A stretch of DNA of 64,000 bases, from assembly GCF_029542785.1 (NCBI RefSeq), contig NC_083378.1, positions 62,001-126,000 of the forward strand. The letters run 5' to 3'. This document shows positions 1 to 64,000 of the stretch, in pieces. The first letter of the stretch is position 1. Every line of letters starts with the position of its first letter. The notes beneath the pieces were generated by a model. That model was not told the origin of the DNA. It saw only the letters and a program-made list of their open reading frames with translations, and made no database searches. This stretch comes from Malassezia japonica. Its lineage: Eukaryota; Basidiomycota; Malasseziomycetes; Malasseziales; Malasseziaceae. The position numbers and the translations under genes are program-made.

Positions 1-822
1 TGGCGCACGGCACGGCGAGCGGAAGCAGCGCCATCCGTGCGCTCTTTCACGCGGGCGGCGGCGGCGGCGGCGAGAGCACGTCGTTCGCCTCAGCACGCAC
101 CGCACTCGATAGCGAAAAGCGCACGTCGCACGCGCACTTTACCGCGCGCATCAAGGCGTACCGCGCGCTGGCGCAGTGGGCGCAGTGTGACGTCCGTGCG
201 CCGCTACCGCCGGTGGCGTGCGACGCGGTACGTGCCGAGGCGTACGCGGACATTGTCAGCCCATCGCTCATCGCGTGGTACGCGCTGCTCTCGGCTCTGA
301 GCGTCGCTCCGCCCGAGCAGCGAAAGCGCGCCGAGAGCCTCGCGGGCGACGACGAGTTCCGCGCGTGTGCCGAGAGTGATCCGGCGCCGCGCGACGCGCT
401 CGCCGCGTACATTGCGTCCGACTTCCGCAAGTGCCTTGGGATTTTGGCAGCACACAAGGTACGCCGACTATCTAACGCAGACGACGCTCCAGCTGGATCC
501 GGTGCTCGGCATGCGGACAGCGCTTTTGATGGATGCGATCCTGTCGCAGCTCTTGGCGTGCTATCTGAGCGCGTTTCGGCGCACGTCGCTCGCGGCGCTC
601 GTGGCGGCATTTGACGCAGAGAGCAGCGCGATCGCCGCGCGGCTTGTCGAGATGATCTCGCGGGGCGCGCTCGCGGCGCGCATCGACTGGCATGCCCAGA
701 CGATCGAGATGGCCTCGAACGAGGAGCGCAGTGACGTGTGGGCGCAGGTGGCACACGTCGCAGCGCTGCGGCAGCGCGCGACATTCGTCCAGCAGGTCGC
801 ACAGGCCGAGTACGTATTTTGA
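1..822 (+). CDS. CSN1: COP9 signalosome subunit 1 (CSN1/Gps1), 5'-truncated, PCI domain
   Basis: This is the C-terminal part of a CSN1-type subunit of the COP9 signalosome, the complex that removes Nedd8 from cullins. The reading frame is open from base 3, so the gene begins upstream of the window. A 22-nt intron at 459-480 joins ...AAHK to TTLQLDPVLG. The closing part is a PCI/winged-helix domain. The segment ending ALAARIDWHAQTIEM matches the CSN1 pattern 'G-I-A-R-I-D-S-H-x-K-I'; in the related proteasome subunit Rpn7 the equivalent 'KIDKVGG' is different. A low-complexity Gly run (about 50-70) lies upstream. The stop TGA is 25 nt from the stop of the convergent EST1-like gene. Family assignment rests on recognition of the PCI segment only. 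Confidence 0.72.
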
Positions 823-846
823 CTGACACAGCTTGGGTGTCCGTCG

Positions 847-3054
847 CTAGCCTGGCCGCGAGGGAGCTCCCCAGATAGACGACTCGGTAGGCGCCCAACC
901 CGGCACGGCGCTGCCAAAGAGCAGCATCGACGCGGGCGACGTCGGCGGCGGCGTCCAGCCGGGCCACGCAGCCGGCGGACGCCACGCGGGCGCGTCAACC
1001 GGGCCGCCCCACGGCGTATCGGTGCGCGGCCACGCGGCGCTGGCAAGCATAGGGGGCGCAGCGCCACTGGCAAGTGCAGGCGCCGCAGCGTCGCGCTGCG
1101 TGTCCATCGCGCGCATCGCCAGCGCGACTGGGTCGTCGCTCTCGGGCGCCTCGAGTCCGTACACGTACGCGCTCCGCGCCGCGTCCCAGTGCATAGGGCT
1201 CTTTTCGTGGGCTGCAATCGCATCAACATCCGCAAGAAAGTCGATGATGCGGCCCTCGTCGTCCGATGCGCCAGCCACCATGTGCGGCACAGGCATCGCC
1301 GCACGCAGCGGGAGCAGCGCGCCGAGGTCGGGGTCCTCGGGCAGCGCCCGCGTCTCGGACGCGGCGAGGCGGGGCAGCAGGCTGCCAACGTCCGCATACG
1401 CCCGCCAGAATGCCTGCGTGCGCAGCGGGACTTGCGCGAGGATCGAGGCAAAGCGAGCGACGCCGTCGTGCTCGGGCGACCCCACGCTGGGCGCGAGGCG
1501 CGCGAGTGTCGACGCCGACTCGGCGGCAAACGCATCGAGTGCATCGACGTGGCCACGTACCCACTTGCCGCCGATGCGCAGCGCAGGAAGGATACGCAAG
1601 AGGACCTCGGCGCGTCCGCCCTCGCTCAGCGCACGCCGTGCGATGTCCAGCAGCGCCGCCAAGAGGTCGACGATATGGCCCATGCGCATCGTATCAGCCG
1701 CGAGCTGCACAGCCGCGTCGCCGTCCTGCCCCGCCCAGCTCTCCGGGAGGCCGGTGGAAAACGGCGCACGGGCCCGGCGCTCCGACGTCGGCGTGGCGTG
1801 CGACGCCGCACAGACCGCCGTGACGACCATGCGGAGGTAGTCGGCCGCGTGTACGTCCGGTGCTTCGGCGAGCGCAGGCACGCGGCGGAGCACGGCGTCG
1901 CTCAGCAGTGCGGCGGCGTCGAGCTCGGCACGCTGTGCGAGCATCGCGTGCAGCATCACGAGCGACTCGAGCCACGCCTTGGCCGTCCACTGTGTGTCGA
2001 TGGTCGGCACGTCGGTGCCCTTGGCCTGGCGCCAGGCCCGCAGCGCGTCGGTGCGCTCCGACGACGCCTCCCAGTGGTGCAAGGACTTGTCTAGGAGCTT
2101 GTAGAGGTTGAAGCGTGCATTGTCAAAAGGCACGGCGACGCACAGCGCGCGGTAGTACTGATACATTGCCCCAAAGTGGTCGCCGAGGAACGTCGCGACG
2201 ACCGCGAGCTGGTTCGCGGGATTGCCGTGGTCCGGCAGCAAGAGGTGCGCCTCGTGGTAGAACTGCATGGCCCGCGTAAACTCGGCGGGGCGCGCCGTCG
2301 CCGGCTGCTTCCGCTGCTTCGCAAGGTCGGTCGGCATCGCGGCGTGCATTTCGCGGTAGCGCACCAAGTCGCCACAGTAGGTCAGCACGCGCTGCAGCGT
2401 CTCGAGCAGCTGGTGCCGGTTGCTTTCGAGTGTCGCGTCGCGTTTCCGCTGCGCTTCCGGATACGCAAAGTCGAAGCCCGCGTCGTCCTCTGCGTCGTCC
2501 GCCAGCATCACCGCGTGGCGGTCGGTTGTGGCGGCGCGCGTCGCGTCGCTGTCGTCGAGGCCGAGGCGCTGGAGCACCGGCCGCAGCTCGTCGAGGCCAA
2601 ACATGCGCACGATGCGCACGGCGAGTGTCTCCCAGAACTTGAGCTCCTCCTGCAGGAACTTGCGCACGTCCTTGAGTGCGCGCTGGTACTCGCCAACCTT
2701 GGCGCTGCGGCGATCGCCCTTGGGCGCACGCCGGCGCTTGGTCTGCGCCGAGGCGGCTTCCTTCTCGAGCCGCGCGAGCTGCTCGCGGAACGCCGAAATG
2801 ACAATGTACGTTGTGTCGTTCCATACCAGCACGTCGACGTTATGTGCCGTGCGCTGAAACGCACACGTAAAGAGCAGCGAGAGGTAGGTATTCCGCAGCG
2901 CCCCTCGCGCAAACTGGGCCTCCATTTCAAACGGCGCGGGCCCTGGGCGCGCAGTGCCGGCGTGCGAGAAGCGCAGCACCGACTCCAGTTTCTGTTTCTG
3001 AGCCTTGGCCTCTTTGCGGAGCGCCGTAGCGCGATCCGCGCCCGGCGTGGCCAT
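847..3054 (-). CDS. EST1/SMG5/SMG7-type 14-3-3-like protein (735 aa)
   Basis: Single-exon protein of the Est1/SMG5/SMG7 family, whose members bind phosphorylated Upf1 in nonsense-mediated decay or act at telomeres (yeast Ebs1/Est1). An N-terminal helical part contains RNTYLSLLFTCAFQRTAHN and a Lys/Arg-rich stretch. The diagnostic TPR segment, with HGNPANQLAVVATFLGDHF followed by a conserved 'YYRALCVAVPFDNARFNL'-type motif, lies at about residues 270-310. The tail, after about residue 620, is Pro/Trp-rich (repeated WGGP, WRPP, WPGWTPPP) and low in complexity. The chosen ATG at 3052-3054 is the last Met before the family similarity; the frame stays open far upstream but only as antisense of RRP9. 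No PIN domain is visible, so SMG7/Ebs1 is likelier than SMG6. Divergent from RRP9 over 102 bp. Confidence 0.75.
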   Translation of the reverse strand: MATPGADRATALRKEAKAQKQKLESVLRFSHAGTARPGPAPFEMEAQFARGALRNTYLSLLFTCAFQRTAHNVDVLVWNDTTYIVISAFREQLARLEKEAASAQTKRRRAPKGDRRSAKVGEYQRALKDVRKFLQEELKFWETLAVRIVRMFGLDELRPVLQRLGLDDSDATRAATTDRHAVMLADDAEDDAGFDFAYPEAQRKRDATLESNRHQLLETLQRVLTYCGDLVRYREMHAAMPTDLAKQRKQPATARPAEFTRAMQFYHEAHLLLPDHGNPANQLAVVATFLGDHFGAMYQYYRALCVAVPFDNARFNLYKLLDKSLHHWEASSERTDALRAWRQAKGTDVPTIDTQWTAKAWLESLVMLHAMLAQRAELDAAALLSDAVLRRVPALAEAPDVHAADYLRMVVTAVCAASHATPTSERRARAPFSTGLPESWAGQDGDAAVQLAADTMRMGHIVDLLAALLDIARRALSEGGRAEVLLRILPALRIGGKWVRGHVDALDAFAAESASTLARLAPSVGSPEHDGVARFASILAQVPLRTQAFWRAYADVGSLLPRLAASETRALPEDPDLGALLPLRAAMPVPHMVAGASDDEGRIIDFLADVDAIAAHEKSPMHWDAARSAYVYGLEAPESDDPVALAMRAMDTQRDAAAPALASGAAPPMLASAAWPRTDTPWGGPVDAPAWRPPAAWPGWTPPPTSPASMLLFGSAVPGWAPTESSIWGAPSRPG

Positions 3055-3156
3055 TTTCGCGCCTCGCAGTGTCGCGCCGTCAGTTCGCCTCCACCCTCCT
3101 CCACACCACGTGACGCCCTTTTTTTTGCCGCGACGGCTCCCGATTGAGGTTGGTTG
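3055..3156. promoter_or_regulatory. Divergent promoter between EST1-like gene and RRP9
   Basis: Only 102 bp separates two divergent start codons. It carries CTCCACA at 3099-3105 and CACGTG at 3107-3112, back to back, plus a T-run near 3118-3126. Both motifs recur in other short promoters of this window. Confidence 0.6.
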
Positions 3157-4896
3157 ATGTCGGATCCCTTTTTCCAGAAGAAAAGGAAGCGCAGCGCCGG
3201 CGGCGCGCCGCGTGCGGCGAAAGGCGCGGCGCGGAAGGCGCGCGACGAGTCGGACGATGAGGGCGGACTCGAGGCGGTGGAGGATATGGACTTTACGCAC
3301 CGCTTTGACGAAGACGCCAGCGACGAAGAGGCGGCCGAGACGCCTGCCGAGGCCAAGGTGCGCCTTGCGCGGCTGTACCTCGAGGGGCTGCACGACAAGG
3401 AAGAGACGGAAATCGAAGGCGCGGATGCCGCCGTCGCTGACCGTGAAAACATCGCCGCACGTCTCCAAAAAGACGTCCAGGAAAGCAGCGGGCACTTGCA
3501 TATCTTTGTCGCACAGCGCCTGCGTGCGCCAGAGGCCGAGGATATCCTTGCGGTGCGTGGCCACCGCCTCGCAGTGACGTGCGCGCAGTCTAACGCAGGC
3601 GCCGCGCACTTTTACTCCGCCGACAAGGACGGGCGGATCGTGCAGTGGCGCCTGCTCGACGGCACGCAGGTGTGCATCCTGCCCCGCCAAAAAGAAGTCG
3701 AGGCGCCCCAGGCACGCTCGCACACGAGCGGCGCGGCCCGCCGCCGCGAACGCGAGGCACGTCGGAATACGGCCTTCCAAGGCGCCGTGCCGCTCCGGAA
3801 CCACCAAGGGCACACGTCCGACATTTACACGCTGGCCGTGAGCCACGACGGGCACTACCTCGTGTCGGGCGGCCGCGACCGCCGCATCGGCGTGTGGCGT
3901 ATGGACACGACGCTGCGCTGGCTGCGTGCGTTGACCGGCCACAAGGACGCGATCCGCGGCCTGGCCTTCCGTGGCGAGTCGCTGGACCTGTTCAGCGCGT
4001 CGTTTGACCGCACGGTGAAGCTGTTTGACGTGTCGCAGCTCAGCTATATCGAGACGCTCTTTGGGCACCAAGAGGCGATCCAGGACCTGGCGTGCCTGCG
4101 TGCCGAGCGGGCCGTGACGGCCGGCGGCCGCGAGCGGACGTGCCGCCTGTGGAAGATCAGGGAAGAGAGCCAGCTGGTGTTCCGTGGCGGCACACGCAGC
4201 AAGGTCCATGCGCTGCTCGAAGGCGGCGACCTCGTCGATACCCACTCTGAGAAAAACGAGGTGCAGGAGGGGAGCATGGACTGCGTCGCGATGATTGACG
4301 ACCACCACTTTGTAAGTGGAAGCGACGCAGGCACCCTCTCTCTGTGGTCCATGGCGAAAAAGAAGCCGCTCTTCACCATTGCGGCCGCGCACGGATTCGA
4401 CGTGCGCGTGAGCGAGACCGAGGGCACGCAGCAGCTTCCGCGCTATATCACGAGCGTCGCCTGCCTCCCGTACGCAGACATCTTTGCGTCCGGCTCGTGG
4501 GACGGCGAAATCCGCCTGTGGGCACTCGACGCGGACATGCGCAGCTTTGCGCCGCTCTTTACCATTCCCGCCAAAGGCGTGGTCAACAGCCTGCAACTCT
4601 TTACGCCTGCGATCGAGCGCGCAGAGGACTACCCCGTGCACCCTGGCCGCTGGCGCCGCCGCGGCGGCCTCGAGGCACCGCTCAAGGCGCCGGGCGACGA
4701 ACCCGGCATCCAGTCGCACGCAACGCGCTTCGCCGCTGTCCAGCACGACCCCGCGACGGGGCGCGTGCTCGGCCACAAGGAGTGCATCCCCCCGCTGCTT
4801 ATCGCGGGCATCGGCCAGGAACCCAAGGTAGACCGCTGGCTCGTCCAGCCCGACGCCGTGCCGGGCACGCTCGTCGTGCCGCTCTGGCTCCCGTAG
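3157..4896 (+). CDS. RRP9: U3 snoRNP protein Rrp9 / U3-55K (WD40)
   Basis: WD40 protein of the U3 small nucleolar RNP, which guides early 18S rRNA processing in the nucleolus. The 579-residue protein opens [12 protein letters not shown] (nuclear/nucleolar basic stretch) and an acidic segment. A seven-bladed propeller follows from about residue 130; blades are seen at [42 protein letters not shown] and [14 protein letters not shown]. The basic start, the spacing of the blades and the '[13 protein letters not shown]' blade fit Rrp9/U3-55K better than a generic WD protein. ATG 3157 is preferred over the TTG codon before it. No intron. The downstream ATG18-like gene begins only about 32 bp after the stop, so its promoter must lie inside this coding region. 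Confidence 0.9.
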
Positions 4897-4928
4897 CGGA
4901 AATGTGGAGGTGCCCCTTGCTCTGGACC

Positions 4929-6146
4929 ATGGTGCGGCCTGCGCCGGCGCACCGTGCGCTGCTTTCGGCCAACTTTAACCAGGACTTTAGCTGCATCGCC
5001 GTAGGCACGCGGTCGGGGTACTCGATTACGAACTGCGAGCCCTTTGGCAAGGTGTACTCCAAAGGTACGGCGCCCGACTGACCCAGACGATGGCCCGACC
5101 GGCCTGGTAGAGATGCTCTTTTGCACGAGCCTCGTGACGACCGTGGCGCTGTCCGATGCCAAGAACAGCACGAGCCCGCGTCACCTGCAGATCGTGAATA
5201 CCAAGCGCGAGTCGACGATCTGCGAGCTGTCGTTCCCGTCGACCATCTTGAACGTGCGCCTGAACCGGCGGCGCCTGGTCGTGGTGCTCGACGCGGCGCT
5301 GTTCGTGTACGATATCAGTAACATGAAGCTCTTGCATACGATCGACACGGGCCCGAATCCGGACGGGCTGTGTAGCCTCTCGCCCTCGTCGGAGCGGTGC
5401 TATGTGGCGTACACCGCGCACGTCACGTCGCCAAGTGGCGCGGAAGGCGGAGCGACCGGGAGCGTCGTGCTCTACGACCTGCTTTCGCTGAGCATGGCCA
5501 ATGTTATTCCCGCGCACCGTGGGCGGATCGCGTGCCTCGCGCTGAACGCCGCAGGGACCCTGCTGGCGACCGCGAGCGAAAAGGGCACCGTGATCCGCGT
5601 CTTTTCCGTGCCGGACGGCAAGCCTCTGTACCAGTTCCGCCGCGGCTCGTATGCCGCGCGGGTCTATTCCCTTACCTTTAATGCGGCGAGCACGCTGTTG
5701 TGCGTCACGTCGGACACCGAGACGGTGCACCTGTTCAAGCTCGTCCCGAGCGCGGGGCGCGTGCCGGACGACCCAGAGAGCGCAGTGCAGCGCAAGCGCA
5801 ACACGTCCTTTTTGGGCGCGTGGCGGGAGCAGTCTGTATCGCTCAGCAAGAATGTCGCGGGGTCCGTCGGCGGCTATCTCCCTTCTACGCTGACCGAGAT
5901 GTGGGAGCCCCAGCGCGACTTTGCGTTCCTCAAGCTGCCCACGCCCGGCGTCCGTGCAGTTGCGGCCGTGAGCAAGTACGTATCGAGGCTGACGCAGTAC
6001 GCTTCCGCAGGTCATGGTCCTCACCTCGGAAGGCCTCCTGTATGTCTACGCGCTGGATCTGGAGCGGGGCGGCGAGTGCATCCTGACAAGACGTACGTCC
6101 TTCTACTCACACAGAACACTCGCTGTTGGATAGTGCAAGCACATAG
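4929..6146 (+). CDS. Atg18/Hsv2/WIPI-type PROPPIN, 3 mini-introns
   Basis: Seven-bladed beta-propeller that binds PI3P and PI(3,5)P2 and acts in autophagy or vacuole membrane traffic. The PI-binding motif FRRG is present in [17 protein letters not shown], followed by the usual 'LAVTS-ETVHLF' blade (here [14 protein letters not shown]). Three 22-nt introns at 5065-5086, 5976-5997 and 6093-6114 are needed to keep the family alignment; splicing the last one yields the conserved ending [18 protein letters not shown]. The spliced protein from ATG 4929 is 383 aa, somewhat shorter than yeast Atg18. An in-frame ATG at 4902 would add nine residues, but it overlaps a TGTGGAG element and lies 5 nt after the RRP9 stop, so 4929 is favoured. 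Atg18, Atg21 and Hsv2 cannot be told apart here. Confidence 0.85.
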
Positions 6147-6175
6147 CGTTTCATTCTATGTACAATGCGATGCGT

Positions 6176-6512
6176 TTAGAGCGAGGCGACGAGCTTCTCG
6201 AGCTCACCGCTCGACTGCGCCTTGAGCAGGTCGTCGCAGCCACCGAGGTGCTTGCCAGAGATGAAGATGTTCGGCACAGTGCGCTGGCCGGTCTTCTCAC
6301 CCAGGTAGCCCTGGATGCTCGAGCCATCCTGGTTCTCGTCGAGCTCCAGGACGCCGACCTTGGACTGGTCAATCTTCAGCGAAGAGATGACGCCCTTGGC
6401 GCGCGCACAGTACGGGCAGTACGACTTGCTAAAGATAGCAATTGCGTGCTCGGAGATGAACTTCTAGGAGTCAGCGTGCGCCACCTACCTCTGCAGCTTG
6501 CTTGGCGGCCAT
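6176..6512 (-). CDS. Dithiol glutaredoxin (CPYC)
   Basis: Small glutathione-dependent oxidoreductase, 103 aa after removal of a 25-nt intron at 6464-6488. The first exon encodes only MAAKQAAE. The active site CPYC appears in FSKSYCPYCARAKG, followed by the glutathione-binding 'TVPNIFISGKHLGGCDDL' segment with its cis-Pro and the GG-CDDL turn. No presequence is visible, so a cytosolic class I enzyme (Grx1/Grx2-like) is expected. Length is normal for the class. Its stop is 29 bp from the convergent ATG18-like gene and its start is about 50 bp downstream of the stop of the same-strand BMT2. Confidence 0.93.
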
Positions 6513-6563
6513 CGTGGCGGGAGGGATGGGTTGAGACTAATCACGTGCTTGGCGCACGGCCCG

Positions 6564-7449
6564 CTACGTGAGCTGGATGCAGAAATTATTGCGCTGCGCG
6601 CCAGCGAGTAGCTCGCGCTTTTTGTAGACGGTGCCGTCGTAGTACTTGTGCCGGATCGCCTCATCGAGTGTCTCTCCGGCCTTGCCGCGCTTGGGCTTGC
6701 GCTGCTGTAGGAGCCAGCGCGTGAGCCGCGCGCTGTCCTCGTTGCGCACGACCTTGTAGCCGGCCGACTCGACGATCGCCTGCAGGTGCTCGTGGGTGAG
6801 GTAGCGGCTGTTGGACACACAGGCAAGCGGGAGAACTAGGTAGAGGTAGCCGCTCGGTTTGAGGTACTTGTGTGCGTGCAAGAGCATGTCGCCTGGGTCA
6901 GTACAAGCAATACGTACCGCGCTGCTTGAGGTCGCCGACAAAGTTGAGCACGAGCGAGAGGCCTACTACGTCGTAGCGCTCATCGCGGCTCGGCGGCACG
7001 GGCCAGTCGAAAAAGTCGGACTGGTGTACGTGCTCTGCGCGGGGGTTCAGGTCGATGTAGGTCGCCGTAATCCACTTGTACTTTTCGTACGCCGTTCCGG
7101 CAATGCCGCCGACATCCAGTAGCCGGATCTTGGTATCAGGCTCGATCAGCTCTTGCAGGACCTTGGCGCACCACTTGCCCGACTCGCCGCCCCGCACAGA
7201 CGCGCCGCCCGTGTTGCTCTGATCCTGGTACATCTGCAGGCCGCCGAGCGCCCGCTGCTTTTCGCGCAGCGCCTCGCGCTCGGCCTCGTCGCTGGTCTGC
7301 GCGATCTGCTTCTCGAGCGTGTGGTACTTGGCAATGTGCAGGGCGTGCTTGGTTTGCCCCGGCGTCTTGCGCCTGTTCTTTGCGCCGCCACGCTTGCCGC
7401 GCGGACGCACGAGCTTCGTCCGGCCGCTTTTTTTCGGTGGAGCGTCCAT
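6564..7449 (-). CDS. BMT2: 25S rRNA adenine-N1 methyltransferase Bmt2
   Basis: SAM-dependent methyltransferase of the Bmt2/SAMTOR family; the yeast enzyme makes an N1-methyladenosine in 25S rRNA. The protein has 286 aa over two exons, split by a 25-nt intron at 6893-6917. The N-terminus is very basic ([19 protein letters not shown]), fitting a nucleolar rRNA enzyme. Motif I reads [17 protein letters not shown], the acidic post-I strand is [21 protein letters not shown], and the family signature [17 protein letters not shown] continues after the intron into the [17 protein letters not shown] region. The 'GGLQMYQ-S-TG-S-RGG-S-KW' block before motif I is also typical. Strand mate of GRX and RKI1. 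Confidence 0.88.
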
Positions 7450-7480
7450 GGCAGAAAAAAGGCCCGATATGGGGAATTAG

Positions 7481-8307
7481 CTATACCTCTACGTGGACAT
7501 TCTCCTGCACCGATCCGTCGGCCTGGAGGATGGCAATGGAGCCGTCCTCGTTGCCAAAGTAGGCCGCCTGGCAGATGTGGGGGAACAGGCCGACCTCGAC
7601 AACACCCGTGATCAGCTTGATCTTGTCCAGGAGGTGCTTCGGGTCGCGCATGAGCGCCGGGGGGAACGGCGCGTCGATGCAAAAGTTGCTGTTGTCGGTC
7701 ACGACCGGCCCCGCCTTGGCCTTGGCCATGCGCAGGTGCGCATCGACGCTGCCAAGCTCGTGTAGATTGCGCAACACGTGCGACGCGGCAAACGGCACGA
7801 CCTCGACCGGCACACCCTGCTTCCAGGTCTGCCCGAGGACCGTGGAGCGCTTGCGGAAGTCGGCGACGACTACAAACTCCTTCGCGGCCTCGGCGAGGAC
7901 CTTTTCGCGAAGGTGGCACGCGCCACCGCCCTTGATCAGGTTCAGCGCGGTGTCGACCCTGTGTGAGCTGCGATACGTACTCGTCCGCGCCGTCGATCGT
8001 CACGTCGAGCGCCGGGAAGGCGTCAATGTCGCCGAGCTGCAGGCCGCCGTCGACGATCAGGTTCTTGGACTGGAATCCGGTCGGAACAAACCAGCGCCCT
8101 TTGTTCACCTCGGCGCCCTGGGCAATAATCCGCTCCACGACGTAGGGGACGGTCGAGCCTGCGTCAGCCGTAGCACGTACCCGAACCGATACCAATCAGC
8201 TTGTGCTCTGCACGAACATGCGCGTCGACCGCCGCGTAGCCCGCGGCGCGCTTCGCCGATTCAATAAGCGACAGGCCCTTGGCCGCCGTCGAGGCAGGGG
8301 TCGTCAT
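7481..8307 (-). CDS. RKI1: Ribose-5-phosphate isomerase (RpiA type)
   Basis: Interconverts ribose-5-phosphate and ribulose-5-phosphate in the non-oxidative pentose phosphate pathway. Two 22-nt introns (7959-7980 and 8159-8180) must be removed; splicing creates the phosphate-binding [16 protein letters not shown] and the catalytic-loop segment [18 protein letters not shown]. Both junctions fall inside invariant motifs, which makes the intron calls very secure. The protein has 260 aa, usual for the family. Downstream motifs [18 protein letters not shown] and [15 protein letters not shown] are intact. It is divergent from SQT1 over 64 bp. Confidence 0.95.
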
Positions 8308-8371
8308 GGCAGTCAAGGGAGAAGGACGTGGCCGTGCGACTTTGCTGACTCATTACGAAAAAAGTGTGGCC

Positions 8372-9718
8372 ATGACCGACGAGCAGCCTGTGGCGCCCGA
8401 GTACGGCGAGGAGCTCGTGCTCACCAATAACGATGTCGAAGTCGATGTGACGGACAGCGCCGAGGCGCCGATGGACGACGGCGACGAGCCCGCTGCGGGC
8501 GACGACCCCACCGCGGGCGACGACCAGATGGAGTTCCGCGACGACTCGATCGCCGCCTTTTACTCGCACCGCAAGTCGGTGTTTTGCGTGTCGCTGCACC
8601 CTCTCTACCCCAACCCGCCCCTTGCGGTGAGCGGCGGAGAAGACGACGGTGCCTGGATCTGGAACACGATCGACGGCGCGGACGTTGCGCAGCTCGGCGG
8701 GCATTCCGACAGCGTCGTCGCCGTGGCCTTTAGCCACGACGGCGAGCTGGTCGCCACGGGCGGTCTCGACGGCCGTGTGCGTGTGTGGCGCCACCGCGGC
8801 GACTGGACCAAATGGGAGTTCCTGACGAACCTCGAGGGCCCGTCGGAGGTCGTGTGGCTGACGTGGCACCCCAAGGGCCACGTCCTCGTCGCCGGCTCGA
8901 GCGACACGACGCTGTGGATGTGGCAGCTGCCGTCGGGCAACGTGATGAACGTCTTTAGTGGCCACACGGGCTCGGTGACCTGCGGCCGTTTCACGCCGGA
9001 CGGCCGCAAGCTAATTAGCGGCAGCGACGACAGCTCGCTGGTTGTGTGGGATCCGCGCAGCGCTGCAGTTGTTGCCAAGGTCGGCGAGGACGACTCGCGC
9101 TTTGTGCTCGAGGGCGGCATCACCTCGCTCTGCATCTCGCCCGACTCGCGCCTGGTCGTTGCCGGGGGCGCAGCCGGTCTCTTGCGTGTAGTGAGCATTG
9201 CGAATGTCGACGCGAGCGGCCAGGCCAACGTCGTGGGCACGCTCGAGGGCCACGATGTGGGCGAGAGTGTCGAGAGTGTCGAGTTTATCGATCTCGTGCC
9301 TGGCACGGCTCCGGGCTCGTTCAACGGTCCCACGTCGCAAGGCGCCGCGCACCTGGTCTCGGGTGCGACCGACGGCAAGGCAATTGTCTGGGACATGACC
9401 GCCGGCAAGAGCCGTGGCGAGGTGCAGCACGACGCGGCGATTACCAAGCTTATTGTGCACCCCCACACGCCGCTCTTTACCACGAGCTCGATCGACCATA
9501 CGATCCGCACGCTCGACGCACGGACGATGCAGCTTGTCGGCGAGCAACACGGCTTTACGGATGGCGTGCTTGACATTGCCGTCGGCGTTGACGACGGCAT
9601 CACGCAGGGTCTTGAGTCCGGCGGCATCGGCGCATATGCGGACCCCTCCAAGTTCAAGGGGTACAAAATTGTCGGTGCGGGCGACGAAGGCGTCGCGCTC
9701 GTCTTCCGTCTGCAGTAG
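8372..9718 (+). CDS. SQT1: Ribosome assembly chaperone Sqt1/AAMP (WD40)
   Basis: Acidic-N-terminal WD40 protein of 448 aa. Yeast Sqt1 is the dedicated chaperone of ribosomal protein uL16 (Rpl10); the animal orthologue is AAMP. An Asp/Glu-rich lead of about 70 residues precedes the propeller, which starts DDSIAAFYSHRKSVFCVSLH. Blades show the AAMP features SGGEDDGAWIWNT, GHSDSVVAVAFSHDGELVAT, GHTGSVTCGRFTPDGRKLIS and a C-terminal ALVFRLQ end. The ATG at 8372 is chosen because upstream in-frame codons lie in the divergent promoter; the Met at 8372 (ccATGA) begins the acidic tract. Ends 13 bp before the stop of the convergent RAB gene. Confidence 0.83.
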   Translation: MTDEQPVAPEYGEELVLTNNDVEVDVTDSAEAPMDDGDEPAAGDDPTAGDDQMEFRDDSIAAFYSHRKSVFCVSLHPLYPNPPLAVSGGEDDGAWIWNTIDGADVAQLGGHSDSVVAVAFSHDGELVATGGLDGRVRVWRHRGDWTKWEFLTNLEGPSEVVWLTWHPKGHVLVAGSSDTTLWMWQLPSGNVMNVFSGHTGSVTCGRFTPDGRKLISGSDDSSLVVWDPRSAAVVAKVGEDDSRFVLEGGITSLCISPDSRLVVAGGAAGLLRVVSIANVDASGQANVVGTLEGHDVGESVESVEFIDLVPGTAPGSFNGPTSQGAAHLVSGATDGKAIVWDMTAGKSRGEVQHDAAITKLIVHPHTPLFTTSSIDHTIRTLDARTMQLVGEQHGFTDGVLDIAVGVDDGITQGLESGGIGAYADPSKFKGYKIVGAGDEGVALVFRLQ

Positions 9719-9731
9719 ATGCTATAGTACA

Positions 9732-10551
9732 TTATGCCTGCCAGCAGCAGCGGCTCATCGTGCGGGGCCCGTCGAGGCGGAAGGGCGCGAGCCGTATCCG
9801 GTGGTCGTGCAGCGACGAGTCGGCGAATGAAAAGGGCGACTCGCTAACGTGCTGCCGCTCCGCCCCTTCGCCGTAGGCGATCCCCGAGTCGGCCCGCTCG
9901 GGGTTCAGGCGCCCCGACTCGATGGCGAGGAGCACCGCGCGCGCGCCGAGCACAAACGGCACCTGCACATTCTCGCCGTTCAGCGACGAGGTCTCGGTAA
10001 AGAGGATGCGGTGCTCGCTCGCCCATTGGCTCGCCTCGAGGAAGCTCACCTCGCGGTCCTCGGCCTCGCGATCGAGCTTGTTGCCGACGAGCACGACGAT
10101 TGCGTGCGGCGATGCAAGCGCGCGTGCGTCGTCCAGCCACCGCTGTATCTGCGCAAAGGTCGAGCGTCTGGTGAGCGTGGCGACGTACTGAGTGATGTCG
10201 TAGACGAGCACGACGACCGCCGCGCCCCGGTAGTAGCTGCGTGTGACTGAGCGGAAGCGCTCCTGACCCGCAGTATCCCACAGCTGAAGCTTGACTTGCT
10301 TCCCGGCCACCGAAAGGATGCGACTCGCAAACGCGACGCCGATCGTCTGTGTCGCGCGGCTCTGGACTGCGTCAGAACGTCGACCTACACTCGTTCTCGA
10401 CGAAATGGTGCACGAGGCAGCTTTTTCCGGTACCCGACTCGCCTGGATTAGAACATACTACGTACCGATCACAATGACTTTGAGCAACACATCTGCATTA
10501 GCCACGCCACGCACCGTACGCCCCCCACGCGCGGTGCTCCCCAGGCACCAT
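9732..10551 (-). CDS. Rab4-like small GTPase, five exons
   Basis: Ras-superfamily GTPase of endosomal recycling type. Five exons with tiny introns at 10168-10188 (21 nt), 10367-10388 (22), 10443-10465 (23) and 10493-10514 (22); exon 2 is only 27 nt. Splicing gives 243 aa with a Rab4-like start ([19 protein letters not shown]), switch region [34 protein letters not shown], the NKLD base-recognition motif and [10 protein letters not shown]. The C-terminus ends CCWQA, a CCxxx geranylgeranylation signal. The body is closest to Rab4, with an unusually long tail after GIAYGEGA. Four introns in one gene, three of them in the first 130 coding bases, is notable. Confidence 0.88.
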
Positions 10552-10632
10552 GACGCGAGTCAGGGTCGTGTCACGTGATCAAACGCGTGAACAACACGTA
10601 GAAGTTCAACACGCCTCTTGGTGAGGACGAGC
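10552..10632. promoter_or_regulatory. 81-bp divergent promoter with CACGTG
   Basis: Separates the RAB4-like gene and the large low-complexity gene. A palindromic TCACGTGA (CACGTG at 10572-10577) sits near the middle. Confidence 0.5.
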
Positions 10633-13600
10633 ATGGTGTCGAACGCGCTGGCCCCGCCGTCCCCTCAGCTGGATGCGCTCCTGGACCCTCCGGTCCAGGG
10701 CGAGAAACGCACCATTAAATCACGACTCTCGGACCAGTTCCAGCGCGTGCGCGGCCGCTCGCCGAGCCCCCGTCCGAGCGGCGAGTCGATGCGGGAGGAG
10801 CCTGTGAGCCCTTCCAAAAAGCTCGGTGTGAGCAAGTTGCTTCGCCGCTCAATCAACCGCGCACGCAGCACGTCGCCGGGTCCGTCGCGCTCGAGCGTCG
10901 TGTACGACACAAACGCGCCGGAATACTACATGCCCGAGCTGCCCAACTGGCAGCTCTATGACGGGAGCAGCACGCAGCTCGGCGCGATGCCACACGGCCA
11001 GCCGCCTGCCAGCCGCGAGGTGCCCGAAGGCACCGCGACCGAGGCCGTGTTTGAAGAGTACGCGGACGACGCCACGCAGCACGCCGCCGCGCACGTCCCG
11101 GCCGCCGAGTACCAAATCGCGGCGAACCACACGCAACAGCCGATGTTTGCCGCCCCGGCGCCGGTCTACCCCCAGGAAGCCCCGCTGTTTGGCCACACGG
11201 CACACCGCGCATCGCGCTCCGGCATCCCGGCCGCTGCCTTTGGCCGCCAGGCGGAACGTGCGTCGGTCATTGACACGGTCGTCACGACCACGACCGAGGT
11301 CGCCTCGGTGACGGCCAACGAGCCGCTTGTCCCGGGAGAGAGCGCCCTCGAGCATGTCGCCGATGCGACAGCCGATGCGACCGTGATCGACTACGAGGCG
11401 CGCGCCGAGCGCACGCATCCCTACGAGCCGACGGTGCCCCACGCGGGCAAGCCGTGGAAGTCGTATGAAGACGAGGACGAGGACGAAGAGGGCGCGGGAC
11501 GCCTCTATCGCCGCCGCATGGCCGAGCCGGTGCCTGTGCGTGCCCCGTCGCAGGAGAAGCCCGCGCCGGCGCGTGGCAACTCGGGCGACTCGGAAACCAA
11601 GCAGGAGCGCCTTCTTTCTGCGATGCAGAAGGCGCCGGAAGGCGCGGGCCTCACCGACCTCATGAACCGCGTCGTGCAGCCCGGCCGCCAGAGCTGGCTG
11701 CGGGGCATCTGGCCTTCGGATGGCTCGCGCGAGGCTTCAGAGAGCTCACAACGCTCCGCCTCGGGCGGCTCGCAGGGCGGCATCATTTTCCAGGGCGCCG
11801 ACGCGAGCCCGTCGCTGTACAGCACCTCGAGCATGGACCGCTTCAGCGCAGACGAGTCGATGCCCCCGTCGCGCAACGTCAGCGGCGAAGCGGCCGTGGA
11901 GCGGGGGCCGACCGCCATGTCGCGCGGCTCGAGCCACCAGAGCGACGACGAGCGCGAGGCGTTTGAGCGCAAGCGCCGCTCGATGCTCGAGGCACGCCGC
12001 ATCCTCGAGCAGGAGAAGCGCCAGGGATCTGCCGACTTTAAGGCGATCGAGGCGCCGCCCCCTGTGCCGTCCAAGGACACGCCGCGCCCAGACTACACCG
12101 CGGACCAGGAGGCCGAGTGGCACGCACAGCAAGAGGCCGCGTGGTACGCCCAGCAAGAGGCCGAGTGGCACGCCTACCAGGAGGCCGAGTGGCGTGCGCA
12201 GCAAGAGGCGGCGTGGTACGCCCAGCAAGAGGCCGAGTGGCACGCCTACCAAGAGGCCGAGTGGCGCGCGCAACAAGAGGCACAGCTCCACCAGCAGGGC
12301 ATGCCGCTGGTCGAGACCGTGTCGCAAGGCACGCCGATGGGACCGCCGATGGGCGCGCCCCTCGCCCCGATGAGCGAGCCGGATGCGCCGATGCCCCCGG
12401 CCAAGGCGGCGCCGGCCGGTTTCCGCACGCTCGGCAAGCGCAAGGCGCCGCCGTCGTCGATGCCGCCGCCGCCCGCGCCTGCCGCGCGCCCAATGTCGAT
12501 GCCGCCGACCAACATGCCACCGCCGCCCGTGCCCGCGCCAAAGGTTGTGCCGGTGCCCGAGCCTGCGACGCCCGCGTCGACCGTCGAAACGGTCTTCGAC
12601 GAGGACGGCCGCCGCATGCGCCCCGACGGCTTCGGTGGCTTTGTCACCGTGTTTGACGACGACGACGACCGTGCCTCGATGCGGACGCGCCCCGAGTCGG
12701 TTTCCGAGACGCCCAAGGCGCCGCAGGTCGCGTCGATGCAGCAGGACTTTACGCGCGCCGACGAGCGCCCGTCGGCCGGCATTCCCACGCCGTCGGCGCA
12801 CTTCCAGCAGAACCTGCCCGGCCTCGGTTCCCCGCCGAAGCGGCCGGTGATGCTGTCGCCGCGCCCGCCCCCCCGCCCGACGTCGCCGCCGTCGCGCATC
12901 GAGCGCCCGCTGAGTGCGCCGGTCGCACCGGCGAGTAATGCGCCGTTCCAGGTCGCGGCCGAGGTGTACACGACACCTGCGAGCATGCAGGGTAGCGTGG
13001 GCCGCATGACGTGGACGCCCGAGATGGCCGAGGCGGCCGCCAAGTATATCCAGACGATGACGACTTCGGCCTCGGGCATGAAGCTCGAAGGCGAGCGCAA
13101 GCCGAGCATGCGCCCGGCCACCGAGCTGGCCGTGCCGGCTGGCATGGCCCCGTCGCGCTCCGTCGTCGAGCAGCTGCAGGCGCGCGGCGTCGATCTCGTG
13201 CTCGATGCGGGCGACGGTATCGAGCCAAAGGACATGCCGGTGCAGCAGGCGCTCCAGGAGATGATGGTGCGCTTCTACCTCTACGAGCGCCACTCGGTCC
13301 CGATCCTCAAGGAGCTTGACAAGCGCCTCGTCGCGCTCGAGCACTGGTCACTCCTCGAGCGCCAGGCCGACGCACGCCAGCCGGCCTGGAACGAGGAGGC
13401 GGTCGCACGCATCGCCAGCGAGGTCCGCCGCGAAATGCGCGGCCTGATGGCTGGCATCAAGGAGCTGCACGAATGCCGTCTGCAGCTCCAGTCCCTCACG
13501 CACGAGACCGCGACGGTGCACAAGCGCAAGCGCCCGACGTCGATGAGCGGCCCCGAGAAGCGCATCGCATCCGAGGCCAACTCGGTGCGCATCGTCTCGG

Positions 13601-14664
13601 ACGGCAGCACCGTGTCGACCGCGAGCACTGCGTCCAAGGACGCCAAGGACACGCTCGAGGCGCCCGACACGCCCAAGGCGCCGCACTCGCCGCTCGCTGC
13701 CCTCGCGGGGCTTGGGCCGCGGCCCTACTCCCCGGCACCCTTCTCGCCGATGCCGTCCGAGGCGCCGGAGGCGAAGCCGGTCGAAGCGAGCAACGCCAAG
13801 GCCAACGAGAGCCAAGACAAGGCGGCAGCGGTGCCGACGGACACCAAGGAGGCCGCGCCGAGCGAGACCGAGGCCAAGTCCGACAACGGGCCGACGCCCA
13901 AGGCAGAGTCGGCAGAGACCGTGCCCAGCACCGAGTCCGATGCACCTGCGACGCCCTCTACACCTGTTGCGCCTACGCCCTTGTACGAGCCGGTCGCCAA
14001 GAAGCCTGTGTACACGGACCGTGCTGCAGAGAGCGGCCTGTTGTCTGCGCTGATGCGCGCGAACGAGCGGGCGCATACCCCTCCCCCTCCGACGCCCCGG
14101 ATGGAGACGGAGGATGCAGAGGCCAAGGAGGCCGCAACCAAAGAAGCCGAGGCCAAGGAAGCCGAGGCCAGGGAAGCCGAGGCCAAGGAGGCAGAAGCCC
14201 AAGCGGCCGAGGCCAGGGAAGCCGAAGCCCATGCCAAGGCCCAGAGGGAGGCCGAAGAGGCCCGGAAAGAGGCCGAGGCCAAGGCGGCCGAGGCGGCCGA
14301 AGCGGCTGCCAAGGCCTCCCTCGCCGAGCCCCCGTCGGCCCCTCCGCTGCTGGTTGGCGCGCGCACCTCCCCCAGCCACGCACGCATTGCACGCACGCCC
14401 ATGGCCGACGTCGACAACGTCCCCCAATCTGTTGTTCCCCCTGACACCCCCAAGACGAGCACGCACGCATCGAGTGCCCTTCGTGCGCGTGCGCAGCGTT
14501 ACCTGAAGGCCTCCGAGAGCGGCACGATCGACACCAAGACCCCTGACCCTGCTCCTGAACCGACCGCGACCGAGAACGTTTCGCCCAGCAAGCCGGCCTA
14601 CCAGCCGTCGGCGCTCAGCGAGTCGCTGCGTCGCCGCATGGCCAAATTTGAGCCGGCCGCTTAG
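10633..14664 (+). CDS. Large low-complexity protein with Trp/Glu/Gln and Glu/Ala repeats (1343 aa), function unknown
   Basis: I do not recognise this protein. It is one exon. ATG 10633 begins MVSNALAPPSPQ; a TTG 15 nt upstream is ignored. The first 60 codons hold RSPSPRPSGES and SRSSVV-type Ser/Arg/Pro phospho-motifs. Residues about 490-555 carry a repeat built on EAEWHAQQ / EAAWYAQQ / EAEWHAYQ units, a periodic Trp-rich coiled-coil-like block. A Pro/Met-rich section follows, with VFDEDGRRMRPDGFGGFVTVFDDDDD at about 650. A better conserved-looking helical stretch at about 860-990 contains FYLYERHSVPILKELDKRL and RREMRGLMAGIKELHE. Residues about 1160-1235 are an Ala/Glu/Lys single-alpha-helix-like repeat (EAKEAEAREAEAKEAE). 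It is probably a cytoskeletal or polarity scaffold, but that is inference. Confidence 0.7.
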   Translation: MVSNALAPPSPQLDALLDPPVQGEKRTIKSRLSDQFQRVRGRSPSPRPSGESMREEPVSPSKKLGVSKLLRRSINRARSTSPGPSRSSVVYDTNAPEYYMPELPNWQLYDGSSTQLGAMPHGQPPASREVPEGTATEAVFEEYADDATQHAAAHVPAAEYQIAANHTQQPMFAAPAPVYPQEAPLFGHTAHRASRSGIPAAAFGRQAERASVIDTVVTTTTEVASVTANEPLVPGESALEHVADATADATVIDYEARAERTHPYEPTVPHAGKPWKSYEDEDEDEEGAGRLYRRRMAEPVPVRAPSQEKPAPARGNSGDSETKQERLLSAMQKAPEGAGLTDLMNRVVQPGRQSWLRGIWPSDGSREASESSQRSASGGSQGGIIFQGADASPSLYSTSSMDRFSADESMPPSRNVSGEAAVERGPTAMSRGSSHQSDDEREAFERKRRSMLEARRILEQEKRQGSADFKAIEAPPPVPSKDTPRPDYTADQEAEWHAQQEAAWYAQQEAEWHAYQEAEWRAQQEAAWYAQQEAEWHAYQEAEWRAQQEAQLHQQGMPLVETVSQGTPMGPPMGAPLAPMSEPDAPMPPAKAAPAGFRTLGKRKAPPSSMPPPPAPAARPMSMPPTNMPPPPVPAPKVVPVPEPATPASTVETVFDEDGRRMRPDGFGGFVTVFDDDDDRASMRTRPESVSETPKAPQVASMQQDFTRADERPSAGIPTPSAHFQQNLPGLGSPPKRPVMLSPRPPPRPTSPPSRIERPLSAPVAPASNAPFQVAAEVYTTPASMQGSVGRMTWTPEMAEAAAKYIQTMTTSASGMKLEGERKPSMRPATELAVPAGMAPSRSVVEQLQARGVDLVLDAGDGIEPKDMPVQQALQEMMVRFYLYERHSVPILKELDKRLVALEHWSLLERQADARQPAWNEEAVARIASEVRREMRGLMAGIKELHECRLQLQSLTHETATVHKRKRPTSMSGPEKRIASEANSVRIVSDGSTVSTASTASKDAKDTLEAPDTPKAPHSPLAALAGLGPRPYSPAPFSPMPSEAPEAKPVEASNAKANESQDKAAAVPTDTKEAAPSETEAKSDNGPTPKAESAETVPSTESDAPATPSTPVAPTPLYEPVAKKPVYTDRAAESGLLSALMRANERAHTPPPPTPRMETEDAEAKEAATKEAEAKEAEAREAEAKEAEAQAAEAREAEAHAKAQREAEEARKEAEAKAAEAAEAAAKASLAEPPSAPPLLVGARTSPSHARIARTPMADVDNVPQSVVPPDTPKTSTHASSALRARAQRYLKASESGTIDTKTPDPAPEPTATENVSPSKPAYQPSALSESLRRRMAKFEPAA

Positions 14665-14730
14665 TTGATAGTGCACGGGCCATAATGCTGACTAAATCAT
14701 ACGCCAGGGCAGTGCTTCTTGTCTTTTACC

Positions 14731-17324
14731 ATGTCTGGACCCGCACCGTGGCCGCCTGACCGCGAAGGCTCGGCAGCAGCGCCAGCGCTGCCACAGGCCG
14801 CGGCTCTTCCATATGAGCATGCCACAGATCCAACACCACCTCCGGGGGCATCTGCACCGCGTGTGACGGTCGTCGACCCGCCGACGATTTCCCTGGCGGG
14901 CCTGCCGAAATTTGAGCCCGGCACGGCCGTCGAGGCGGGCACGCCTGGCCCACCGATGCACGATCCCGGCTCGCCCACCGACTACTTTGACTGGGTTACC
15001 GACAATGATGTGTCGGAATCCGCGCGTGACGAGGAGAAGCCGGTGCGCCGGTTTAGCATGAAGAACATGTCCCCAGGCAAACTCGTGCTGATGCTCACGA
15101 CGACCTTCTTTGGCAATGTGATCCTGGTTGGACTGATGCTCATCCCGATTCTGTGCATTCATTATGTCTACCGTCCCCACCACCCCGAGCGGGAGTACAA
15201 GGCACGCAACATCGAAGCGTGGTTCATCTGGGCCGCCTTCAATCTCCATCTGCAGTGGTGGATCCACTTCTTGGTCGAGTTGATCCCGGCGATCATCTTG
15301 TACGTTGTGCGCCTTATCTGGGGCCCGCCTGGTCAGCTGCTCCAGAGCGCTTTGGAGTACTACCGTGCGATGAGCAACTACTTCAAGTTCCTGCTGTACG
15401 CGGCACTCAACTGGGGCTCCTGGACGATCATTTTCAGCCCAATGTTTGGTCTCTACACGGCGGGGGACTTGGACCCGGATCACAGCTGGGCTTCGTACAC
15501 CCCACGCCTCTACCAGGTCATGCAGTTTATCGTACGTTTGTTTTGCTCACCCAGTTTTTCCTCACGTTAACGATTGCTGCCGAAAAGGTGATTATCAAGT
15601 TTATTGCGATCCGGTTTCACCAGTCGTCGTATGCCGACCGCATTCAGTCGATGTCACACACGCTCAAGGTGCTCGATCATTTGTACAACTGCCGGCCCAA
15701 GGGCGACTCGACTGGCACTTCGCCGGGGCCCAGGGCTTTTGTGCAAAAGGCGAGCAAGGGCGTGTCGTTCTTGCGGGAACGCAGCCGCTCGCTGGACGGA
15801 ACCGAGACGCCACGGTCGAAAGGCACCGACACGCCGCGGCAGAAGGGCGCACGCAGGGCGCTGGCCAAGCAAAAGTTCTCGCAATGGCAGCAAATGGCGA
15901 AAGGACGTGCGCAAAAGTCGTCGGCGCTCGCCTCGCACCTCGCCTCGATCGGTATGCGCGATCCCGCGCAGCTGCTGAAAACCGCCGAGATGGGTCTGAA
16001 GCTCGATATGAACACACCGGCGCAGGCCAAAAAGGTCGCGCGCTCCATCTTTGTCTCGTATCAGCGCGATCCTACGCGCCGGTACCTGGTCCTGGAAGAC
16101 TTTGCGCCGGCCTATGTCAAGGCGCCCAGCGAGGCCCGCGATGCATTTGCCGTCTTTGACCGCGATGGCAACGGCGATATTTCGCAGATCGAGATCAAGA
16201 ACACGGTGCTCGAGGTGTTCAAAGAGCGCCGTATTCTCGCCAAGGCCATGCATGACCTAAACAATGCCGTGGCGCAGCTCGACTTGATTCTGGGTATCAT
16301 CGCCTGCATTTTTATCCTCTTTGAGGCTTTCGCGATCTTCAATGTGGATGTCGCCAAGACCCTATCGACGTTCTACACGATGGGCATTGCGTTTGCGTTC
16401 GTGTTCAAGGAGAGTGCGCAGAACTTGTTTGACTCGATCATCTTCTTGTTTGTCACGCACCCCTTCGACACGGGTGATCTGGTCCAAATCAACCAGGCGA
16501 CCTATATCGTTCTGCGCCTCAATCTCCTTTCCACACAGTTCGTTACGACCGAAGGGCTCAATCTGTACATGTCCAACCCGGTGCTGGCCGCCACCAGCAT
16601 CCAGAATTTCCGTCGGTCGAGCTACCAGTACGAGGAGACAAAGATCCAAGTCGCGTTCGACACGCCATGGGAGAAGATCGACGCGGTCCAGCGAGATCTC
16701 AACAAGTGGATCGAGAACGATGTCGAGCATCGCTTTATGTATCCTGCGCGCATCTTCCCGTCCTCGATTTCGTACATGCGCACCATGGAGCTCATTGTTG
16801 GTATGACCCATTCGCACAACTTCCAGGACTGGGGTAACAGACTGCTGCGCAAGGTCGCCTTCATGGCCGCCCTGATGTACTACTTGCGGAAGCACCGCGT
16901 CGTGTACGAAGAGGGCCTTGAATCTGCTGCGATTTGGGACCAGGACTGGCAACAGCAATACCAAAGCATGTACGAGGAGGGCGAGGCTGCCAAGACCGCC
17001 GAGGCCATCGCCAAGGCCTCGGGACAGACTCCGACGGCTCCCGCGAGTACGACGCTCGATGTGGATACCATGCCCGAGCCCCCGCTGCCCAACAAGATGG
17101 CCATTCCCGAAAGCCAAGCGGAACAGCTGAGTGGTACGAAGCCGCGCATCGATTGGGAGCGCACATGGGTTGTCCCCCAGCCCGACCCCTCGTTTGAGGA
17201 GACAGCTACTTCGCTGCATCCCCACGGCGAGGCCGCGTCGACGTACATGTACTTCCGCCCGCCCCCCGACGAACTGAGTCAGATGCGCCTGCGTCGCCGC
17301 CACGCCCCCGCCGAAGGGGGATAA
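14731..17324 (+). CDS. EF-hand MscS-type mechanosensitive channel (Msy1/Msy2-like)
   Basis: Two exons around a 23-nt intron at 15532-15554 give 856 aa. Fungal Msy proteins are ER calcium/osmotic channels. A soluble N-terminus of about 110 residues precedes hydrophobic segments at about 112-140 (LVLMLTTTFFGNVILVGLML), 160-182, 185-205, 215-240 and 265-285. A canonical EF-hand loop, DRDGNGDISQIE, lies at about residues 467-478. The pore-lining pair follows (LDLILGIIACIFILFEAFAIF, then TMGIAFAFVFKESAQNLFDSIIFLF), and the MscS beta domain begins HPFDTGDLVQIN with INLLST-type RLNLLSTQF. Domain order EF-hand then MscS pore is diagnostic of the fungal/plant-like family. The last 110 residues are polar and variable. 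Confidence 0.88.
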
Positions 17325-17377
17325 CGACAATCATGACAGCCTTGTCCATAGAATCGCAGATGGAAACGATTGAAAGT

Positions 17378-17650
17378 CTACTTGGTCGCCGTCGCGAGCC
17401 ACGCACGCACCTTTATGATGGTGCACCAATTGTCTTCTAAGTACACATGGTTCTTGGCAAGCTTGTCCCAGAATTGGGTAACGTAGGCATCATGGGTGAC
17501 ATCGTCCACCTTGCCGAGCGCCGCGCTAAAGGCCTTGAGCTTGCTCTTGCAAATGGCGCGCGTCGTCTACGCGTCCCCAAACGGTGGAAGAGTGACTCGT
17601 ACGGTTCGTGCGTCTCCACATTCTATGCTCGGGCAAATTTGGTCTGATGT
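17378..17650 (-). pseudogene. Decayed C-terminal copy of the adjacent SAM methyltransferase
   Basis: On the minus strand the last codons read KAFSAALGKVDDVTHDAYVT, then QFWDKLAKNH and KVRAWLATATK, ending TAG at 17378-17380. This aligns over its length with the end of the intact neighbour at 17664-18482 (TMFSATLRELDQETYNAFFA, QFWKELLENH, TIRAWVSYGTK). Upstream, GDA is followed by an in-frame TAG and then TTRAICKSK, which lines up with DEATGRATWHG of the neighbour. Similarity continues weakly back to about 17650 and then stops. Only about 90 C-terminal codons remain, with no start and one in-frame stop, so I call it a truncated tandem-duplication remnant. No intron with a branch motif removes the stop. 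Confidence 0.7.
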
Positions 17651-17663
17651 AAAGCCGGCTCGT

Positions 17664-18482
17664 CTATTTGGTACCGTAGGAGACCCAAGCGCGGATAGTG
17701 AACTGAACTTTTCCGTCGGGCATGCTAGTGCCGTGGTTCTCAAGAAGTTCTTTCCAGAATTGCGCAAAGAAGGCGTTATAGGTTTCTTGGTCGAGTTCAC
17801 GCAGCGTCGCGCTAAACATCGTCAGCATTCCGTGCCACGTCGCACGGCCCGTCGCCTCATCCGCATAGTGAAAAGTCGCAGGCACTTCGATCACATGGAT
17901 ATCCTGGAATCCAGCCTCCTTGAGCGTCTTTTGGATGTCTGCTTCATGGTACCATTCCGGCGTCTCGGGGAATTGCAGCGGCTTTTCGGCATTGGGAAAG
18001 CGCTCCTGGTATACTTTGAGGGCAACTGCGGGCCACACGGGGTCTTTCATCGAAGAAAAGCACGCAAATCCATTGGGTTGGAGTGTGCGGTACATTTCCG
18101 CGACGCCTTTCTTGGAGTCGGGAAAGAGGTACACGCCTAGGCAGCTGAAAGAGTGCGTAAAGAAATTGTCGGCAAACGAAAGGTGCTGGCCATCCATTTC
18201 TTGGCAGTGGACATTGTCCCATCCATTCTGCTGAGAAAAGGCCCGAGTAACGTCCACCATTCCCTTGGCAAAATCGGTGGCATAAATGGAAGGCCTGGTG
18301 CCTTGGCCCATAATCACACTCGTGACGATCGCTGGGCCGCACGCATTATCGTGCACGACCGAATCGGATGTAATGGAAGGCGCGGCGCCGACACACGCCT
18401 TTGCAATCTCGCGTGTCGCACCGCCAGTGCCGTTCTCGTACTTGGTGGCGAGCTCCGTATACGTCGATGACAGGTTGTCCAT
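17664..18482 (-). CDS. SAM-dependent class I methyltransferase, substrate unknown (272 aa)
   Basis: Single-exon small-molecule-type methyltransferase. Motif I is degenerate (VVHDNACGPAIVTSVIMG in place of a DxGxGxG core), followed by the acidic IYATDFAKGMVDVTRA strand, the motif-II-like QEMDGQHLSFADNFFTHSFS, and the post-motif segment MYRTLQPNGFACFSSMKDPVW. This is the UbiE/Coq5-like topology common in fungal secondary or lipid methyltransferases, but the substrate cannot be named. It shares a 49-bp divergent promoter with the HSP12-like gene and has a decayed tandem copy just downstream. Its codons are less GC-biased than those in the arms. Confidence 0.8.
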   Translation of the reverse strand: MDNLSSTYTELATKYENGTGGATREIAKACVGAAPSITSDSVVHDNACGPAIVTSVIMGQGTRPSIYATDFAKGMVDVTRAFSQQNGWDNVHCQEMDGQHLSFADNFFTHSFSCLGVYLFPDSKKGVAEMYRTLQPNGFACFSSMKDPVWPAVALKVYQERFPNAEKPLQFPETPEWYHEADIQKTLKEAGFQDIHVIEVPATFHYADEATGRATWHGMLTMFSATLRELDQETYNAFFAQFWKELLENHGTSMPDGKVQFTIRAWVSYGTK

Positions 18483-18520
18483 CGTAGTAATTGGATAGAT
18501 TTAGTAACGCCGAGAACAAA

Positions 18521-18535
18521 ATGTCCGGGGAATGA
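18521..18535 (+). promoter_or_regulatory. Five-codon upstream ORF overlapping the HSP12-like start (ATGA)
   Basis: ATG-TCC-GGG-GAA-TGA; its stop TGA (18533-18535) overlaps the main start ATG (18532-18534) as ATGA. This arrangement can permit termination-reinitiation. It is visible in sequence; the use of the upstream ATG is inference. Confidence 0.4.
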
Positions 18536-19017
18536 CAATTGTGGAGCAACACTTTAAGGTCTCGAGCGGCGCTGACAAGCTCGCCGACAAGGCTCAGCAG
18601 GGTGCTGACGACGTCGCCCCCAAGAGCGAGGGCCAGACCCTCCTCGAGCAGGGCCAGAAGCTCTTCAACGACACCACCTCGTACGTCCAGAAGCAGGCCG
18701 GCCAGGTCTTCGGTGAGGGCAAGGAGGCCACCGGTGCCGGTGCTGGTGCTGGTACCGGCGCCGCCGCCGGCTCGGGCTCTGAGCGCTCGGTCACCGACCA
18801 GGCTCGCCAGTACGCCTCGGACGCTCTTAACAGCGTGAGCGAGCTCCTCCAGAAGGGTGGTGACAAGGCCAACGCTGCCTCGCAGGACGCTGCCAAGCCC
18901 GACGGTACTGCCGCCTCGTACGTCGAGCAGGCCCGCGCTGCCGCCAGCGACCTTCTCCAGAAGGCCCAGGAGCAGCTCAACTCGGGTGCCAGCGCCACCG
19001 GTGCCGCCGCCAAGTAA
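18532..19017 (+). CDS. HSP12/HSP9-like small hydrophilic stress protein (161 aa)
   Basis: Ala/Gly/Lys/Asp-rich protein without hydrophobic segments, patterned as amphipathic repeats. ADKLADKAQQGADDVAPKSE and SVTDQARQYASDALNSVSEL resemble the two helical parts of yeast Hsp12 (KASEALKPDSQ..., SLADQARDYMGAAK). A Gly/Ala hinge (GAGAGAGTGAAAGSGS) separates them. Such proteins are induced by stress and stabilise membranes. Codons are strongly restricted (GCT/GCC, GGT, AAG, CTC, GTC), unlike neighbours, which suggests very high expression. The first ten residues (MTIVEQHFKV) are atypical, and a five-codon upstream ORF overlaps the ATG, so the start is the least certain point. Confidence 0.6.
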   Translation: MTIVEQHFKVSSGADKLADKAQQGADDVAPKSEGQTLLEQGQKLFNDTTSYVQKQAGQVFGEGKEATGAGAGAGTGAAAGSGSERSVTDQARQYASDALNSVSELLQKGGDKANAASQDAAKPDGTAASYVEQARAAASDLLQKAQEQLNSGASATGAAAK

Positions 19018-19143
19018 TTTTCCTATAATTTCTCGAGTAGTATAAACAGCTTCAAAGGATGATGACACGATGCGGAGCGGCCAGTGCGCAGTGGAGAATC
19101 ACGTGAAGTGGAGGGCGTCCAGCGAGGATCGTCACGAGCGGCC

Positions 19144-19532
19144 ATGGCTGCCGTCGAGGAGCCCTCGTCGGCGTACGGCGACTGGGTGAGCCAATACAAA
19201 GAGATGGCTTCGGGACCGAAGAATGATAACCAGGAGCGGCAGAGTGGATTGCCAAAATACCTCGATGACGAGCCAGCCTCGGCACATTTCCCCACGCCCT
19301 TCCAGCACGTCATGCAAGCAAACGCGTCCCAGGAAAGTGTGACTTCCTCCGAAGAGTTTGAGCGTGAACAGGATCGTCTTGCCCGGCAAGAGTGGGATGA
19401 AGGCGTGCGTCAGTTGCAAAATGCATTCAAATTGGTGTTGATCCCCTTTTTCGGAAAATGGATGGGACGTCGTTGGAGCTATTGGTGTATGTGGTGTATC
19501 TAACAGCAGTCTTTGCGCGCTACATTCAATAG
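19144..19532 (+). CDS. Mim2-like mitochondrial outer-membrane import protein
   Basis: The protein has a polar, acidic N-terminus and one C-terminal hydrophobic segment: WDEGVRQLQNAFKLVLIPF followed by FGKWMGRRWSYW. This fits Mim2, the small partner of Mim1 that inserts outer-membrane proteins ('W-E-S-x-Q-L-Q ... L-P-x-x-G-K-x-x-G-R'). Without splicing the ORF would end in an odd WCMWCI. A 23-nt intron at 19487-19509 (branch ctaac, two candidate AGs) instead gives WFFARYIQ and a stop at 19530-19532; use of the first AG would give WSVFARYIQ. Length is 121 aa, longer than yeast Mim2 by its N-terminal extension. CACGTG (19100-19105) lies 38 bp upstream. Confidence 0.55.
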
Positions 19533-19831
19533 TGATTGCTTGTGTATTATAGTATAGAGAATGTTGGTGTTCTTGCAGTTGAGCGAGTTATGGGAGTGAG
19601 CACTATCTAGCATGCCTCAAACGGCACATTTTCATAAACGTCGCTTCCAGCACACCCTGAACATATATGCGCCCTGCTGGGTAACTCATCTATGACCACA
19701 CTCGCCCTATCCTGGGCCAGGCATCGCGGCGCTCGTCGTCCTCACCGGGTGTCGAGCGCCCGACTGCATGCTGACAAAGCTCGGTCAGAATTTCTGGTGC
19801 GTGCGTAGGACCTTCTTTTCTCAGGGCCGGT
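19533..19831. other. 299-bp spacer / 5' leader of aminodeoxychorismate synthase gene
   Basis: No coding sequence is seen. A perfect 8-bp inverted repeat, GGCGCTCG (19728-19735) and CGAGCGCC (19753-19760), with a 17-nt loop could form a hairpin in the leader. A pyrimidine tract ends at CAG just before the start codon. Confidence 0.5.
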
Positions 19832-22432
19832 ATGGCGCACCCGGTGGTCCTGCCCCGGATCGCAATTGTGGATCACCATGATTCATATACACGCAACCTT
19901 CTTTCTTTAATTTGCTCCAGTGTGGACTCTCTAAGTCCCGATTTGTTGGCGCGCCGGGTGGTCATTATACCCTACACGCACCCTGCGCTGGCACCGGAAA
20001 ATGTCCACGACCACTTCCTTCCGTTTGTGGATGCGATTATCTTGTCTCCTGGACCGGGAGACCCTTCGAATGATGAGGATTTCGGTTCGTCAAGGCGGCT
20101 TCTGCAGAATCCTGCGCTTGTCCAGGTGCCGATCCTCGGCGTCTGTCTCGGCCACCAAGGCATCGCGACAGCAGCAGGCGCTTCGGTGCGTCAGCTTACA
20201 GAGCCGTTCCATGGACGGAAGCGTCCATTGGTAATGGACGCGCAAGCCGCAACGGCGTCACGCCCGAATGGGACGCGCAGCATTGTCCAGGATATTGCGC
20301 CAGGCACCGAGGTCATTTGCTACAACAGTTTAGTTGTCGATGAATCGACCCTCCCTTCCTCGATCCGTGTGCTTGCTCGCAGCCCCTTAGATGCGGAGAG
20401 GCCCGATGCAGAGTCTATCGTGCAAGCTATTGAGCATACCGAACACCCTTACTATGGCGTCCAGTATCACCCCGAAAGTATCGAGTCCAATGCCGGCCAG
20501 ACGATCCTGAGCAACTTTTTGCACAATGTCGATGCGTATTGGAGGGCTCGCGATATGAATCGCGTGCACCTATGGGACAACAGCACGTGTGGTTTGCCTG
20601 ACCACCTCGCCGTACTTGGCAAGAGTTGTATCGCGCCAAGCCGGCCATTCGTCTGTTTACCTGAAAGTGATGCGCATTGGGAAGTGGTGCAGCGTACGAT
20701 TCCTGTCCAGCAAAAGTCGCTGGCAGATACGCTCGCCTTCGACATGGTCCCTATCGTGGATCACCTCTTCCGCCAGCCAGGCCATGCTCATGCCATGGGT
20801 GGATGTGTCTGGCTGGACAGTGCGAGTGCCAAGGATCCTCAGAGCCATATGTCGATGATGAGCCGCGCGTCGTTCACTCTCACCTATGATATGCACGCAC
20901 ACCTAGCAGTGTGCGAACAAAACAGCGATGCGTCCGTCCAGTCCGTGGAGCTAAAGACAGACAGCACCCTGTGGGACTGGATGAGCGAAGTGCAGTGCGG
21001 CCTGCAAAATGCGACTGTTCTTCCTTCCCAATCCAGTCCTGTGCCTGAAGTGGGCGGAAGCACTTGTGCCCTCCAAGCTGGATTCGTGGGATATTGGGGC
21101 TATGAAATGAAGGACGAAAGTCTGGACCTTGGCCCCCTGGACGCGAACCGGTATGAACAGGCAGTCCCGGGCGCACCCTTTGATCGGATGGCACTTCCTG
21201 CTGCGCAGTGGGGTTTCTGCAACACGGTCTTGATCTTTGACCACCATACACAGACCTGGACGGCGTCGGCATTGGTGCGTCGCGACAGTAATGTGGAACT
21301 GCATCCCGCTTTGGCGACACTCGAGCGCAGCCTTGAGCAGCTGGGTAGCTCGAGCTCCATTGGTGTCTCGCGAGATGACGCAAACGCGTGGTTTGACCAA
21401 GTGCAGCGTACTCTGGAAGAAGTGTGTGCTATCCCAGCCGGTACAAAGCCGCCTGCCACTGGCCTTGCGCCAGTGCGTGCAGTTGACAATCGTGACACCT
21501 ACATGGACAAGATCCGCCAGGCCAAGGATTACATCGGGAAGGGCGAGAGCTACGAACTGTGCCTTACCACGCAGTTTGAGGGAACGCTGCCTCTGGATAC
21601 GCATAATTACGACGCCTACTTTGATTTGTACACAAGACTCCGCACCAAAAATCCCGCGCCGTTTTGCGCTTACTTGGAGCTTCTGCCTCTGGATCAGAAG
21701 ACGCCTCAGGCAATTCTCTCGACGAGCCCTGAGCGTTTCCTCACCATCACTCGCGAGGGGCATTTGGAAATGCGGCCGATCAAAGGTACGCTGGTCCGCC
21801 CTGGCTGGGGCAAAGGCGAGGAAGATTGGTTGGCCCGTGCGGGGACGGAGCCGGCGATGCAACAGCACGTCCAGGCCGAGGATGAGCGCCGTATGGCCAA
21901 GTTGCGTGCGGATCCCAAAGAGCGTGCTGAGAATCTTATGATTGCGGATCTCATTCGCGCTGATTTACAGGCGGTCTGCTACCCTGGCTCGGTGCAGGTG
22001 CCCCGGCTAATTGCGCTCGAGACCTACGAAACAGTGCACCAACTCGTGACAGCGGTGACAGGTACATTGCGCCCTGGTATTGGTTGTGTTGAAGCAGGCA
22101 AGCGGTGCTTTCCCCCAGGAAGCATGACGGGAGCGCCGAAGCGTCGCAGTGTCGAACTGCTCGAACATTTGGAAAGGACGCCGGGTCACCCAATTACCGA
22201 AGCAACACGTCGTCGCTGTGTCTACTCGGGCGCGCTTGGCTTTATTGGTGTGGATGGAGCCTCAAACATGTCGGTTGTGATTCGCACGGTCACCGCACAA
22301 GGCAAGGGTCTTGTGGTGGGAGCAGGCGGCGCCGTCACGATCCTGTCTACTGCCCAGGGCGAGTGGGACGAAGTCTTGACGAAACTCAGCTCTGTGTCCT
22401 CTCTAGATGAATCTAACTCTGTGGGAGCATGA
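19832..22432 (+). CDS. PAB1: Aminodeoxychorismate synthase (PabA-PabB fusion)
   Basis: Bifunctional 866-aa enzyme that makes 4-amino-4-deoxychorismate, the first step of p-aminobenzoate and folate synthesis. Residues about 10-235 are a class I glutamine amidotransferase with the catalytic Cys in ILGVCLGHQG and the His/Glu dyad in YGVQYHPESIES. From about residue 330 the PabB part follows: IRQAKDYIGKGESYELCLTT, LSTSPERFL, the discriminating MRPIKGT, and FPPGSMTGAPKRRS. The Lys in PIKGT separates aminodeoxychorismate synthase from anthranilate synthase (PIAGT). The domain order and the length fit the fungal fused type. Single exon; ends 30 bp before the stop of the convergent cyclophilin. Confidence 0.93.
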   Translation: MAHPVVLPRIAIVDHHDSYTRNLLSLICSSVDSLSPDLLARRVVIIPYTHPALAPENVHDHFLPFVDAIILSPGPGDPSNDEDFGSSRRLLQNPALVQVPILGVCLGHQGIATAAGASVRQLTEPFHGRKRPLVMDAQAATASRPNGTRSIVQDIAPGTEVICYNSLVVDESTLPSSIRVLARSPLDAERPDAESIVQAIEHTEHPYYGVQYHPESIESNAGQTILSNFLHNVDAYWRARDMNRVHLWDNSTCGLPDHLAVLGKSCIAPSRPFVCLPESDAHWEVVQRTIPVQQKSLADTLAFDMVPIVDHLFRQPGHAHAMGGCVWLDSASAKDPQSHMSMMSRASFTLTYDMHAHLAVCEQNSDASVQSVELKTDSTLWDWMSEVQCGLQNATVLPSQSSPVPEVGGSTCALQAGFVGYWGYEMKDESLDLGPLDANRYEQAVPGAPFDRMALPAAQWGFCNTVLIFDHHTQTWTASALVRRDSNVELHPALATLERSLEQLGSSSSIGVSRDDANAWFDQVQRTLEEVCAIPAGTKPPATGLAPVRAVDNRDTYMDKIRQAKDYIGKGESYELCLTTQFEGTLPLDTHNYDAYFDLYTRLRTKNPAPFCAYLELLPLDQKTPQAILSTSPERFLTITREGHLEMRPIKGTLVRPGWGKGEEDWLARAGTEPAMQQHVQAEDERRMAKLRADPKERAENLMIADLIRADLQAVCYPGSVQVPRLIALETYETVHQLVTAVTGTLRPGIGCVEAGKRCFPPGSMTGAPKRRSVELLEHLERTPGHPITEATRRRCVYSGALGFIGVDGASNMSVVIRTVTAQGKGLVVGAGGAVTILSTAQGEWDEVLTKLSSVSSLDESNSVGA

Positions 22433-22462
22433 GATAGTATTTATTAGGATAACAGCTATTAT

Positions 22463-23150
22463 CTACATTTCACCGCATTCTGGGTCAGCGCATAGGAAAA
22501 CTCACCGGCAATCTTGACCTCGACGCGTGGACGGTTGCTCGCGCCCATCGGCACATTTTCGATTTTGCGTAGAGTAAGCATGCCGTCAATCACCTGTAGT
22601 CATTAACAGAGAAAAGCGTACCTTGCCAAAGACGACGTGCTTGCCATCCAAAAAGTCGGCTGGTTGCGTCGTGATGAAGAATTGGCAACCATTGGTATTG
22701 GGGCCCGAGTTTGCCTAGAGTTAATAATGCGTGCATACCATGCTCAAAAGACCGGGGGCATCATGTTTCATCAGGAAGTTTTCGTCATCGAACTTGTCGC
22801 CATAGATGCTGAAACTGCCGGTGCCGTCGGCGTTGAGGAAGTCGCCGCCTTGGCACATAAAGTCCTTGATCACACGGTGGAAAATAGAGCCTTTATATCC
22901 CATGGGCTTATGGTTGAATCTGGGTAAGGTCAACCGTTTACATACCTGTGCTCACCAGTGCAGAGCTGGCGGAAGTTCTCGGCAGTTCTGGTGTAAGCTC
23001 AAGCTGAGTTACATACTTGGGCGTAAAGTCCGAAAAGAGCTCAAACTTGATGCGGCCGACCGGCGTTTCACCAATAGTGATATCAAAGAACACGACGGGG
23101 CGGCCGTTCAGGCCTGCACCGCGTACTTCGTTCGAAGTCGTAGTGGACAT
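22463..23150 (-). CDS. Cyclophilin H-type peptidyl-prolyl isomerase, six exons
   Basis: PPIase of 184 aa from six exons; introns at 22480-22505 (26 nt), 22594-22621 (28), 22715-22738 (24), 22920-22945 (26) and 22988-23016 (29). The order of motifs is [80 protein letters not shown] and a final AECGEM. The catalytic Arg (FHRV), the QGGD loop and Phe/His are present. The N-terminal [10 protein letters not shown] and the ending resemble PPIH, the cyclophilin of the U4/U6.U5 snRNP. The last exon is 17 nt. Introns are a little longer than in the chromosome arms. Confidence 0.9.
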
Positions 23151-23256
23151 CAGTCAGGATGAGTGTCTAGAGCAGCAGTGTGGAGTGTCTGGCGATCTGG
23201 TCGGATTACCAATTTGGCCACATTTCTCCACTTGTTCATCACGCACAGTCCTTAGC
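23151..23256. promoter_or_regulatory. 106-bp divergent promoter (cyclophilin / NDUFAF3-like)
   Basis: Contains TGTGGAG at 23179-23185, an inverted CCAAT-like ATTTGG (23212-23217) and CTCCAC near 23227. Confidence 0.45.
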
Positions 23257-23929
23257 ATGATGCAACGGACCTTGCTGCCTCTCAGAGCTGGACTGTTGAG
23301 GAGTCCATTGCGGACTGCGGCACGGAATGTGACTCGTATCGCCCCGAGAATGGTATCTGCTCAATATACCACTACCGCGCCTCGTCTGCGCCGGGAAGCA
23401 CCTCCGTACGTCCTTGTAACCTCAGCTGACCTATAGTGAAGATGACTATGGAAGCGCCTTGTCCAACATTTTGGAGGATGACTCTGTGCCTATTCGTATC
23501 GCGAATGTAACACCCACCGAGATCAAACTTGCTGACGGTTTGGTTGTCCCGTCTACCTGCGCGTTCTTGAACGGCAAAGTGTTTCTCTGGACGCCTCCGC
23601 CCATTGACGCCATGTCGGCCATGCCGAACGGCAAAGGCTGGGAGTCCTGGACAAATGACATTTGGACGCTTTTTGAGCTCGTCGTCCCTCGGCCAGGTAA
23701 GAGCATCCAAGTCTCGCTTACGCTAGAAATCCTTATTCTGGGCACTGGGAACACCGTACTGCCTGTCCCCAACAGTGTTAAGGCCCACCTGAACTCACTT
23801 GGTATCCAACTGGATGTGCAAAACACAGTATGTTCAGATCACTGATTCAAGCGCAATGCATGTTCTACTTACAACCTCCTCTCGGAAGAGGGCCGCAGGG
23901 TCTCTGCCGCCATCATTCCCATGTCTTAA
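23257..23929 (+). CDS. NDUFAF3-like mitochondrial protein (DUF498/MTH938 fold)
   Basis: Three exons (introns 23406-23436, 31 nt, and 23828-23851, 24 nt) give 205 aa. The N-terminus, RTLLPLRAGLLRSPLRTAAR, is a clear Arg-rich mitochondrial presequence. The body shows the NDUFAF3/DUF498 pattern: IKLADGLVVPSTCAFLNGKV, WTLFELVVPRPGKS, LEILILGTGNTVLPVP, LGIQLDVQNTRNACSTYN, LLSEEGRRVSAAI. The second junction creates the conserved DTxNA-like QNTRNAC block, supporting the splice. In animals the family assists complex I assembly. Whether complex I exists in this organism was not judged. Convergent with the phosphatase gene 46 bp downstream. Confidence 0.85.
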
Positions 23930-23975
23930 CTGGATATGGTGAACCGAGCAATTTCATTTACAAGGGCAGTTGCAT

Positions 23976-25743
23976 CTACTGGTTGATAGTCACAATTTGA
24001 ATGAGCTTCACTTGGAAGTAGTCAATCAAGTGGATCGAGATCCATGTGCCCATTATTCCGATACCAGTGTAGATCAGCAGACGAGGCCCATCTGAATCGT
24101 CAGCAAGGGTCATGTATCATTACGCACCGACACAGATTTTCTTATCCATGGAGTCCCACGAGGACATCTTCAGCTCCTCCTCGACTTCACTAGCGTTTGC
24201 AGAAGTATCCTGAGGTACGGCGCGACGGCGAAGACCAGTATGATCAACGTAAGTGACAGCACCCGTTGCACTTGCGCTAGGGGCATCCTCCTGCGTTTTG
24301 GAGAGAGAGTTCTGGCGAAGATGGGCAATGTTCAAGTAGACGAATGGAAACACTGATTTGATGACAGGCGTCGCCAAAATCTTGAAGATGATGATGGGAA
24401 CCACACCTATTGGTTAGAACAGTGGCAGTATGTGTACATACCAAATGACAAGCTGATAATGACCTTGAGGAACTGAATTTGGACCGCGTGGAACCAAACA
24501 TGTTCCCAAGCCTGTCGAACGAATGAGGGAGAATGACGTAGTAGCCATTGGAAAGACTTGTCAAGCAATGCATGGTCATGGTAGTAATATTGATTCGTCC
24601 TCCAGTTACCCAGAACGACACCAACCCAGGAGCCAACAAAGGCCACGGCTTATTGTTAGTATTCGTATACTTTGTACACTTACCATCATCGTAGCAAGGA
24701 CACGCGTCAACGGGCTGGATGTGCAATGCAAGGGAGAGACAGCCAGATCCAAAAATAACCATAGGGACTGTATAAGCTCTTGCTCATCGATACACACCCC
24801 ATACACTGCCAGAAAGAAGGAAGTCACCGAGCATCGGGTCAATCCAGATACAGAAGAGGGCCACAAAAAGTCCAATACATGACCCAACGAAGCAGTCTAC
24901 ACAGTTAGCCATCTGAACCAAGTGTCCTAACGTACCTAGCACACTGTGCATCCCTGAATACAAGCGTCCGTATACAATCGTGAAGGCATATAAAATGATA
25001 ATGCCCTCCAACAAGAAAGAATCAGTCATCCAATAAGTGAACACCGGATGTTCGTCCGACATCAGAGCCTGAACAAAAGGTCTGCATTGCAGCGTGAGAT
25101 AGTAAAAGAAGACAGACATGCCAATGCTGTTGGCAGAGTGTGTCGATGGAAACCCATATTCGAGATGATGTGTGCCGACCAACAGGCGACGGACAGGAGG
25201 CGAGAATGGGCGGGGAACACAAAAGTAATCCTAGCATGCATGTGTTAGAAACTGTAAAGTACAGCCAGCGTGACACACCTTGACAAATGCAGTAACATAT
25301 ACCGCGAGAGCCGAGGTCAAGATCAATCTGTCAAGTCAGCATCCAGGACATGGTGATGATACTTACATCCTGCCGGCGGACTCCCCACCAATTTGGTATA
25401 CGTGCGGAAGAAACAGCATAAAGAATGTATGCGTGCCCAAGACAGATGAATACATGAAATACCAGTCCAGCCATGGCCGGTGGACAACAGCCTAAACGAA
25501 TCAGTGTCAGTACTCCATCGCGCGTAAAAGAGGGCGACATACCTGGTGGGCGGCAAGGTTAGGCGAGTGGGCAGTCACATAGTCTGTTAGGGCCTTTCTA
25601 ATCTTCACCGCAAAGGCAGGTCTATTCAATGCGAACTTATCGAGAGCTGCCATAGTGTGCACGTAAGGTTGGGCGTCAGCCAGTCGTCGCACGAGACACT
25701 TGACGGCAGATTTCAAAGTTATGTTCGCGCCCGGTCCAGCCAT
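23976..25743 (-). CDS. Dihydrosphingosine/phytosphingosine-1-phosphate phosphatase (Lcb3-like, PAP2), nine exons
   Basis: ER membrane phosphatase that dephosphorylates sphingoid-base phosphates. Nine exons give 484 aa; introns at 24092-24127, 24407-24441, 24649-24683, 24768-24797, 24897-24935, 25231-25278, 25328-25366 and 25492-25542 (30-51 nt). PAP2 motifs are complete: KDYFCVPRP (K-x6-RP), GFPSTHSANS (PSxH type) and GRLYSGMHSVLDC (R-x5-H-x3-D). Several membrane helices follow, then VDACPCYDDAVAFVGSWVGV, typical of Lcb3/Ysr3. The donor of the 24768-24797 intron is uncertain; a site 9 nt earlier also keeps the frame. This is the most intron-rich gene of the window, and its ATG lies about 27 bp from the AT-rich centromere-like core, so its promoter must sit inside that core. 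Confidence 0.9.
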
Positions 25744-25770
25744 TCGGCCGGGGCATCAATCAAATCGCTC

Positions 25771-26220
25771 AACCAAAATAAAGAAAGCAATATAACATTT
25801 TCATAGTATCGATAATGTATTTATTAACTAAAAACAATACTAGGCCACCAAAACTAAAAAAACAAAATTATAATTACTGTATTATTTATATCAACTACAA
25901 ATTACAAATAATAAAAATATTTTACTGTATCCAAATATCAATATATAAAATACATGTAAAACATAAACCAATATACGTTTACTATACATGATAATTATGG
26001 AAAATAATCGAAATATTCAATAAACATATTGAATTACACTATTACTTCTTGTGTTTCTTTTTGCAATATATTAACATATATAATGTGCATAAACCAATAA
26101 TTCGAATAACATTGTAATTTATTAATATATAATTATAAATTTATATTTTGATGATTAGTATTAAAAGAGTCTTGTTAATACTTTTAAGTTTATATTAAAT
26201 TGAAAGGCTGTTGTGTATAT
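25771..26220. other. Candidate centromere core: about 0.45 kb extremely AT-rich block
   Basis: By my count 25801-26220 has 79 G/C in 420 bases (about 19%), against clearly GC-rich surroundings. No coding frame of note crosses it. The 12-mer CATAAACCAATA occurs twice in the same orientation (25962-25973 and 26088-26099); its inner ATAAACCA recurs inverted as TGGTTTAT at 26227-26234, and looser ACCAA-A copies lie at 25772, 25847 and 25930. A perfect 7-bp inverted repeat (ATTCAAT 26015-26021 / ATTGAAT 26028-26034) and a palindrome ATAAATTTAT (26135-26144) are also present. Malassezia species are known to have small regional centromeres with short AT-rich cores carrying a 12-bp motif. The context matches; centromere identity itself is inference. 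Confidence 0.72.
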
Positions 26221-26370
26221 AACTTGTGGTTTATCTTGTTCCTTTTCTATTTCGATTATCACGTGTAGTGATAGTTTGATCGGGCCTGCATGTGTGATGA
26301 CGTGAAAGTCCCTGGGGCACATGCAGTAAAGGGTGGCCCGTGGTCCCCCAAGCCCTAGTACCTGACTATA
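26221..26370. promoter_or_regulatory. Right flank of the AT-rich core / OTUB1 promoter
   Basis: Base composition returns to normal within about 60 bp. CACGTG at 26260-26265 lies at the border, and no coding sequence is seen before ATG 26371. Confidence 0.45.
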
Positions 26371-27402
26371 ATGAGCTCTAGCGGAACGGCATCAGAGTAC
26401 GTCGGCGCCCGTTGTGCATGTGATACTTACCCATTAGACTTGAGAAGCTTAGCGATTCTCAACGGCACGAGCTAGCCCAAAAGCTCGTTGACCAACAAAA
26501 TGCAGAGCAACCGCTCATCTCGGAGGTGGCGCCGATCGAGGTTCTTCTGCATGAATACGCGAACAACCGCCAGTTCTATAACAAAGTGAAGTGGCTTAAA
26601 GATCAATCTGACTTTGTCGGTATTCGTCGTCTGAAGGGTGATGGCAATTGCTTTTACAGGGCGTTCGGGTTTACCTACATCCACACCCTCCTTACAATGA
26701 ATGATCGGCCTCTGCATCACTTCACCACCCAGCACCTTGGCTCTACTCTTGAGCTGCTGAAGCAAGCGGGATTCGAGGAGGACGTTGTAAAAGATTTCTA
26801 TGATCCATTCCAAGAACTTATGGCAATGATGCACTCTACCGATCCCGCCACCCCGCAGCTGGACGAGAAGAAACTATTGGAGGTCTTTAATGATCCAGAA
26901 AAGAGCAACAGTATTGTCGTGTATTTAAGGCTACTGACTAGTGCATTCCTCAAGGTATGTTGAAATATTTGTCCGCCACTAACACCATCAGCTTAACTCC
27001 AATGACTACACGCCTTTCCTCGCTTCTGCCACTGGTGAAGAAGATCCCCCGACGATGGAGGACTTTTGTAACAAGGAGGTCGAAGCGTTTGGAAGAGATG
27101 CGGACCACCTCCAAATTACAGCTTTGAGCTCTGCGCTGAAAGTGAGCCTTGATGTCGTCTACTTGTCACGCTCGCATGCCCCGCCTGAGTCGGACTCTAT
27201 TACGGAGGAGGCCGATGCTGGCGCCAAAATGTCTGACAACAAGGACGTAAGCCCCGAGGGTGATCCGAATGCTTGCGACGTTGTCCGCTTTGATATTGAC
27301 CAAGGCCAAATGTTTGGTCTTGGTCCGTTGCTCTACCGTCCTGGCCACTTTGACCTGTTGGTGGCTCGCGAGGAGCCCGAGTCTCCCGACATTAATATCT
27401 AA
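26371..27402 (+). CDS. Otubain (OTUB1-like ubiquitin thioesterase)
   Basis: OTU-family deubiquitinase. Three exons (introns 26397-26437, 41 nt; 26955-26991, 37 nt) give 317 aa; the first exon is only 26 nt. The catalytic loop LKGDGNCFYRAFGF supplies Asp and Cys; the catalytic His is in YRPGHFDLLV near the C-terminus. The N-terminal ISEVAPIEVLLHEYANN corresponds to the ubiquitin-contacting arm of otubains, and RQFYNKVKWLKDQSDFVGIRR is the typical lead-in. An acidic insert (about 245-275) interrupts the last sheet. First gene to the right of the AT-rich core. Confidence 0.92.
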
Positions 27403-27629
27403 GCCTAGATATCTATTGAATAGCCAATATATCCCCTTTGACATTCGACTTCGTACTCAGCCACACGGTCGACGACCTCTGCCCTAGCTCTCCGTGCTCT
27501 GGCTGCCGGACACTTTCTTGCGCCCGGGCCGCCCATCACGTGCAAAAGATTTTTTTGGCGGTCGTCTGGCTACAGGATCGTCCTTGTCCACGATAGGCAG
27601 CGTACCGTGTCCATCGTTGCTACTATACA

Positions 27630-28628
27630 ATGGACAAGAGGAACATTGTTGAAGTGCTTCCTGAGAGGGTCGGGAATGTCTCATCGTCTTCGTACCCGTT
27701 GCAGGTTCCCGGCGAGTCTGGCGCATGGAGCAATGAAACCTTTGACGAGAACCTGCGCGTGGTTGTGACGCGCCTGACTACGGAGCAGTGCGAGTTTGAG
27801 ATGGTGGGAGTAGATGCTTCCATCGCCAACGCAATCCGCAGGACACTCATTGCCGAGGTTCCCACTGTTGCCATCGAGCATGTCTACATCTGGAACAACA
27901 CTTCCATTATCCAGGACGAGGTGTTGTCTCACCGTCTTGGTCTGGTCCCTCTTGCGATCGACCCCTCACGGCTGACTTTTAAGATGGATGACGAGGCCAA
28001 TGACCAAAATACGGTTGTATTCAACCTCAAAACCGAGTGCAGGAAGAAGGCTGGCTCGAAGGATGGCGCAGTCGAGGGCCGCTACGTCTACTCTTCTCAG
28101 CTCGAATGGGACCCGAAAGGCGACCAAGCCGAGACCATGGCAGATGCGCCTCCCAAGCCCGTGAACTCTGATATCGTCATTGCGAAGCTCGCCCCTGGCC
28201 AAGGCATGGAGATGGAGCTGCACTGTGAAAAAGGCATCGGTAAGGACCACGCGAAGTTCTCTCCTGTGGCCACCGCTTCCTACCGCCTGCTCCCCTACAT
28301 TGAGATCCTGAAGCTTGTGCCTGAGCCGCTGATACCCAAACTGATTTCGTGCTTCCCTGAAGGTGTGCTTGAGCGCGGTGGTGAAAATGGCGTCCAAGTC
28401 GCCGATGCACGGAAAGACACCGTAAGCCGGGAAGTGCTTCGGCACCCCGAATTTGAGGGCATGGTGCGGCTGGGTCGTATCCAGGACCACTTCCTCTTCA
28501 GTGTCGAGTCGACTGGTGTCTACGAGCCCGAGGCCTTGGTGCCTGCATCGGTCGACGTGCTTCGCAAGAAGCTTGCTCTGCTCAAGCTGGCGCTCGAGGC
28601 GCTGCCGACCGAGACTGTTCATACATAA
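27630..28628 (+). CDS. RPC40: RNA polymerase I and III subunit AC40 (Rpc40/POLR1C)
   Basis: Alpha-like subunit shared by RNA polymerases I and III, 332 aa, single exon. The dimerisation domain shows the signature VGVDASIANAIRRTLIAEVP followed by AIEHVYIWNNTSIIQDEVLS, HRLGLVPLAID. The insert domain, with CRKKAGSKDGAVEGRYVYS, and the second dimerisation half (FSPVATASYRLLPYIEILK) are present. The D-domain RxxxRHPEF-like segment is here SREVLRHPEFEGMVRLGRIQ, followed by HFLFSVESTGVYEPEAL. Length fits yeast AC40 (335 aa). Ends 30 bp before the stop of MCM10. Confidence 0.95.
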   Translation: MDKRNIVEVLPERVGNVSSSSYPLQVPGESGAWSNETFDENLRVVVTRLTTEQCEFEMVGVDASIANAIRRTLIAEVPTVAIEHVYIWNNTSIIQDEVLSHRLGLVPLAIDPSRLTFKMDDEANDQNTVVFNLKTECRKKAGSKDGAVEGRYVYSSQLEWDPKGDQAETMADAPPKPVNSDIVIAKLAPGQGMEMELHCEKGIGKDHAKFSPVATASYRLLPYIEILKLVPEPLIPKLISCFPEGVLERGGENGVQVADARKDTVSREVLRHPEFEGMVRLGRIQDHFLFSVESTGVYEPEALVPASVDVLRKKLALLKLALEALPTETVHT

Positions 28629-28658
28629 TCGTCTGTACGGGTATAGACGCTACTGCGT

Positions 28659-30435
28659 TCAAATGATTACGAATCCATCCTCTTCTGCCTGCGCCGCTCG
28701 TGCCTGCTGGCCTGCTGAGCCTGGACGATCCAGTACGTTGGACCGGAATCGCTTGGTCTTGAGCTTTGCTTCCGGCAAGGACGACGCCTTCGCTTCGTGC
28801 CTGGCCAGGAGGCGAGAAGTAGAGGACGACGGCGCAGACGACTCTGACGACTCTGCGTGCTGCTTCCCACGGCGTGGCTTGGGGTCGCCACGCAACGTCG
28901 CTTGGGCAATGCGCAGTGTCTTTGCTGCCAAACTGTTTTGGTCGACCTCGGAGAAAAACTTGGCCTCGACGTCGTCGCTTGCGTGCACGGTCGACGAGGG
29001 GGCCGGCTCGTCAGCGACCACCGGCCTCGACACCTGGCTCGCTTGCAAATTCGACACGCGCTCCTCGAGCTTGTCCTGCTTCCGTTTGCGTTGCTCTCTT
29101 TCCGCACGTCCTCTGCCGTACCGTGCCTCGACGTCGTATCCAACGGAGCGCGGGTCGGATGAAGAGAGTGACAGGTTGGATCCTGGCGCGGTATAGGTCT
29201 GATTCATGGTTGAGGACCCCACATCGAGTCCGCTGATGCCCACGGTGCTGCTGGGCCGAGCGCGCCGGCTTTTTTCCTGTCGTTGAAAGTCGATTCGCCC
29301 GGTCGGCTGTCCCAGCACGCTGGATGTACTACATTAGCAAGAACACGTACCCTGAGGCGAATTCCATACGCGACCGCAAGCGTCCGGCCACGGCCTGCTC
29401 AAGGTGGTAGTCGCACACGCCATTGTCTTTCCCACGAATGACAAATGCCTTGCATCGAGACCCGTCCTTTTTGATCGACTTGCACTGTGCATAGGCATCT
29501 GCTTGCCCAATGACCAAGATCGAGTCGGCAGAACGAGGAGTGATTGTTAGCTCATTTGCGGGCCCCTTGGCGTTTTTTCGGCGCTTCATAATGCGCGGAT
29601 TGAGAATGGCCAGGAGCATGCCGTCGCGCTCTTTCCAGAGCTTTTCGAATGCGCCGCCGTTGCCGCCCGAGTACTTGGACCCTGCCTGGCTTTTGGACTC
29701 AAAGAGCATCATGTTCAGCATGCAGTGCCCCGGCAGGTGGCGGTGTGCCTCAACGATTTCCGTGCTGAGGTCCAGGAGCTTGCATCCAAAGTACTTTCGC
29801 GCTGGGAGCGAGGGGTTGGAGCGCTCGAAAGGCGTTAGCTCGTCGTTCTGTGTTTTCTTTTCCTCGTCTTGATCGATGGTTGCTGCAGTGTACTTTAGCT
29901 GCCCCTTTTCGCCCATCACGGCAAATAGGACCCAGTCACCATACAAAGGCACTTCCACGTCGCCATCCATAGCCTCGCCCGCCTTGCGCTCGTACTCGGA
30001 CCCCGACGTGCCTGTGCGGCTCGCCAAGGAATAGAGCATACTCGGTGTCACGACATACCGACAGTCCAGGTACTCGGAAATTTGCGCGTTCGGTACAAGG
30101 CGTGTCCGCAACGCGATCCTTGCATTCGGCTCGTAGCGCTGCACGTCAGGATCGTCGGCGCGGGGCTCAAAAGGACGCGGACCGCGTTCCAAGTCCTCCA
30201 CGAGCTCTAGCCGCTCGTTTCGCATATCAGTACGTGCGCGCGACCCAAACGAGCTCGAACGCGACGCACGCAGCTCCTCCTTTGCCTCGCGACGCGTGCG
30301 GTGCTCGTCTTCGCGTTCCTGGACGCGTGACGCGCACGACACGAGAGAAGACGTCTGTGCTTCCTGCATCCTTTCCGCACGGCGCCGCGCGTGCCGCATC
30401 GACACCTCGCATGTCGCCTTCAGCTCCTCTGCCAT
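28659..30435 (-). CDS. MCM10: DNA replication initiation factor Mcm10
   Basis: Scaffold that activates the CMG helicase and loads DNA polymerase alpha. Two exons around a 22-nt intron at 29329-29350 give 584 aa. The N-terminal coiled coil is Arg/Glu-rich (RRRAERMQEAQ...). The OB fold begins at about residue 165 with YGDWVLFAVMGEKGQLKY and continues to LWKERDGMLLAILNPRIM. The Mcm10 zinc knuckle reads CKSIKKDGSRCKAFVIRGKD followed by CDYHLEQAV. The splice restores the conserved MEFASGTSSVLG segment just after the finger. The C-terminal 200 residues are basic and disordered. Divergent from REG1-like over 241 bp. Confidence 0.93.
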
Positions 30436-30676
30436 AAGCCAAATCACGCACCCACACCGCGCGCGGCCGCCTCCTGGATCGCCTCGCGCCCTGGTACTGA
30501 CATGAACGCGTCGTGCAGGGTAACGTGACCTCGCGTCAGGGCGCTTTCCGTGTGGAGGCGCATGCGCAAGCGCGGGCCACGGCAGAATTGCAAATAAGAT
30601 GGGGGGTACCCCGACCGGCGACGCGAGTCCCTTGCTTCCTCGGCGAGTATCATTGCGGCGCGCAGCAAGAAGCAGG
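30436..30676. promoter_or_regulatory. 241-bp divergent promoter (MCM10 / REG1-like)
   Basis: Contains TGTGGAG at 30551-30557. No other clear structure. Confidence 0.45.
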
Positions 30677-32423
30677 ATGCTCTCTGCGCCCGATCCATAT
30701 CCTACGGTTTCGAACCACAACCCGGCGCCAGATGACGCACAGATTGAGAGCAAGACGCCCGAGATCTGTGTGGACTATCTGAGCCATGAGTGGAAAGACG
30801 AGGACGTGTGGAACAGCTGGAAGGCGATGACCAAGCGCAAGAATGAGATTTCCAACGGTCTTCGTCTTGAGAATGCCAGCTGGCGTACCTGGGCGAAGCA
30901 GCGTGGAAAGTTGAAGACCATCAGCCCCGAGACATTGAATTGGTGCGTATCCCAACTAATCCAGGCTCAAAGAGAGCGATGTTACTTGGCTCTACGGCCC
31001 GCTCCACGGCGAAGCCAAGCCCGTCCCGCCTCCCAAGGTGGCCACGACGGCCGAGCGTCTCGGTATCGAGGACACGACCGGCGGCAAAAAGTCGATCCTC
31101 AAGCACCGGACGCTATCAGAGTTGCTGCAGCAGCCCAAGAACGTTTCACCTCCGAGTGAAGACGAAACCGGCGAGGATGCTTGGCCGAAAAAGTCGGAGC
31201 TGCATGCAGTACGCTCTGAGTTGCAGCTCGTTCGTCAGGACCCGAATCGACGCCGCGTCGGATCGCCCGAACTGAGCCGCACGCCGACTGTGGTCAATAC
31301 GGAGGCGACATCTGGGGAGCCCAAGGCGAAGCGGCATATCAGTTTCAATCACCGTGTGGAACAGTGTGTGGCGCTCGAGCATCCCGCCTCGCCGTACTCT
31401 TATATGGACGATGACGATGACGAGGAGTACGACTATGACGATGAGAGCGATGAGAGCGATGAGAGCGACGAGTCTTTAGACCATGTCGTGCCGGCGCATG
31501 GACGCAAGGGAAGCGACTCGTCGTCGAGCGAACCCCGTGCATCCATCGCGCGTCTCGAGCCCACACAACTCAAAACGCCACACGAATATATGCTCGCTTC
31601 GTCGCCTGTGGCGGCCACCAGTGGCTTTATGGACAGTGACGACGAGCCCTACGATGACGAGGACGCTCGTTACTCGGTCTCGGATCCCGTGCCCGTCACG
31701 CAGGATCTGCCGTTAGACCATGATGGCTACGATTACTACGCTTCGGATGAGGAGTTCGAACACTCCTCGACACCATTTATCCAGTCCGTATCCAACATCG
31801 CCGGTTCCGGCGCTTCACAACAAGCACATGCTGACAATTTGCATCCCAAATACCCGCATTCTTCTTCTTTGCGCGATCCTACTCCAGACACGGACTTGTA
31901 TGAGACGGGTGATGGAACGGGCTCCGGCACCGATTCTACTGCTAGGCCGACGCGCGGTCGCCTCCCGCAGCGCGGGACGCGGCCGGGCGACGCCGAACAC
32001 ATGATACCCCCTCGCTCTACCGATGCTTCGATGTCGTCGTCGCCCAGCGGACCGCTCGTGGTGGATGTTGAAAACCTCCCCGGGCTCACGTTGGACGAAA
32101 AGGCAACGCCAAGCACAAACAGCGCACAGTCGCGGACAGAATCTTCGCTGCTGGGTCCTACGCCACAGAACACCCCCAATGGTCAAATTCCTGGCTACGC
32201 ACGTTCACGACGCACCGGTCCACCGGACGCATCACCTCGTGCCTCGGGCGCTTTGGTGGCACCCTCGCAGAACTCGCCGCAGGTCCCCCTTGCGGAAGAC
32301 TATGTGGAAGAGCACGAAGGTGGCCTAATTGCTGGCGCCGTGGAAATCTTGAATACAGCACGCGATCTTCTCGGCACGCTTATTGGCTCGTCTGACCAAC
32401 AAGGACGCTCGTGGTACGAATAG
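30677..32423 (+). CDS. Reg1-like protein phosphatase 1 regulatory subunit (DUF1752)
   Basis: Homologue of yeast Reg1/Reg2, which direct PP1 (Glc7) to Snf1/AMPK in glucose repression. A 22-nt intron at 30943-30964 joins two exons into 574 aa. The DUF1752-type segment at about residues 35-100 reads VDYLSHEWKDEDVWNSWK, then RLENASWRTWAKQR and LNWLKESDVTWLYGP; the intron splits the LNW|LKESD part. At about residue 225 RHISFNHRVEQCVALE matches the Reg1 PP1-docking 'RHI-F-RVEQC' motif. The rest is acidic and Ser-rich with long Asp/Glu tracts (YMDDDDDEEYDYDDESDES). No DNA-binding domain is present, so a GATA-factor assignment is excluded. Confidence 0.82.
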
Positions 32424-32584
32424 TGTCGTGCCGTAGTTATACCATACGTCCGACACTAATTGCATCGGGGAAGCGCCCGATCTGTGCACAGGCCACCCAT
32501 CGTGTTCCATTCGCACGGACGAGACAGGGATGGGAGCGTCTCACTAGGATACATAAATGTGGGCCCCGGAAGCGGAAGGAGGGT

Positions 32585-34249
32585 ATGGATAACTCCTACT
32601 GGGGTTACGCACAAATAGGTGCGCCTGCGTACATGCACCCGGCGGCTATGCCAACCGACGGACGCTATCCTCATCTCGTTCGAAACTTGCCTAGCATCGT
32701 ACAGCCGGGCATTTATCCGGACCAGGGGCAGATGGGACAGCATGGGCCAGGGCACCGCCCACAATATGCGCGGGGGGTGCCGTTGCAACCCATCCTCCCG
32801 TATCCCACGCCAGGGCCGATGGGCCCAAACGCTGCGGGCCGCCCGCCAGTGCCCGTGCCGGGCATGCTGTTCTCCACGCCCCAGCCTGTGCCGATCTTGC
32901 CTCGGACGTATCCATTCCAGGAACAAGCGGTACACGGTCGCATGTCGGCGGATGCTCAGCCGTATGTTCCACCGCGTGAATCCGAAGACCCGGCTCCGAA
33001 GCTGTCTGCGAATGCTTCGCCCTATATCCCTGCTACGAAGCGAATCATGGACACGGCGCTGGCTGATCCAACCAAGCAAGAGCACTCGCCTGGGCTCGAG
33101 ATAAAGCGCGTCGAAAGTGCGCCGGAAGTCCAGTCTCCGCCCAAAGAGACCACGCCGCCGCTGACCTCGCCGTGCTACCTGCAATCCGTAAAACGCGAAG
33201 TGCATTTGGCTCCGGCCTCTGTCCAAATGGAGGGTCTGATGCACTGTGCCGATCCTGTTGCAGCACTGGACCAGGCCATACTGGCCAGCCAGATGCCGGG
33301 CAACGAGCACAGGACGCCTACGACGCTCGAGATTCCCCTGTCGCTCCCTCCGCCGGTCATCCAAGCACGTACGAATCCCTACATTGACCTCAGCGCCCAC
33401 CTCAAGCACCACGGCATGGAAGCCGAAGCGGAAGAGTTTACGCGGTCCCAAACGACCTGCGACTTTGTCCTGACGGCCTTCCTGACGATGTATGCCCCCC
33501 CGGGCACGTCGTCGCCCGCGGCCGTGAGTAGTGCGGGCGAGACGCTCATGTCGGAACTCGAGCATGCGGTCCGTGCACGCGAAAAAGACCTGCAGGCTCA
33601 GCTCGCGGCGATCGCTGCGCGCGATCCGCCCCTACCAGGAAGCATGCATCTCCCGTTGGAGCTGCACCTCCCCTGGCTTCATCCCCCATCTGGAATCCCT
33701 AATGCGACTTTGCCCTTTCTCCCCACCCACTTTCTCGCCGTGTGCCGCCGGCGTGCGTCGCCGCTTGCGAACGGCGTGCGTGTCGTCGAGGCGCCGTGCT
33801 TTCTCGTGCCGATCCACTGGATTGTGTATGCGCTGCAGTGTGCGCACCTTCCTACGATGGTGCACGGCACTGGCGGTGTGCCCGTCCTCGAGTGCACCGT
33901 GCCGTTCCCCCAGCACTGGGCGCTGATCCACCGCTGGCTGTACACGCGCGACACAGGCAAGCTTCTTGCGTCGCTCCTGCCACTTGGCACGCTACGTGCG
34001 CTACGTACGCCATCCCAACGCACGACGCGGTCGCGCGAAGCGCTTGCGGCGATTGCCGCGCTGTCGCTCCCCACGCTGACGCGCCTCGCGCTCAAGATCC
34101 GTGCGACATGGCACAATGGGCGTGCGATCGGCATCTATGCCGAGTCCTTTTGGTTGACGCTGCGCCGTGCGTGGGACTTGACGGTGTGCGCGATTGTCGT
34201 GCGCAAAGGGCGCGTCGGCAAAGCGCAGCTCGAAGTCCACAGCGCGTGA
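32585..34249 (+). CDS. Clp1-like (clampless1) protein of basidiomycete sexual development, tentative
   Basis: Single exon, 554 aa. The N-terminal 250 residues are Pro/Gly/Met/Tyr-rich and disordered. The C-terminal half is compact: LPLELHLPWLHPPSGIP, LPFLPTHFLAVCRRR, PCFLVPIHWIVYALQCAHLP, then TVPFPQHWALIHRWLYTRDT and KLLASLLPLGT. The pattern 'P-FP-LH-YLYT-LL--LLP' is what I remember of Clp1, required for clamp formation in Coprinopsis and for post-mating development in Ustilago. This is recognition from memory of a small family, so confidence is moderate. The stop TGA touches the stop of the convergent EMC1 gene with no spacer. Confidence 0.48.
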   Translation: MDNSYWGYAQIGAPAYMHPAAMPTDGRYPHLVRNLPSIVQPGIYPDQGQMGQHGPGHRPQYARGVPLQPILPYPTPGPMGPNAAGRPPVPVPGMLFSTPQPVPILPRTYPFQEQAVHGRMSADAQPYVPPRESEDPAPKLSANASPYIPATKRIMDTALADPTKQEHSPGLEIKRVESAPEVQSPPKETTPPLTSPCYLQSVKREVHLAPASVQMEGLMHCADPVAALDQAILASQMPGNEHRTPTTLEIPLSLPPPVIQARTNPYIDLSAHLKHHGMEAEAEEFTRSQTTCDFVLTAFLTMYAPPGTSSPAAVSSAGETLMSELEHAVRAREKDLQAQLAAIAARDPPLPGSMHLPLELHLPWLHPPSGIPNATLPFLPTHFLAVCRRRASPLANGVRVVEAPCFLVPIHWIVYALQCAHLPTMVHGTGGVPVLECTVPFPQHWALIHRWLYTRDTGKLLASLLPLGTLRALRTPSQRTTRSREALAAIAALSLPTLTRLALKIRATWHNGRAIGIYAESFWLTLRRAWDLTVCAIVVRKGRVGKAQLEVHSA

Positions 34250-37200
34250 TTACCAGCGTGCGACCAGGCGGCGGCCGCGCACGATGGGGTTCGTGAGCAG
34301 GATACCGACGACCAGTCCTGCGATGGTCAGGACGAGCTGGAGCTTGTTGAACGAGGCTGGGTGAGTAGAGCGACATACCCTGTAGACGATCAAACTGTCC
34401 GGACGGCGAAGCCATGGTGTACATCCAGTCGAGGCCGGTGCTGAGCACCATCGAGCTGCTCTCTAGCAGCGACGGGCTCGTGCTGAGCCCCGTGACAAAC
34501 GCCAGGCGGTAGAAAGTGCGGGTGATGTGCCACGCGGGCTCGTCCGGGATCTCGGGGGCGTAGGTAAAGAGCCCCTCCTCCATGTCCGACGCCGAAGGCT
34601 TGCCGAGCGGGCGGCGCGCGTCGAGGATCCGGCGGGGAATCATGACAATGTTTTCGCGGTCCGTCGCGACGAGCAGCCCCTTGGTCGCCACGCCGAGGAT
34701 CGTGCGCGTGGTCGCGGTCATCTGCACGCCGTATGGCAGGAGGAAGCTGTGTGCAAACGCGAGCGGCATCGCGTACGACGTCACGTTGCCGCCGGTGCCG
34801 GTCACCAGGCTCGAGACTTCGGGCGTCTGCTCGGCCGTGGGCTCGTACAGCTCGATCGAGACGAGGCGGTGCGTGTAGCCCTGCTTCGTCTCGGCGAACC
34901 ACGGCGGGGCGTTGGCCGGCGTGGGCTGCGGCAGCGAGCCCTCCTTGGTCTGGTTCGTGGCATACTGCACCGTGATCCAGTTCTCGACAAAGGTCGTGTG
35001 CAGCCCCTCGCTCATCTCCACGTCCGGCACGCGCAGGTGGTAGAGCACGCTGCCCGAGACCGTGTCGAGGAGGTAGACGTTGGCCGCCTGGTCGGCGGCC
35101 GTGTACGTCGTCACAAGGCGCCCGTGGGGATTCAGGTACTTGTACAGCACCGAGCGGTCGCCCAGCACCCGGCCGAGGCTCGCGATGTGGTCGGTGGGCA
35201 GGTCGTGCATCGAGACGACCTGCTCGCCGTTGCCGAGGCGCCACTGCCACGTCGGCACCGCGTAGAACGTGCCCTTTTCGGCCGGGCGCAAGACGTGGCC
35301 GCGGAGCGCGTCTTGCGCGAGCACCGGCAGATGGAGTTTCGGCAGCTCCGTGGCGATGCGCGCGAGCGTCGATGGGGCCGGGGGATACACGGTCATCGTC
35401 TCGTCGCACACGGCGCCGAGCGTGCGCACGTCGCCCGCGTCCATCGCCAGAGGCAGCACGACGAGCTCGCGGATTGGCTTCGGGCACAGCAGCACGCCGT
35501 CGTCGAGGCCGTTGGCAAACTCGCCCGTGAGCGGGTTCAGCTCATAGACGCGCGTCTGCGTCGCCTCGCCCGGCTCGGTCGTCTGCACGACGATTGCGAC
35601 GACTGGCGGCACTGGGACGCCGCCGAGGAGCGTGCCGGTCGGGCGCGTCTGCACAATGTGCGTGACATTTACCTTGGGCTCTGCTGCGCCCTCGCCCGCC
35701 CCGTAGCCCAGGAGCGAGCGCTGCCAGAGCAGGGCGCTGCCCTCAAGCGTCATCTCGAGGCCGTACACCTTGCCGCGCTTGGATGCCGCGACGACCATCT
35801 TGCGGAAGCCGAACGGGTCGTGGGCGAGGCGCGCGAGCGCCTCGTCCGGTACCTCGCGCGGCGCGATGATCGACGCGTTCGTCCCCTCGACACGCGCGCC
35901 GCCGGCGACCGGCTGGCGGAACACGGGCGTCTCGTCCTTGTGCGTGTCGAGCAAGAGACGCGACACCCACTCGATACCGCCGCGCTCGGCGATCACCCAC
36001 TCGATTACCACCTCCGGCAGCTTGGCCAGGAGCACGAGGTGGCGTGCGATGCGGTGGCCGAACGACTCGCGCTCGAGTGCGACAAGCGGTGCCGTATCCG
36101 CGTTGCGCGCGTGGCGCAGCGCGACGGCGCTCTTACCGAGCGCCGCGTCCGGCAGCGAGACCATGAGTGTCTTGGGGTCCTCGGCAAGGCCCTCTTCAAG
36201 CACCCAGTGGTGCTCGCCGTCCTGCACGAGGTGGATCGCGCCGGAAGACGTGACGAGCGCAATGCGCACCATCAGCTGGACAGGCGACACCTTGCCGACC
36301 TCGAACGGGGCGGCGAGCACGTTTCCGTGCAGGTCGTGGTCGTACTGGAACGACATGCCCGTGACCTGGCCCCGGTCGTGGCCGGTGCGCGCGTCCGCCC
36401 AAAAGACGTGCTGGTTGAGCATCTTTTGGGCGAGCGTAAAGTAGACACGCAAGATGTACGCGTGGCCCTGGCGGTCGAGCACGCCGTCGTACACCGCGTC
36501 GGGCGCCGGCTCGTCAAACTCCCATGCCGAGTGCAAGCGCCCGTCCTCGTCCACGCGCACGACTTCCGCGGCGTGGTCGGCGCGGCGCGCGACAAAGAAA
36601 CCGCGGTCACCGAGGCCGACGTCCTGCACGCTGACAAACGCGTTAGCGCTGCGCGCCTTGACGCGCTGCAGCGTCTTGCGGGGGTTCGCGTCGTCAATGC
36701 GCACCGCGTGCACCGCACGGTCCGTGCCGAGGAACGCGAGGTGCGGCCCGCCGGTCTGCACATGCAAGCCGACCGGGATGTGCGAGCGCTTGGCCCAAGG
36801 GAGGATTACCATACCGTACGGCCCCTCGGCGAGGTCCATGTCGACGTTGTGCGTCGCGAGGAGCTCGCCGCGCTGCGACAGCTGGTAAATGCGCGGCCGC
36901 CACGCCTTGCCCGTCGCCGCGGCGGCAACCACGTACATGAATTCGCCCGAGGGCAGCGTCGCGACGACGCGCACCTTGTCTACGCCCTCCTCTGGCGCCC
37001 ACCGCCAGGCGACGTGGCCGACGCGCAGGCGGCGCACCTCGTGTGCGTTGGTCACGACGAACGTGTCGTCGACGAGGCCCGACGCGTGCACGGCCGGCCC
37101 CTCGACGTCGGGCGCGTCCGTCTCGTTGTGCAGGCGCGTCTCCCAGAGGAGGATGCCCGTCTTGCCGACGACTGCGCGCGCCACTGCGCCGCCCTTGCCG

Positions 37201-37599
37201 CTGAGCGTGACGATGGCTGGGTAAGATATGCAACGTACCGTCGTCCATCGAGTAGACGCCTTCGAGGCCGATCTTGTCGTAGCGGCGCCAGACCGTCGCG
37301 CCGTCGCGCGGGTTCACCGCGCCGTACGTCCCGCTATCCGTTGCCGACACAATCGCCGTCGAGGTCTTGGCATTCACGTCCTGGTCCGCGCGGATAAAGC
37401 GCTGGAAGCGCGGATGCACAAAACGCATCGCGCCGCTTTCCGTGCGCGGCACGCCAAAGTACGGCGCAAAGTGGCCGACGATCGGCGGCGCAGGCTTGCG
37501 TGGGCTCAGAAACTGCAGGAATCCATGCACGCCGCTGCCTTGCGCAAACACCGCAAGCAGCACCAGCCAGCACACGGCCAGCCGCACGAAGCTCGGCAT
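34250..37599 (-). CDS. EMC1: ER membrane protein complex subunit 1 (EMC1)
   Basis: Largest lumenal subunit of the ER membrane complex, an insertase for transmembrane proteins. Three exons (22-nt introns 34357-34378 and 37217-37238) give 1101 aa. ATG 37599 starts a signal peptide, PSFVRLAVCWLVLLAVFAQG; a Met 54 nt upstream is possible but overlaps the ABP1 start and would mask the signal peptide. A large lumenal beta-propeller with PQQ-like repeats follows (GILLWETRLHNETD, TVWRRYDKIGLEGVYSMDD). The DUF1620-type C-terminal domain holds RTILGVATKGLLVATDRENI and PRRILDARRPLGKPS. Splicing the last intron adds a transmembrane anchor, LVLTIAGLVVGILLTNPIV, and a basic tail RGRRLVARW, as expected for EMC1. 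Confidence 0.93.
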
Positions 37600-37651
37600 G
37601 ATGCTCGGAGGAAACCACGTGGCGTGGAGGCGGGCACGGTTCGCTTTGACC
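37600..37651. promoter_or_regulatory. 52-bp divergent promoter (EMC1 / ABP1)
   Basis: CACGTG at 37616-37621 directly followed by CGTGGAGG (37623-37630), the same pair of elements as in the EST1-like/RRP9 promoter. Confidence 0.5.
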
Positions 37652-39507
37652 ATGTCGCTGCAGGTGAGCCTTGCCTCGCCCGCGATCCGTACCGCGTATG
37701 AAAAGGTGCTTGATGGCGCCCAGGACTATGTAGTACTTTCCTACAAGAAGCTGTCGAACGACCTCGACGTCGCGGCGTCCGCCAAGGGCACGCTCGACGA
37801 CCTCGTCGAGGAGTTCTCGGACGGGAAGATCCAGTATGCGTTTACGCGCGTCACCGACCCCAACACGCAGCTGCCCAAGTTTGTGCTGATCAACTGGTGC
37901 GGCGAGGGCGTCCCAGAGAACCGCAAGGGGCTCTTTGCGTCGCACAGCGCGAGCGTCGCCGACTACTTCAAGGCGTACCACGTGAGCATCAACGCACGGG
38001 CCGAGGAGGACCTCGTTCCGCAGGCGATCATGCGCAAGGTCACCGACAGCAGCGGCAGCAAGTACGGCGCCGCTAGCTCGGTGAGCGGAGGCAAGATCGA
38101 GCCGGTGGGGACCAACTACAAGCCGGTCGGCACACCCGACATCCGGGGTATGCAGGCCAAGGCACCCAAGGACACGATCCAGCCGACCGGCACGACGTAC
38201 ACGCCGGCACGCGAGGAGATCAAGCAGCTGCGCGAGGGCAAGCTTGGCAAGGAGAGCGCGCCGCCGCCGGCTCCGCGCCCGGCTCCGCCGCCGGCCAAGG
38301 CGCCGCAGCCAAAGGGCGCCGCAGCCCCACCGCGCGCACCGGATGCACGCGCCGCGGACCCGGTGCCGGACGTGCGTGCCTCGGACCCAGTGCCGGATAA
38401 GACACCGTCCAAGCCGACGGACGACGACAAAATCCAGCCGGTCGGCACGGCGTACACGCCAGTCTCGGTCGGACGCCCGGGCAAGCTGTCGGCAGACCGC
38501 ACCAAGCTCTTTTCGCAGACGCAGGCGAAGGAGACGCCGCCGCCGAGCCGCGGCGGTCGTGTCGCGTCGGGCGGCCTCTCCTGGAGCCAGCGCCAGGAGG
38601 CGGCCAGGAAGGAGCAGCAGGCCGAACAGGCCGAGGAGGAGCGGCAGGCGCCGCCGGCCGCGCCTCGTGCGCCGCCCGCGCCGCCCGCTCCGCCCGCACC
38701 GCCCGCACCGCCGGCGCCTCCGGCGCCCGAGGCCCCTGAAGCGCCATCCGCCGCGTCGATCACGTCGCAGATGGCCAAGACCAACTTGGACGGACAGCGT
38801 GCGACCGTGCTCTACGACTACGAGGCGGCCGAGGACAACGAGCTGACGCTCCGTGAAGGCGATATCCTTACGCAGGTCGACCAGGTCGACGACGGCTGGT
38901 GGTCGGCGACGGCCGCCGACGGCAGTGTCGGCCTCTTTCCTTCGAACTATGTGGAGCTGCTGGAGGAGGAGGAGAAGGAGGCAGCTGCCGCTCCCGAGGC
39001 ACCGCCTGCGCCCCGTGCGCCGCCGGCTCCCGAGGCACCTCCTGCGCCGCCTGCTCCCCCGGCGCCGCCTGCTCCGGCACCCGAGGCACCTCCTGCACCG
39101 CCTGCTCCCCCGGCGCCGCCTGCTCCGGCACCCGAGGCACCTCCTGCGCCGCCTGCTCCCCCGGCACCCCCGGCTCCTCCTGCTCCCGAGGCCCCCCCTG
39201 CGCCGCCTGCCCCCCGGCGCCCCCGGCACCTGCGCCTGAAGCGCCGCCTGCCCCCCGGCCCCCCCGGCGCCGCCTGCGCCCCCGGCGCCTGCCACCTCGG
39301 CGCCGTTTGCGACGGCCGTCTACGACTACGAAATTGGCGAGGACAACGAGATCGAACTTGCGGAAGGCGACCGCATCGTCGACATCGAGTTCGCCAGCGA
39401 GGACTGGTGGAGCGGCACGAACGAGCGCACGGGCCTTTCTGGCCTGTTCCCTGCGGTACGTGTACAAAAAAAAACTAACCCAGAACTATGTCGAGTACCA
39501 AGAATAG
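37652..39507 (+). CDS. ABP1: Actin-binding protein Abp1 (ADF-H + two SH3), two apparent frameshifts
   Basis: Cortical actin patch protein linking actin, Arp2/3 and endocytosis. Residues 1-135 form an ADF-homology domain (VLDGAQDYVVLSYKKLSNDL, FVLINWCGEGVPENRKG). Two central KIEPVGTNYKPVGTPD / TIQPTGTTYTPAREEI motifs precede a first SH3 at about 384-440 (ATVLYDYEAAEDNELTLREG, WWSATAADGSVGLFPSNYVE). A Pro/Ala linker with three 51-bp units follows (about 39028-39180). A second SH3 (TAVYDYEIGEDNEIELAEGD, DWWSGTNERTGLSGLFPA) is in another frame; a 28-nt intron at 39456-39483 then supplies its last strand, NYVEYQE. Two poly-C runs near 39209-39215 and 39249-39255 are each one base short of keeping frame; no GT exists there for an intron. 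Sequencing error or a real lesion are both possible. Confidence 0.8.
39028..39180 (+). repeat. Three 51-bp tandem units coding Pro/Ala linker of Abp1
   Basis: The unit begins GC-ACCCGAGGCACCTCCTGC and ends GGCGCCGCCTGCTCCG; copies start near 39028, 39079 and 39130, the last one diverging after about 40 bp. It codes PEAPPAPPAPPAPPAPA-type linker between the two SH3 domains. Confidence 0.7.
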
Positions 39508-41669
39508 TGTAGATACTGCCACACCCACCGCACCCACGCGGCCGGCGCGTGGACGTAGCGAGCGAGCCATGACGGAAGATACGAACGTGAAATCGGTGCG
39601 AGTGCCGCCGTCTCGCCCCATAGATTGGACGGCGTGTGTTCGAGTGCGGCGGCGGCCGCGTCGTAGACATGGTGCCCCGCTGCGGCGGCTTCGCGCCACG
39701 CATGCTGCACCGGCGCCCAGTGCCCGTCGGCCAGGTCCACGTCGAGTGCCATGGCGAGCGCCTGGACGTGTGTGTCGAGGTGACGCATGCGGCGCTCGTG
39801 CAAGTAGAGTGCAAAAATCACCGGAATCACGGCGCACAACATCGCCGCATAGATGCGCCGGTCGCGGCCCTCGACGGCGGCCTCGGACGGGGCGCTCTGC
39901 AGCGCAAACGCCACGGTGTGGGGCCGTGCGCGCCGTTGTGCGAGGGTCGTGAGGAGTGCGTCTTGCGTGTACGATACGTGCGCCGCGACGTCGCCGAGGA
40001 CGCGCGGCACGCCGCGCTGTGTGCCGTGCACCTGGAGCATCGACACCGGGACGCGCGTCGGCGGCGTCGGGCACACCACCTCGAACGAGGCGCTGGGTGC
40101 CCAAGGCGTGAGGTACGTCAGCTCGAGCTGTGCCTTGAGGCCACGCACCGCCGCCGCCGGCAGGTGCAGCGAGACGGCGGCGAGGACCGGCGCAGGCTCC
40201 GTTTCCTGTGCATCGACCGACGTCTGGACCTGTGCTTCGAGCGAGGCACTGACGCTGTGGCCGTTGACGTACGCCTGCAGATCGCTCATGCCCCCCCCGT
40301 CGAGTATGCTCAGCGGATAGAGGAGGATGGTCTGGTGTGCGCGCTGCACCGGCCCGTGCAGCTGCAGGAGGATGTGGTGCATAAGGTGCCCGTCACCGGG
40401 CCACACCTTGTGGTGCATCGACGAGAAGCACACCGACGAGTGCACCGGCATCGGCTGCGTCGCGCGCGGCGTGCCGCGTGTATAGGCCACGATGCACGCT
40501 GCTGCGCCGTCGAGCTCGACGAGGCACCCCTCGTCCACCGGGAGCGAGAGCGCATCGGCGGGCCGCGGCGCGACGACTTCCAGCTGGAACGGCGAGGGCG
40601 TCGGCGTCGTCGCCTGGTGTAGTGCGTAGGTCACGGCGTGCGTCGCGGCGCACGGCACACGCACCATCGGCAGTGTCACGGCGCGGGGCACGCCATCCTC
40701 GCGTGGCGTATCGAGTGCGAGGTGGCAGCGGCCGTGCACGGTGAATGCGAGCGGCGCGTCGGCGTCCGCGCCAAACAACCCGCACACCGCGCCGACGTCG
40801 ACGAGCAGATCGAGCGTGCGGCTGCCGATCGGCGCCTCGGCGAGCGAAAAGGCGGGCATCGCGTCGACGCGCTGCAGCGCGCCCGGGATTGCCGCGGCCT
40901 CCGCATGCACCTCGCGCTGGAGCGAGACGCGCATCGGGTCGCTCTCGAGCTCGAGCCAGTCCCAGTGCAGGGCCTGGCCCATGGCGTCGATCTCGACCGT
41001 GAGCGCGCCCTGCCTTGCGAGCGCGACGCAGTGCGGATCGTCGAGCACGACCTCCGCCGCAAAGTCCATCACGGCGCTCGGCACAAACGCGCGCTGCGCC
41101 CAGAGCTGCTCGTAGGCCATGTGCATCGCGCACGCCACCTTGGCCCGCGGCGCGGCGACCGGGGCGGTGTCTTGGCGCTCTGTCGCCCACTCGAGCGCGA
41201 GGACGCTCGTCGCGGCGAACGGCGCTTCTATGCCATCCGCGCGCTCCTGCGGCGTGTCGAGCGGGGGATCCGCCGCGACCGCCACGCGGTCGTACCCGTG
41301 AAAGGTGCACGTCACCCAGTTCTGCACGCTGCGCAGCACCGGAAGGCGCACGACACTCGGCGGGCGCCCGTCGCGCGCCCACAGCGCACAAGTAAAGTAG
41401 AGCGCGATCGGGATCCTGCGTGTCTCGTCGCTGCGCTCCGTCACCAGCAGCAGGTCGCCTCCCTCGCGGAGGACCGTGGCTCCTTTCGCGCTCACCAGCG
41501 CAACGTGCTCGATGCGCAAGAGGGGCCAGCGCGCCGCCTTTCCGGGCGGCACCTCGACCTCCGCCTCGATCGTGTACGCGGCACGCTCGCGCCCTATGTC
41601 TACGTGGACACGCTGCTGCGCGGCAATGCGCACCTCCCCCGCACGGCCCTGGCTCTGAGCCTGGCCCAT
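39486..41669 (-). CDS. Unrecognised 727-aa protein with one C-terminal membrane segment
   Basis: I do not recognise this family. It is one exon from ATG 41669 (MGQAQSQGRAGE). The long body is beta-rich by eye, with few charged clusters: RVHVDIGRERAAYTIEAEVE, ALYFTCALWARDG, LDLLVDVGAVCGLFG, HHILLQLHGPVQRAHQTILL, GDVAAHVSYTQDALLTTL. A hydrophobic stretch, RRIYAAMLCAVIPVIFALYL, lies at about residue 615-635, followed by basic residues and about 95 further residues, which suggests a lumenal or cytosolic adhesin-like body with a single anchor. No signal peptide is clear. Its last seven codons overlap the last exon of the convergent ABP1 on the opposite strand. It shares a 34-bp divergent promoter with the mS45 gene. 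Confidence 0.75.
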   Translation of the reverse strand: MGQAQSQGRAGEVRIAAQQRVHVDIGRERAAYTIEAEVEVPPGKAARWPLLRIEHVALVSAKGATVLREGGDLLLVTERSDETRRIPIALYFTCALWARDGRPPSVVRLPVLRSVQNWVTCTFHGYDRVAVAADPPLDTPQERADGIEAPFAATSVLALEWATERQDTAPVAAPRAKVACAMHMAYEQLWAQRAFVPSAVMDFAAEVVLDDPHCVALARQGALTVEIDAMGQALHWDWLELESDPMRVSLQREVHAEAAAIPGALQRVDAMPAFSLAEAPIGSRTLDLLVDVGAVCGLFGADADAPLAFTVHGRCHLALDTPREDGVPRAVTLPMVRVPCAATHAVTYALHQATTPTPSPFQLEVVAPRPADALSLPVDEGCLVELDGAAACIVAYTRGTPRATQPMPVHSSVCFSSMHHKVWPGDGHLMHHILLQLHGPVQRAHQTILLYPLSILDGGGMSDLQAYVNGHSVSASLEAQVQTSVDAQETEPAPVLAAVSLHLPAAAVRGLKAQLELTYLTPWAPSASFEVVCPTPPTRVPVSMLQVHGTQRGVPRVLGDVAAHVSYTQDALLTTLAQRRARPHTVAFALQSAPSEAAVEGRDRRIYAAMLCAVIPVIFALYLHERRMRHLDTHVQALAMALDVDLADGHWAPVQHAWREAAAAGHHVYDAAAAALEHTPSNLWGETAALAPISRSYLPSWLARYVHAPAAWVRWVWQYLHYSWYST

Positions 41670-41703
41670 GGCGGCTCGCGTCACGTGCTTTCCGTTTGTC
41701 TTC
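41670..41703. promoter_or_regulatory. 34-bp divergent promoter with CACGTG
   Basis: Only 34 bp separates two divergent start codons; TCACGTG (CACGTG at 41682-41687) occupies its centre. Confidence 0.5.
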
Positions 41704-42638
41704 ATGCTTCCGACGCTCGCGCCCCGGGTGGTGCGCCGCGCGCTGAGCACGAGCGTGCCTGCGCGTGCGCAAGAGCGCAAGAACGACCGGAATAGCGGGC
41801 GCCGGCGCCTGTCGCGCCGGCCGCTCCCGCCGTTTAAAGAGTGGGTGCGCAACGAGGGCGAGCAATACCGCTATCCCACGCCCCAAAAAGGGCCGCACTG
41901 GGTCGCGAACACGCCGTTCCCATTGAACCCCTCGTTCCGCCCCCCGCCGCCGGTGCACCAGTCGGTGCGCGACGACATGTGGCGCCTGCACACCGAGTCG
42001 CCCAGCGAGTGGACCGTCCGCTCGCTCGCGGACAAGTTCCGCGTGAGTCTGCCGCGTGCCGAGGCGATTCTGCGCCTCAAGGCGCTCGAGGAGGAGATGA
42101 GTAACGAGGTACGTCCGCTCGGCGTAAGGATGCGCATACGATTAGTCTTGAAGACACTTCTGGTTAAAACACCTTGCCTGAACGCCGCTTGTGAACGGAC
42201 TAACCACAGGGCAAGCCGCTCCAGACCGAGCTGCAGCGCAACATGGAGCGCCTGCTCGGCTCGCGCCCGTCGACGGCGATCGACCTGCACGTCGTGCCGA
42301 CGACGAGTCCCCACGCGCCGCGCGGTGCGCCGTACGAAGAGTACAGCGAGTCGGCGAACCTCGCCAAGATCCGCTCGCCGCTCGCCGCGGCGATCAAGCG
42401 TGCGAACGAGGCGCACAAGCAGGCCATGGCCCAGATGCCTACCGGCGGGCCGGATACCAAGGGCGCGGCCGAGCGCGTGGTCGCCGCCGCGCACCCCGAC
42501 CGTGCCCCGCTCAAGATCAAGGCGGTGGGCGCAGAGTCGTACCGCGGCGTCGGCACCGTCAAACGCAACCAAAAGCGGGCGGCGCACCGCGCGCAGCAGC
42601 GCGCACGCCGCGCGGGCCGGGAAAAAACTTCTCCGTAG
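41704..42638 (+). CDS. Mitochondrial small ribosomal subunit protein mS45 (Bot1/Mrps35 family)
   Basis: Component of the fungal mitochondrial small ribosomal subunit. The N-terminus MLPTLAPRVVRRALSTSVPA is a mitochondrial targeting sequence; an in-frame ATG at 41668 would overlap the divergent gene and is not used. The core shows the Bot1-family motif: PPFKEWVRNEGEQYRYPTPQ, PFPLNPSFRPPPPV, VRSLADKFRVSLPRAEAILR, LKALEEEM. A 101-nt intron at 42109-42209, by far the longest in the window, separates this from the basic second exon (277 aa in total). The second exon contains PYEEYSESANLAKIRSPL and ends in an Arg/Lys-rich tail. Its TAG is directly followed by the stop of the convergent CWH43. Confidence 0.82.
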
Positions 42639-45575
42639 TTACACTTCTACCTTGCGAAAGTACTGCGGATAGAGCCGGGGGCCGTACATGTGCATCGCGT
42701 TCAGCCACCCGTTGGGCTTGATGAGAGAGGTGGGGTACGCCCACGGCTCGTCCGGGGGCTCATTGTACGGCACGCGCTGGGGGCGCAGGTCGCGGTTCGG
42801 CGGCACGGTGTACTCGGGAATGTGCACCTTGAAGGTCTGCAGCTCCGTGTCTGTCACCGTGTAGCGCGAGACGCGCGCGTAGCCGACGCGCTCCACCGCA
42901 CGGTAGCCGAGGTACTGGCACCAGCGGTCAAAGTCCTCCTGGTCGACATCCATCAGCCCCCCATCATAGAACAGAATCTCGTACGGCGCGGGGCGGCGCG
43001 CGTGGGGTTGCGTCACGACGTACCCCAAAAAGAGGGCCGGACGAGGGTACGACTCACGCAGGATGCGCGCAATCTCCTTCGTCTGCAGCTCGCGGTCCAG
43101 CACGTCTTCTTCCTGGCCATTGTGCGACACAATGACGTGGACCGGCGTGCCGAATACGTCAAGGTACGCCGACACCGCCGGCGCAAGCTCGCCGTGTGGC
43201 GAGGGGAGCAGGTGGTGCGTGCTGTTAATGATCGGGAACTTGGACAAGAGCACTGCGCCCCAGGTGTGCTTCTTGGGGCTCGGGCCGAGGTCCGCGTACA
43301 TGCCTAGCTCCTGCGCGAGGTACTGCGTCAGGTCGCGGTTCGCAAACGCAGGCCGGTGCAGATCCGTCTCGAGCAGCCCAATCACGTCCATCTTGAGCTC
43401 TTTCAGGATAGAGGTCATGCGCCGCGTGCTGTCGCGCATCAGCTGGTCAAAGCCAAAGTGCACCGTCCAGATCCCGGCGGTGAGCACCTTGTGTTCGGGA
43501 TAGTGCGGCACAATCGCACGCGGCGGAACGTGCCGCCAAAACGGCACGACGCTCGCAAGCACCACGAGTGCCGCGAGCAGCGCGCACGCCGCCTTGCGGA
43601 ACGCACAGCGGTACGTCGACGCCTGCACCGCGAGGCGCTCGGCGACGTGCGCGCTGCGCGCATTGCCGAGGCCGGCCGCCACAAGCACGTACTGCAGCAG
43701 GAGCACGGCACCGGTGTGCTCACGCATAATGTACGCGCCCGGCAAGAAGGCGTACGCAACGGTAAGCACACCGAGGAACGCCAGCGTGGTATAAATCGTC
43801 CACACCGAAAAGAGCATCGCAAACGGATCGTGGCTCAGCGCGGCCTGCAGTAGCGGCAGGCCCATGGTCGGCAGCGTAAAGGCAACCGCCAGGCCGCCCA
43901 GGAATCCAAGCCAGTTGTCGCAGTAAAACAGGACGGCGGTCCCGACGCCATAGAGCACCACCGTCAGCGGCGCCGTCCCGAGCCGAGGGCGGTACAACGC
44001 CGCGAGTGTGCCGCCTGCAAACGCAAGAATGACCAGCACGCCATGCTCGACCGCGCGGGGGCCACGCACGGGGTACCCGGTCCAGCCCCAGGCAATCACC
44101 GTGCCGGAATCCGAGAGGAGTGTCTGCATCGTGCACAGCCACGCACCGAGCGCGAGCGCAGAAATCGCAAAGCGCACGCCGCCGTACGGAATCGCCTCGG
44201 GCCGGCGGCGCACCGGCGCAGCGGGAGGAGACTGCCGCACGACGGGCACGAGGCTCAGCAGGCCCAGCACCAGGCCGGGCACATGCTGCCCGCCGTTCGA
44301 CGCGTCGAGGAACGGCCACAGCGGCGAGTTGGCATGGTTCCAGTAGCGCGCCACGACGAGCATCAAGAAGCCCATGAGCCAGATCGTCGCAGACTCGTCC
44401 ATGCGGCCGGCCTGCCACGCTGTTGCCCAGTCCAGCGCGCTGATCACGGCAAGCAGCGCGCTGCACCCGGCGTTCACGACGAGGCGCGTCAGGTCGTCGC
44501 CCATGCAGTACGTCGCGATCGTCGTAAAGGACACGAGCCACAGCACGGCCTGCTGGTAGGGCGGCAGCGTCTCGACCTCGCTTCCTTTCACCAGCCACCG
44601 CCGGACGGGCGTGAAGCTGACGACAAACAGGCCGATCGACTGCGCAAGCACGAGCAGCTCGAGACCTTCGGCGGCCATGTTCGACACACTAAAGTAGAAA
44701 ATCAAAGAGATGAGGCACGACATGGACGACCATGCCGTGCACGCGAGGTATGTCCGCGACACGACCGACACCCACACCGGGGTCTCGGGGGCCGGGGGCG
44801 GCGCCTCCTTTTCGGCGGCGGGCGTATCATCGTACGAAATCTTGACCGTAAAGCGTTTCAGGTCCCAGACGCTGCCCATGTCAAATAGCACATCAAATAC
44901 CACGAGCAGCCACTCGAACATGGCATAGTCGGTGTAGGCCCCCTTGACATTATCGCGGCGGTGCCGCAGGTACAGGCGCACCATGAAAGGCGTGCACGAA
45001 TAGAAAGCGATCGCGGCATAGGTGCGCACGCGCTGCGCCAGCTGGTGTGCCTCGGCGTGCTTCGAGTCCGGCGCCGGCGCCAGCGAGAGGAAGCACGCCG
45101 CCATCCAGATCGGCGTGAGGCCAATGTACAGCCCCATGGTAACATCGTGCAGCAGCGCATGGTCCGACGATGTGACAAAGATCCACCCACCGCATGAAAA
45201 CGTGCGCAGGATGCCAACGACCAGCAGGAACGCGGCGCGTTTCGGCCGGCCCTGGAGTGCGGCCAGCAGTCCGCAAAGTCCCACAAGCGCAAAGCGTGGC
45301 CCAGACGTCACCGCAACCAGCACCTGGAACAAGTTGCGCTCCGGGAACCAGTCGCCAATCGTAGCACTGACCGACGGCCAGTATTCGTCCGGCCAGCCCG
45401 CGACATGGTTCTTCACGACGCGGTGGTAGTGCAATGCAAGGCACACGACCAGAGCAGCAGCAAACGCACTATATCCGAGCACCGTGTGTGCAATTGCGAC
45501 CCAACTCGCGCTGCACGACCACGACGCCCTCGCACGTCCCGCCTCCCTCGGCTCCACCATCTTGCTCCGTGTCAT
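42639..45575 (-). CDS. CWH43: Cwh43: GPI-anchor lipid remodelling protein (PGAP2-like + EEP-like fusion)
   Basis: ER membrane protein that puts ceramide into GPI anchors. Single exon, 978 aa. The N-terminal about 270 residues are PGAP2/Frag1-like with several helices (HTVLGYSAFAAALVVCLALH, FALVGLCGLLAALQG, GACFLSLAPA-type helices, GSVWDLKRF). The middle 400 residues are polytopic. The C-terminal domain from about residue 700 is the Cwh43-type endonuclease/exonuclease/phosphatase fold: LTAGIWTVHFGFDQLMRDST, MDVIGLLETDLHRPAFANRD, TWGAVLLSKFPIINSTHHLL, GTPVHVIVSHNGQEEDVLDR and GYRAVERVGYARVSRYTVTD. The fused architecture is the normal fungal one. The ATG at 45575 has a second Met five codons later. 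Confidence 0.93.
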   Translation of the reverse strand: MTRSKMVEPREAGRARASWSCSASWVAIAHTVLGYSAFAAALVVCLALHYHRVVKNHVAGWPDEYWPSVSATIGDWFPERNLFQVLVAVTSGPRFALVGLCGLLAALQGRPKRAAFLLVVGILRTFSCGGWIFVTSSDHALLHDVTMGLYIGLTPIWMAACFLSLAPAPDSKHAEAHQLAQRVRTYAAIAFYSCTPFMVRLYLRHRRDNVKGAYTDYAMFEWLLVVFDVLFDMGSVWDLKRFTVKISYDDTPAAEKEAPPPAPETPVWVSVVSRTYLACTAWSSMSCLISLIFYFSVSNMAAEGLELLVLAQSIGLFVVSFTPVRRWLVKGSEVETLPPYQQAVLWLVSFTTIATYCMGDDLTRLVVNAGCSALLAVISALDWATAWQAGRMDESATIWLMGFLMLVVARYWNHANSPLWPFLDASNGGQHVPGLVLGLLSLVPVVRQSPPAAPVRRRPEAIPYGGVRFAISALALGAWLCTMQTLLSDSGTVIAWGWTGYPVRGPRAVEHGVLVILAFAGGTLAALYRPRLGTAPLTVVLYGVGTAVLFYCDNWLGFLGGLAVAFTLPTMGLPLLQAALSHDPFAMLFSVWTIYTTLAFLGVLTVAYAFLPGAYIMREHTGAVLLLQYVLVAAGLGNARSAHVAERLAVQASTYRCAFRKAACALLAALVVLASVVPFWRHVPPRAIVPHYPEHKVLTAGIWTVHFGFDQLMRDSTRRMTSILKELKMDVIGLLETDLHRPAFANRDLTQYLAQELGMYADLGPSPKKHTWGAVLLSKFPIINSTHHLLPSPHGELAPAVSAYLDVFGTPVHVIVSHNGQEEDVLDRELQTKEIARILRESYPRPALFLGYVVTQPHARRPAPYEILFYDGGLMDVDQEDFDRWCQYLGYRAVERVGYARVSRYTVTDTELQTFKVHIPEYTVPPNRDLRPQRVPYNEPPDEPWAYPTSLIKPNGWLNAMHMYGPRLYPQYFRKVEV

Positions 45576-45913
45576 GGCCGCGCTGGGAGGGTCGGATGAC
45601 TAAGCCCTTATGATGTGGAGATGCAGCCCGGCTGTGAGGGGAGGCGCCACCTTGCAGTAAACGCAGCCACGGGTTGGCTGAAATAATCCCTGACGCCCTT
45701 CCACACGCTTAATTTGCTGTAGTAGAAAATTCAAGTCCGGGAAGAATCCACCGTGCGCATCTGACTATGGACGTGCGCCTGGATATTTGACAAGCTCATC
45801 CGATCCGGAGGTTCCCTACCGACCACGCACCAAGACTCCTGCCAGATCCCAAGCCTCGTCCTTGGACCTTCCACTCTTTTTTCACGGCAGGAATACCGCA
45901 CAAGACCGGCAAT
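45576..45913. promoter_or_regulatory. 338-bp divergent promoter (CWH43 / Tyr-rich orphan)
   Basis: TGTGGAG at 45614-45620 is 39 bp upstream of CWH43. I see no coding sequence, RNA gene or repeat in the rest. Confidence 0.45.
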
Positions 45914-48274
45914 ATGGCCTTTGAGCGAAGCCTCGACAGCACGGCCGTGCCCCCTCTGAAACACCTCAACATCGCCTTTCCCTGGGAGCCGGCGTCGGAC
46001 CTCAACGCTCCGATCGCTGCTGGTCAGGCGCAGTTCCTCAACATCGACGCCGCCGAGCTCGACTCGGACTCGGACTCGGAGCTGGAGCATGCGCAGGCGC
46101 CTCGTCAGGAGGCGCCGCGCCAACAGCCCCTCGCCACCGTCCAGCGCGTCGCCCCGGCAGAAGTGCCGACGGAGCAGTACGAGGAGCACCCGTACGAGGA
46201 GAACCCGTACGCCCACGACCAATATGCTCAGGAGCAGTACACCCAAGAACAGTACGACGCATACCATCAGCATGCGTACCCGGAGCAGTACGAGCATGCC
46301 GGCTACGAGCACGACCAGAACGCATACAACGAGTACCCGCGCGAGGTCGAGACCCATGCCGAAAATGAGTATGCAAACTACACGCCGCACGAGGCGCAGT
46401 ACACGCACCCTGATGAGCACGCCTACGAGCCTCACCTCTACGACCAGGACCACGAGCCCGCGTCGGCGCAGCCGGAATCGCGCTCTTCTCCTGAAGAAGA
46501 GGTCGAGGTGCCGGTGCGCCGGGCCACACGCACGCAGCGTGGCTACCCCGGTACGCCGGAAACCGAGGGAGTGGCCTCGCCTGAAGCATCATTCCCCACG
46601 CCCTCCATGCCTGGCGCGCTCTATGGCATCGAGGAGGACCGCGACATCTCTCCGCCCCAGCCGGAAAAGTCGATCAAGAACACCGCGAGTCGCTTCTTCA
46701 AAAAAGTGATTCCCCCGCGCACAAAGCGCTCCACCGACGTGCCGCCGATGCCTCGCATGGCCGAGGCAGAGCCGGTCGCGACGCCGGTCGAGCCCGAGGT
46801 CGAGGCACCCGCCAAGCCCAAGACCACCTTCCGCGACCGCCTGCGCAGCAAGTTCCCGATGCGCTCCGCCTCGCAGGACCGCGTCGAGGAGTCGGCGAAC
46901 CAGCCGCCGCGTGCGGCCATGTTCAACGGCATGCTGGACCCGCTGCCGCTGGCGTTTGTGCCGTCGGGGGACAACAATGCCACTGATCCCCAGACACCCG
47001 CCTCGCCCGAGCTCCAGGGCCGCGTGCGCAACATGGCGTCCAACATGGACCGCGCCCCGTCGCCGGACATGCCCTCGCCGACGTACTCGGCGCCGCGCGA
47101 GCCGAGCGCATACTATGCGCAGAACAAGGCGCAGAACGAACGCGTGTCTAGCTGGACCAAGCGCCGCGGCGACAAGGCGCCCAAAGGCGCCTTCTTTGGC
47201 CTCTTTAAGAAGTTCGGCCAGGCGAACCCGCCGATTCCGGAGCAGCCGCCGACGCTCTCGCACAATGCCGCGAGCGGCATCCTGCCGAACGGCAGCAAGG
47301 AGGAGCCGATGCCTTCGCAGTTTGAGGAGCGCCGCCGCGAATCCATCCTGCGTTCGCGCCGCCGCAGCCGCAGCGTCGGTGCATTTGAGCTCCCCGAGAC
47401 GATGGAGGCGGCGCCGTCGCGCCCGCCTCTGAACCATGCTCCAATCCCCACGCACAAGCTCTCGGACGAGGACCTCGCGGCGCCGAACCGCGCATCGTAC
47501 ATGTCGGGCCGCACCACGGCCGACAGTTTTGCGACGGCGCACGACGACAGCAGCGACGCCGTCTACCCCGACTTTATCGGCAACCACGAGCCGGCGACGC
47601 CGAGGTCGGCGCGTAACAGCCAGCGCTACTCGCAGTCGAGCAACTCGCGCCTGAGCGACTCGCACGGCTCCATGTTCAGCCAGGGATCGCAGTCGACGGT
47701 GCCTACGTCCATGGCGCCCTCGACCTCGAACCTGTCCAAGCCGTCGAGCGTGCGCGAGCGCGGTGCGCCGCCGCCTTCGTCGTCGAAGCGCTACAGCATG
47801 AACCAGTTCCAGGGCAGCGCGCTTCCTCCGCAAGTGCCCGAGATGCCCACGCCGGCGCTCGACACGCTGCACGACGACGAGGAGAGCGCCGTGTCGAAGG
47901 AGCAGCCCATGCAGCGCGTCGCTGCCCCCACGGAGCAGCCCGTGCCGCGCCCGGTGGGCCCCAAGCCGCAACCCGTGCCGCGCACCGTCGCCCCCCTCTC
48001 GGCGGCCCCTGCGCCGGACGCGACCGGCGACAGCAAGCGTCTTTCGCTGGGCTTTGGCGACGACTCGTGGCTCTTGGACCTTGACTTTGACCGCGCCTCG
48101 CCGGAAAAGAGCGCCAAGGATACGAGCGCTCCCCTCTCTACCTTGGACATCAAGCCCCAACCCCCCAAGCGCACCGCACCGATCCTCTCCAACAAGATTA
48201 GCGAGAGCGAGGCACCGACGCTGGCGCTGCCGGAATCGTTCAGCCTCTCGCCTGTGCTTGTGGATTACTTGTAA
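45914..48274 (+). CDS. Disordered protein with Tyr/Glu/His-rich tract (786 aa), function unknown
   Basis: Single exon, family not recognised. After a short lead (KHLNIAFPWEPASDLNAPIA) and an acidic DSDSDSE patch, residues about 90-195 are a Tyr/Glu/His/Gln-rich tract made of loosely repeated YEE, YAQEQY, YEHDQ and HPDEHAYE units, the kind of aromatic-sticker sequence seen in condensate-forming proteins. Later segments are basic/Ser-Pro rich, with SRFFKKVIPPRTKRSTD, TTFRDRLRSKFPMRSASQDR and KGAFFGLFKKFGQANPP. These short amphipathic basic pieces might touch membranes or kinases. The end DFDRASPEKSAKD is acidic. No enzymatic domain is visible. Codon use matches the neighbouring arm genes, so I see no sign of transfer. 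Confidence 0.7.
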   Translation: MAFERSLDSTAVPPLKHLNIAFPWEPASDLNAPIAAGQAQFLNIDAAELDSDSDSELEHAQAPRQEAPRQQPLATVQRVAPAEVPTEQYEEHPYEENPYAHDQYAQEQYTQEQYDAYHQHAYPEQYEHAGYEHDQNAYNEYPREVETHAENEYANYTPHEAQYTHPDEHAYEPHLYDQDHEPASAQPESRSSPEEEVEVPVRRATRTQRGYPGTPETEGVASPEASFPTPSMPGALYGIEEDRDISPPQPEKSIKNTASRFFKKVIPPRTKRSTDVPPMPRMAEAEPVATPVEPEVEAPAKPKTTFRDRLRSKFPMRSASQDRVEESANQPPRAAMFNGMLDPLPLAFVPSGDNNATDPQTPASPELQGRVRNMASNMDRAPSPDMPSPTYSAPREPSAYYAQNKAQNERVSSWTKRRGDKAPKGAFFGLFKKFGQANPPIPEQPPTLSHNAASGILPNGSKEEPMPSQFEERRRESILRSRRRSRSVGAFELPETMEAAPSRPPLNHAPIPTHKLSDEDLAAPNRASYMSGRTTADSFATAHDDSSDAVYPDFIGNHEPATPRSARNSQRYSQSSNSRLSDSHGSMFSQGSQSTVPTSMAPSTSNLSKPSSVRERGAPPPSSSKRYSMNQFQGSALPPQVPEMPTPALDTLHDDEESAVSKEQPMQRVAAPTEQPVPRPVGPKPQPVPRTVAPLSAAPAPDATGDSKRLSLGFGDDSWLLDLDFDRASPEKSAKDTSAPLSTLDIKPQPPKRTAPILSNKISESEAPTLALPESFSLSPVLVDYL

Positions 48275-48660
48275 ATCCTGAGCTATACACACTGGCTCCT
48301 ACTGTGTATACATTCAACATGCCCGGCCAAAGATTCAACCTTCTTTTTTTTGTGTATTCAGCCTGCTACATAGACTCTCGCGATATAGCCTGTCTTAATT
48401 CTCCGAAGCGAATCTGTGTGGAGTAGCGTGCATGTGGAGGCGGAGGCGGTGCGGGGCCGAGTCGGGCCGGGCGGGATGCGTAAAGCCGGCGTTTCTCTGG
48501 ATTGCCGATTCTGGTGCTGAGTGAGTTCCAAACGGAGGGCTTTGATTGGCCCAAGTTCCGGTTCTGCTGGCAGCCTCCCCGCATTCGCAGCGTCCCCCGC
48601 GCAAGTACATAAGGGGTTCCGGTTCCCCAGAAGCTTACCTTCTACCTAATCAATTTCATA
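48275..48660. promoter_or_regulatory. 386-bp spacer and promoter of the SCP2 gene
   Basis: Contains two TGTGGAG copies (48417-48423, 48433-48439), an inverted CCAAT box (ATTGG near 48545), a repeated GGTTCC element near 48616 and an AGGGG stress-element-like sequence near 48613. Short reading frames on the minus strand show no family similarity. Confidence 0.5.
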
Positions 48661-49104
48661 ATGAGCGAGTTCAAGTCGACCCAGTACTTCAAGCAGATCG
48701 CCGATGGCATCAACGGCATGTCGGACGCTGAGAAGAAGGACCTCCAGAAGAAGGTATGTTGTTTTCCCCTCTGCTTGGGTGCTAACCGTTTAGACCAACG
48801 CCGTCTTCGAGTTCCACGTGAAGAACTCGGGTGGCAAGGAGCTCGTCCAGACCATCGACCTCAAGAAGGAGGTCTCGATCTACGAGGGCAAGGCCAAGGG
48901 CAAGGCTGACTGCATCATCAACCTCGCCGACGAGAGTACGTATTCGACGAAATTCCTGGACTAACCACAGCCTTCGCTGACCTTGCCGACGGCAAGCTCA
49001 ACGGCCAGAAGGCCTTCATGTCCGGCAAGCTCAAGGTGAAGGGCAACATCATGCTCGCCACCAAGCTCGACGGTGTGCTCAAGGCCCAGAAGGCCAAGGC
49101 GTAA
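48661..49104 (+). CDS. SCP2-like sterol/lipid carrier protein
   Basis: Stand-alone SCP2 lipid-binding domain of 122 aa in three exons (introns 48754-48793, 40 nt, and 48936-48970, 35 nt). The SCP2 pattern is complete: [60 protein letters not shown], ending [12 protein letters not shown]. No clear PTS1 tripeptide closes the protein (ends KAKA). Codon use is highly restricted (CTC, AAG, GTC, GCC), like the HSP12-like gene, pointing to strong expression; the promoter is also the best furnished in the window. Such proteins bind sterols or fatty acyl-CoA and fit a lipid-dependent skin yeast, but that link is inference. Confidence 0.92.
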
Positions 49105-49297
49105 ATTGCCCCTTGCCGCAAGGCTAGCTATTTTTGCATAGAACCGATAGCTGTCTGCTATCCAAATGCAATTCGTTTTCTAGCCCATTCTTGTGTGCTT
49201 CGTTACCTATGCTACACTTTCTATAGGTACATGAAACAGAACGAATGCGTCTTTTTTTCCGTGTGGGGAAAGGCGCTTGGCAGGAGAGGATAGGACA

Positions 49298-50648
49298 CTA
49301 AATCACACGAGCACGGCTGGAAGAGGCAAGACGGGCGAAGAACGACTTGGACCGGCCCAAGTTTGCCTTTCCGTCTTCGGCATCAGGCACGACCTCGGTG
49401 TAGTCCGTATGAGGCGCCGCGTCCTCGTAGGCGTCCGCCTTGGGCGGCAGCGCGGGGGGCGACATCATGTTCCGCCGGTTGCGCGACCGCGACGGGATCT
49501 CATAGTCCGCCGCATCGGTCGTGTATTGGGTCGTGGCTGAGCCGGCGTAGACCGGGCGGCGCATGCGGGGCGTCACACTGCCGTTCGTCTCGCTGGGACT
49601 CACGGGGCTCCGGGCCGCGTGAGAAGATTGGTACAGCTCGGGCTGCTGCGTCGTGGGCAGCGTGCTGTTGGTAACCGGCGGCGGAAGGCCAGTGCTCGGC
49701 GACGAGAGGCCCGCGGCCTGCGTCCGCGTCTGACTCCGGCCGTGGACCGTGCTGTTACGGCGCAGCTCCTCATCCGGCCGATCGGCCTCGTCCGGCTCGA
49801 CGCGCAGGCGGCGCAGGCGGCCGATGAGACTCTTGGAGCGCTGCGTGGGTGCGCCTCGGGACTTGCGGGGCGTGTATTCTTGAGGCTCTTCGTCCTTGTA
49901 CACAACGTCCTCGAACCGCGTGGCGCGGTTCTCTTTCGGGGGCACACTGGGGTTGGGGCGGGTATTGCCACGCAGGTACGTCTCCATGTCCGCAAACGTG
50001 CTGCTCCGGCTGGTACGGCCGCTGGGCGTCTCGTTATCGCGGTACGCGCGCCTGTCGGCGTGGCTGGGTGTGGCAAAATCTTGCCAAGGCTCAGCAGCCA
50101 CACCAAAGAACTCGGCGTTGGGATTCGCGGCTTCGCTCTGAGACTCGAGGCCGATCGAGGTCGTTGACGCAAGCGCGGCGCTGTTATTATAGGGGTCGGC
50201 AGGAGCGCTGGCTTGCGCGCGGTGTCCGCGGTACTGGGACGAGGCAGGCTCGACGGTGCGGCCGCCACGTTGGTGCGAGTTGAGCAACTGGTTGGTCACC
50301 GGGTCCACGGAGGGATCGAAAGCACGGATCGGAGCCGCGCGGTTGTTGGTCAGGTTGCTGCGGGGCGAACACGCATCGTAAGGCGAATCGTGATGGAATA
50401 CTGTGTGAGTCAGGATACGTACAGCTTGCGCCATGCACGCCCGAGATGTCCAGCTGGTCGATGATATCGAGTCTGTTTGTGTTTGCGCTGTCATCTTCTT
50501 CTCCCTGGACCACCGGCTCGACGTACTGCGAGATGCGGTGCTTGTTCTTGCGGCCGTCGGAGCGGCCCATCTTGGCCAAAAAGCCGCTGCGCTCTTTTCG
50601 CGACTTGGGTGGCGGCTTGGGAGCCCCCTCACTTACGCGTGACGACAT
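49298..50648 (-). CDS. Pal1-like cell-morphology protein, tentative
   Basis: 442 aa from two exons around a 22-nt intron at 50401-50422. The spliced junction creates LFHHDSPYDACSPRSN followed by AAPIRAFDPSVDP, which resembles the 'DPYDACTPHRN ... RAPMxAF' core of Pal1, a fission-yeast protein of growing tips and endocytic sites. The remainder is disordered and Ser/Pro/Arg-rich with TQRSKSLIGRLRRLRVEPDE, a basic patch, near residue 275, and GRSKSFFARLASSSRARVI at the end, which may bind membrane. No other domain is seen. The long downstream gap to SCP2 (193 bp) holds nothing recognisable. Confidence 0.5.
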
Positions 50649-50948
50649 GGTAGAAGGAAGTCGAGGTCCAGAGCACCGTGACTACAAAAACTAAAGCAGT
50701 GCAAGCAGTGCAGACGGCGGGGGCAAGAGCAGAGCAGCCTTGCTCCGAGGCGCTCCTTACGGTGGTCACCGTTGGCACTCGGCCGGCTGCATCTGGCTGC
50801 AGTTCACTCCACATAGAGCCAATGAAATTAAACTATTTCCCCTAGTTTCTGGAGCGCGATGCATTCGTATCCCCGTGCAGATGTGGAGAAGGCCCGTAGT
50901 GGCGAAGATCGATTGGACTGCGCGGCGCCATGGCCGTGCCAAGCACCG
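50649..50948. other. 300-bp spacer between two minus-strand genes
   Basis: Promoter region of the Pal1-like gene and 3' region of the F-box gene. TGTGGAG at 50882-50888 is visible; I see nothing else. Confidence 0.4.
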
Positions 50949-52629
50949 TCACGCAAAGATGTGCGTCGCGAGCCCCTGGCCTCCATAGTCTGTGATCCAT
51001 AGCGTGTTGTCCTCGCAGGCTGAAATAACCCGCGTGGTATCGAGACATACGTCAAACACGCGCGCTTGCTGTACACCCAGCTCCAGGGTCATGTGAGGGT
51101 TCGCGGGCGTCTCCTCGTCAAGGGAATCCAGGAGGGGCTCCACATCCCATAGGCGCGTTTTGCGGTCCCAGCCGCCGCTGACGAGTAGTTTTCGCGCAGC
51201 CTCGTACGCAATCGTACGGACCAGTTTTTCGTGGGCCCGGAATGTTGCAAGACACACGCCAGTTTCCGTGTTCCAGAAACGGATCGCAGAGTCGCTGCTG
51301 CCGGTCAAGAGCCACTGGGGGGTGAGCACCAACGAGGCAATGCCGCAGCGGGGCCCAGAGATCGTCTGGCACGTCTCGCCGGTCGCAGCGGACCAGAGAT
51401 GCAGGCTACCGTCGCCCGCACCACTGGCCACGATCCCGTTGTGCAGGCTGCATGCATTGACCGATGCGGAGTGCGTGTCGTAGATGTGCAGCAGCTCACC
51501 CGTCGCACGGACCCACACCCGCAATGTGGTATCTCGGCTGGCCGTGACAATGTACTTGGCGTCAAACGCGACGCTCAGCACGCCTGCCTTGTGGCCGCGC
51601 AGGACAGGGCCAGGCTCATAGAGCGACCCATTGCCCCTCTGGGACGGGTACCATATACGAGCGGTCGTATCCGAGCTGCCGCTCACAAGAAAGCCAGGCT
51701 CGTGTTTTAGACATAGGACACTTCCGTTATGCCCTCCCATGGTCGACATGCATGCGCCCGTCCCGCTGTTCCACACCTTGATCGTATTATCGCGCGAGCC
51801 TGTAATAAGGTAGCTTGCCTGCCCCGGGTGGAGTTCGCGGTCGACGCAGCAGCAGTACACGCTGTCTTTGTGTCCACGGAACCGCGAGATGCGCGGGCGG
51901 AACGGCGCTTGTCCGTCAGGGCCCAGTGGTCGGGATCTGGTCGAATACCATCGCCGCTCCAGCTCCCATCGCGCCATGTAGAACGACTTCCAGTGCGTAT
52001 TTTGCAGGGGGTAGGTTGGCAGATGTTTGGTAAATATTGGTGCATCCGAACTGGCGGGCGCAAGCAGTTCCGTCCGCAGCCCCCACCCAGGCTGGGTGTA
52101 AAACAAGGCGCGCCAGACGCCCGAGTGTGATGCGAGGCGATACCAGCGTTTACAGACATAGGACGCTTCGAGCACATCGAGGTGGCCAGGGAGAAGGGAT
52201 AGGGTATAAATGGCTAGTTCCTCAGGGAGCTCTGCAAGGAAATCTGCGTCAGTGCCCGCCCTACCACCTACCGATCCGTCTTCTTGTACTCCGATGAACG
52301 CGCCATGTCACCAGCTTGCTCTGGTTCTGTGTCAGCGATTCCAAACTAGAAGTATTAGCGGATGTATCGCTGCACGGTATTGATTTCGATTCCGAAGGCG
52401 GCACACACAAGTCACTCCAAAGTGACTTGATCAGCGACATGCTCCACGGCGTATCGACGATGACGGCCGTGTGTTTCCCCCTCCACACCAACGTGGCGTG
52501 GCGAACATGTGACTTTAAAAGGGCGCAATACAATTCATTTACAAAGGTCGTGCCTATATATTGCGCGTCGCCATTGTCTAGTCCGCTGTGTTTGCTGGAT
52601 AATGAGTAGAAGGTCCGTGGCTCGGCCAT
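50949..52629 (-). CDS. F-box/WD40 substrate receptor of an SCF ubiquitin ligase
   Basis: 550 aa from two exons (28-nt intron 52244-52271). After splicing, the F-box starts FLAELPEELAIYTLSLLPG and continues VLEASYVCKRWYRLASHSGV at about residues 121-165. WD40 blades follow from about 215: RGHKDSVYCCC, LITGSRDNTIKVWNSGTG, LVSGSSDTTARIWYPSQRG, IVTASRDTTLRVWVRATGE, LTGSSDSAIRFWNTETG and LVSGGWDRKTRLWDVE. This is the layout of Met30/Cdc4/Pof1-type receptors; which substrate cannot be told. The N-terminal 119 residues are unrelated to known F-box leaders, so the true start could lie elsewhere; the ATG at 52629 sits in a good ACCATGG context. Confidence 0.82.
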
Positions 52630-52644
52630 GGTTTAGTGGGCTAG

Positions 52645-54003
52645 CTAGATCGGGTTGTAGCGGTAGTAGGTCTGTTCATTCTGACCAGAGGACCACATAT
52701 TGTTGTGGCTGCCATAGTGGCTCGTGTACCGGTGTTCGTCGCGGACCGGATACTGCATGGCATCCATCGCGTAGAGGTCGTGGTCGTCCATCGGGGGTTC
52801 CGGAAGATCACGCGACTTGCGCGTCATGCGGGGCTCAGCGGTAAAGGACACGTCCTGCTTCGCCGTGCGCAGCGCCTGGATGCGCTCGGCCGTGGTCATC
52901 CGCTTGCCGTTGGGGGGCTGCGGAAGTTTCCGACTATGCCGACGGTAGTCACCAGCACCGATACTGTCGACGCGGGACAGCTGGCTGCCGTTCCGCGAAA
53001 GCTGCGAGTTCCGTGACCGGGTCGATGACTTGTGCATCAACTGGCGGTGTGGGTCTTGGTATTGGGGCTCCTGCTCATAGTAGGGGTCCAGAGGGTAGGC
53101 ATAATCCGAGTAGTTTTGCGTCGCCGACATGTTGCTCGACGGCTCGTGGACTGCGACATACCCCCGCGAAGACCGCGGCGTGGCCTTCGTCGAGCTTTGC
53201 GTGAGCGCTTCGTGCGACTCAAACGGCGACATTTCGGCGTAGTGGGTGCCATATGCCTGGGAATAGTCGCCGTACGGCGCACTGTAGACGTCCGTTTTAC
53301 CGCCCGACCAGTCCACTGTAGGGGGAGCGGGAAGGGCGCGAGGAGGACCGTGCCTGTACTGGCCCGTGGTATAGTCTTGATAACCGCTTTGCACAGGCTG
53401 CCCGCGGGCCACGGGTGGCATCTGGATCTCCATGTACGGCGACGGCTCGTTGCCCAAGAGATGCTGGGGCGGCGGAGCGGGGAGCTGGCGCGACACGCGC
53501 CCCTCTTTCCGGGCGCGGCGTGAGGTTAGCGGCTGGGGCTGGGCTTGGTCTAGCAGTCCGATTTGGGACGGCGACGAGGCGATCTGGTGGCGACCGCTCG
53601 GAGGCCGCAGCGCCTGCGAAGTACGGCGCTGGGACCGCATACGTTGCGGCATGGATGCGGGGCCTGCCGTAGGGAAGGCCGTATGATGCGCTTCAAGCCG
53701 TGGAGGGTTGGCAAACTGCATAATCGTGCCGAGGATTAGCACCACCACAAGAACGACACCAACGGCAGCGACAAATGCCACGCCATTACGCCACGGCAAG
53801 CCTGCCTGTTCAATGGTATGATCATCACGACGGGACAAGGTGACGCTCGGCGTACCCGCAGAGCTTGCTTGCAACGCGTCCACGGCCCCGACCGGTCCCG
53901 CGAAAAGAAGACGGGACATCATCACGAGCGGCTGTGTTGTGTTAGCATATGCTCACGCAGCTAGGCCACCTACCAGAAACCGCACTGCCTCTACACGGTA
54001 CAT
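52645..54003 (-). CDS. Single-pass membrane protein with Pro/Tyr-rich cytosolic tail
   Basis: Unrecognised protein. The main exon has a Met at 53922 (MMSRLLFAGPVGAVDA). A 42-nt intron at 53932-53973 (branch ctaac, AG) would join a 30-nt first exon, ATG at 54001-54003, coding MYRVEAVRFL in frame and completing a plausible signal peptide. A strong transmembrane segment, GVAFVAAVGVVLVVVLILGT, lies at about residue 55-75. The rest is a long polar tail with several PxxP stretches (LPAPPPQHLLG, RALPAPPTVD, KLPQPPNGK) that could bind SH3 domains. This is the layout of a fungal plasma-membrane sensor or polarity protein (Mid2/Rax2-like in layout only). Its start is separated from the upstream gene by 327 bp. 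Confidence 0.6.
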
Positions 54004-54330
54004 GGCTACCAAGAGCCGAACAAAGAGAGGCTCACGGAAGTGTATAGCTGAAGAAGCCGAGATCTGCCTGCCCTCAGCTGACACGCCAATCACTGCCGCG
54101 TCGCAGGGCGAAACGCGCGGTGCAATTCAAGCTATGTGCGCTGCAGATTCTACCGCAGCCCTGTCGCTCGCGCTCTGGCATGCGGTCCAGGTACCCTGCG
54201 CATGCACGCAGATATTTTACGTAATATTACACAAAACACGCCAGGATGCATGGAATGCCGTGCGGCGATTTGGCATAGCCACATTATTTGCTTACCTACG
54301 CGTGTCGAAGGCGCAAGGAGCGCGCGGTTG
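54004..54330. other. 327-bp spacer between two minus-strand genes
   Basis: No coding sequence supported. Slightly AT-richer stretch at about 54205-54240 (atattttacgtaatattaca), which may serve as terminator for the upstream gene or core promoter. Confidence 0.4.
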
Positions 54331-55756
54331 TTACAAGTACGTGACCTGCGTTCCCCTGATGGTGTTAGTCGGCGCCTGCAGCGAGAATACGTACATGCGC
54401 AGCGTATCCCAAAGGCGCTGGATGGCCACACGTGGCCAGGACTGGAGCGAGGGACGCCGTGAAGAGGCGGCGCGGGGGGCGAGTGCGCCCGCGAGTGTAG
54501 CTAGCGCCAGTAGAAGAATAAGGACGCGCTTACGCGTCACGTACGAAAAGAGCATGTGGCGGACGTGGCCGTACGACAGGCCGCGGGGAACTTCGGCAGG
54601 CTCCTCGGTCGGACGGCGCGCCAAAAAGGTCTGGAGGTGCTCGCGCGTCGCCGCGTGGCTCGCCGCGTCGTCCTCGGCACTCGCACGGGCCGTGCGCCCC
54701 TTGCGGCGGATGCTCGGCGTGCGCTGCAGCGACGCGCCGCTGGGGCGCGCGGGGGGAGGGGGTAGAGCCGTCGGTGCGCTATCCTGCTCCACAGGCGCAG
54801 GAGCCGGCGCAGGCTCGTCGGTAGGCACGACGCTCGGCGCAGGCGCCTTGTGCGCCTCGTCGTGCGCGGCCTGCGCGCGCCGCTTCTTTTCTTCTTCGTA
54901 CTGCGCGCGAGCCTCTTGGAGGGCCTCGCGCTCGCGCTTGGCACGTGCGTCAATCTCTTGGCGCATCGCATCGATCTCGCCAAAGAGCGCCTGGGTGAGT
55001 GGCGCAACGTACCAGCTTGGCGTCCTCGGGCAGGCTGCTGTAGCCGACAAAGTCGTGTGCATAGTTCCAGTCCTGGAGGTGCACGCCGAGCACCTGGAGC
55101 GTATAGATTCGGAGCACGCGCTCGTACGTCCCGCCGGCCTTGGACACCTCCTGGCCGTCGGGCGTAAGCAGCGCGGAAAAGTACCACTCACACGTCTGGC
55201 GCGCACACGTCGCCCGCGCAGACGTTTCGGCGTCGCCACGGGCGTACGCTGGGCCTTTGGACGCGTACGTATCGAGACGCAACGCCGCGAGAATCGCCGA
55301 CGTAAGCAGCGCACCCGGCACACGCAAGATCAGCGGCGTAAGCTCCTCGGACGGGTCGAGTGTGTGGGGGTACGGAGGATTCGGCGTGCCGTGCAGCACG
55401 TCGAGGCTGGCGTACCACAGCATGGTATACAGAGCGCCCGCCGGCGCCTGGAGCACCTGGAGCACGGCGTGCGCGCGCGCATGCGCATCCTCAGGGCTCT
55501 CGGGAGTGTGCTCGAGCGAATTCATCACACGCTCGCGCACAGAGCTATTGGTATACACGGTGACCATCGCAGTGTAACGCAGGACCAGAAGACGCTCTAG
55601 GAGCACGACGTCGTGCGTAATGCCTTGCCGGGAATCCGCGCACGCAAGCTCGACGCCCCTCTCTATCATCAACAGGCTCGTCATGTACTCTTTCTGCAGA
55701 AAGGCGCGCGTCGCGTCGCCACACTGCTGGCGCAGTGCTCCCTCTTGCGTCGCCAT
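54331..55756 (-). CDS. Helical, tail-anchored membrane protein (467 aa); peroxin-like possibility
   Basis: Two exons around a 22-nt intron at 54991-55012. The N-terminal part is all-helical and TPR-like: ATRAFLQKEYMTSLLMIERG, HDVVLLERLLVLRYTAMVTV, PAGALYTMLWYASLDVLHG. A coiled coil with charged repeats (EIDAMRQEIDARAKREREAL) spans the splice. A Pro/Ala-rich linker leads to one hydrophobic segment, RVLILLLALATLAGALAPR, close to the C-terminus, followed by about 45 residues. A TPR-like head with a C-terminal anchor is the layout of Pex26/Pex15-type peroxisomal or mitochondrial receptors, but I see no motif that proves it. It shares a 41-bp divergent promoter with the METTL3 gene. Confidence 0.6.
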
Positions 55757-55797
55757 GGCGAGCAAAACAGAACCCTCCACCTCTCCGCCTCCACACG
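55757..55797. promoter_or_regulatory. 41-bp divergent promoter with CTCCACA
   Basis: CTCCACA at 55789-55795 ends 2 nt before the METTL3 ATG and 33 bp upstream of the divergent gene. Confidence 0.5.
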
Positions 55798-57013
55798 ATG
55801 GAGGACCGGAGCGCTGCGGCGGTGCTCGCCGCGCGGTACCTGCACCGGCCCACGGGCAAGGAGCGCCTGCTTGCCGAGCTGGTACGCTACCGCACTCACC
55901 CAGTTCCACAGCACCGACAATCGGTTCCAGGGGCACTGCGCGCACATTACGCGCGAGGCGTGCGAGGCGGCGCCCGGCTCGGCAGAGCCTTGTCCTCTGG
56001 TACGTGCTGCGCCTGACGCAGCTTCATTTCCGCCCTGTCTTTTATCCCCATACGAATCCCGCACTTGGGCACTGCGGCTACCTGAATGCGTGCCATCGAA
56101 AGGCGACGTGCAAGGTAGGTAGTTGGCCTGACCCAGTTTCTCCATTTCGAGATCGACCTCCGCCCGCCGCAGGTGCCCTTTGCATGGGAGTGCACGAGCG
56201 CGGTGCCGTACGACGCCGCGTCCAAGTACGCAGAGCACGCCGCGATCGAAGAGCCGGTGCGCGTCCTGCGCCAAGCCGGCCTCGAGGCGTGGCTGCACGC
56301 GCAGGAATGGCATGCCGCGCAGCCCCGCCTGCCTGCGCAGTGGATCTCGTGCGACGTGTGCACCTTTCCTTTGTCGACGCTCGGCAAGTTTGACGTGGTG
56401 GTCGCCGATCCCCCGTGGGACATCCACATGTCGTTGCCGTACGGCACGCTCTCGGACGAGAATATGTACGCCCTTCCTCTGCCCGACCTCCAGGAAGAGG
56501 GCCTGCTCTTTCTCTGGGTGACGGGGCGCGCAATGGAGCTGGGGCGCCAGTTGCTCAAGCACTGGGGCTATGTCCGTATTGACGAGCTGATCTGGGTCAA
56601 GATCAACCAGATGCAGCGCCTCATCCGCACGGGGCGCACCGGCCACTGGCTCAACCACACCAAGGAGCACTGCTTTGTCGGCCTCAAGCGCAAGGGGATG
56701 GCGCCTGTCGACGCACCACCCCCTGGCACGCACATACCTCTTCCAGAATGGATGCACGCGGGCCTTGGCAACGATGTGATCGTCGCCCCGGTCCGCGATA
56801 CGTCGCGCAAACCCGACGAGCTCTACGACATGATCGAAAAAATGTGCCCGGGCGGCCGCAAGGTCGAGCTCTTTGGGCGCCAGCACAATGTGCGCCCGGG
56901 ATGGCTCACACTTGGCAACCAGCTGAAAAACGACCACGTCGTACGTGCCTATACTTACCCAGGTCGAGCCGCACCTCCAAGCCGCGTGCGAAGCGCGCGA
57001 CGCCGCCCAATAG
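55798..57013 (+). CDS. IME4: mRNA N6-adenosine methyltransferase METTL3/Ime4
   Basis: Catalytic subunit of the m6A writer. Five exons, all four introns 22 nt (55882-55903, 56000-56021, 56115-56136, 56941-56962), give 375 aa. The pre-catalytic Cys/His part reads LHFRPVFYPHTNPALGHCGY, NACHRKATCK, FLHFEID, exactly the order seen in METTL3 (C-x-F-L-N-T-C ... CKYVHYEID). The catalytic DPPW lies at about residue 181 in FDVVVADPPWDIHMSLPYG. IDELIWVKINQMQRLIRTGR, GHWLNHTKEHCFVGLK, and VIVAPVRDTSRKPDELYDMI with KVELFGRQHNVRPGWLTLGN complete the family. The protein lacks the long N-terminal region of animal METTL3. The last exon adds only 16 residues. Confidence 0.95.
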
Positions 57014-57054
57014 CCCCGCACGAGCCACTATATATGACATAAGCAATCGCCACC

Positions 57055-57587
57055 ATGGCCAGCGCGGTGCGGGCCCTGTTCGGCTGCTGCTTGGGCCGCG
57101 GCCGCAAAGCGCCTGTGCCGTCCGCGGGCGAGGTACGTGTGCGTGCTAATGTAGACCACCGAAGAGACGCCGCTCCTCGGCGAGAATTCCGGTGCGCCGC
57201 AGTCGGAGCTGGACCCGATCCTCTTTCCGGCGCAGCAGATTGATGCGATCCTGCGTGGGCTGAACAGGTAGGTCGCCGGACTAACGCAGTGATATGTTGC
57301 CTGTCGATGCGAATGCCAAGACGGCACCCGCGCTGACTGCGCCGAGCGAGAGCGAGACGCAGCCCCAGCTCGTCACCGTCCAGGACCATGCGCTGGACTC
57401 TGCGCCGGGCACGACGCGGCGGCACGCGTTCGACGCGGCGGAGCCTGCGTCGCACCGCGCGCCGTTCGTCTTGCTGTCGCGCTTCGAGGATGGCGAGGCG
57501 GTCGCCGAGGCGACGCGCACGGCTGTGGAGCAGAGACAAGGGCCCATGTCGGTGGTATGGAACGAGCGCGCGCCGGCGCTCGAGTAG
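57055..57587 (+). CDS. Small N-terminally Cys-anchored protein, possibly LAMTOR1/Meh1-like
   Basis: 162 aa from three exons (22-nt introns 57133-57154 and 57268-57289). The start, MASAVRALFGCCLGRGRK, has a vicinal Cys pair suited to palmitoylation. ETPLLGENSG and DAILRGLNSDMLPVD follow, then a Thr/Ser/Ala linker, and PFVLLSRFEDGEAVAEATRT with QRQGPMSVVWNE at the end. Lipidated start, LL motif and an 'FxLL...GPLxV' ending are reminiscent of yeast Meh1/Ego1 and LAMTOR1, anchors of Rag GTPases on the vacuole. The similarity is short and by eye, so this is a hypothesis. Its TAG is immediately followed by the stop of the convergent methyltransferase. Confidence 0.5.
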
Positions 57588-58697
57588 TTATGTATACGCT
57601 ATGACGAAATGCCGAAAAGCGACAGGCTGGCCTTGCATGGCCTGCGGCGTCTTTTGCCGCATGGTGACAGGGCCAAAATCATCGAAGCCGTCGAGATTTT
57701 CTTCGCTCTGGATCACGAGCGGGGGGGCGGAAAAGGTATCGTAGATCGACTGCATCTCAGCGCCGTGTGTCGGCCGCAGGGGGCAGAGGATATGTAGCTC
57801 GGGCGTGCACCCCACCGCGGTGCGCGCGAGGTGCCGTAGCGCCACCGCGCGGATCCACGCGGCGTGCGCCGGATCGTACACGCAGTCCGCGGCGAGGATC
57901 GCGTCAAACTGTGCATCGCTCGGGACCTTGGAGAACGCTTCTGCCTGTGCCGCATTCGCTTCTGGGAGCGTCTGCGCGGTGGATGCGTATTCTTGCTCGT
58001 CGTGCGTCACGTCGCGAAAGACTTGCTGCCAGTCGAGCTGCGCGACGTCCGCTGCCGAGCGGTTCAGCTCGGCATTGTACCGCAGATTGCCGAGGACCAC
58101 GGCGTGGTGGTCCGTAAGCACGACCGATGCTCGGCGCCCTTGCGCAGCGAGGTACGCCTCGAGCGCGAGGCCCGCAAGGCCGGTGCCAGCGCCGAGCTCG
58201 AGGATGGACTGCGGCGCGTCTTTTTCGTAGCGCAGCATGAGGCGCCGCGCCAAGTACGGTGCCGCGCCCCATGTGCGGCCACCCAGCGCATCGTCCGTGA
58301 GCGCAATGTCGCGCAGACGCACCGACGCGGCCGCCGCCTCGGCCTCTTGGGGCTGCTCGGCCCCGAAGAAAAAGCGATAAATACACTCGCGCGCGCCAGC
58401 CGCCGACTGTCCTGCAAGACGCACTAGCATCGTCGCGCTCTCGTCCACCATCTCGCTCTCGCCTTCACGGCATGCCCACTGGATCACGGCGCGGAGCCAG
58501 GTCTGGACGCAGCTCGTCTCGAAGGCGTCGTCGCCCTCGCCTACAACGCGTTCGCCGTCCCACACCCAGCGCTCTGCGCACTCTTCCAGTCCATAGGCCT
58601 GCCGAATGGATGCCTGTCCGTGGCGGATCGACGCGGCGTCCGTCGCACGCCCCACGCTTGGCAGGTCGCGCGACGGCAAAAAGGGCGCACTTTTCAT
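57588..58697 (-). CDS. METTL21/Efm-type protein-lysine methyltransferase
   Basis: Seven-beta-strand methyltransferase of family 16, 369 aa, one exon. Motif I reads SILELGAGTGLAGLALEAYL, the acidic strand ASVVLTDHHAVVLGNLRYN, the post-I VAQLDWQQV, and motif II DAILAADCVYDPAHAAWI, the usual signature of lysine methyltransferases acting on elongation factors or chaperones (Efm2/Efm3, EEF2KMT, METTL21). A long N-terminal helical region (SCVQTWLRAVIQWACREGES) resembles the FAM86/Efm3 N-domain, so eEF2 is the favoured substrate; this last step is inference. ATG 58697 is directly preceded on its strand by CTCCAC. Only 10 bp separates it from the stop of the upstream gene. Confidence 0.72.
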   Translation of the reverse strand: MKSAPFLPSRDLPSVGRATDAASIRHGQASIRQAYGLEECAERWVWDGERVVGEGDDAFETSCVQTWLRAVIQWACREGESEMVDESATMLVRLAGQSAAGARECIYRFFFGAEQPQEAEAAAASVRLRDIALTDDALGGRTWGAAPYLARRLMLRYEKDAPQSILELGAGTGLAGLALEAYLAAQGRRASVVLTDHHAVVLGNLRYNAELNRSAADVAQLDWQQVFRDVTHDEQEYASTAQTLPEANAAQAEAFSKVPSDAQFDAILAADCVYDPAHAAWIRAVALRHLARTAVGCTPELHILCPLRPTHGAEMQSIYDTFSAPPLVIQSEENLDGFDDFGPVTMRQKTPQAMQGQPVAFRHFVIAYT

Positions 58698-58707
58698 GTG
58701 GAGCGAA

Positions 58708-61700
58708 CTACAGAAGCGCCACGAGGCGGCGGAGCCACGCGGCGGAAGCCGCTGGAGCGTCCGGCGCGGCGTGCGGCATCAGGGCGGGGAAGCCCAGCTG
58801 CGAAAGGAGCTGTGCGCTGGCACCAGGCGCATTGGAGCTCTGGCGCTGCAGCGTGCGCAGTGCGGGGATCGATACGGCGTCTTCCCCGGCCCAGTACACG
58901 GCGAGCGGCCCTTGGAGGAGAGCGGCACAGGCGACGTTGGCCTCGCCCGCGCGCACCAAATAGGCACAGAGGGGATGCAGCGTGGGGGACGGCACGTACC
59001 GTAGGAGCGCTGCCGCGAGGCCCACGGCCAGCAGCGCGGCGCTGCCCGACGGCAGCTGCGGCGCGGCACGCCACGCCTCGGCGACGCTCGGCGCGAGCCG
59101 CGCGGCCTGCACGTAGGACGATGCATTCGTAGGGTCCGACAGGCACAGCAAGAGTAGGATACCCGTCTGGCGACTGTCAACGCTGCCGTCAGGCGACGCA
59201 AAGAGCATCAGCAGCCGGACAAGCAGCTTTTGCGTGATACGGGCCGTGCCCGGCGCGGTGAGGGGGCGGTAGAGCACCGTGGCCAAGGCAAAGCCCAGGT
59301 CGCGGTCGGCGTTGACGCCGTACGCCGCATCAAGCGCGTACGCCTCGCTCGTGCGGCGCGTCGAGAGCAGTGTATCAGCATCGCGCGCCGGCAGACGCTC
59401 GGCCGCGGTTTGGGCGAGGTACAAGCCGGGGATTGCCAGCGACTTGTCGCCCGACTGTACCATCGCGAGCCCCGCCCAGAACAGCGCAGGGACCATGTGG
59501 GGAATGCACTCCATCAGCGACGCGCTGCACAGTGCGGCTGCGCCTGCAACGGCCGGGCGATGCACCTCGGCGAGCGCCTGCACGGCGAGGTGCGCCTCGG
59601 CGACACCCGCGCCGTGCAGCGAGCTGAGCACGCGGAAAGCCTGTGCCTGCACGCCGCCGCGCGCCGCATAGTCGGCGACCAGGCGCACGAGCTCCGGCTC
59701 GCTCTCCGGTGCGGCCAGTGCAAGGATCTCGCACGCCACTGCCGTCAGCGCCGTGCCGGCCGTGTCGTTGACTGTGGCGTGGTCGTGGTCGCCCTCGCCC
59801 TCGGCGATCGACGCGGCGAGCTTCGGCAAAAGAAGGGCGTAGGCGGTGCTTTTGGTCTCGCGCTGCAGCACGTAAAGGGTATTGTGCGCGGTGCGTGCGA
59901 TGCCTTCGTTCAAGAACGGCATGCGGTGCGCAAGGAGCAGGATAAAGCAAAGGAGCGAAGGCAAATGCGGCTGCACTGGCGTGCCGGGCGTGAGGATCTG
60001 CACGGCCAAGAGGTGCACGAGCACGTCGACCTTGCGCCACACCGGCAGCGGCTCTTGGAGCGACTGCTGGATGCGGCGGAGGAGAAGCATGTGCAGCGGC
60101 GGCGCGTTGACCGCGCCGAGCGCGTCGAGTACGGCATGCAGCATACTCGACGCGCTCTGCATCGGCGTCACGTCTAAGCACGCATCCAAAAGACCATTGT
60201 ACAGATCCGGCGCGTACTGCAGCGGCGCCCAGAAACCGGTCGAAAGCGTTGCACGGAGCGTCGGAATCGCCGCCCAGACCATCAGCGCCGAGGTAAAGAG
60301 CGCGCGCAGGTCGACGTGCGGTGCATGGTTTACGCGTGCCAGTAGCGGCGCGACATAGGTCAGCGCAACACACGCGTCGCTGCCGCACGCCGCACACAGG
60401 TCGAGCGTCGTGAGAATCATCGCATACGCGTACGCTGCGCTCGGCACGGGCGGCGCCGGCATCGCATGTGGCAACGTGTACGCCGGCAAGATCCCGTTTT
60501 CGCCGCCGGCCGCACGCAGCAGCGCCGCGGCAGCAGAGCGAGCCGATACTTGCTCGGCGGCCGTGTGCCAGAGCGCCGCGCCGTGCAGCACGGCCTTCGG
60601 CGAGCGCGGCGGCGAGCGCAGCGGTGCGCCGAGCACGACACCGCGCCGCGCTTGGGCCGCACGCACGACATCGCCGATGCGCGGGGCCTCGGACGAGCCC
60701 ACGTACAGCGTGCACGCCTTTTCATCCAGGACAAGCACGGAGCCTTCGACCATGACGTATACGCCGCTCAGTGCAATGATATCGCACGTTCGGCCACTCA
60801 GCTTGCCGAGAGAAACGGGCTGCGTCGACGTGATGACGAGATGCGAGTCGCACACCTTGAGCGTCGCCATGATCGGCGCGAGGCGGCCATCGTGCAGCGA
60901 CACGGACCACTCGTGCTCTGGCGGGCACTGCAGCAAAGCATAGGTCGCCGACGGCAGCGCATCAGCCGGCGCGAGCGGCGAGACTTCGGCAAGAGACGTC
61001 GCAAAGACGACACGCCCCGGCCACTCGAGCTCGGTCCAAGCCCGGAGGAACTGGCGCAAGGGCGTGCTCGCATTGAGAACCACAAGTGAGCGTGCCTGGG
61101 CGAGCACGGCGCGGGGGACAACCGAGAGCATGTACACCACCCACTGCATCGGCGGTAGGTTGGCGCTCGTCGCGAGTGACATGTCGAGCAGCATGTCGCA
61201 CGGGCCACCCGATCCGAGGATGTGCAGCGTGTGGTACGCCAGCAGCGCAAGGTCCGTGCGACTGACCGGGAGGCGCGCAGCAACAAAGCTCACGATGCGA
61301 CGGCCGTCGATGTGCGTTTCGTACACGATGCGATGCAAGGCAGACGTGTCGCGCCCGCTGTGCGCGCGCATCAGCGTCTCGTATGCACTTGTCGCGTCCG
61401 AGTGCAGTGCACGCTGCAGGCGCAGCTCGCGCGAAGGCGGCGGAAGGACCGCCAGCGTACGGTGCACGTCGTTCGCGAGGCCCGGGTGGCGCTGCACAAT
61501 CGCCTCGGCATGCTCGGCAAGGCATGTGTATAGATACGCGCGGTCCGCCAGCGGCGGGCGGTGGACCACCGGCAGAGCCATGCCTTCGTCTGGATCACAG
61601 AGCTTGTCGAGCACCGCGATGAGATCGCGCTGGGGCCCTTTCAGGTGTGGATTCAAGGCAGTAAGGTGCGCGTCGCGGTGCTTGGGAAAACCGCCTTGTG

Positions 61701-63993
61701 CGAGTGCGAGGAGGACCTTGCTTAGGAGCACGAGCTCGCGGCGGAGCGTCGCGCGCTCAGGCAGCTTGACGCCGATCGACTCGGGCGTCGCGAGTGCAGG
61801 ACCGAGCACACGCAGCATCATGAGCGCAGCCAGCGCACGGTACGGCGCAGTGCGGCTCGAAAAGTGACGTGCCGTATGCGCGCGCACCGCGGCGCAGACG
61901 CGGCGCACGAGATTGGTCGTGCCGGACGCCGTGACGCTCAGCTGCCCAATCACCCAGTCAGTCGTAGCCAAGAGCCACACACGCCCTTGCTCCGTTTCCG
62001 CGTTCAGCACCGTCGGGAGCGCGGCAATGTGCCCAACGATTTGCGTAATAATGATGCGAATGTCCGAATACGAAAAGCGGCGCAGGTAGGCCGTCGCGAC
62101 CGAGAGCCGCGTCGAGTTGCTGCGCAGCAGCAGATCCTCGCTCGTGCACGACTCGATCTCCGTGCCAAGCAGGCTGCACACCAGCGCACACTCGTCGTCG
62201 ACGACCCCCGCCAGCGCCTCTTCTAGCGCAGGCGCCTGGCTCGTGCATGCGCACACCAGCGCGTGTGCCACGTCGTGGGAAATGAGCGGTTCGTGCTTGC
62301 CCGCTTCGGCGGGAATCACGGGCCAGATGGCCGCACATGCGTGCAGCAGCGCCGCACGCTCGGCGGGGTGGGCGCGCAGAACCAGCGCCGGCGCCTCGGT
62401 CTGGATATAAGTGGGGTGCGTGCGCAGGATTTGCGTCAGTGCCTTGATCGCAGTCTCGGCATCCGTCGCGTCGTCCGAGCGGCGCACGGCACGCAGCAGG
62501 CCGTGGACATAGAGGGCGATACGGCGGCGCAGGGCGTCCGCATGCGACTCGTCCATGGCGTCATTCACGACAATGGTGCCGTGCGTCAGAGGGACGAGCG
62601 CCTGGACTGCGGCGCGGCGGACGCTTGCCTGCGGCGCATCGGTCCACGGCAGGATGCGCAAGGCGAGTGCGCCCCGCGCAGTCGCTGCTTCGTCCGCACA
62701 GAGCACGAGCACGATGCGGCACACTGCTACGCGTGCCTCGGGGTGCGTCGCCGGTGCTGCGCGTTCTGCGCACTGTGCGAGCATATCCGCGAGCTCGGCG
62801 CTGGCCGGGAGGTCAGAGCGTGCCGCGATCACTTCGAGCATCGCGAGCCACAAGCCTGCGGCTGCGCGTGTGTCCGGAATGCTAGTCTCGCGCACGCGCT
62901 GCGCCGTGAGCAAGACGAGCTTCGAAGGGATTTTGGCGAGGAGGATCGCGGCCGTGTCGCGCGCTGCGGCGTCGCCACGCAAGACGAGCGTCGCAAGCGG
63001 CGGCACGATCGCCGTGCACTCCGCGTCGGCGGTCGTCGCGAGGAAGCGGGCATAGAGGCGCATTGCGCGTTCGTTGCCGCTCTGACGGACGAACGGCTGC
63101 CAGACGACCAGGACCGCATTCCATGCGACGCGCGCCGCAGGCGTGTGCCGTACCGATGCACAGACGTGCTCGGCGGTGACCTCGGGCGGCGCGAGCCGCG
63201 GCAGCGTGCGAAAGATCTGGACGAGCGGCAGATGCGGGGAGGGGTCGGCGATGTGCGTGCCGATTGCATGCGCGAGCTCGTGTGCGGCGCGATGGACCGG
63301 CATGTCGAGCATGCACAGTGCGTAGACCGTGGCCGCAAGACAGGTATGATGCATCAGCTCCGCATCGAGCGCGCCTGGACGTGTGCGGCGCACCAGGTAG
63401 GACATGGCGTGGACTTCGTGCCACAGCGAGGCGTACGAATCCGCTTGGAGGACGCGCGTGGCCGCGCTCTGAATCAGCGCGCCTTCGGACGGCCGCAGCG
63501 CGAGCGCCATCTCGCTGGTGGCGTGGGTATACAAGAAGCGTGCGGTGATGTGGTGCAGCGGCGCAAATGTCGCGCCGGGCGGGATGCGCAGGAGCACAGC
63601 AAGCAGGTCCTCGCCCTGCTCACCTTGCAGCAGGATCTGCGGCTCGAGCATCGCCAGCTGGAGCACCGCGTAAAAGAATGCCTGCTCCAGCGACGCGTCG
63701 AGGGGGTGCAGCGCGCTCACCCAAATGCGGCGCTCGCGGCCGTGCGCGGCCGTGCGGAGGTGCGCGCGAAAGATGGGCGCATAGGTCGACAGGCGATCGT
63801 CCCAGCGGCGGTGGCTTGCGATGGTGTAGAGTGCGTGGATAATGCAGAGGGCGCCTGCGCTGCACTGCACGGCCGGCTGCACGATCTGCATCGCGACCGT
63901 GTGGCAGTCCAAAAAGACGAGCGTCGCTACGAGCTCGCTCAGCAGGCGCGCCTCGCTCAGCGAAAGCAGCCGCGCGTTCCGTGCCCAGTCCAT
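58708..63993 (-). CDS. Giant helical-repeat (HEAT-like) protein, about 1761 aa, focadhesin-like possibility; 5' end near window edge
   Basis: One uninterrupted frame of 5.3 kb. The first Met at 63993 is only 7 bp from the window end, so the protein may begin upstream. It is built almost wholly of alpha-helical repeats of about 40 residues (LLSELVATLVFLDCHTVAMQ, QAFFYAVLQLAMLEPQILLQ, LRRELVLLSKVLLALAQGGF, PLHMLLLRRIQQSLQEPLPV), poor in charged low-complexity segments. Size and all-helical composition recall FOCAD/RST1 (DUF3730), a SKI-exosome partner, or other HEAT scaffolds, but no signature proves it. A beta-like insert at about 1035-1085 (VSLHDGRLAPIMATLKVCDS, SGVYVMVEGSVLVLDEKACT) interrupts the helices. 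Codon use matches the GC-rich arm. Confidence 0.65.
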   Translation of the reverse strand: MDWARNARLLSLSEARLLSELVATLVFLDCHTVAMQIVQPAVQCSAGALCIIHALYTIASHRRWDDRLSTYAPIFRAHLRTAAHGRERRIWVSALHPLDASLEQAFFYAVLQLAMLEPQILLQGEQGEDLLAVLLRIPPGATFAPLHHITARFLYTHATSEMALALRPSEGALIQSAATRVLQADSYASLWHEVHAMSYLVRRTRPGALDAELMHHTCLAATVYALCMLDMPVHRAAHELAHAIGTHIADPSPHLPLVQIFRTLPRLAPPEVTAEHVCASVRHTPAARVAWNAVLVVWQPFVRQSGNERAMRLYARFLATTADAECTAIVPPLATLVLRGDAAARDTAAILLAKIPSKLVLLTAQRVRETSIPDTRAAAGLWLAMLEVIAARSDLPASAELADMLAQCAERAAPATHPEARVAVCRIVLVLCADEAATARGALALRILPWTDAPQASVRRAAVQALVPLTHGTIVVNDAMDESHADALRRRIALYVHGLLRAVRRSDDATDAETAIKALTQILRTHPTYIQTEAPALVLRAHPAERAALLHACAAIWPVIPAEAGKHEPLISHDVAHALVCACTSQAPALEEALAGVVDDECALVCSLLGTEIESCTSEDLLLRSNSTRLSVATAYLRRFSYSDIRIIITQIVGHIAALPTVLNAETEQGRVWLLATTDWVIGQLSVTASGTTNLVRRVCAAVRAHTARHFSSRTAPYRALAALMMLRVLGPALATPESIGVKLPERATLRRELVLLSKVLLALAQGGFPKHRDAHLTALNPHLKGPQRDLIAVLDKLCDPDEGMALPVVHRPPLADRAYLYTCLAEHAEAIVQRHPGLANDVHRTLAVLPPPSRELRLQRALHSDATSAYETLMRAHSGRDTSALHRIVYETHIDGRRIVSFVAARLPVSRTDLALLAYHTLHILGSGGPCDMLLDMSLATSANLPPMQWVVYMLSVVPRAVLAQARSLVVLNASTPLRQFLRAWTELEWPGRVVFATSLAEVSPLAPADALPSATYALLQCPPEHEWSVSLHDGRLAPIMATLKVCDSHLVITSTQPVSLGKLSGRTCDIIALSGVYVMVEGSVLVLDEKACTLYVGSSEAPRIGDVVRAAQARRGVVLGAPLRSPPRSPKAVLHGAALWHTAAEQVSARSAAAALLRAAGGENGILPAYTLPHAMPAPPVPSAAYAYAMILTTLDLCAACGSDACVALTYVAPLLARVNHAPHVDLRALFTSALMVWAAIPTLRATLSTGFWAPLQYAPDLYNGLLDACLDVTPMQSASSMLHAVLDALGAVNAPPLHMLLLRRIQQSLQEPLPVWRKVDVLVHLLAVQILTPGTPVQPHLPSLLCFILLLAHRMPFLNEGIARTAHNTLYVLQRETKSTAYALLLPKLAASIAEGEGDHDHATVNDTAGTALTAVACEILALAAPESEPELVRLVADYAARGGVQAQAFRVLSSLHGAGVAEAHLAVQALAEVHRPAVAGAAALCSASLMECIPHMVPALFWAGLAMVQSGDKSLAIPGLYLAQTAAERLPARDADTLLSTRRTSEAYALDAAYGVNADRDLGFALATVLYRPLTAPGTARITQKLLVRLLMLFASPDGSVDSRQTGILLLLCLSDPTNASSYVQAARLAPSVAEAWRAAPQLPSGSAALLAVGLAAALLRYVPSPTLHPLCAYLVRAGEANVACAALLQGPLAVYWAGEDAVSIPALRTLQRQSSNAPGASAQLLSQLGFPALMPHAAPDAPAASAAWLRRLVALL

Positions 63994-64000
63994 GGCGCGC

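Follow-up and report, generated by a model that had tools for sequence, protein, structure and literature searches.

An AT-rich core between two gene starts in Malassezia japonica is very probably the predicted centromere CEN8

We analysed a window of 64,000 nucleotides of the skin yeast Malassezia japonica, which corresponds to positions 62001-126000 of contig C9 (NC_083378.1, 535,366 bp) in an assembly of 8,433,779 bp in nine contigs, C1 to C9. Contig positions are given with the contig name, and all other positions of the locus count from the first letter of the window. A gap of 627 bp between two gene starts holds an AT-rich block, and the features at the locus are as follows.

24120..25743 (3′ end approximate), minus strand: LCB3-like (PAP2) phosphatase gene, split by introns, with a putative first ATG at 25743 and exons assigned by eye
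25708..26335 (C9:87,708-88,335), no strand: span holding the 560-bp stretches that have the published 23.9% G+C of CEN8, placed by this G+C match
25775..26280 (C9:87775-88280), no strand: AT-rich core, very probably M. japonica CEN8 of Table 4 in PMC7025860; maximal AT segment, 506 bp, 20.2% G+C
26371..27402, plus strand: otubain (OTUB1-like) gene, split by introns, with Peptidase_C65 in the ORFs 26424-26963 and 26983-27402, and with ATG and first intron assigned by eye
27633..28628, plus strand: RPC40 (AC40 subunit of RNA polymerases I and III), with RNA_pol_L and RNA_pol_A_bac domains

The minus-strand gene carries a PAP2 domain (E 1.5e-11 in the ORF 24784-25230, in a profile search for PAP2 alone), and the LCB3 name, which follows the earlier note and a general resemblance, is presumptive. 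The two plus-strand otubain ORFs match PF10275 with E-values of 3.1e-40 and 9.9e-22. Among the best 120 of 4699 matches to RPC40, the top-scoring named relatives come from M. furfur (84% identity), M. psittaci (81%), and M. cuniculi (77%), and three matches that rank above these are 88-98% identical. Between the core edge and the first ATG of the LCB3-like gene there are 31 bp, and the frame has another ATG at about 25653; the otubain ATG stands 90 bp away from the edge of the core, or 150 bp away from 26220. The earlier note had placed the two starts at about 27 and about 150 bp from the block. The otubain distance holds when measured from 26220, and the LCB3-like start does adjoin the block, with its distance corrected to 31 bp from the segment edge for an ATG that is itself putative. 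If translation begins at the first ATG, only about 31 bp separate it from the core, which therefore probably also contains the promoter of the LCB3-like gene; the alternative start near 25653 would weaken this reading.

In 25801-26220, 79 of 420 bases are G or C, exactly as first counted, against a window mean of 63.0% G+C. The lowest 420-bp stretch of the window (25775-26194) has 18.1% G+C, and the runner-up in the window has 45.2%. The block is also the G+C minimum at 100, 200, 400, 500, and 1000 bp across C9:1-256000, or 48% of the contig. Outside the block, the lowest 400-bp stretches in this region are the telomere array at 33% and then one at 37.8%, while at the 4000-bp scale two subtelomeric stretches (43.1 and 44.0%) fall below the block (45.9%). 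Samples from C9:256,001-535,366 gave 400-bp minima of 58.5, 44.3, and 40.7% at 320.0-321.6, 530.2-531.8, and 533.0-534.6 kb, respectively. A core shorter than 1 kb thus sits at the GC minimum within 256 of the 535 kb of C9; for the remainder, the reading relies on AT-word searches and on the single trough per scaffold listed in PMC7025860. The longest stop-free run within the core is 69 codons, and a DNA search of the nine contigs, with simple repeats skipped, returned no second copy of the 627-bp gap. Within the core, a pair of 12-base inverted arms spans 26004-26259: one arm, ATAATCGAAATA, is at C9:88004, and the complementary arm is at C9:88248.

The position of the block was compared with published predictions. 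Table 4 of Sankaranarayanan et al. 2020, eLife (PMC7025860) lists nine centromere predictions for M. japonica JCM11963, whose genome has 62.35% G+C, and places CEN8 at Scf8:87,314-87,873 with 23.9% G+C. Stretches of 560 bp with this G+C start at C9:87,708-87,776, an offset of 394-462 bp from the published CEN8. The two agree in length, in G+C, and in their distance from the end of the chromosome, in a comparison of these values rather than of the letters of Scf8, and no difference was found beyond the offset of about 0.4 kb. We infer that this offset arises because the draft scaffold lacks the 461-bp telomere array, which ends near 461 on C9. CTAATC-type telomere repeats begin all nine contigs, and their complement stands at the end of C9, the one contig end fetched, where telomere-like repeats make up most of the displayed part of the last 400 bp. 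Behind the CTAATC array, the subtelomere at C9:1-9400 has reduced G+C (about 39-45% in its lowest 1-kb stretches).

The remaining Table 4 coordinates were tried on C1-C8, read forward and reversed, with more than one scaffold assignment for the smaller contigs and, for Scf6, with both the printed start and a start guessed from the printed end. Published coordinates land on AT cores in six of the nine contigs, about 0.1-0.5 kb off. Cores were found on C2, C3, C4, and C5 (reversed) in four of 16 stretches fetched in this way and on C6 in one of 18, and the C9 core came from the window. At matched length and G+C, the offsets are 262-268 bp for C2, 196-248 bp for C3, 468-518 bp for C4, 89-225 bp for C5 (reversed), and 394-463 bp for C9. 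The coordinates of Scf1, Scf7, and Scf10 gave no core in the stretches tried on C1, C7, and C8. The C7 core, located later, lies just beyond the reversed stretch that was tried, and the positions of the C1 and C8 cores, simply counted from a contig end, disagree with Scf1 and Scf10. For Scf6, the core at C6:241,134-241,600 starts 166 bp past the printed start of 240,968. The end printed in Table 4 of PMC7025860, 250,550, conflicts with this start and with the length of 582; since the core fits the start, the printed end is probably a slip.

AT words taken from located cores were then searched genome-wide. Matches were picked for fetching by contig and by clustering, and most single matches on C1-C8 were left unfetched. 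Word-led stretches contained a core in one of three cases for C1, in none of one and none of two thereafter, in one of three for C7, and in one of four for C8. Coordinate-led and word-led stretches together yielded a core in eight of 47, with each of C1-C8 contributing one; 400-bp minima in the other 39 stretches are at least 40%. One core has been located on each of the nine contigs, with lengths of 455-514 bp and 17.8-21.9% G+C, C1-C8 having been sampled rather than scanned.

C1: 488,913-489,396, located by AT words
C2: 139,685-140,184, located by published coordinates
C3: 350,355-350,809, located by published coordinates
C4: 381,400-381,913, located by published coordinates
C5: 229,291-229,796, located by published coordinates, reversed
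C6: 241,134-241,600, located by published coordinates
C7: 260,025-260,489, located by AT words
C8: 493,180-493,670, located by AT words
C9: 87,775-88,280, within the window

In a BLASTN comparison among eight of these cores (all except C8, filter off), the best of the first 15 pairs was C2-C4, with 72% identity over 96 bp (E 8.6e-7). We do not accept this as homology, as AT-rich sequences were compared with the filter off.

Because published position, length, and G+C agree and each contig has one located core, we identify the block with high confidence, on sequence evidence, as the core of a short regional centromere, M. japonica CEN8 of Sankaranarayanan et al. 2020. The same two lines of evidence uphold the proposal in the earlier note of a Malassezia-type centromere core. 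The locus itself is not new, having already been predicted in PMC7025860. A block between two divergent gene starts could instead be simply an AT-rich divergent promoter or a replication origin, with no centromeric role. Nothing similar occurs elsewhere in 256 kb of C9, however, and the fetched stretches either have the 400-bp minima of at least 40% given above (39 of 47) or hold the single core of their contig. As the place also coincides with the published CEN8 prediction, we consider a promoter or origin alone very unlikely.

We then asked whether the cores have words in common. According to PMC7025860, the predicted M. japonica centromeres, with the exception of the one on scaffold 7, are enriched for a 12-bp motif. 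Words were ranked against dinucleotide shuffles in six cores (C2-C6 and C9). The numbers of words common to at least four of the six were 155 versus 162 in shuffles at length 6, 92 versus 107 at length 7, and 51 versus 44 at length 8. At length 9 there were 15 such words (shuffle mean 7.2, 99th percentile 16), and length 10 alone went beyond the 99th percentile of the shuffles, with 5 words (mean 0.64, 99th percentile 4). In a held-out-core test, AATAAATA gave p 0.002-0.035 in C2, C4, C5, and C6, uncorrected for the several words tried, and showed no enrichment in C3 or C9 (p about 0.5); most other top words failed this test in the six cores. Across eight cores compared with shuffles, AATAAATA was over-represented in five (C1, C2, C4, C5, and C6) and not in C3, C7, or C9, where one copy was seen and 0.68 expected. 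Its count was reached in 13 of 500 shuffles for C1 and 209 of 500 for C7, and C8 has two copies (count only). C1 and C7 are not independent tests, as both were located by words related to AATAAATA.

The best EM matrix that we derived from C2-C6 is weak and A/C-rich, and we do not propose it as the published 12-bp motif. It has 18 matches in the C9 core, the highest count in C9:1-256000; column-scrambled matrices average 13.5, and 9 of 200 reach 18. Its own training cores, C2-C6, hold only 4-9 matches each. A second peak of the matrix, with 10-11 matches per 500 bp, lies away from the core at C9:237301-238200. A single match to ATCAATCAAAT at 25755 was dropped as a motif, because it lies outside the core and because one match or more occurs in 22 of 100 shuffles at the one-mismatch setting. 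With AATAAATA not enriched and the 18-match peak reached by 9 of 200 scrambled matrices, the motif tests on C9 are mixed, and what its core offers may be a base composition rather than a word.

The absence of AATAAATA enrichment from the C9 core would also suit a vestigial centromere, one that has kept its AT content and lost CENP-A binding to an active centromere elsewhere on the contig, and M. furfur has two inactivated centromeres (PMC7025860). Inactivation in M. furfur was, however, accompanied by a loss of AT-richness (PMC7025860), whereas the C9 core is as AT-rich as the other eight. Moreover, C9:1-256000 contains no other trough, and AT-word matches at 320.8, 530.9, and 533.8 kb of C9 show none either, so that an inactivated centromere has very little probability in our judgement. 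A foreign or organellar AT-rich insert, which would account for the composition alone, is hardly credible, given that the gap has no second copy in the nine contigs (in a search that skips simple repeats), that the core has no long open frame, and that similar blocks lie on each of the nine contigs.

If the block is the CEN8 core, its function may be modelled on that of other Malassezia species. On the pattern of M. sympodialis and M. furfur, histone H3 would give way to CENP-A nucleosomes over the AT-rich core, and the kinetochore (Mtw1 and others) would be densest at the core and spread about 3-5 kb over the neighbouring genes. The core would at the same time probably hold the promoter of the LCB3-like gene. 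A literature search, mostly at the level of abstracts, found no kinetochore or CENP-A ChIP in M. japonica. In four other species, troughs of this kind bind Mtw1 or CENP-A or are depleted of H3 (PMC7025860). In M. sympodialis, Mtw1 ChIP-seq has its maximum at the intergenic GC trough, and the bound 3-5 kb includes active genes; all seven troughs of M. furfur show CENP-A enrichment by ChIP-qPCR; and for M. slooffiae and M. globosa, H3/H4 ChIP-qPCR shows lowered H3 at all nine troughs (PMC7025860).

In M. sympodialis, too, the AT core of the centromere is intergenic, in most cases shorter than 1 kb, and near genes; kinetochore binding has been measured there, whereas M. japonica CEN8 is a prediction from sequence. 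M. furfur cores (168-721 bp, 15.4-27% G+C, in a GC-rich genome) also resemble the CEN8 core, and M. furfur differs in having seven chromosomes and the inactivated centromeres mentioned above (PMC7025860). The earlier note had set the locus apart from a gene desert and placed a promoter in the core. The closeness of the genes stands, but the contrast loses some of its novelty, because the M. sympodialis trough is likewise intergenic and its Mtw1-bound region includes active genes. PMC7025860 further describes ORFs that lie inside M. sympodialis centromeres and are transcribed, at levels similar to those of ORFs elsewhere, so that a promoter in the CEN8 core would be an instance of a known arrangement and not a discovery.

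In Table 3 of PMC7025860, the row with MjCEN8 holds CEN1 of M. sympodialis, M. dermatis, and M. nana, CEN2 of M. slooffiae, CEN3 of M. globosa, CEN6 of M. vespertilionis, CEN4 of M. furfur, and, in part, CEN5 of M. restricta. In M. vespertilionis, an otubain domain is joined to RPC40 in a single protein model, which lies on a 760,715-bp contig. This is probably a gene-model error across neighbouring genes, and since both domains occur in one model, otubain and RPC40 probably adjoin in M. vespertilionis as well. M. vespertilionis CEN6 is placed at 739,896-740,558 of scaffold 6 (PMC7025860), which is likely the contig with this model.

PMC7025860 calls Malassezia centromeres the first short regional ones in basidiomycetes and proposes that centromere breakage or inactivation drives chromosome-number change in the genus. 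With this locus, nine cores are now located in an assembly of nine contigs. One possible, if doubtful, extension is that the M. japonica centromere is specified by composition and not by a shared motif, and that the CEN8 core is a two-way promoter, with the LCB3-like and otubain genes transcribed from start sites within CENP-A chromatin or on its border and with this transcription perhaps contributing to CENP-A loading. The M. japonica CEN8 block is real and very probably important to the cell without being a new kind of system, and it is a well-defined locus for testing whether an AT core of 0.5 kb can combine the roles of centromere and promoter.
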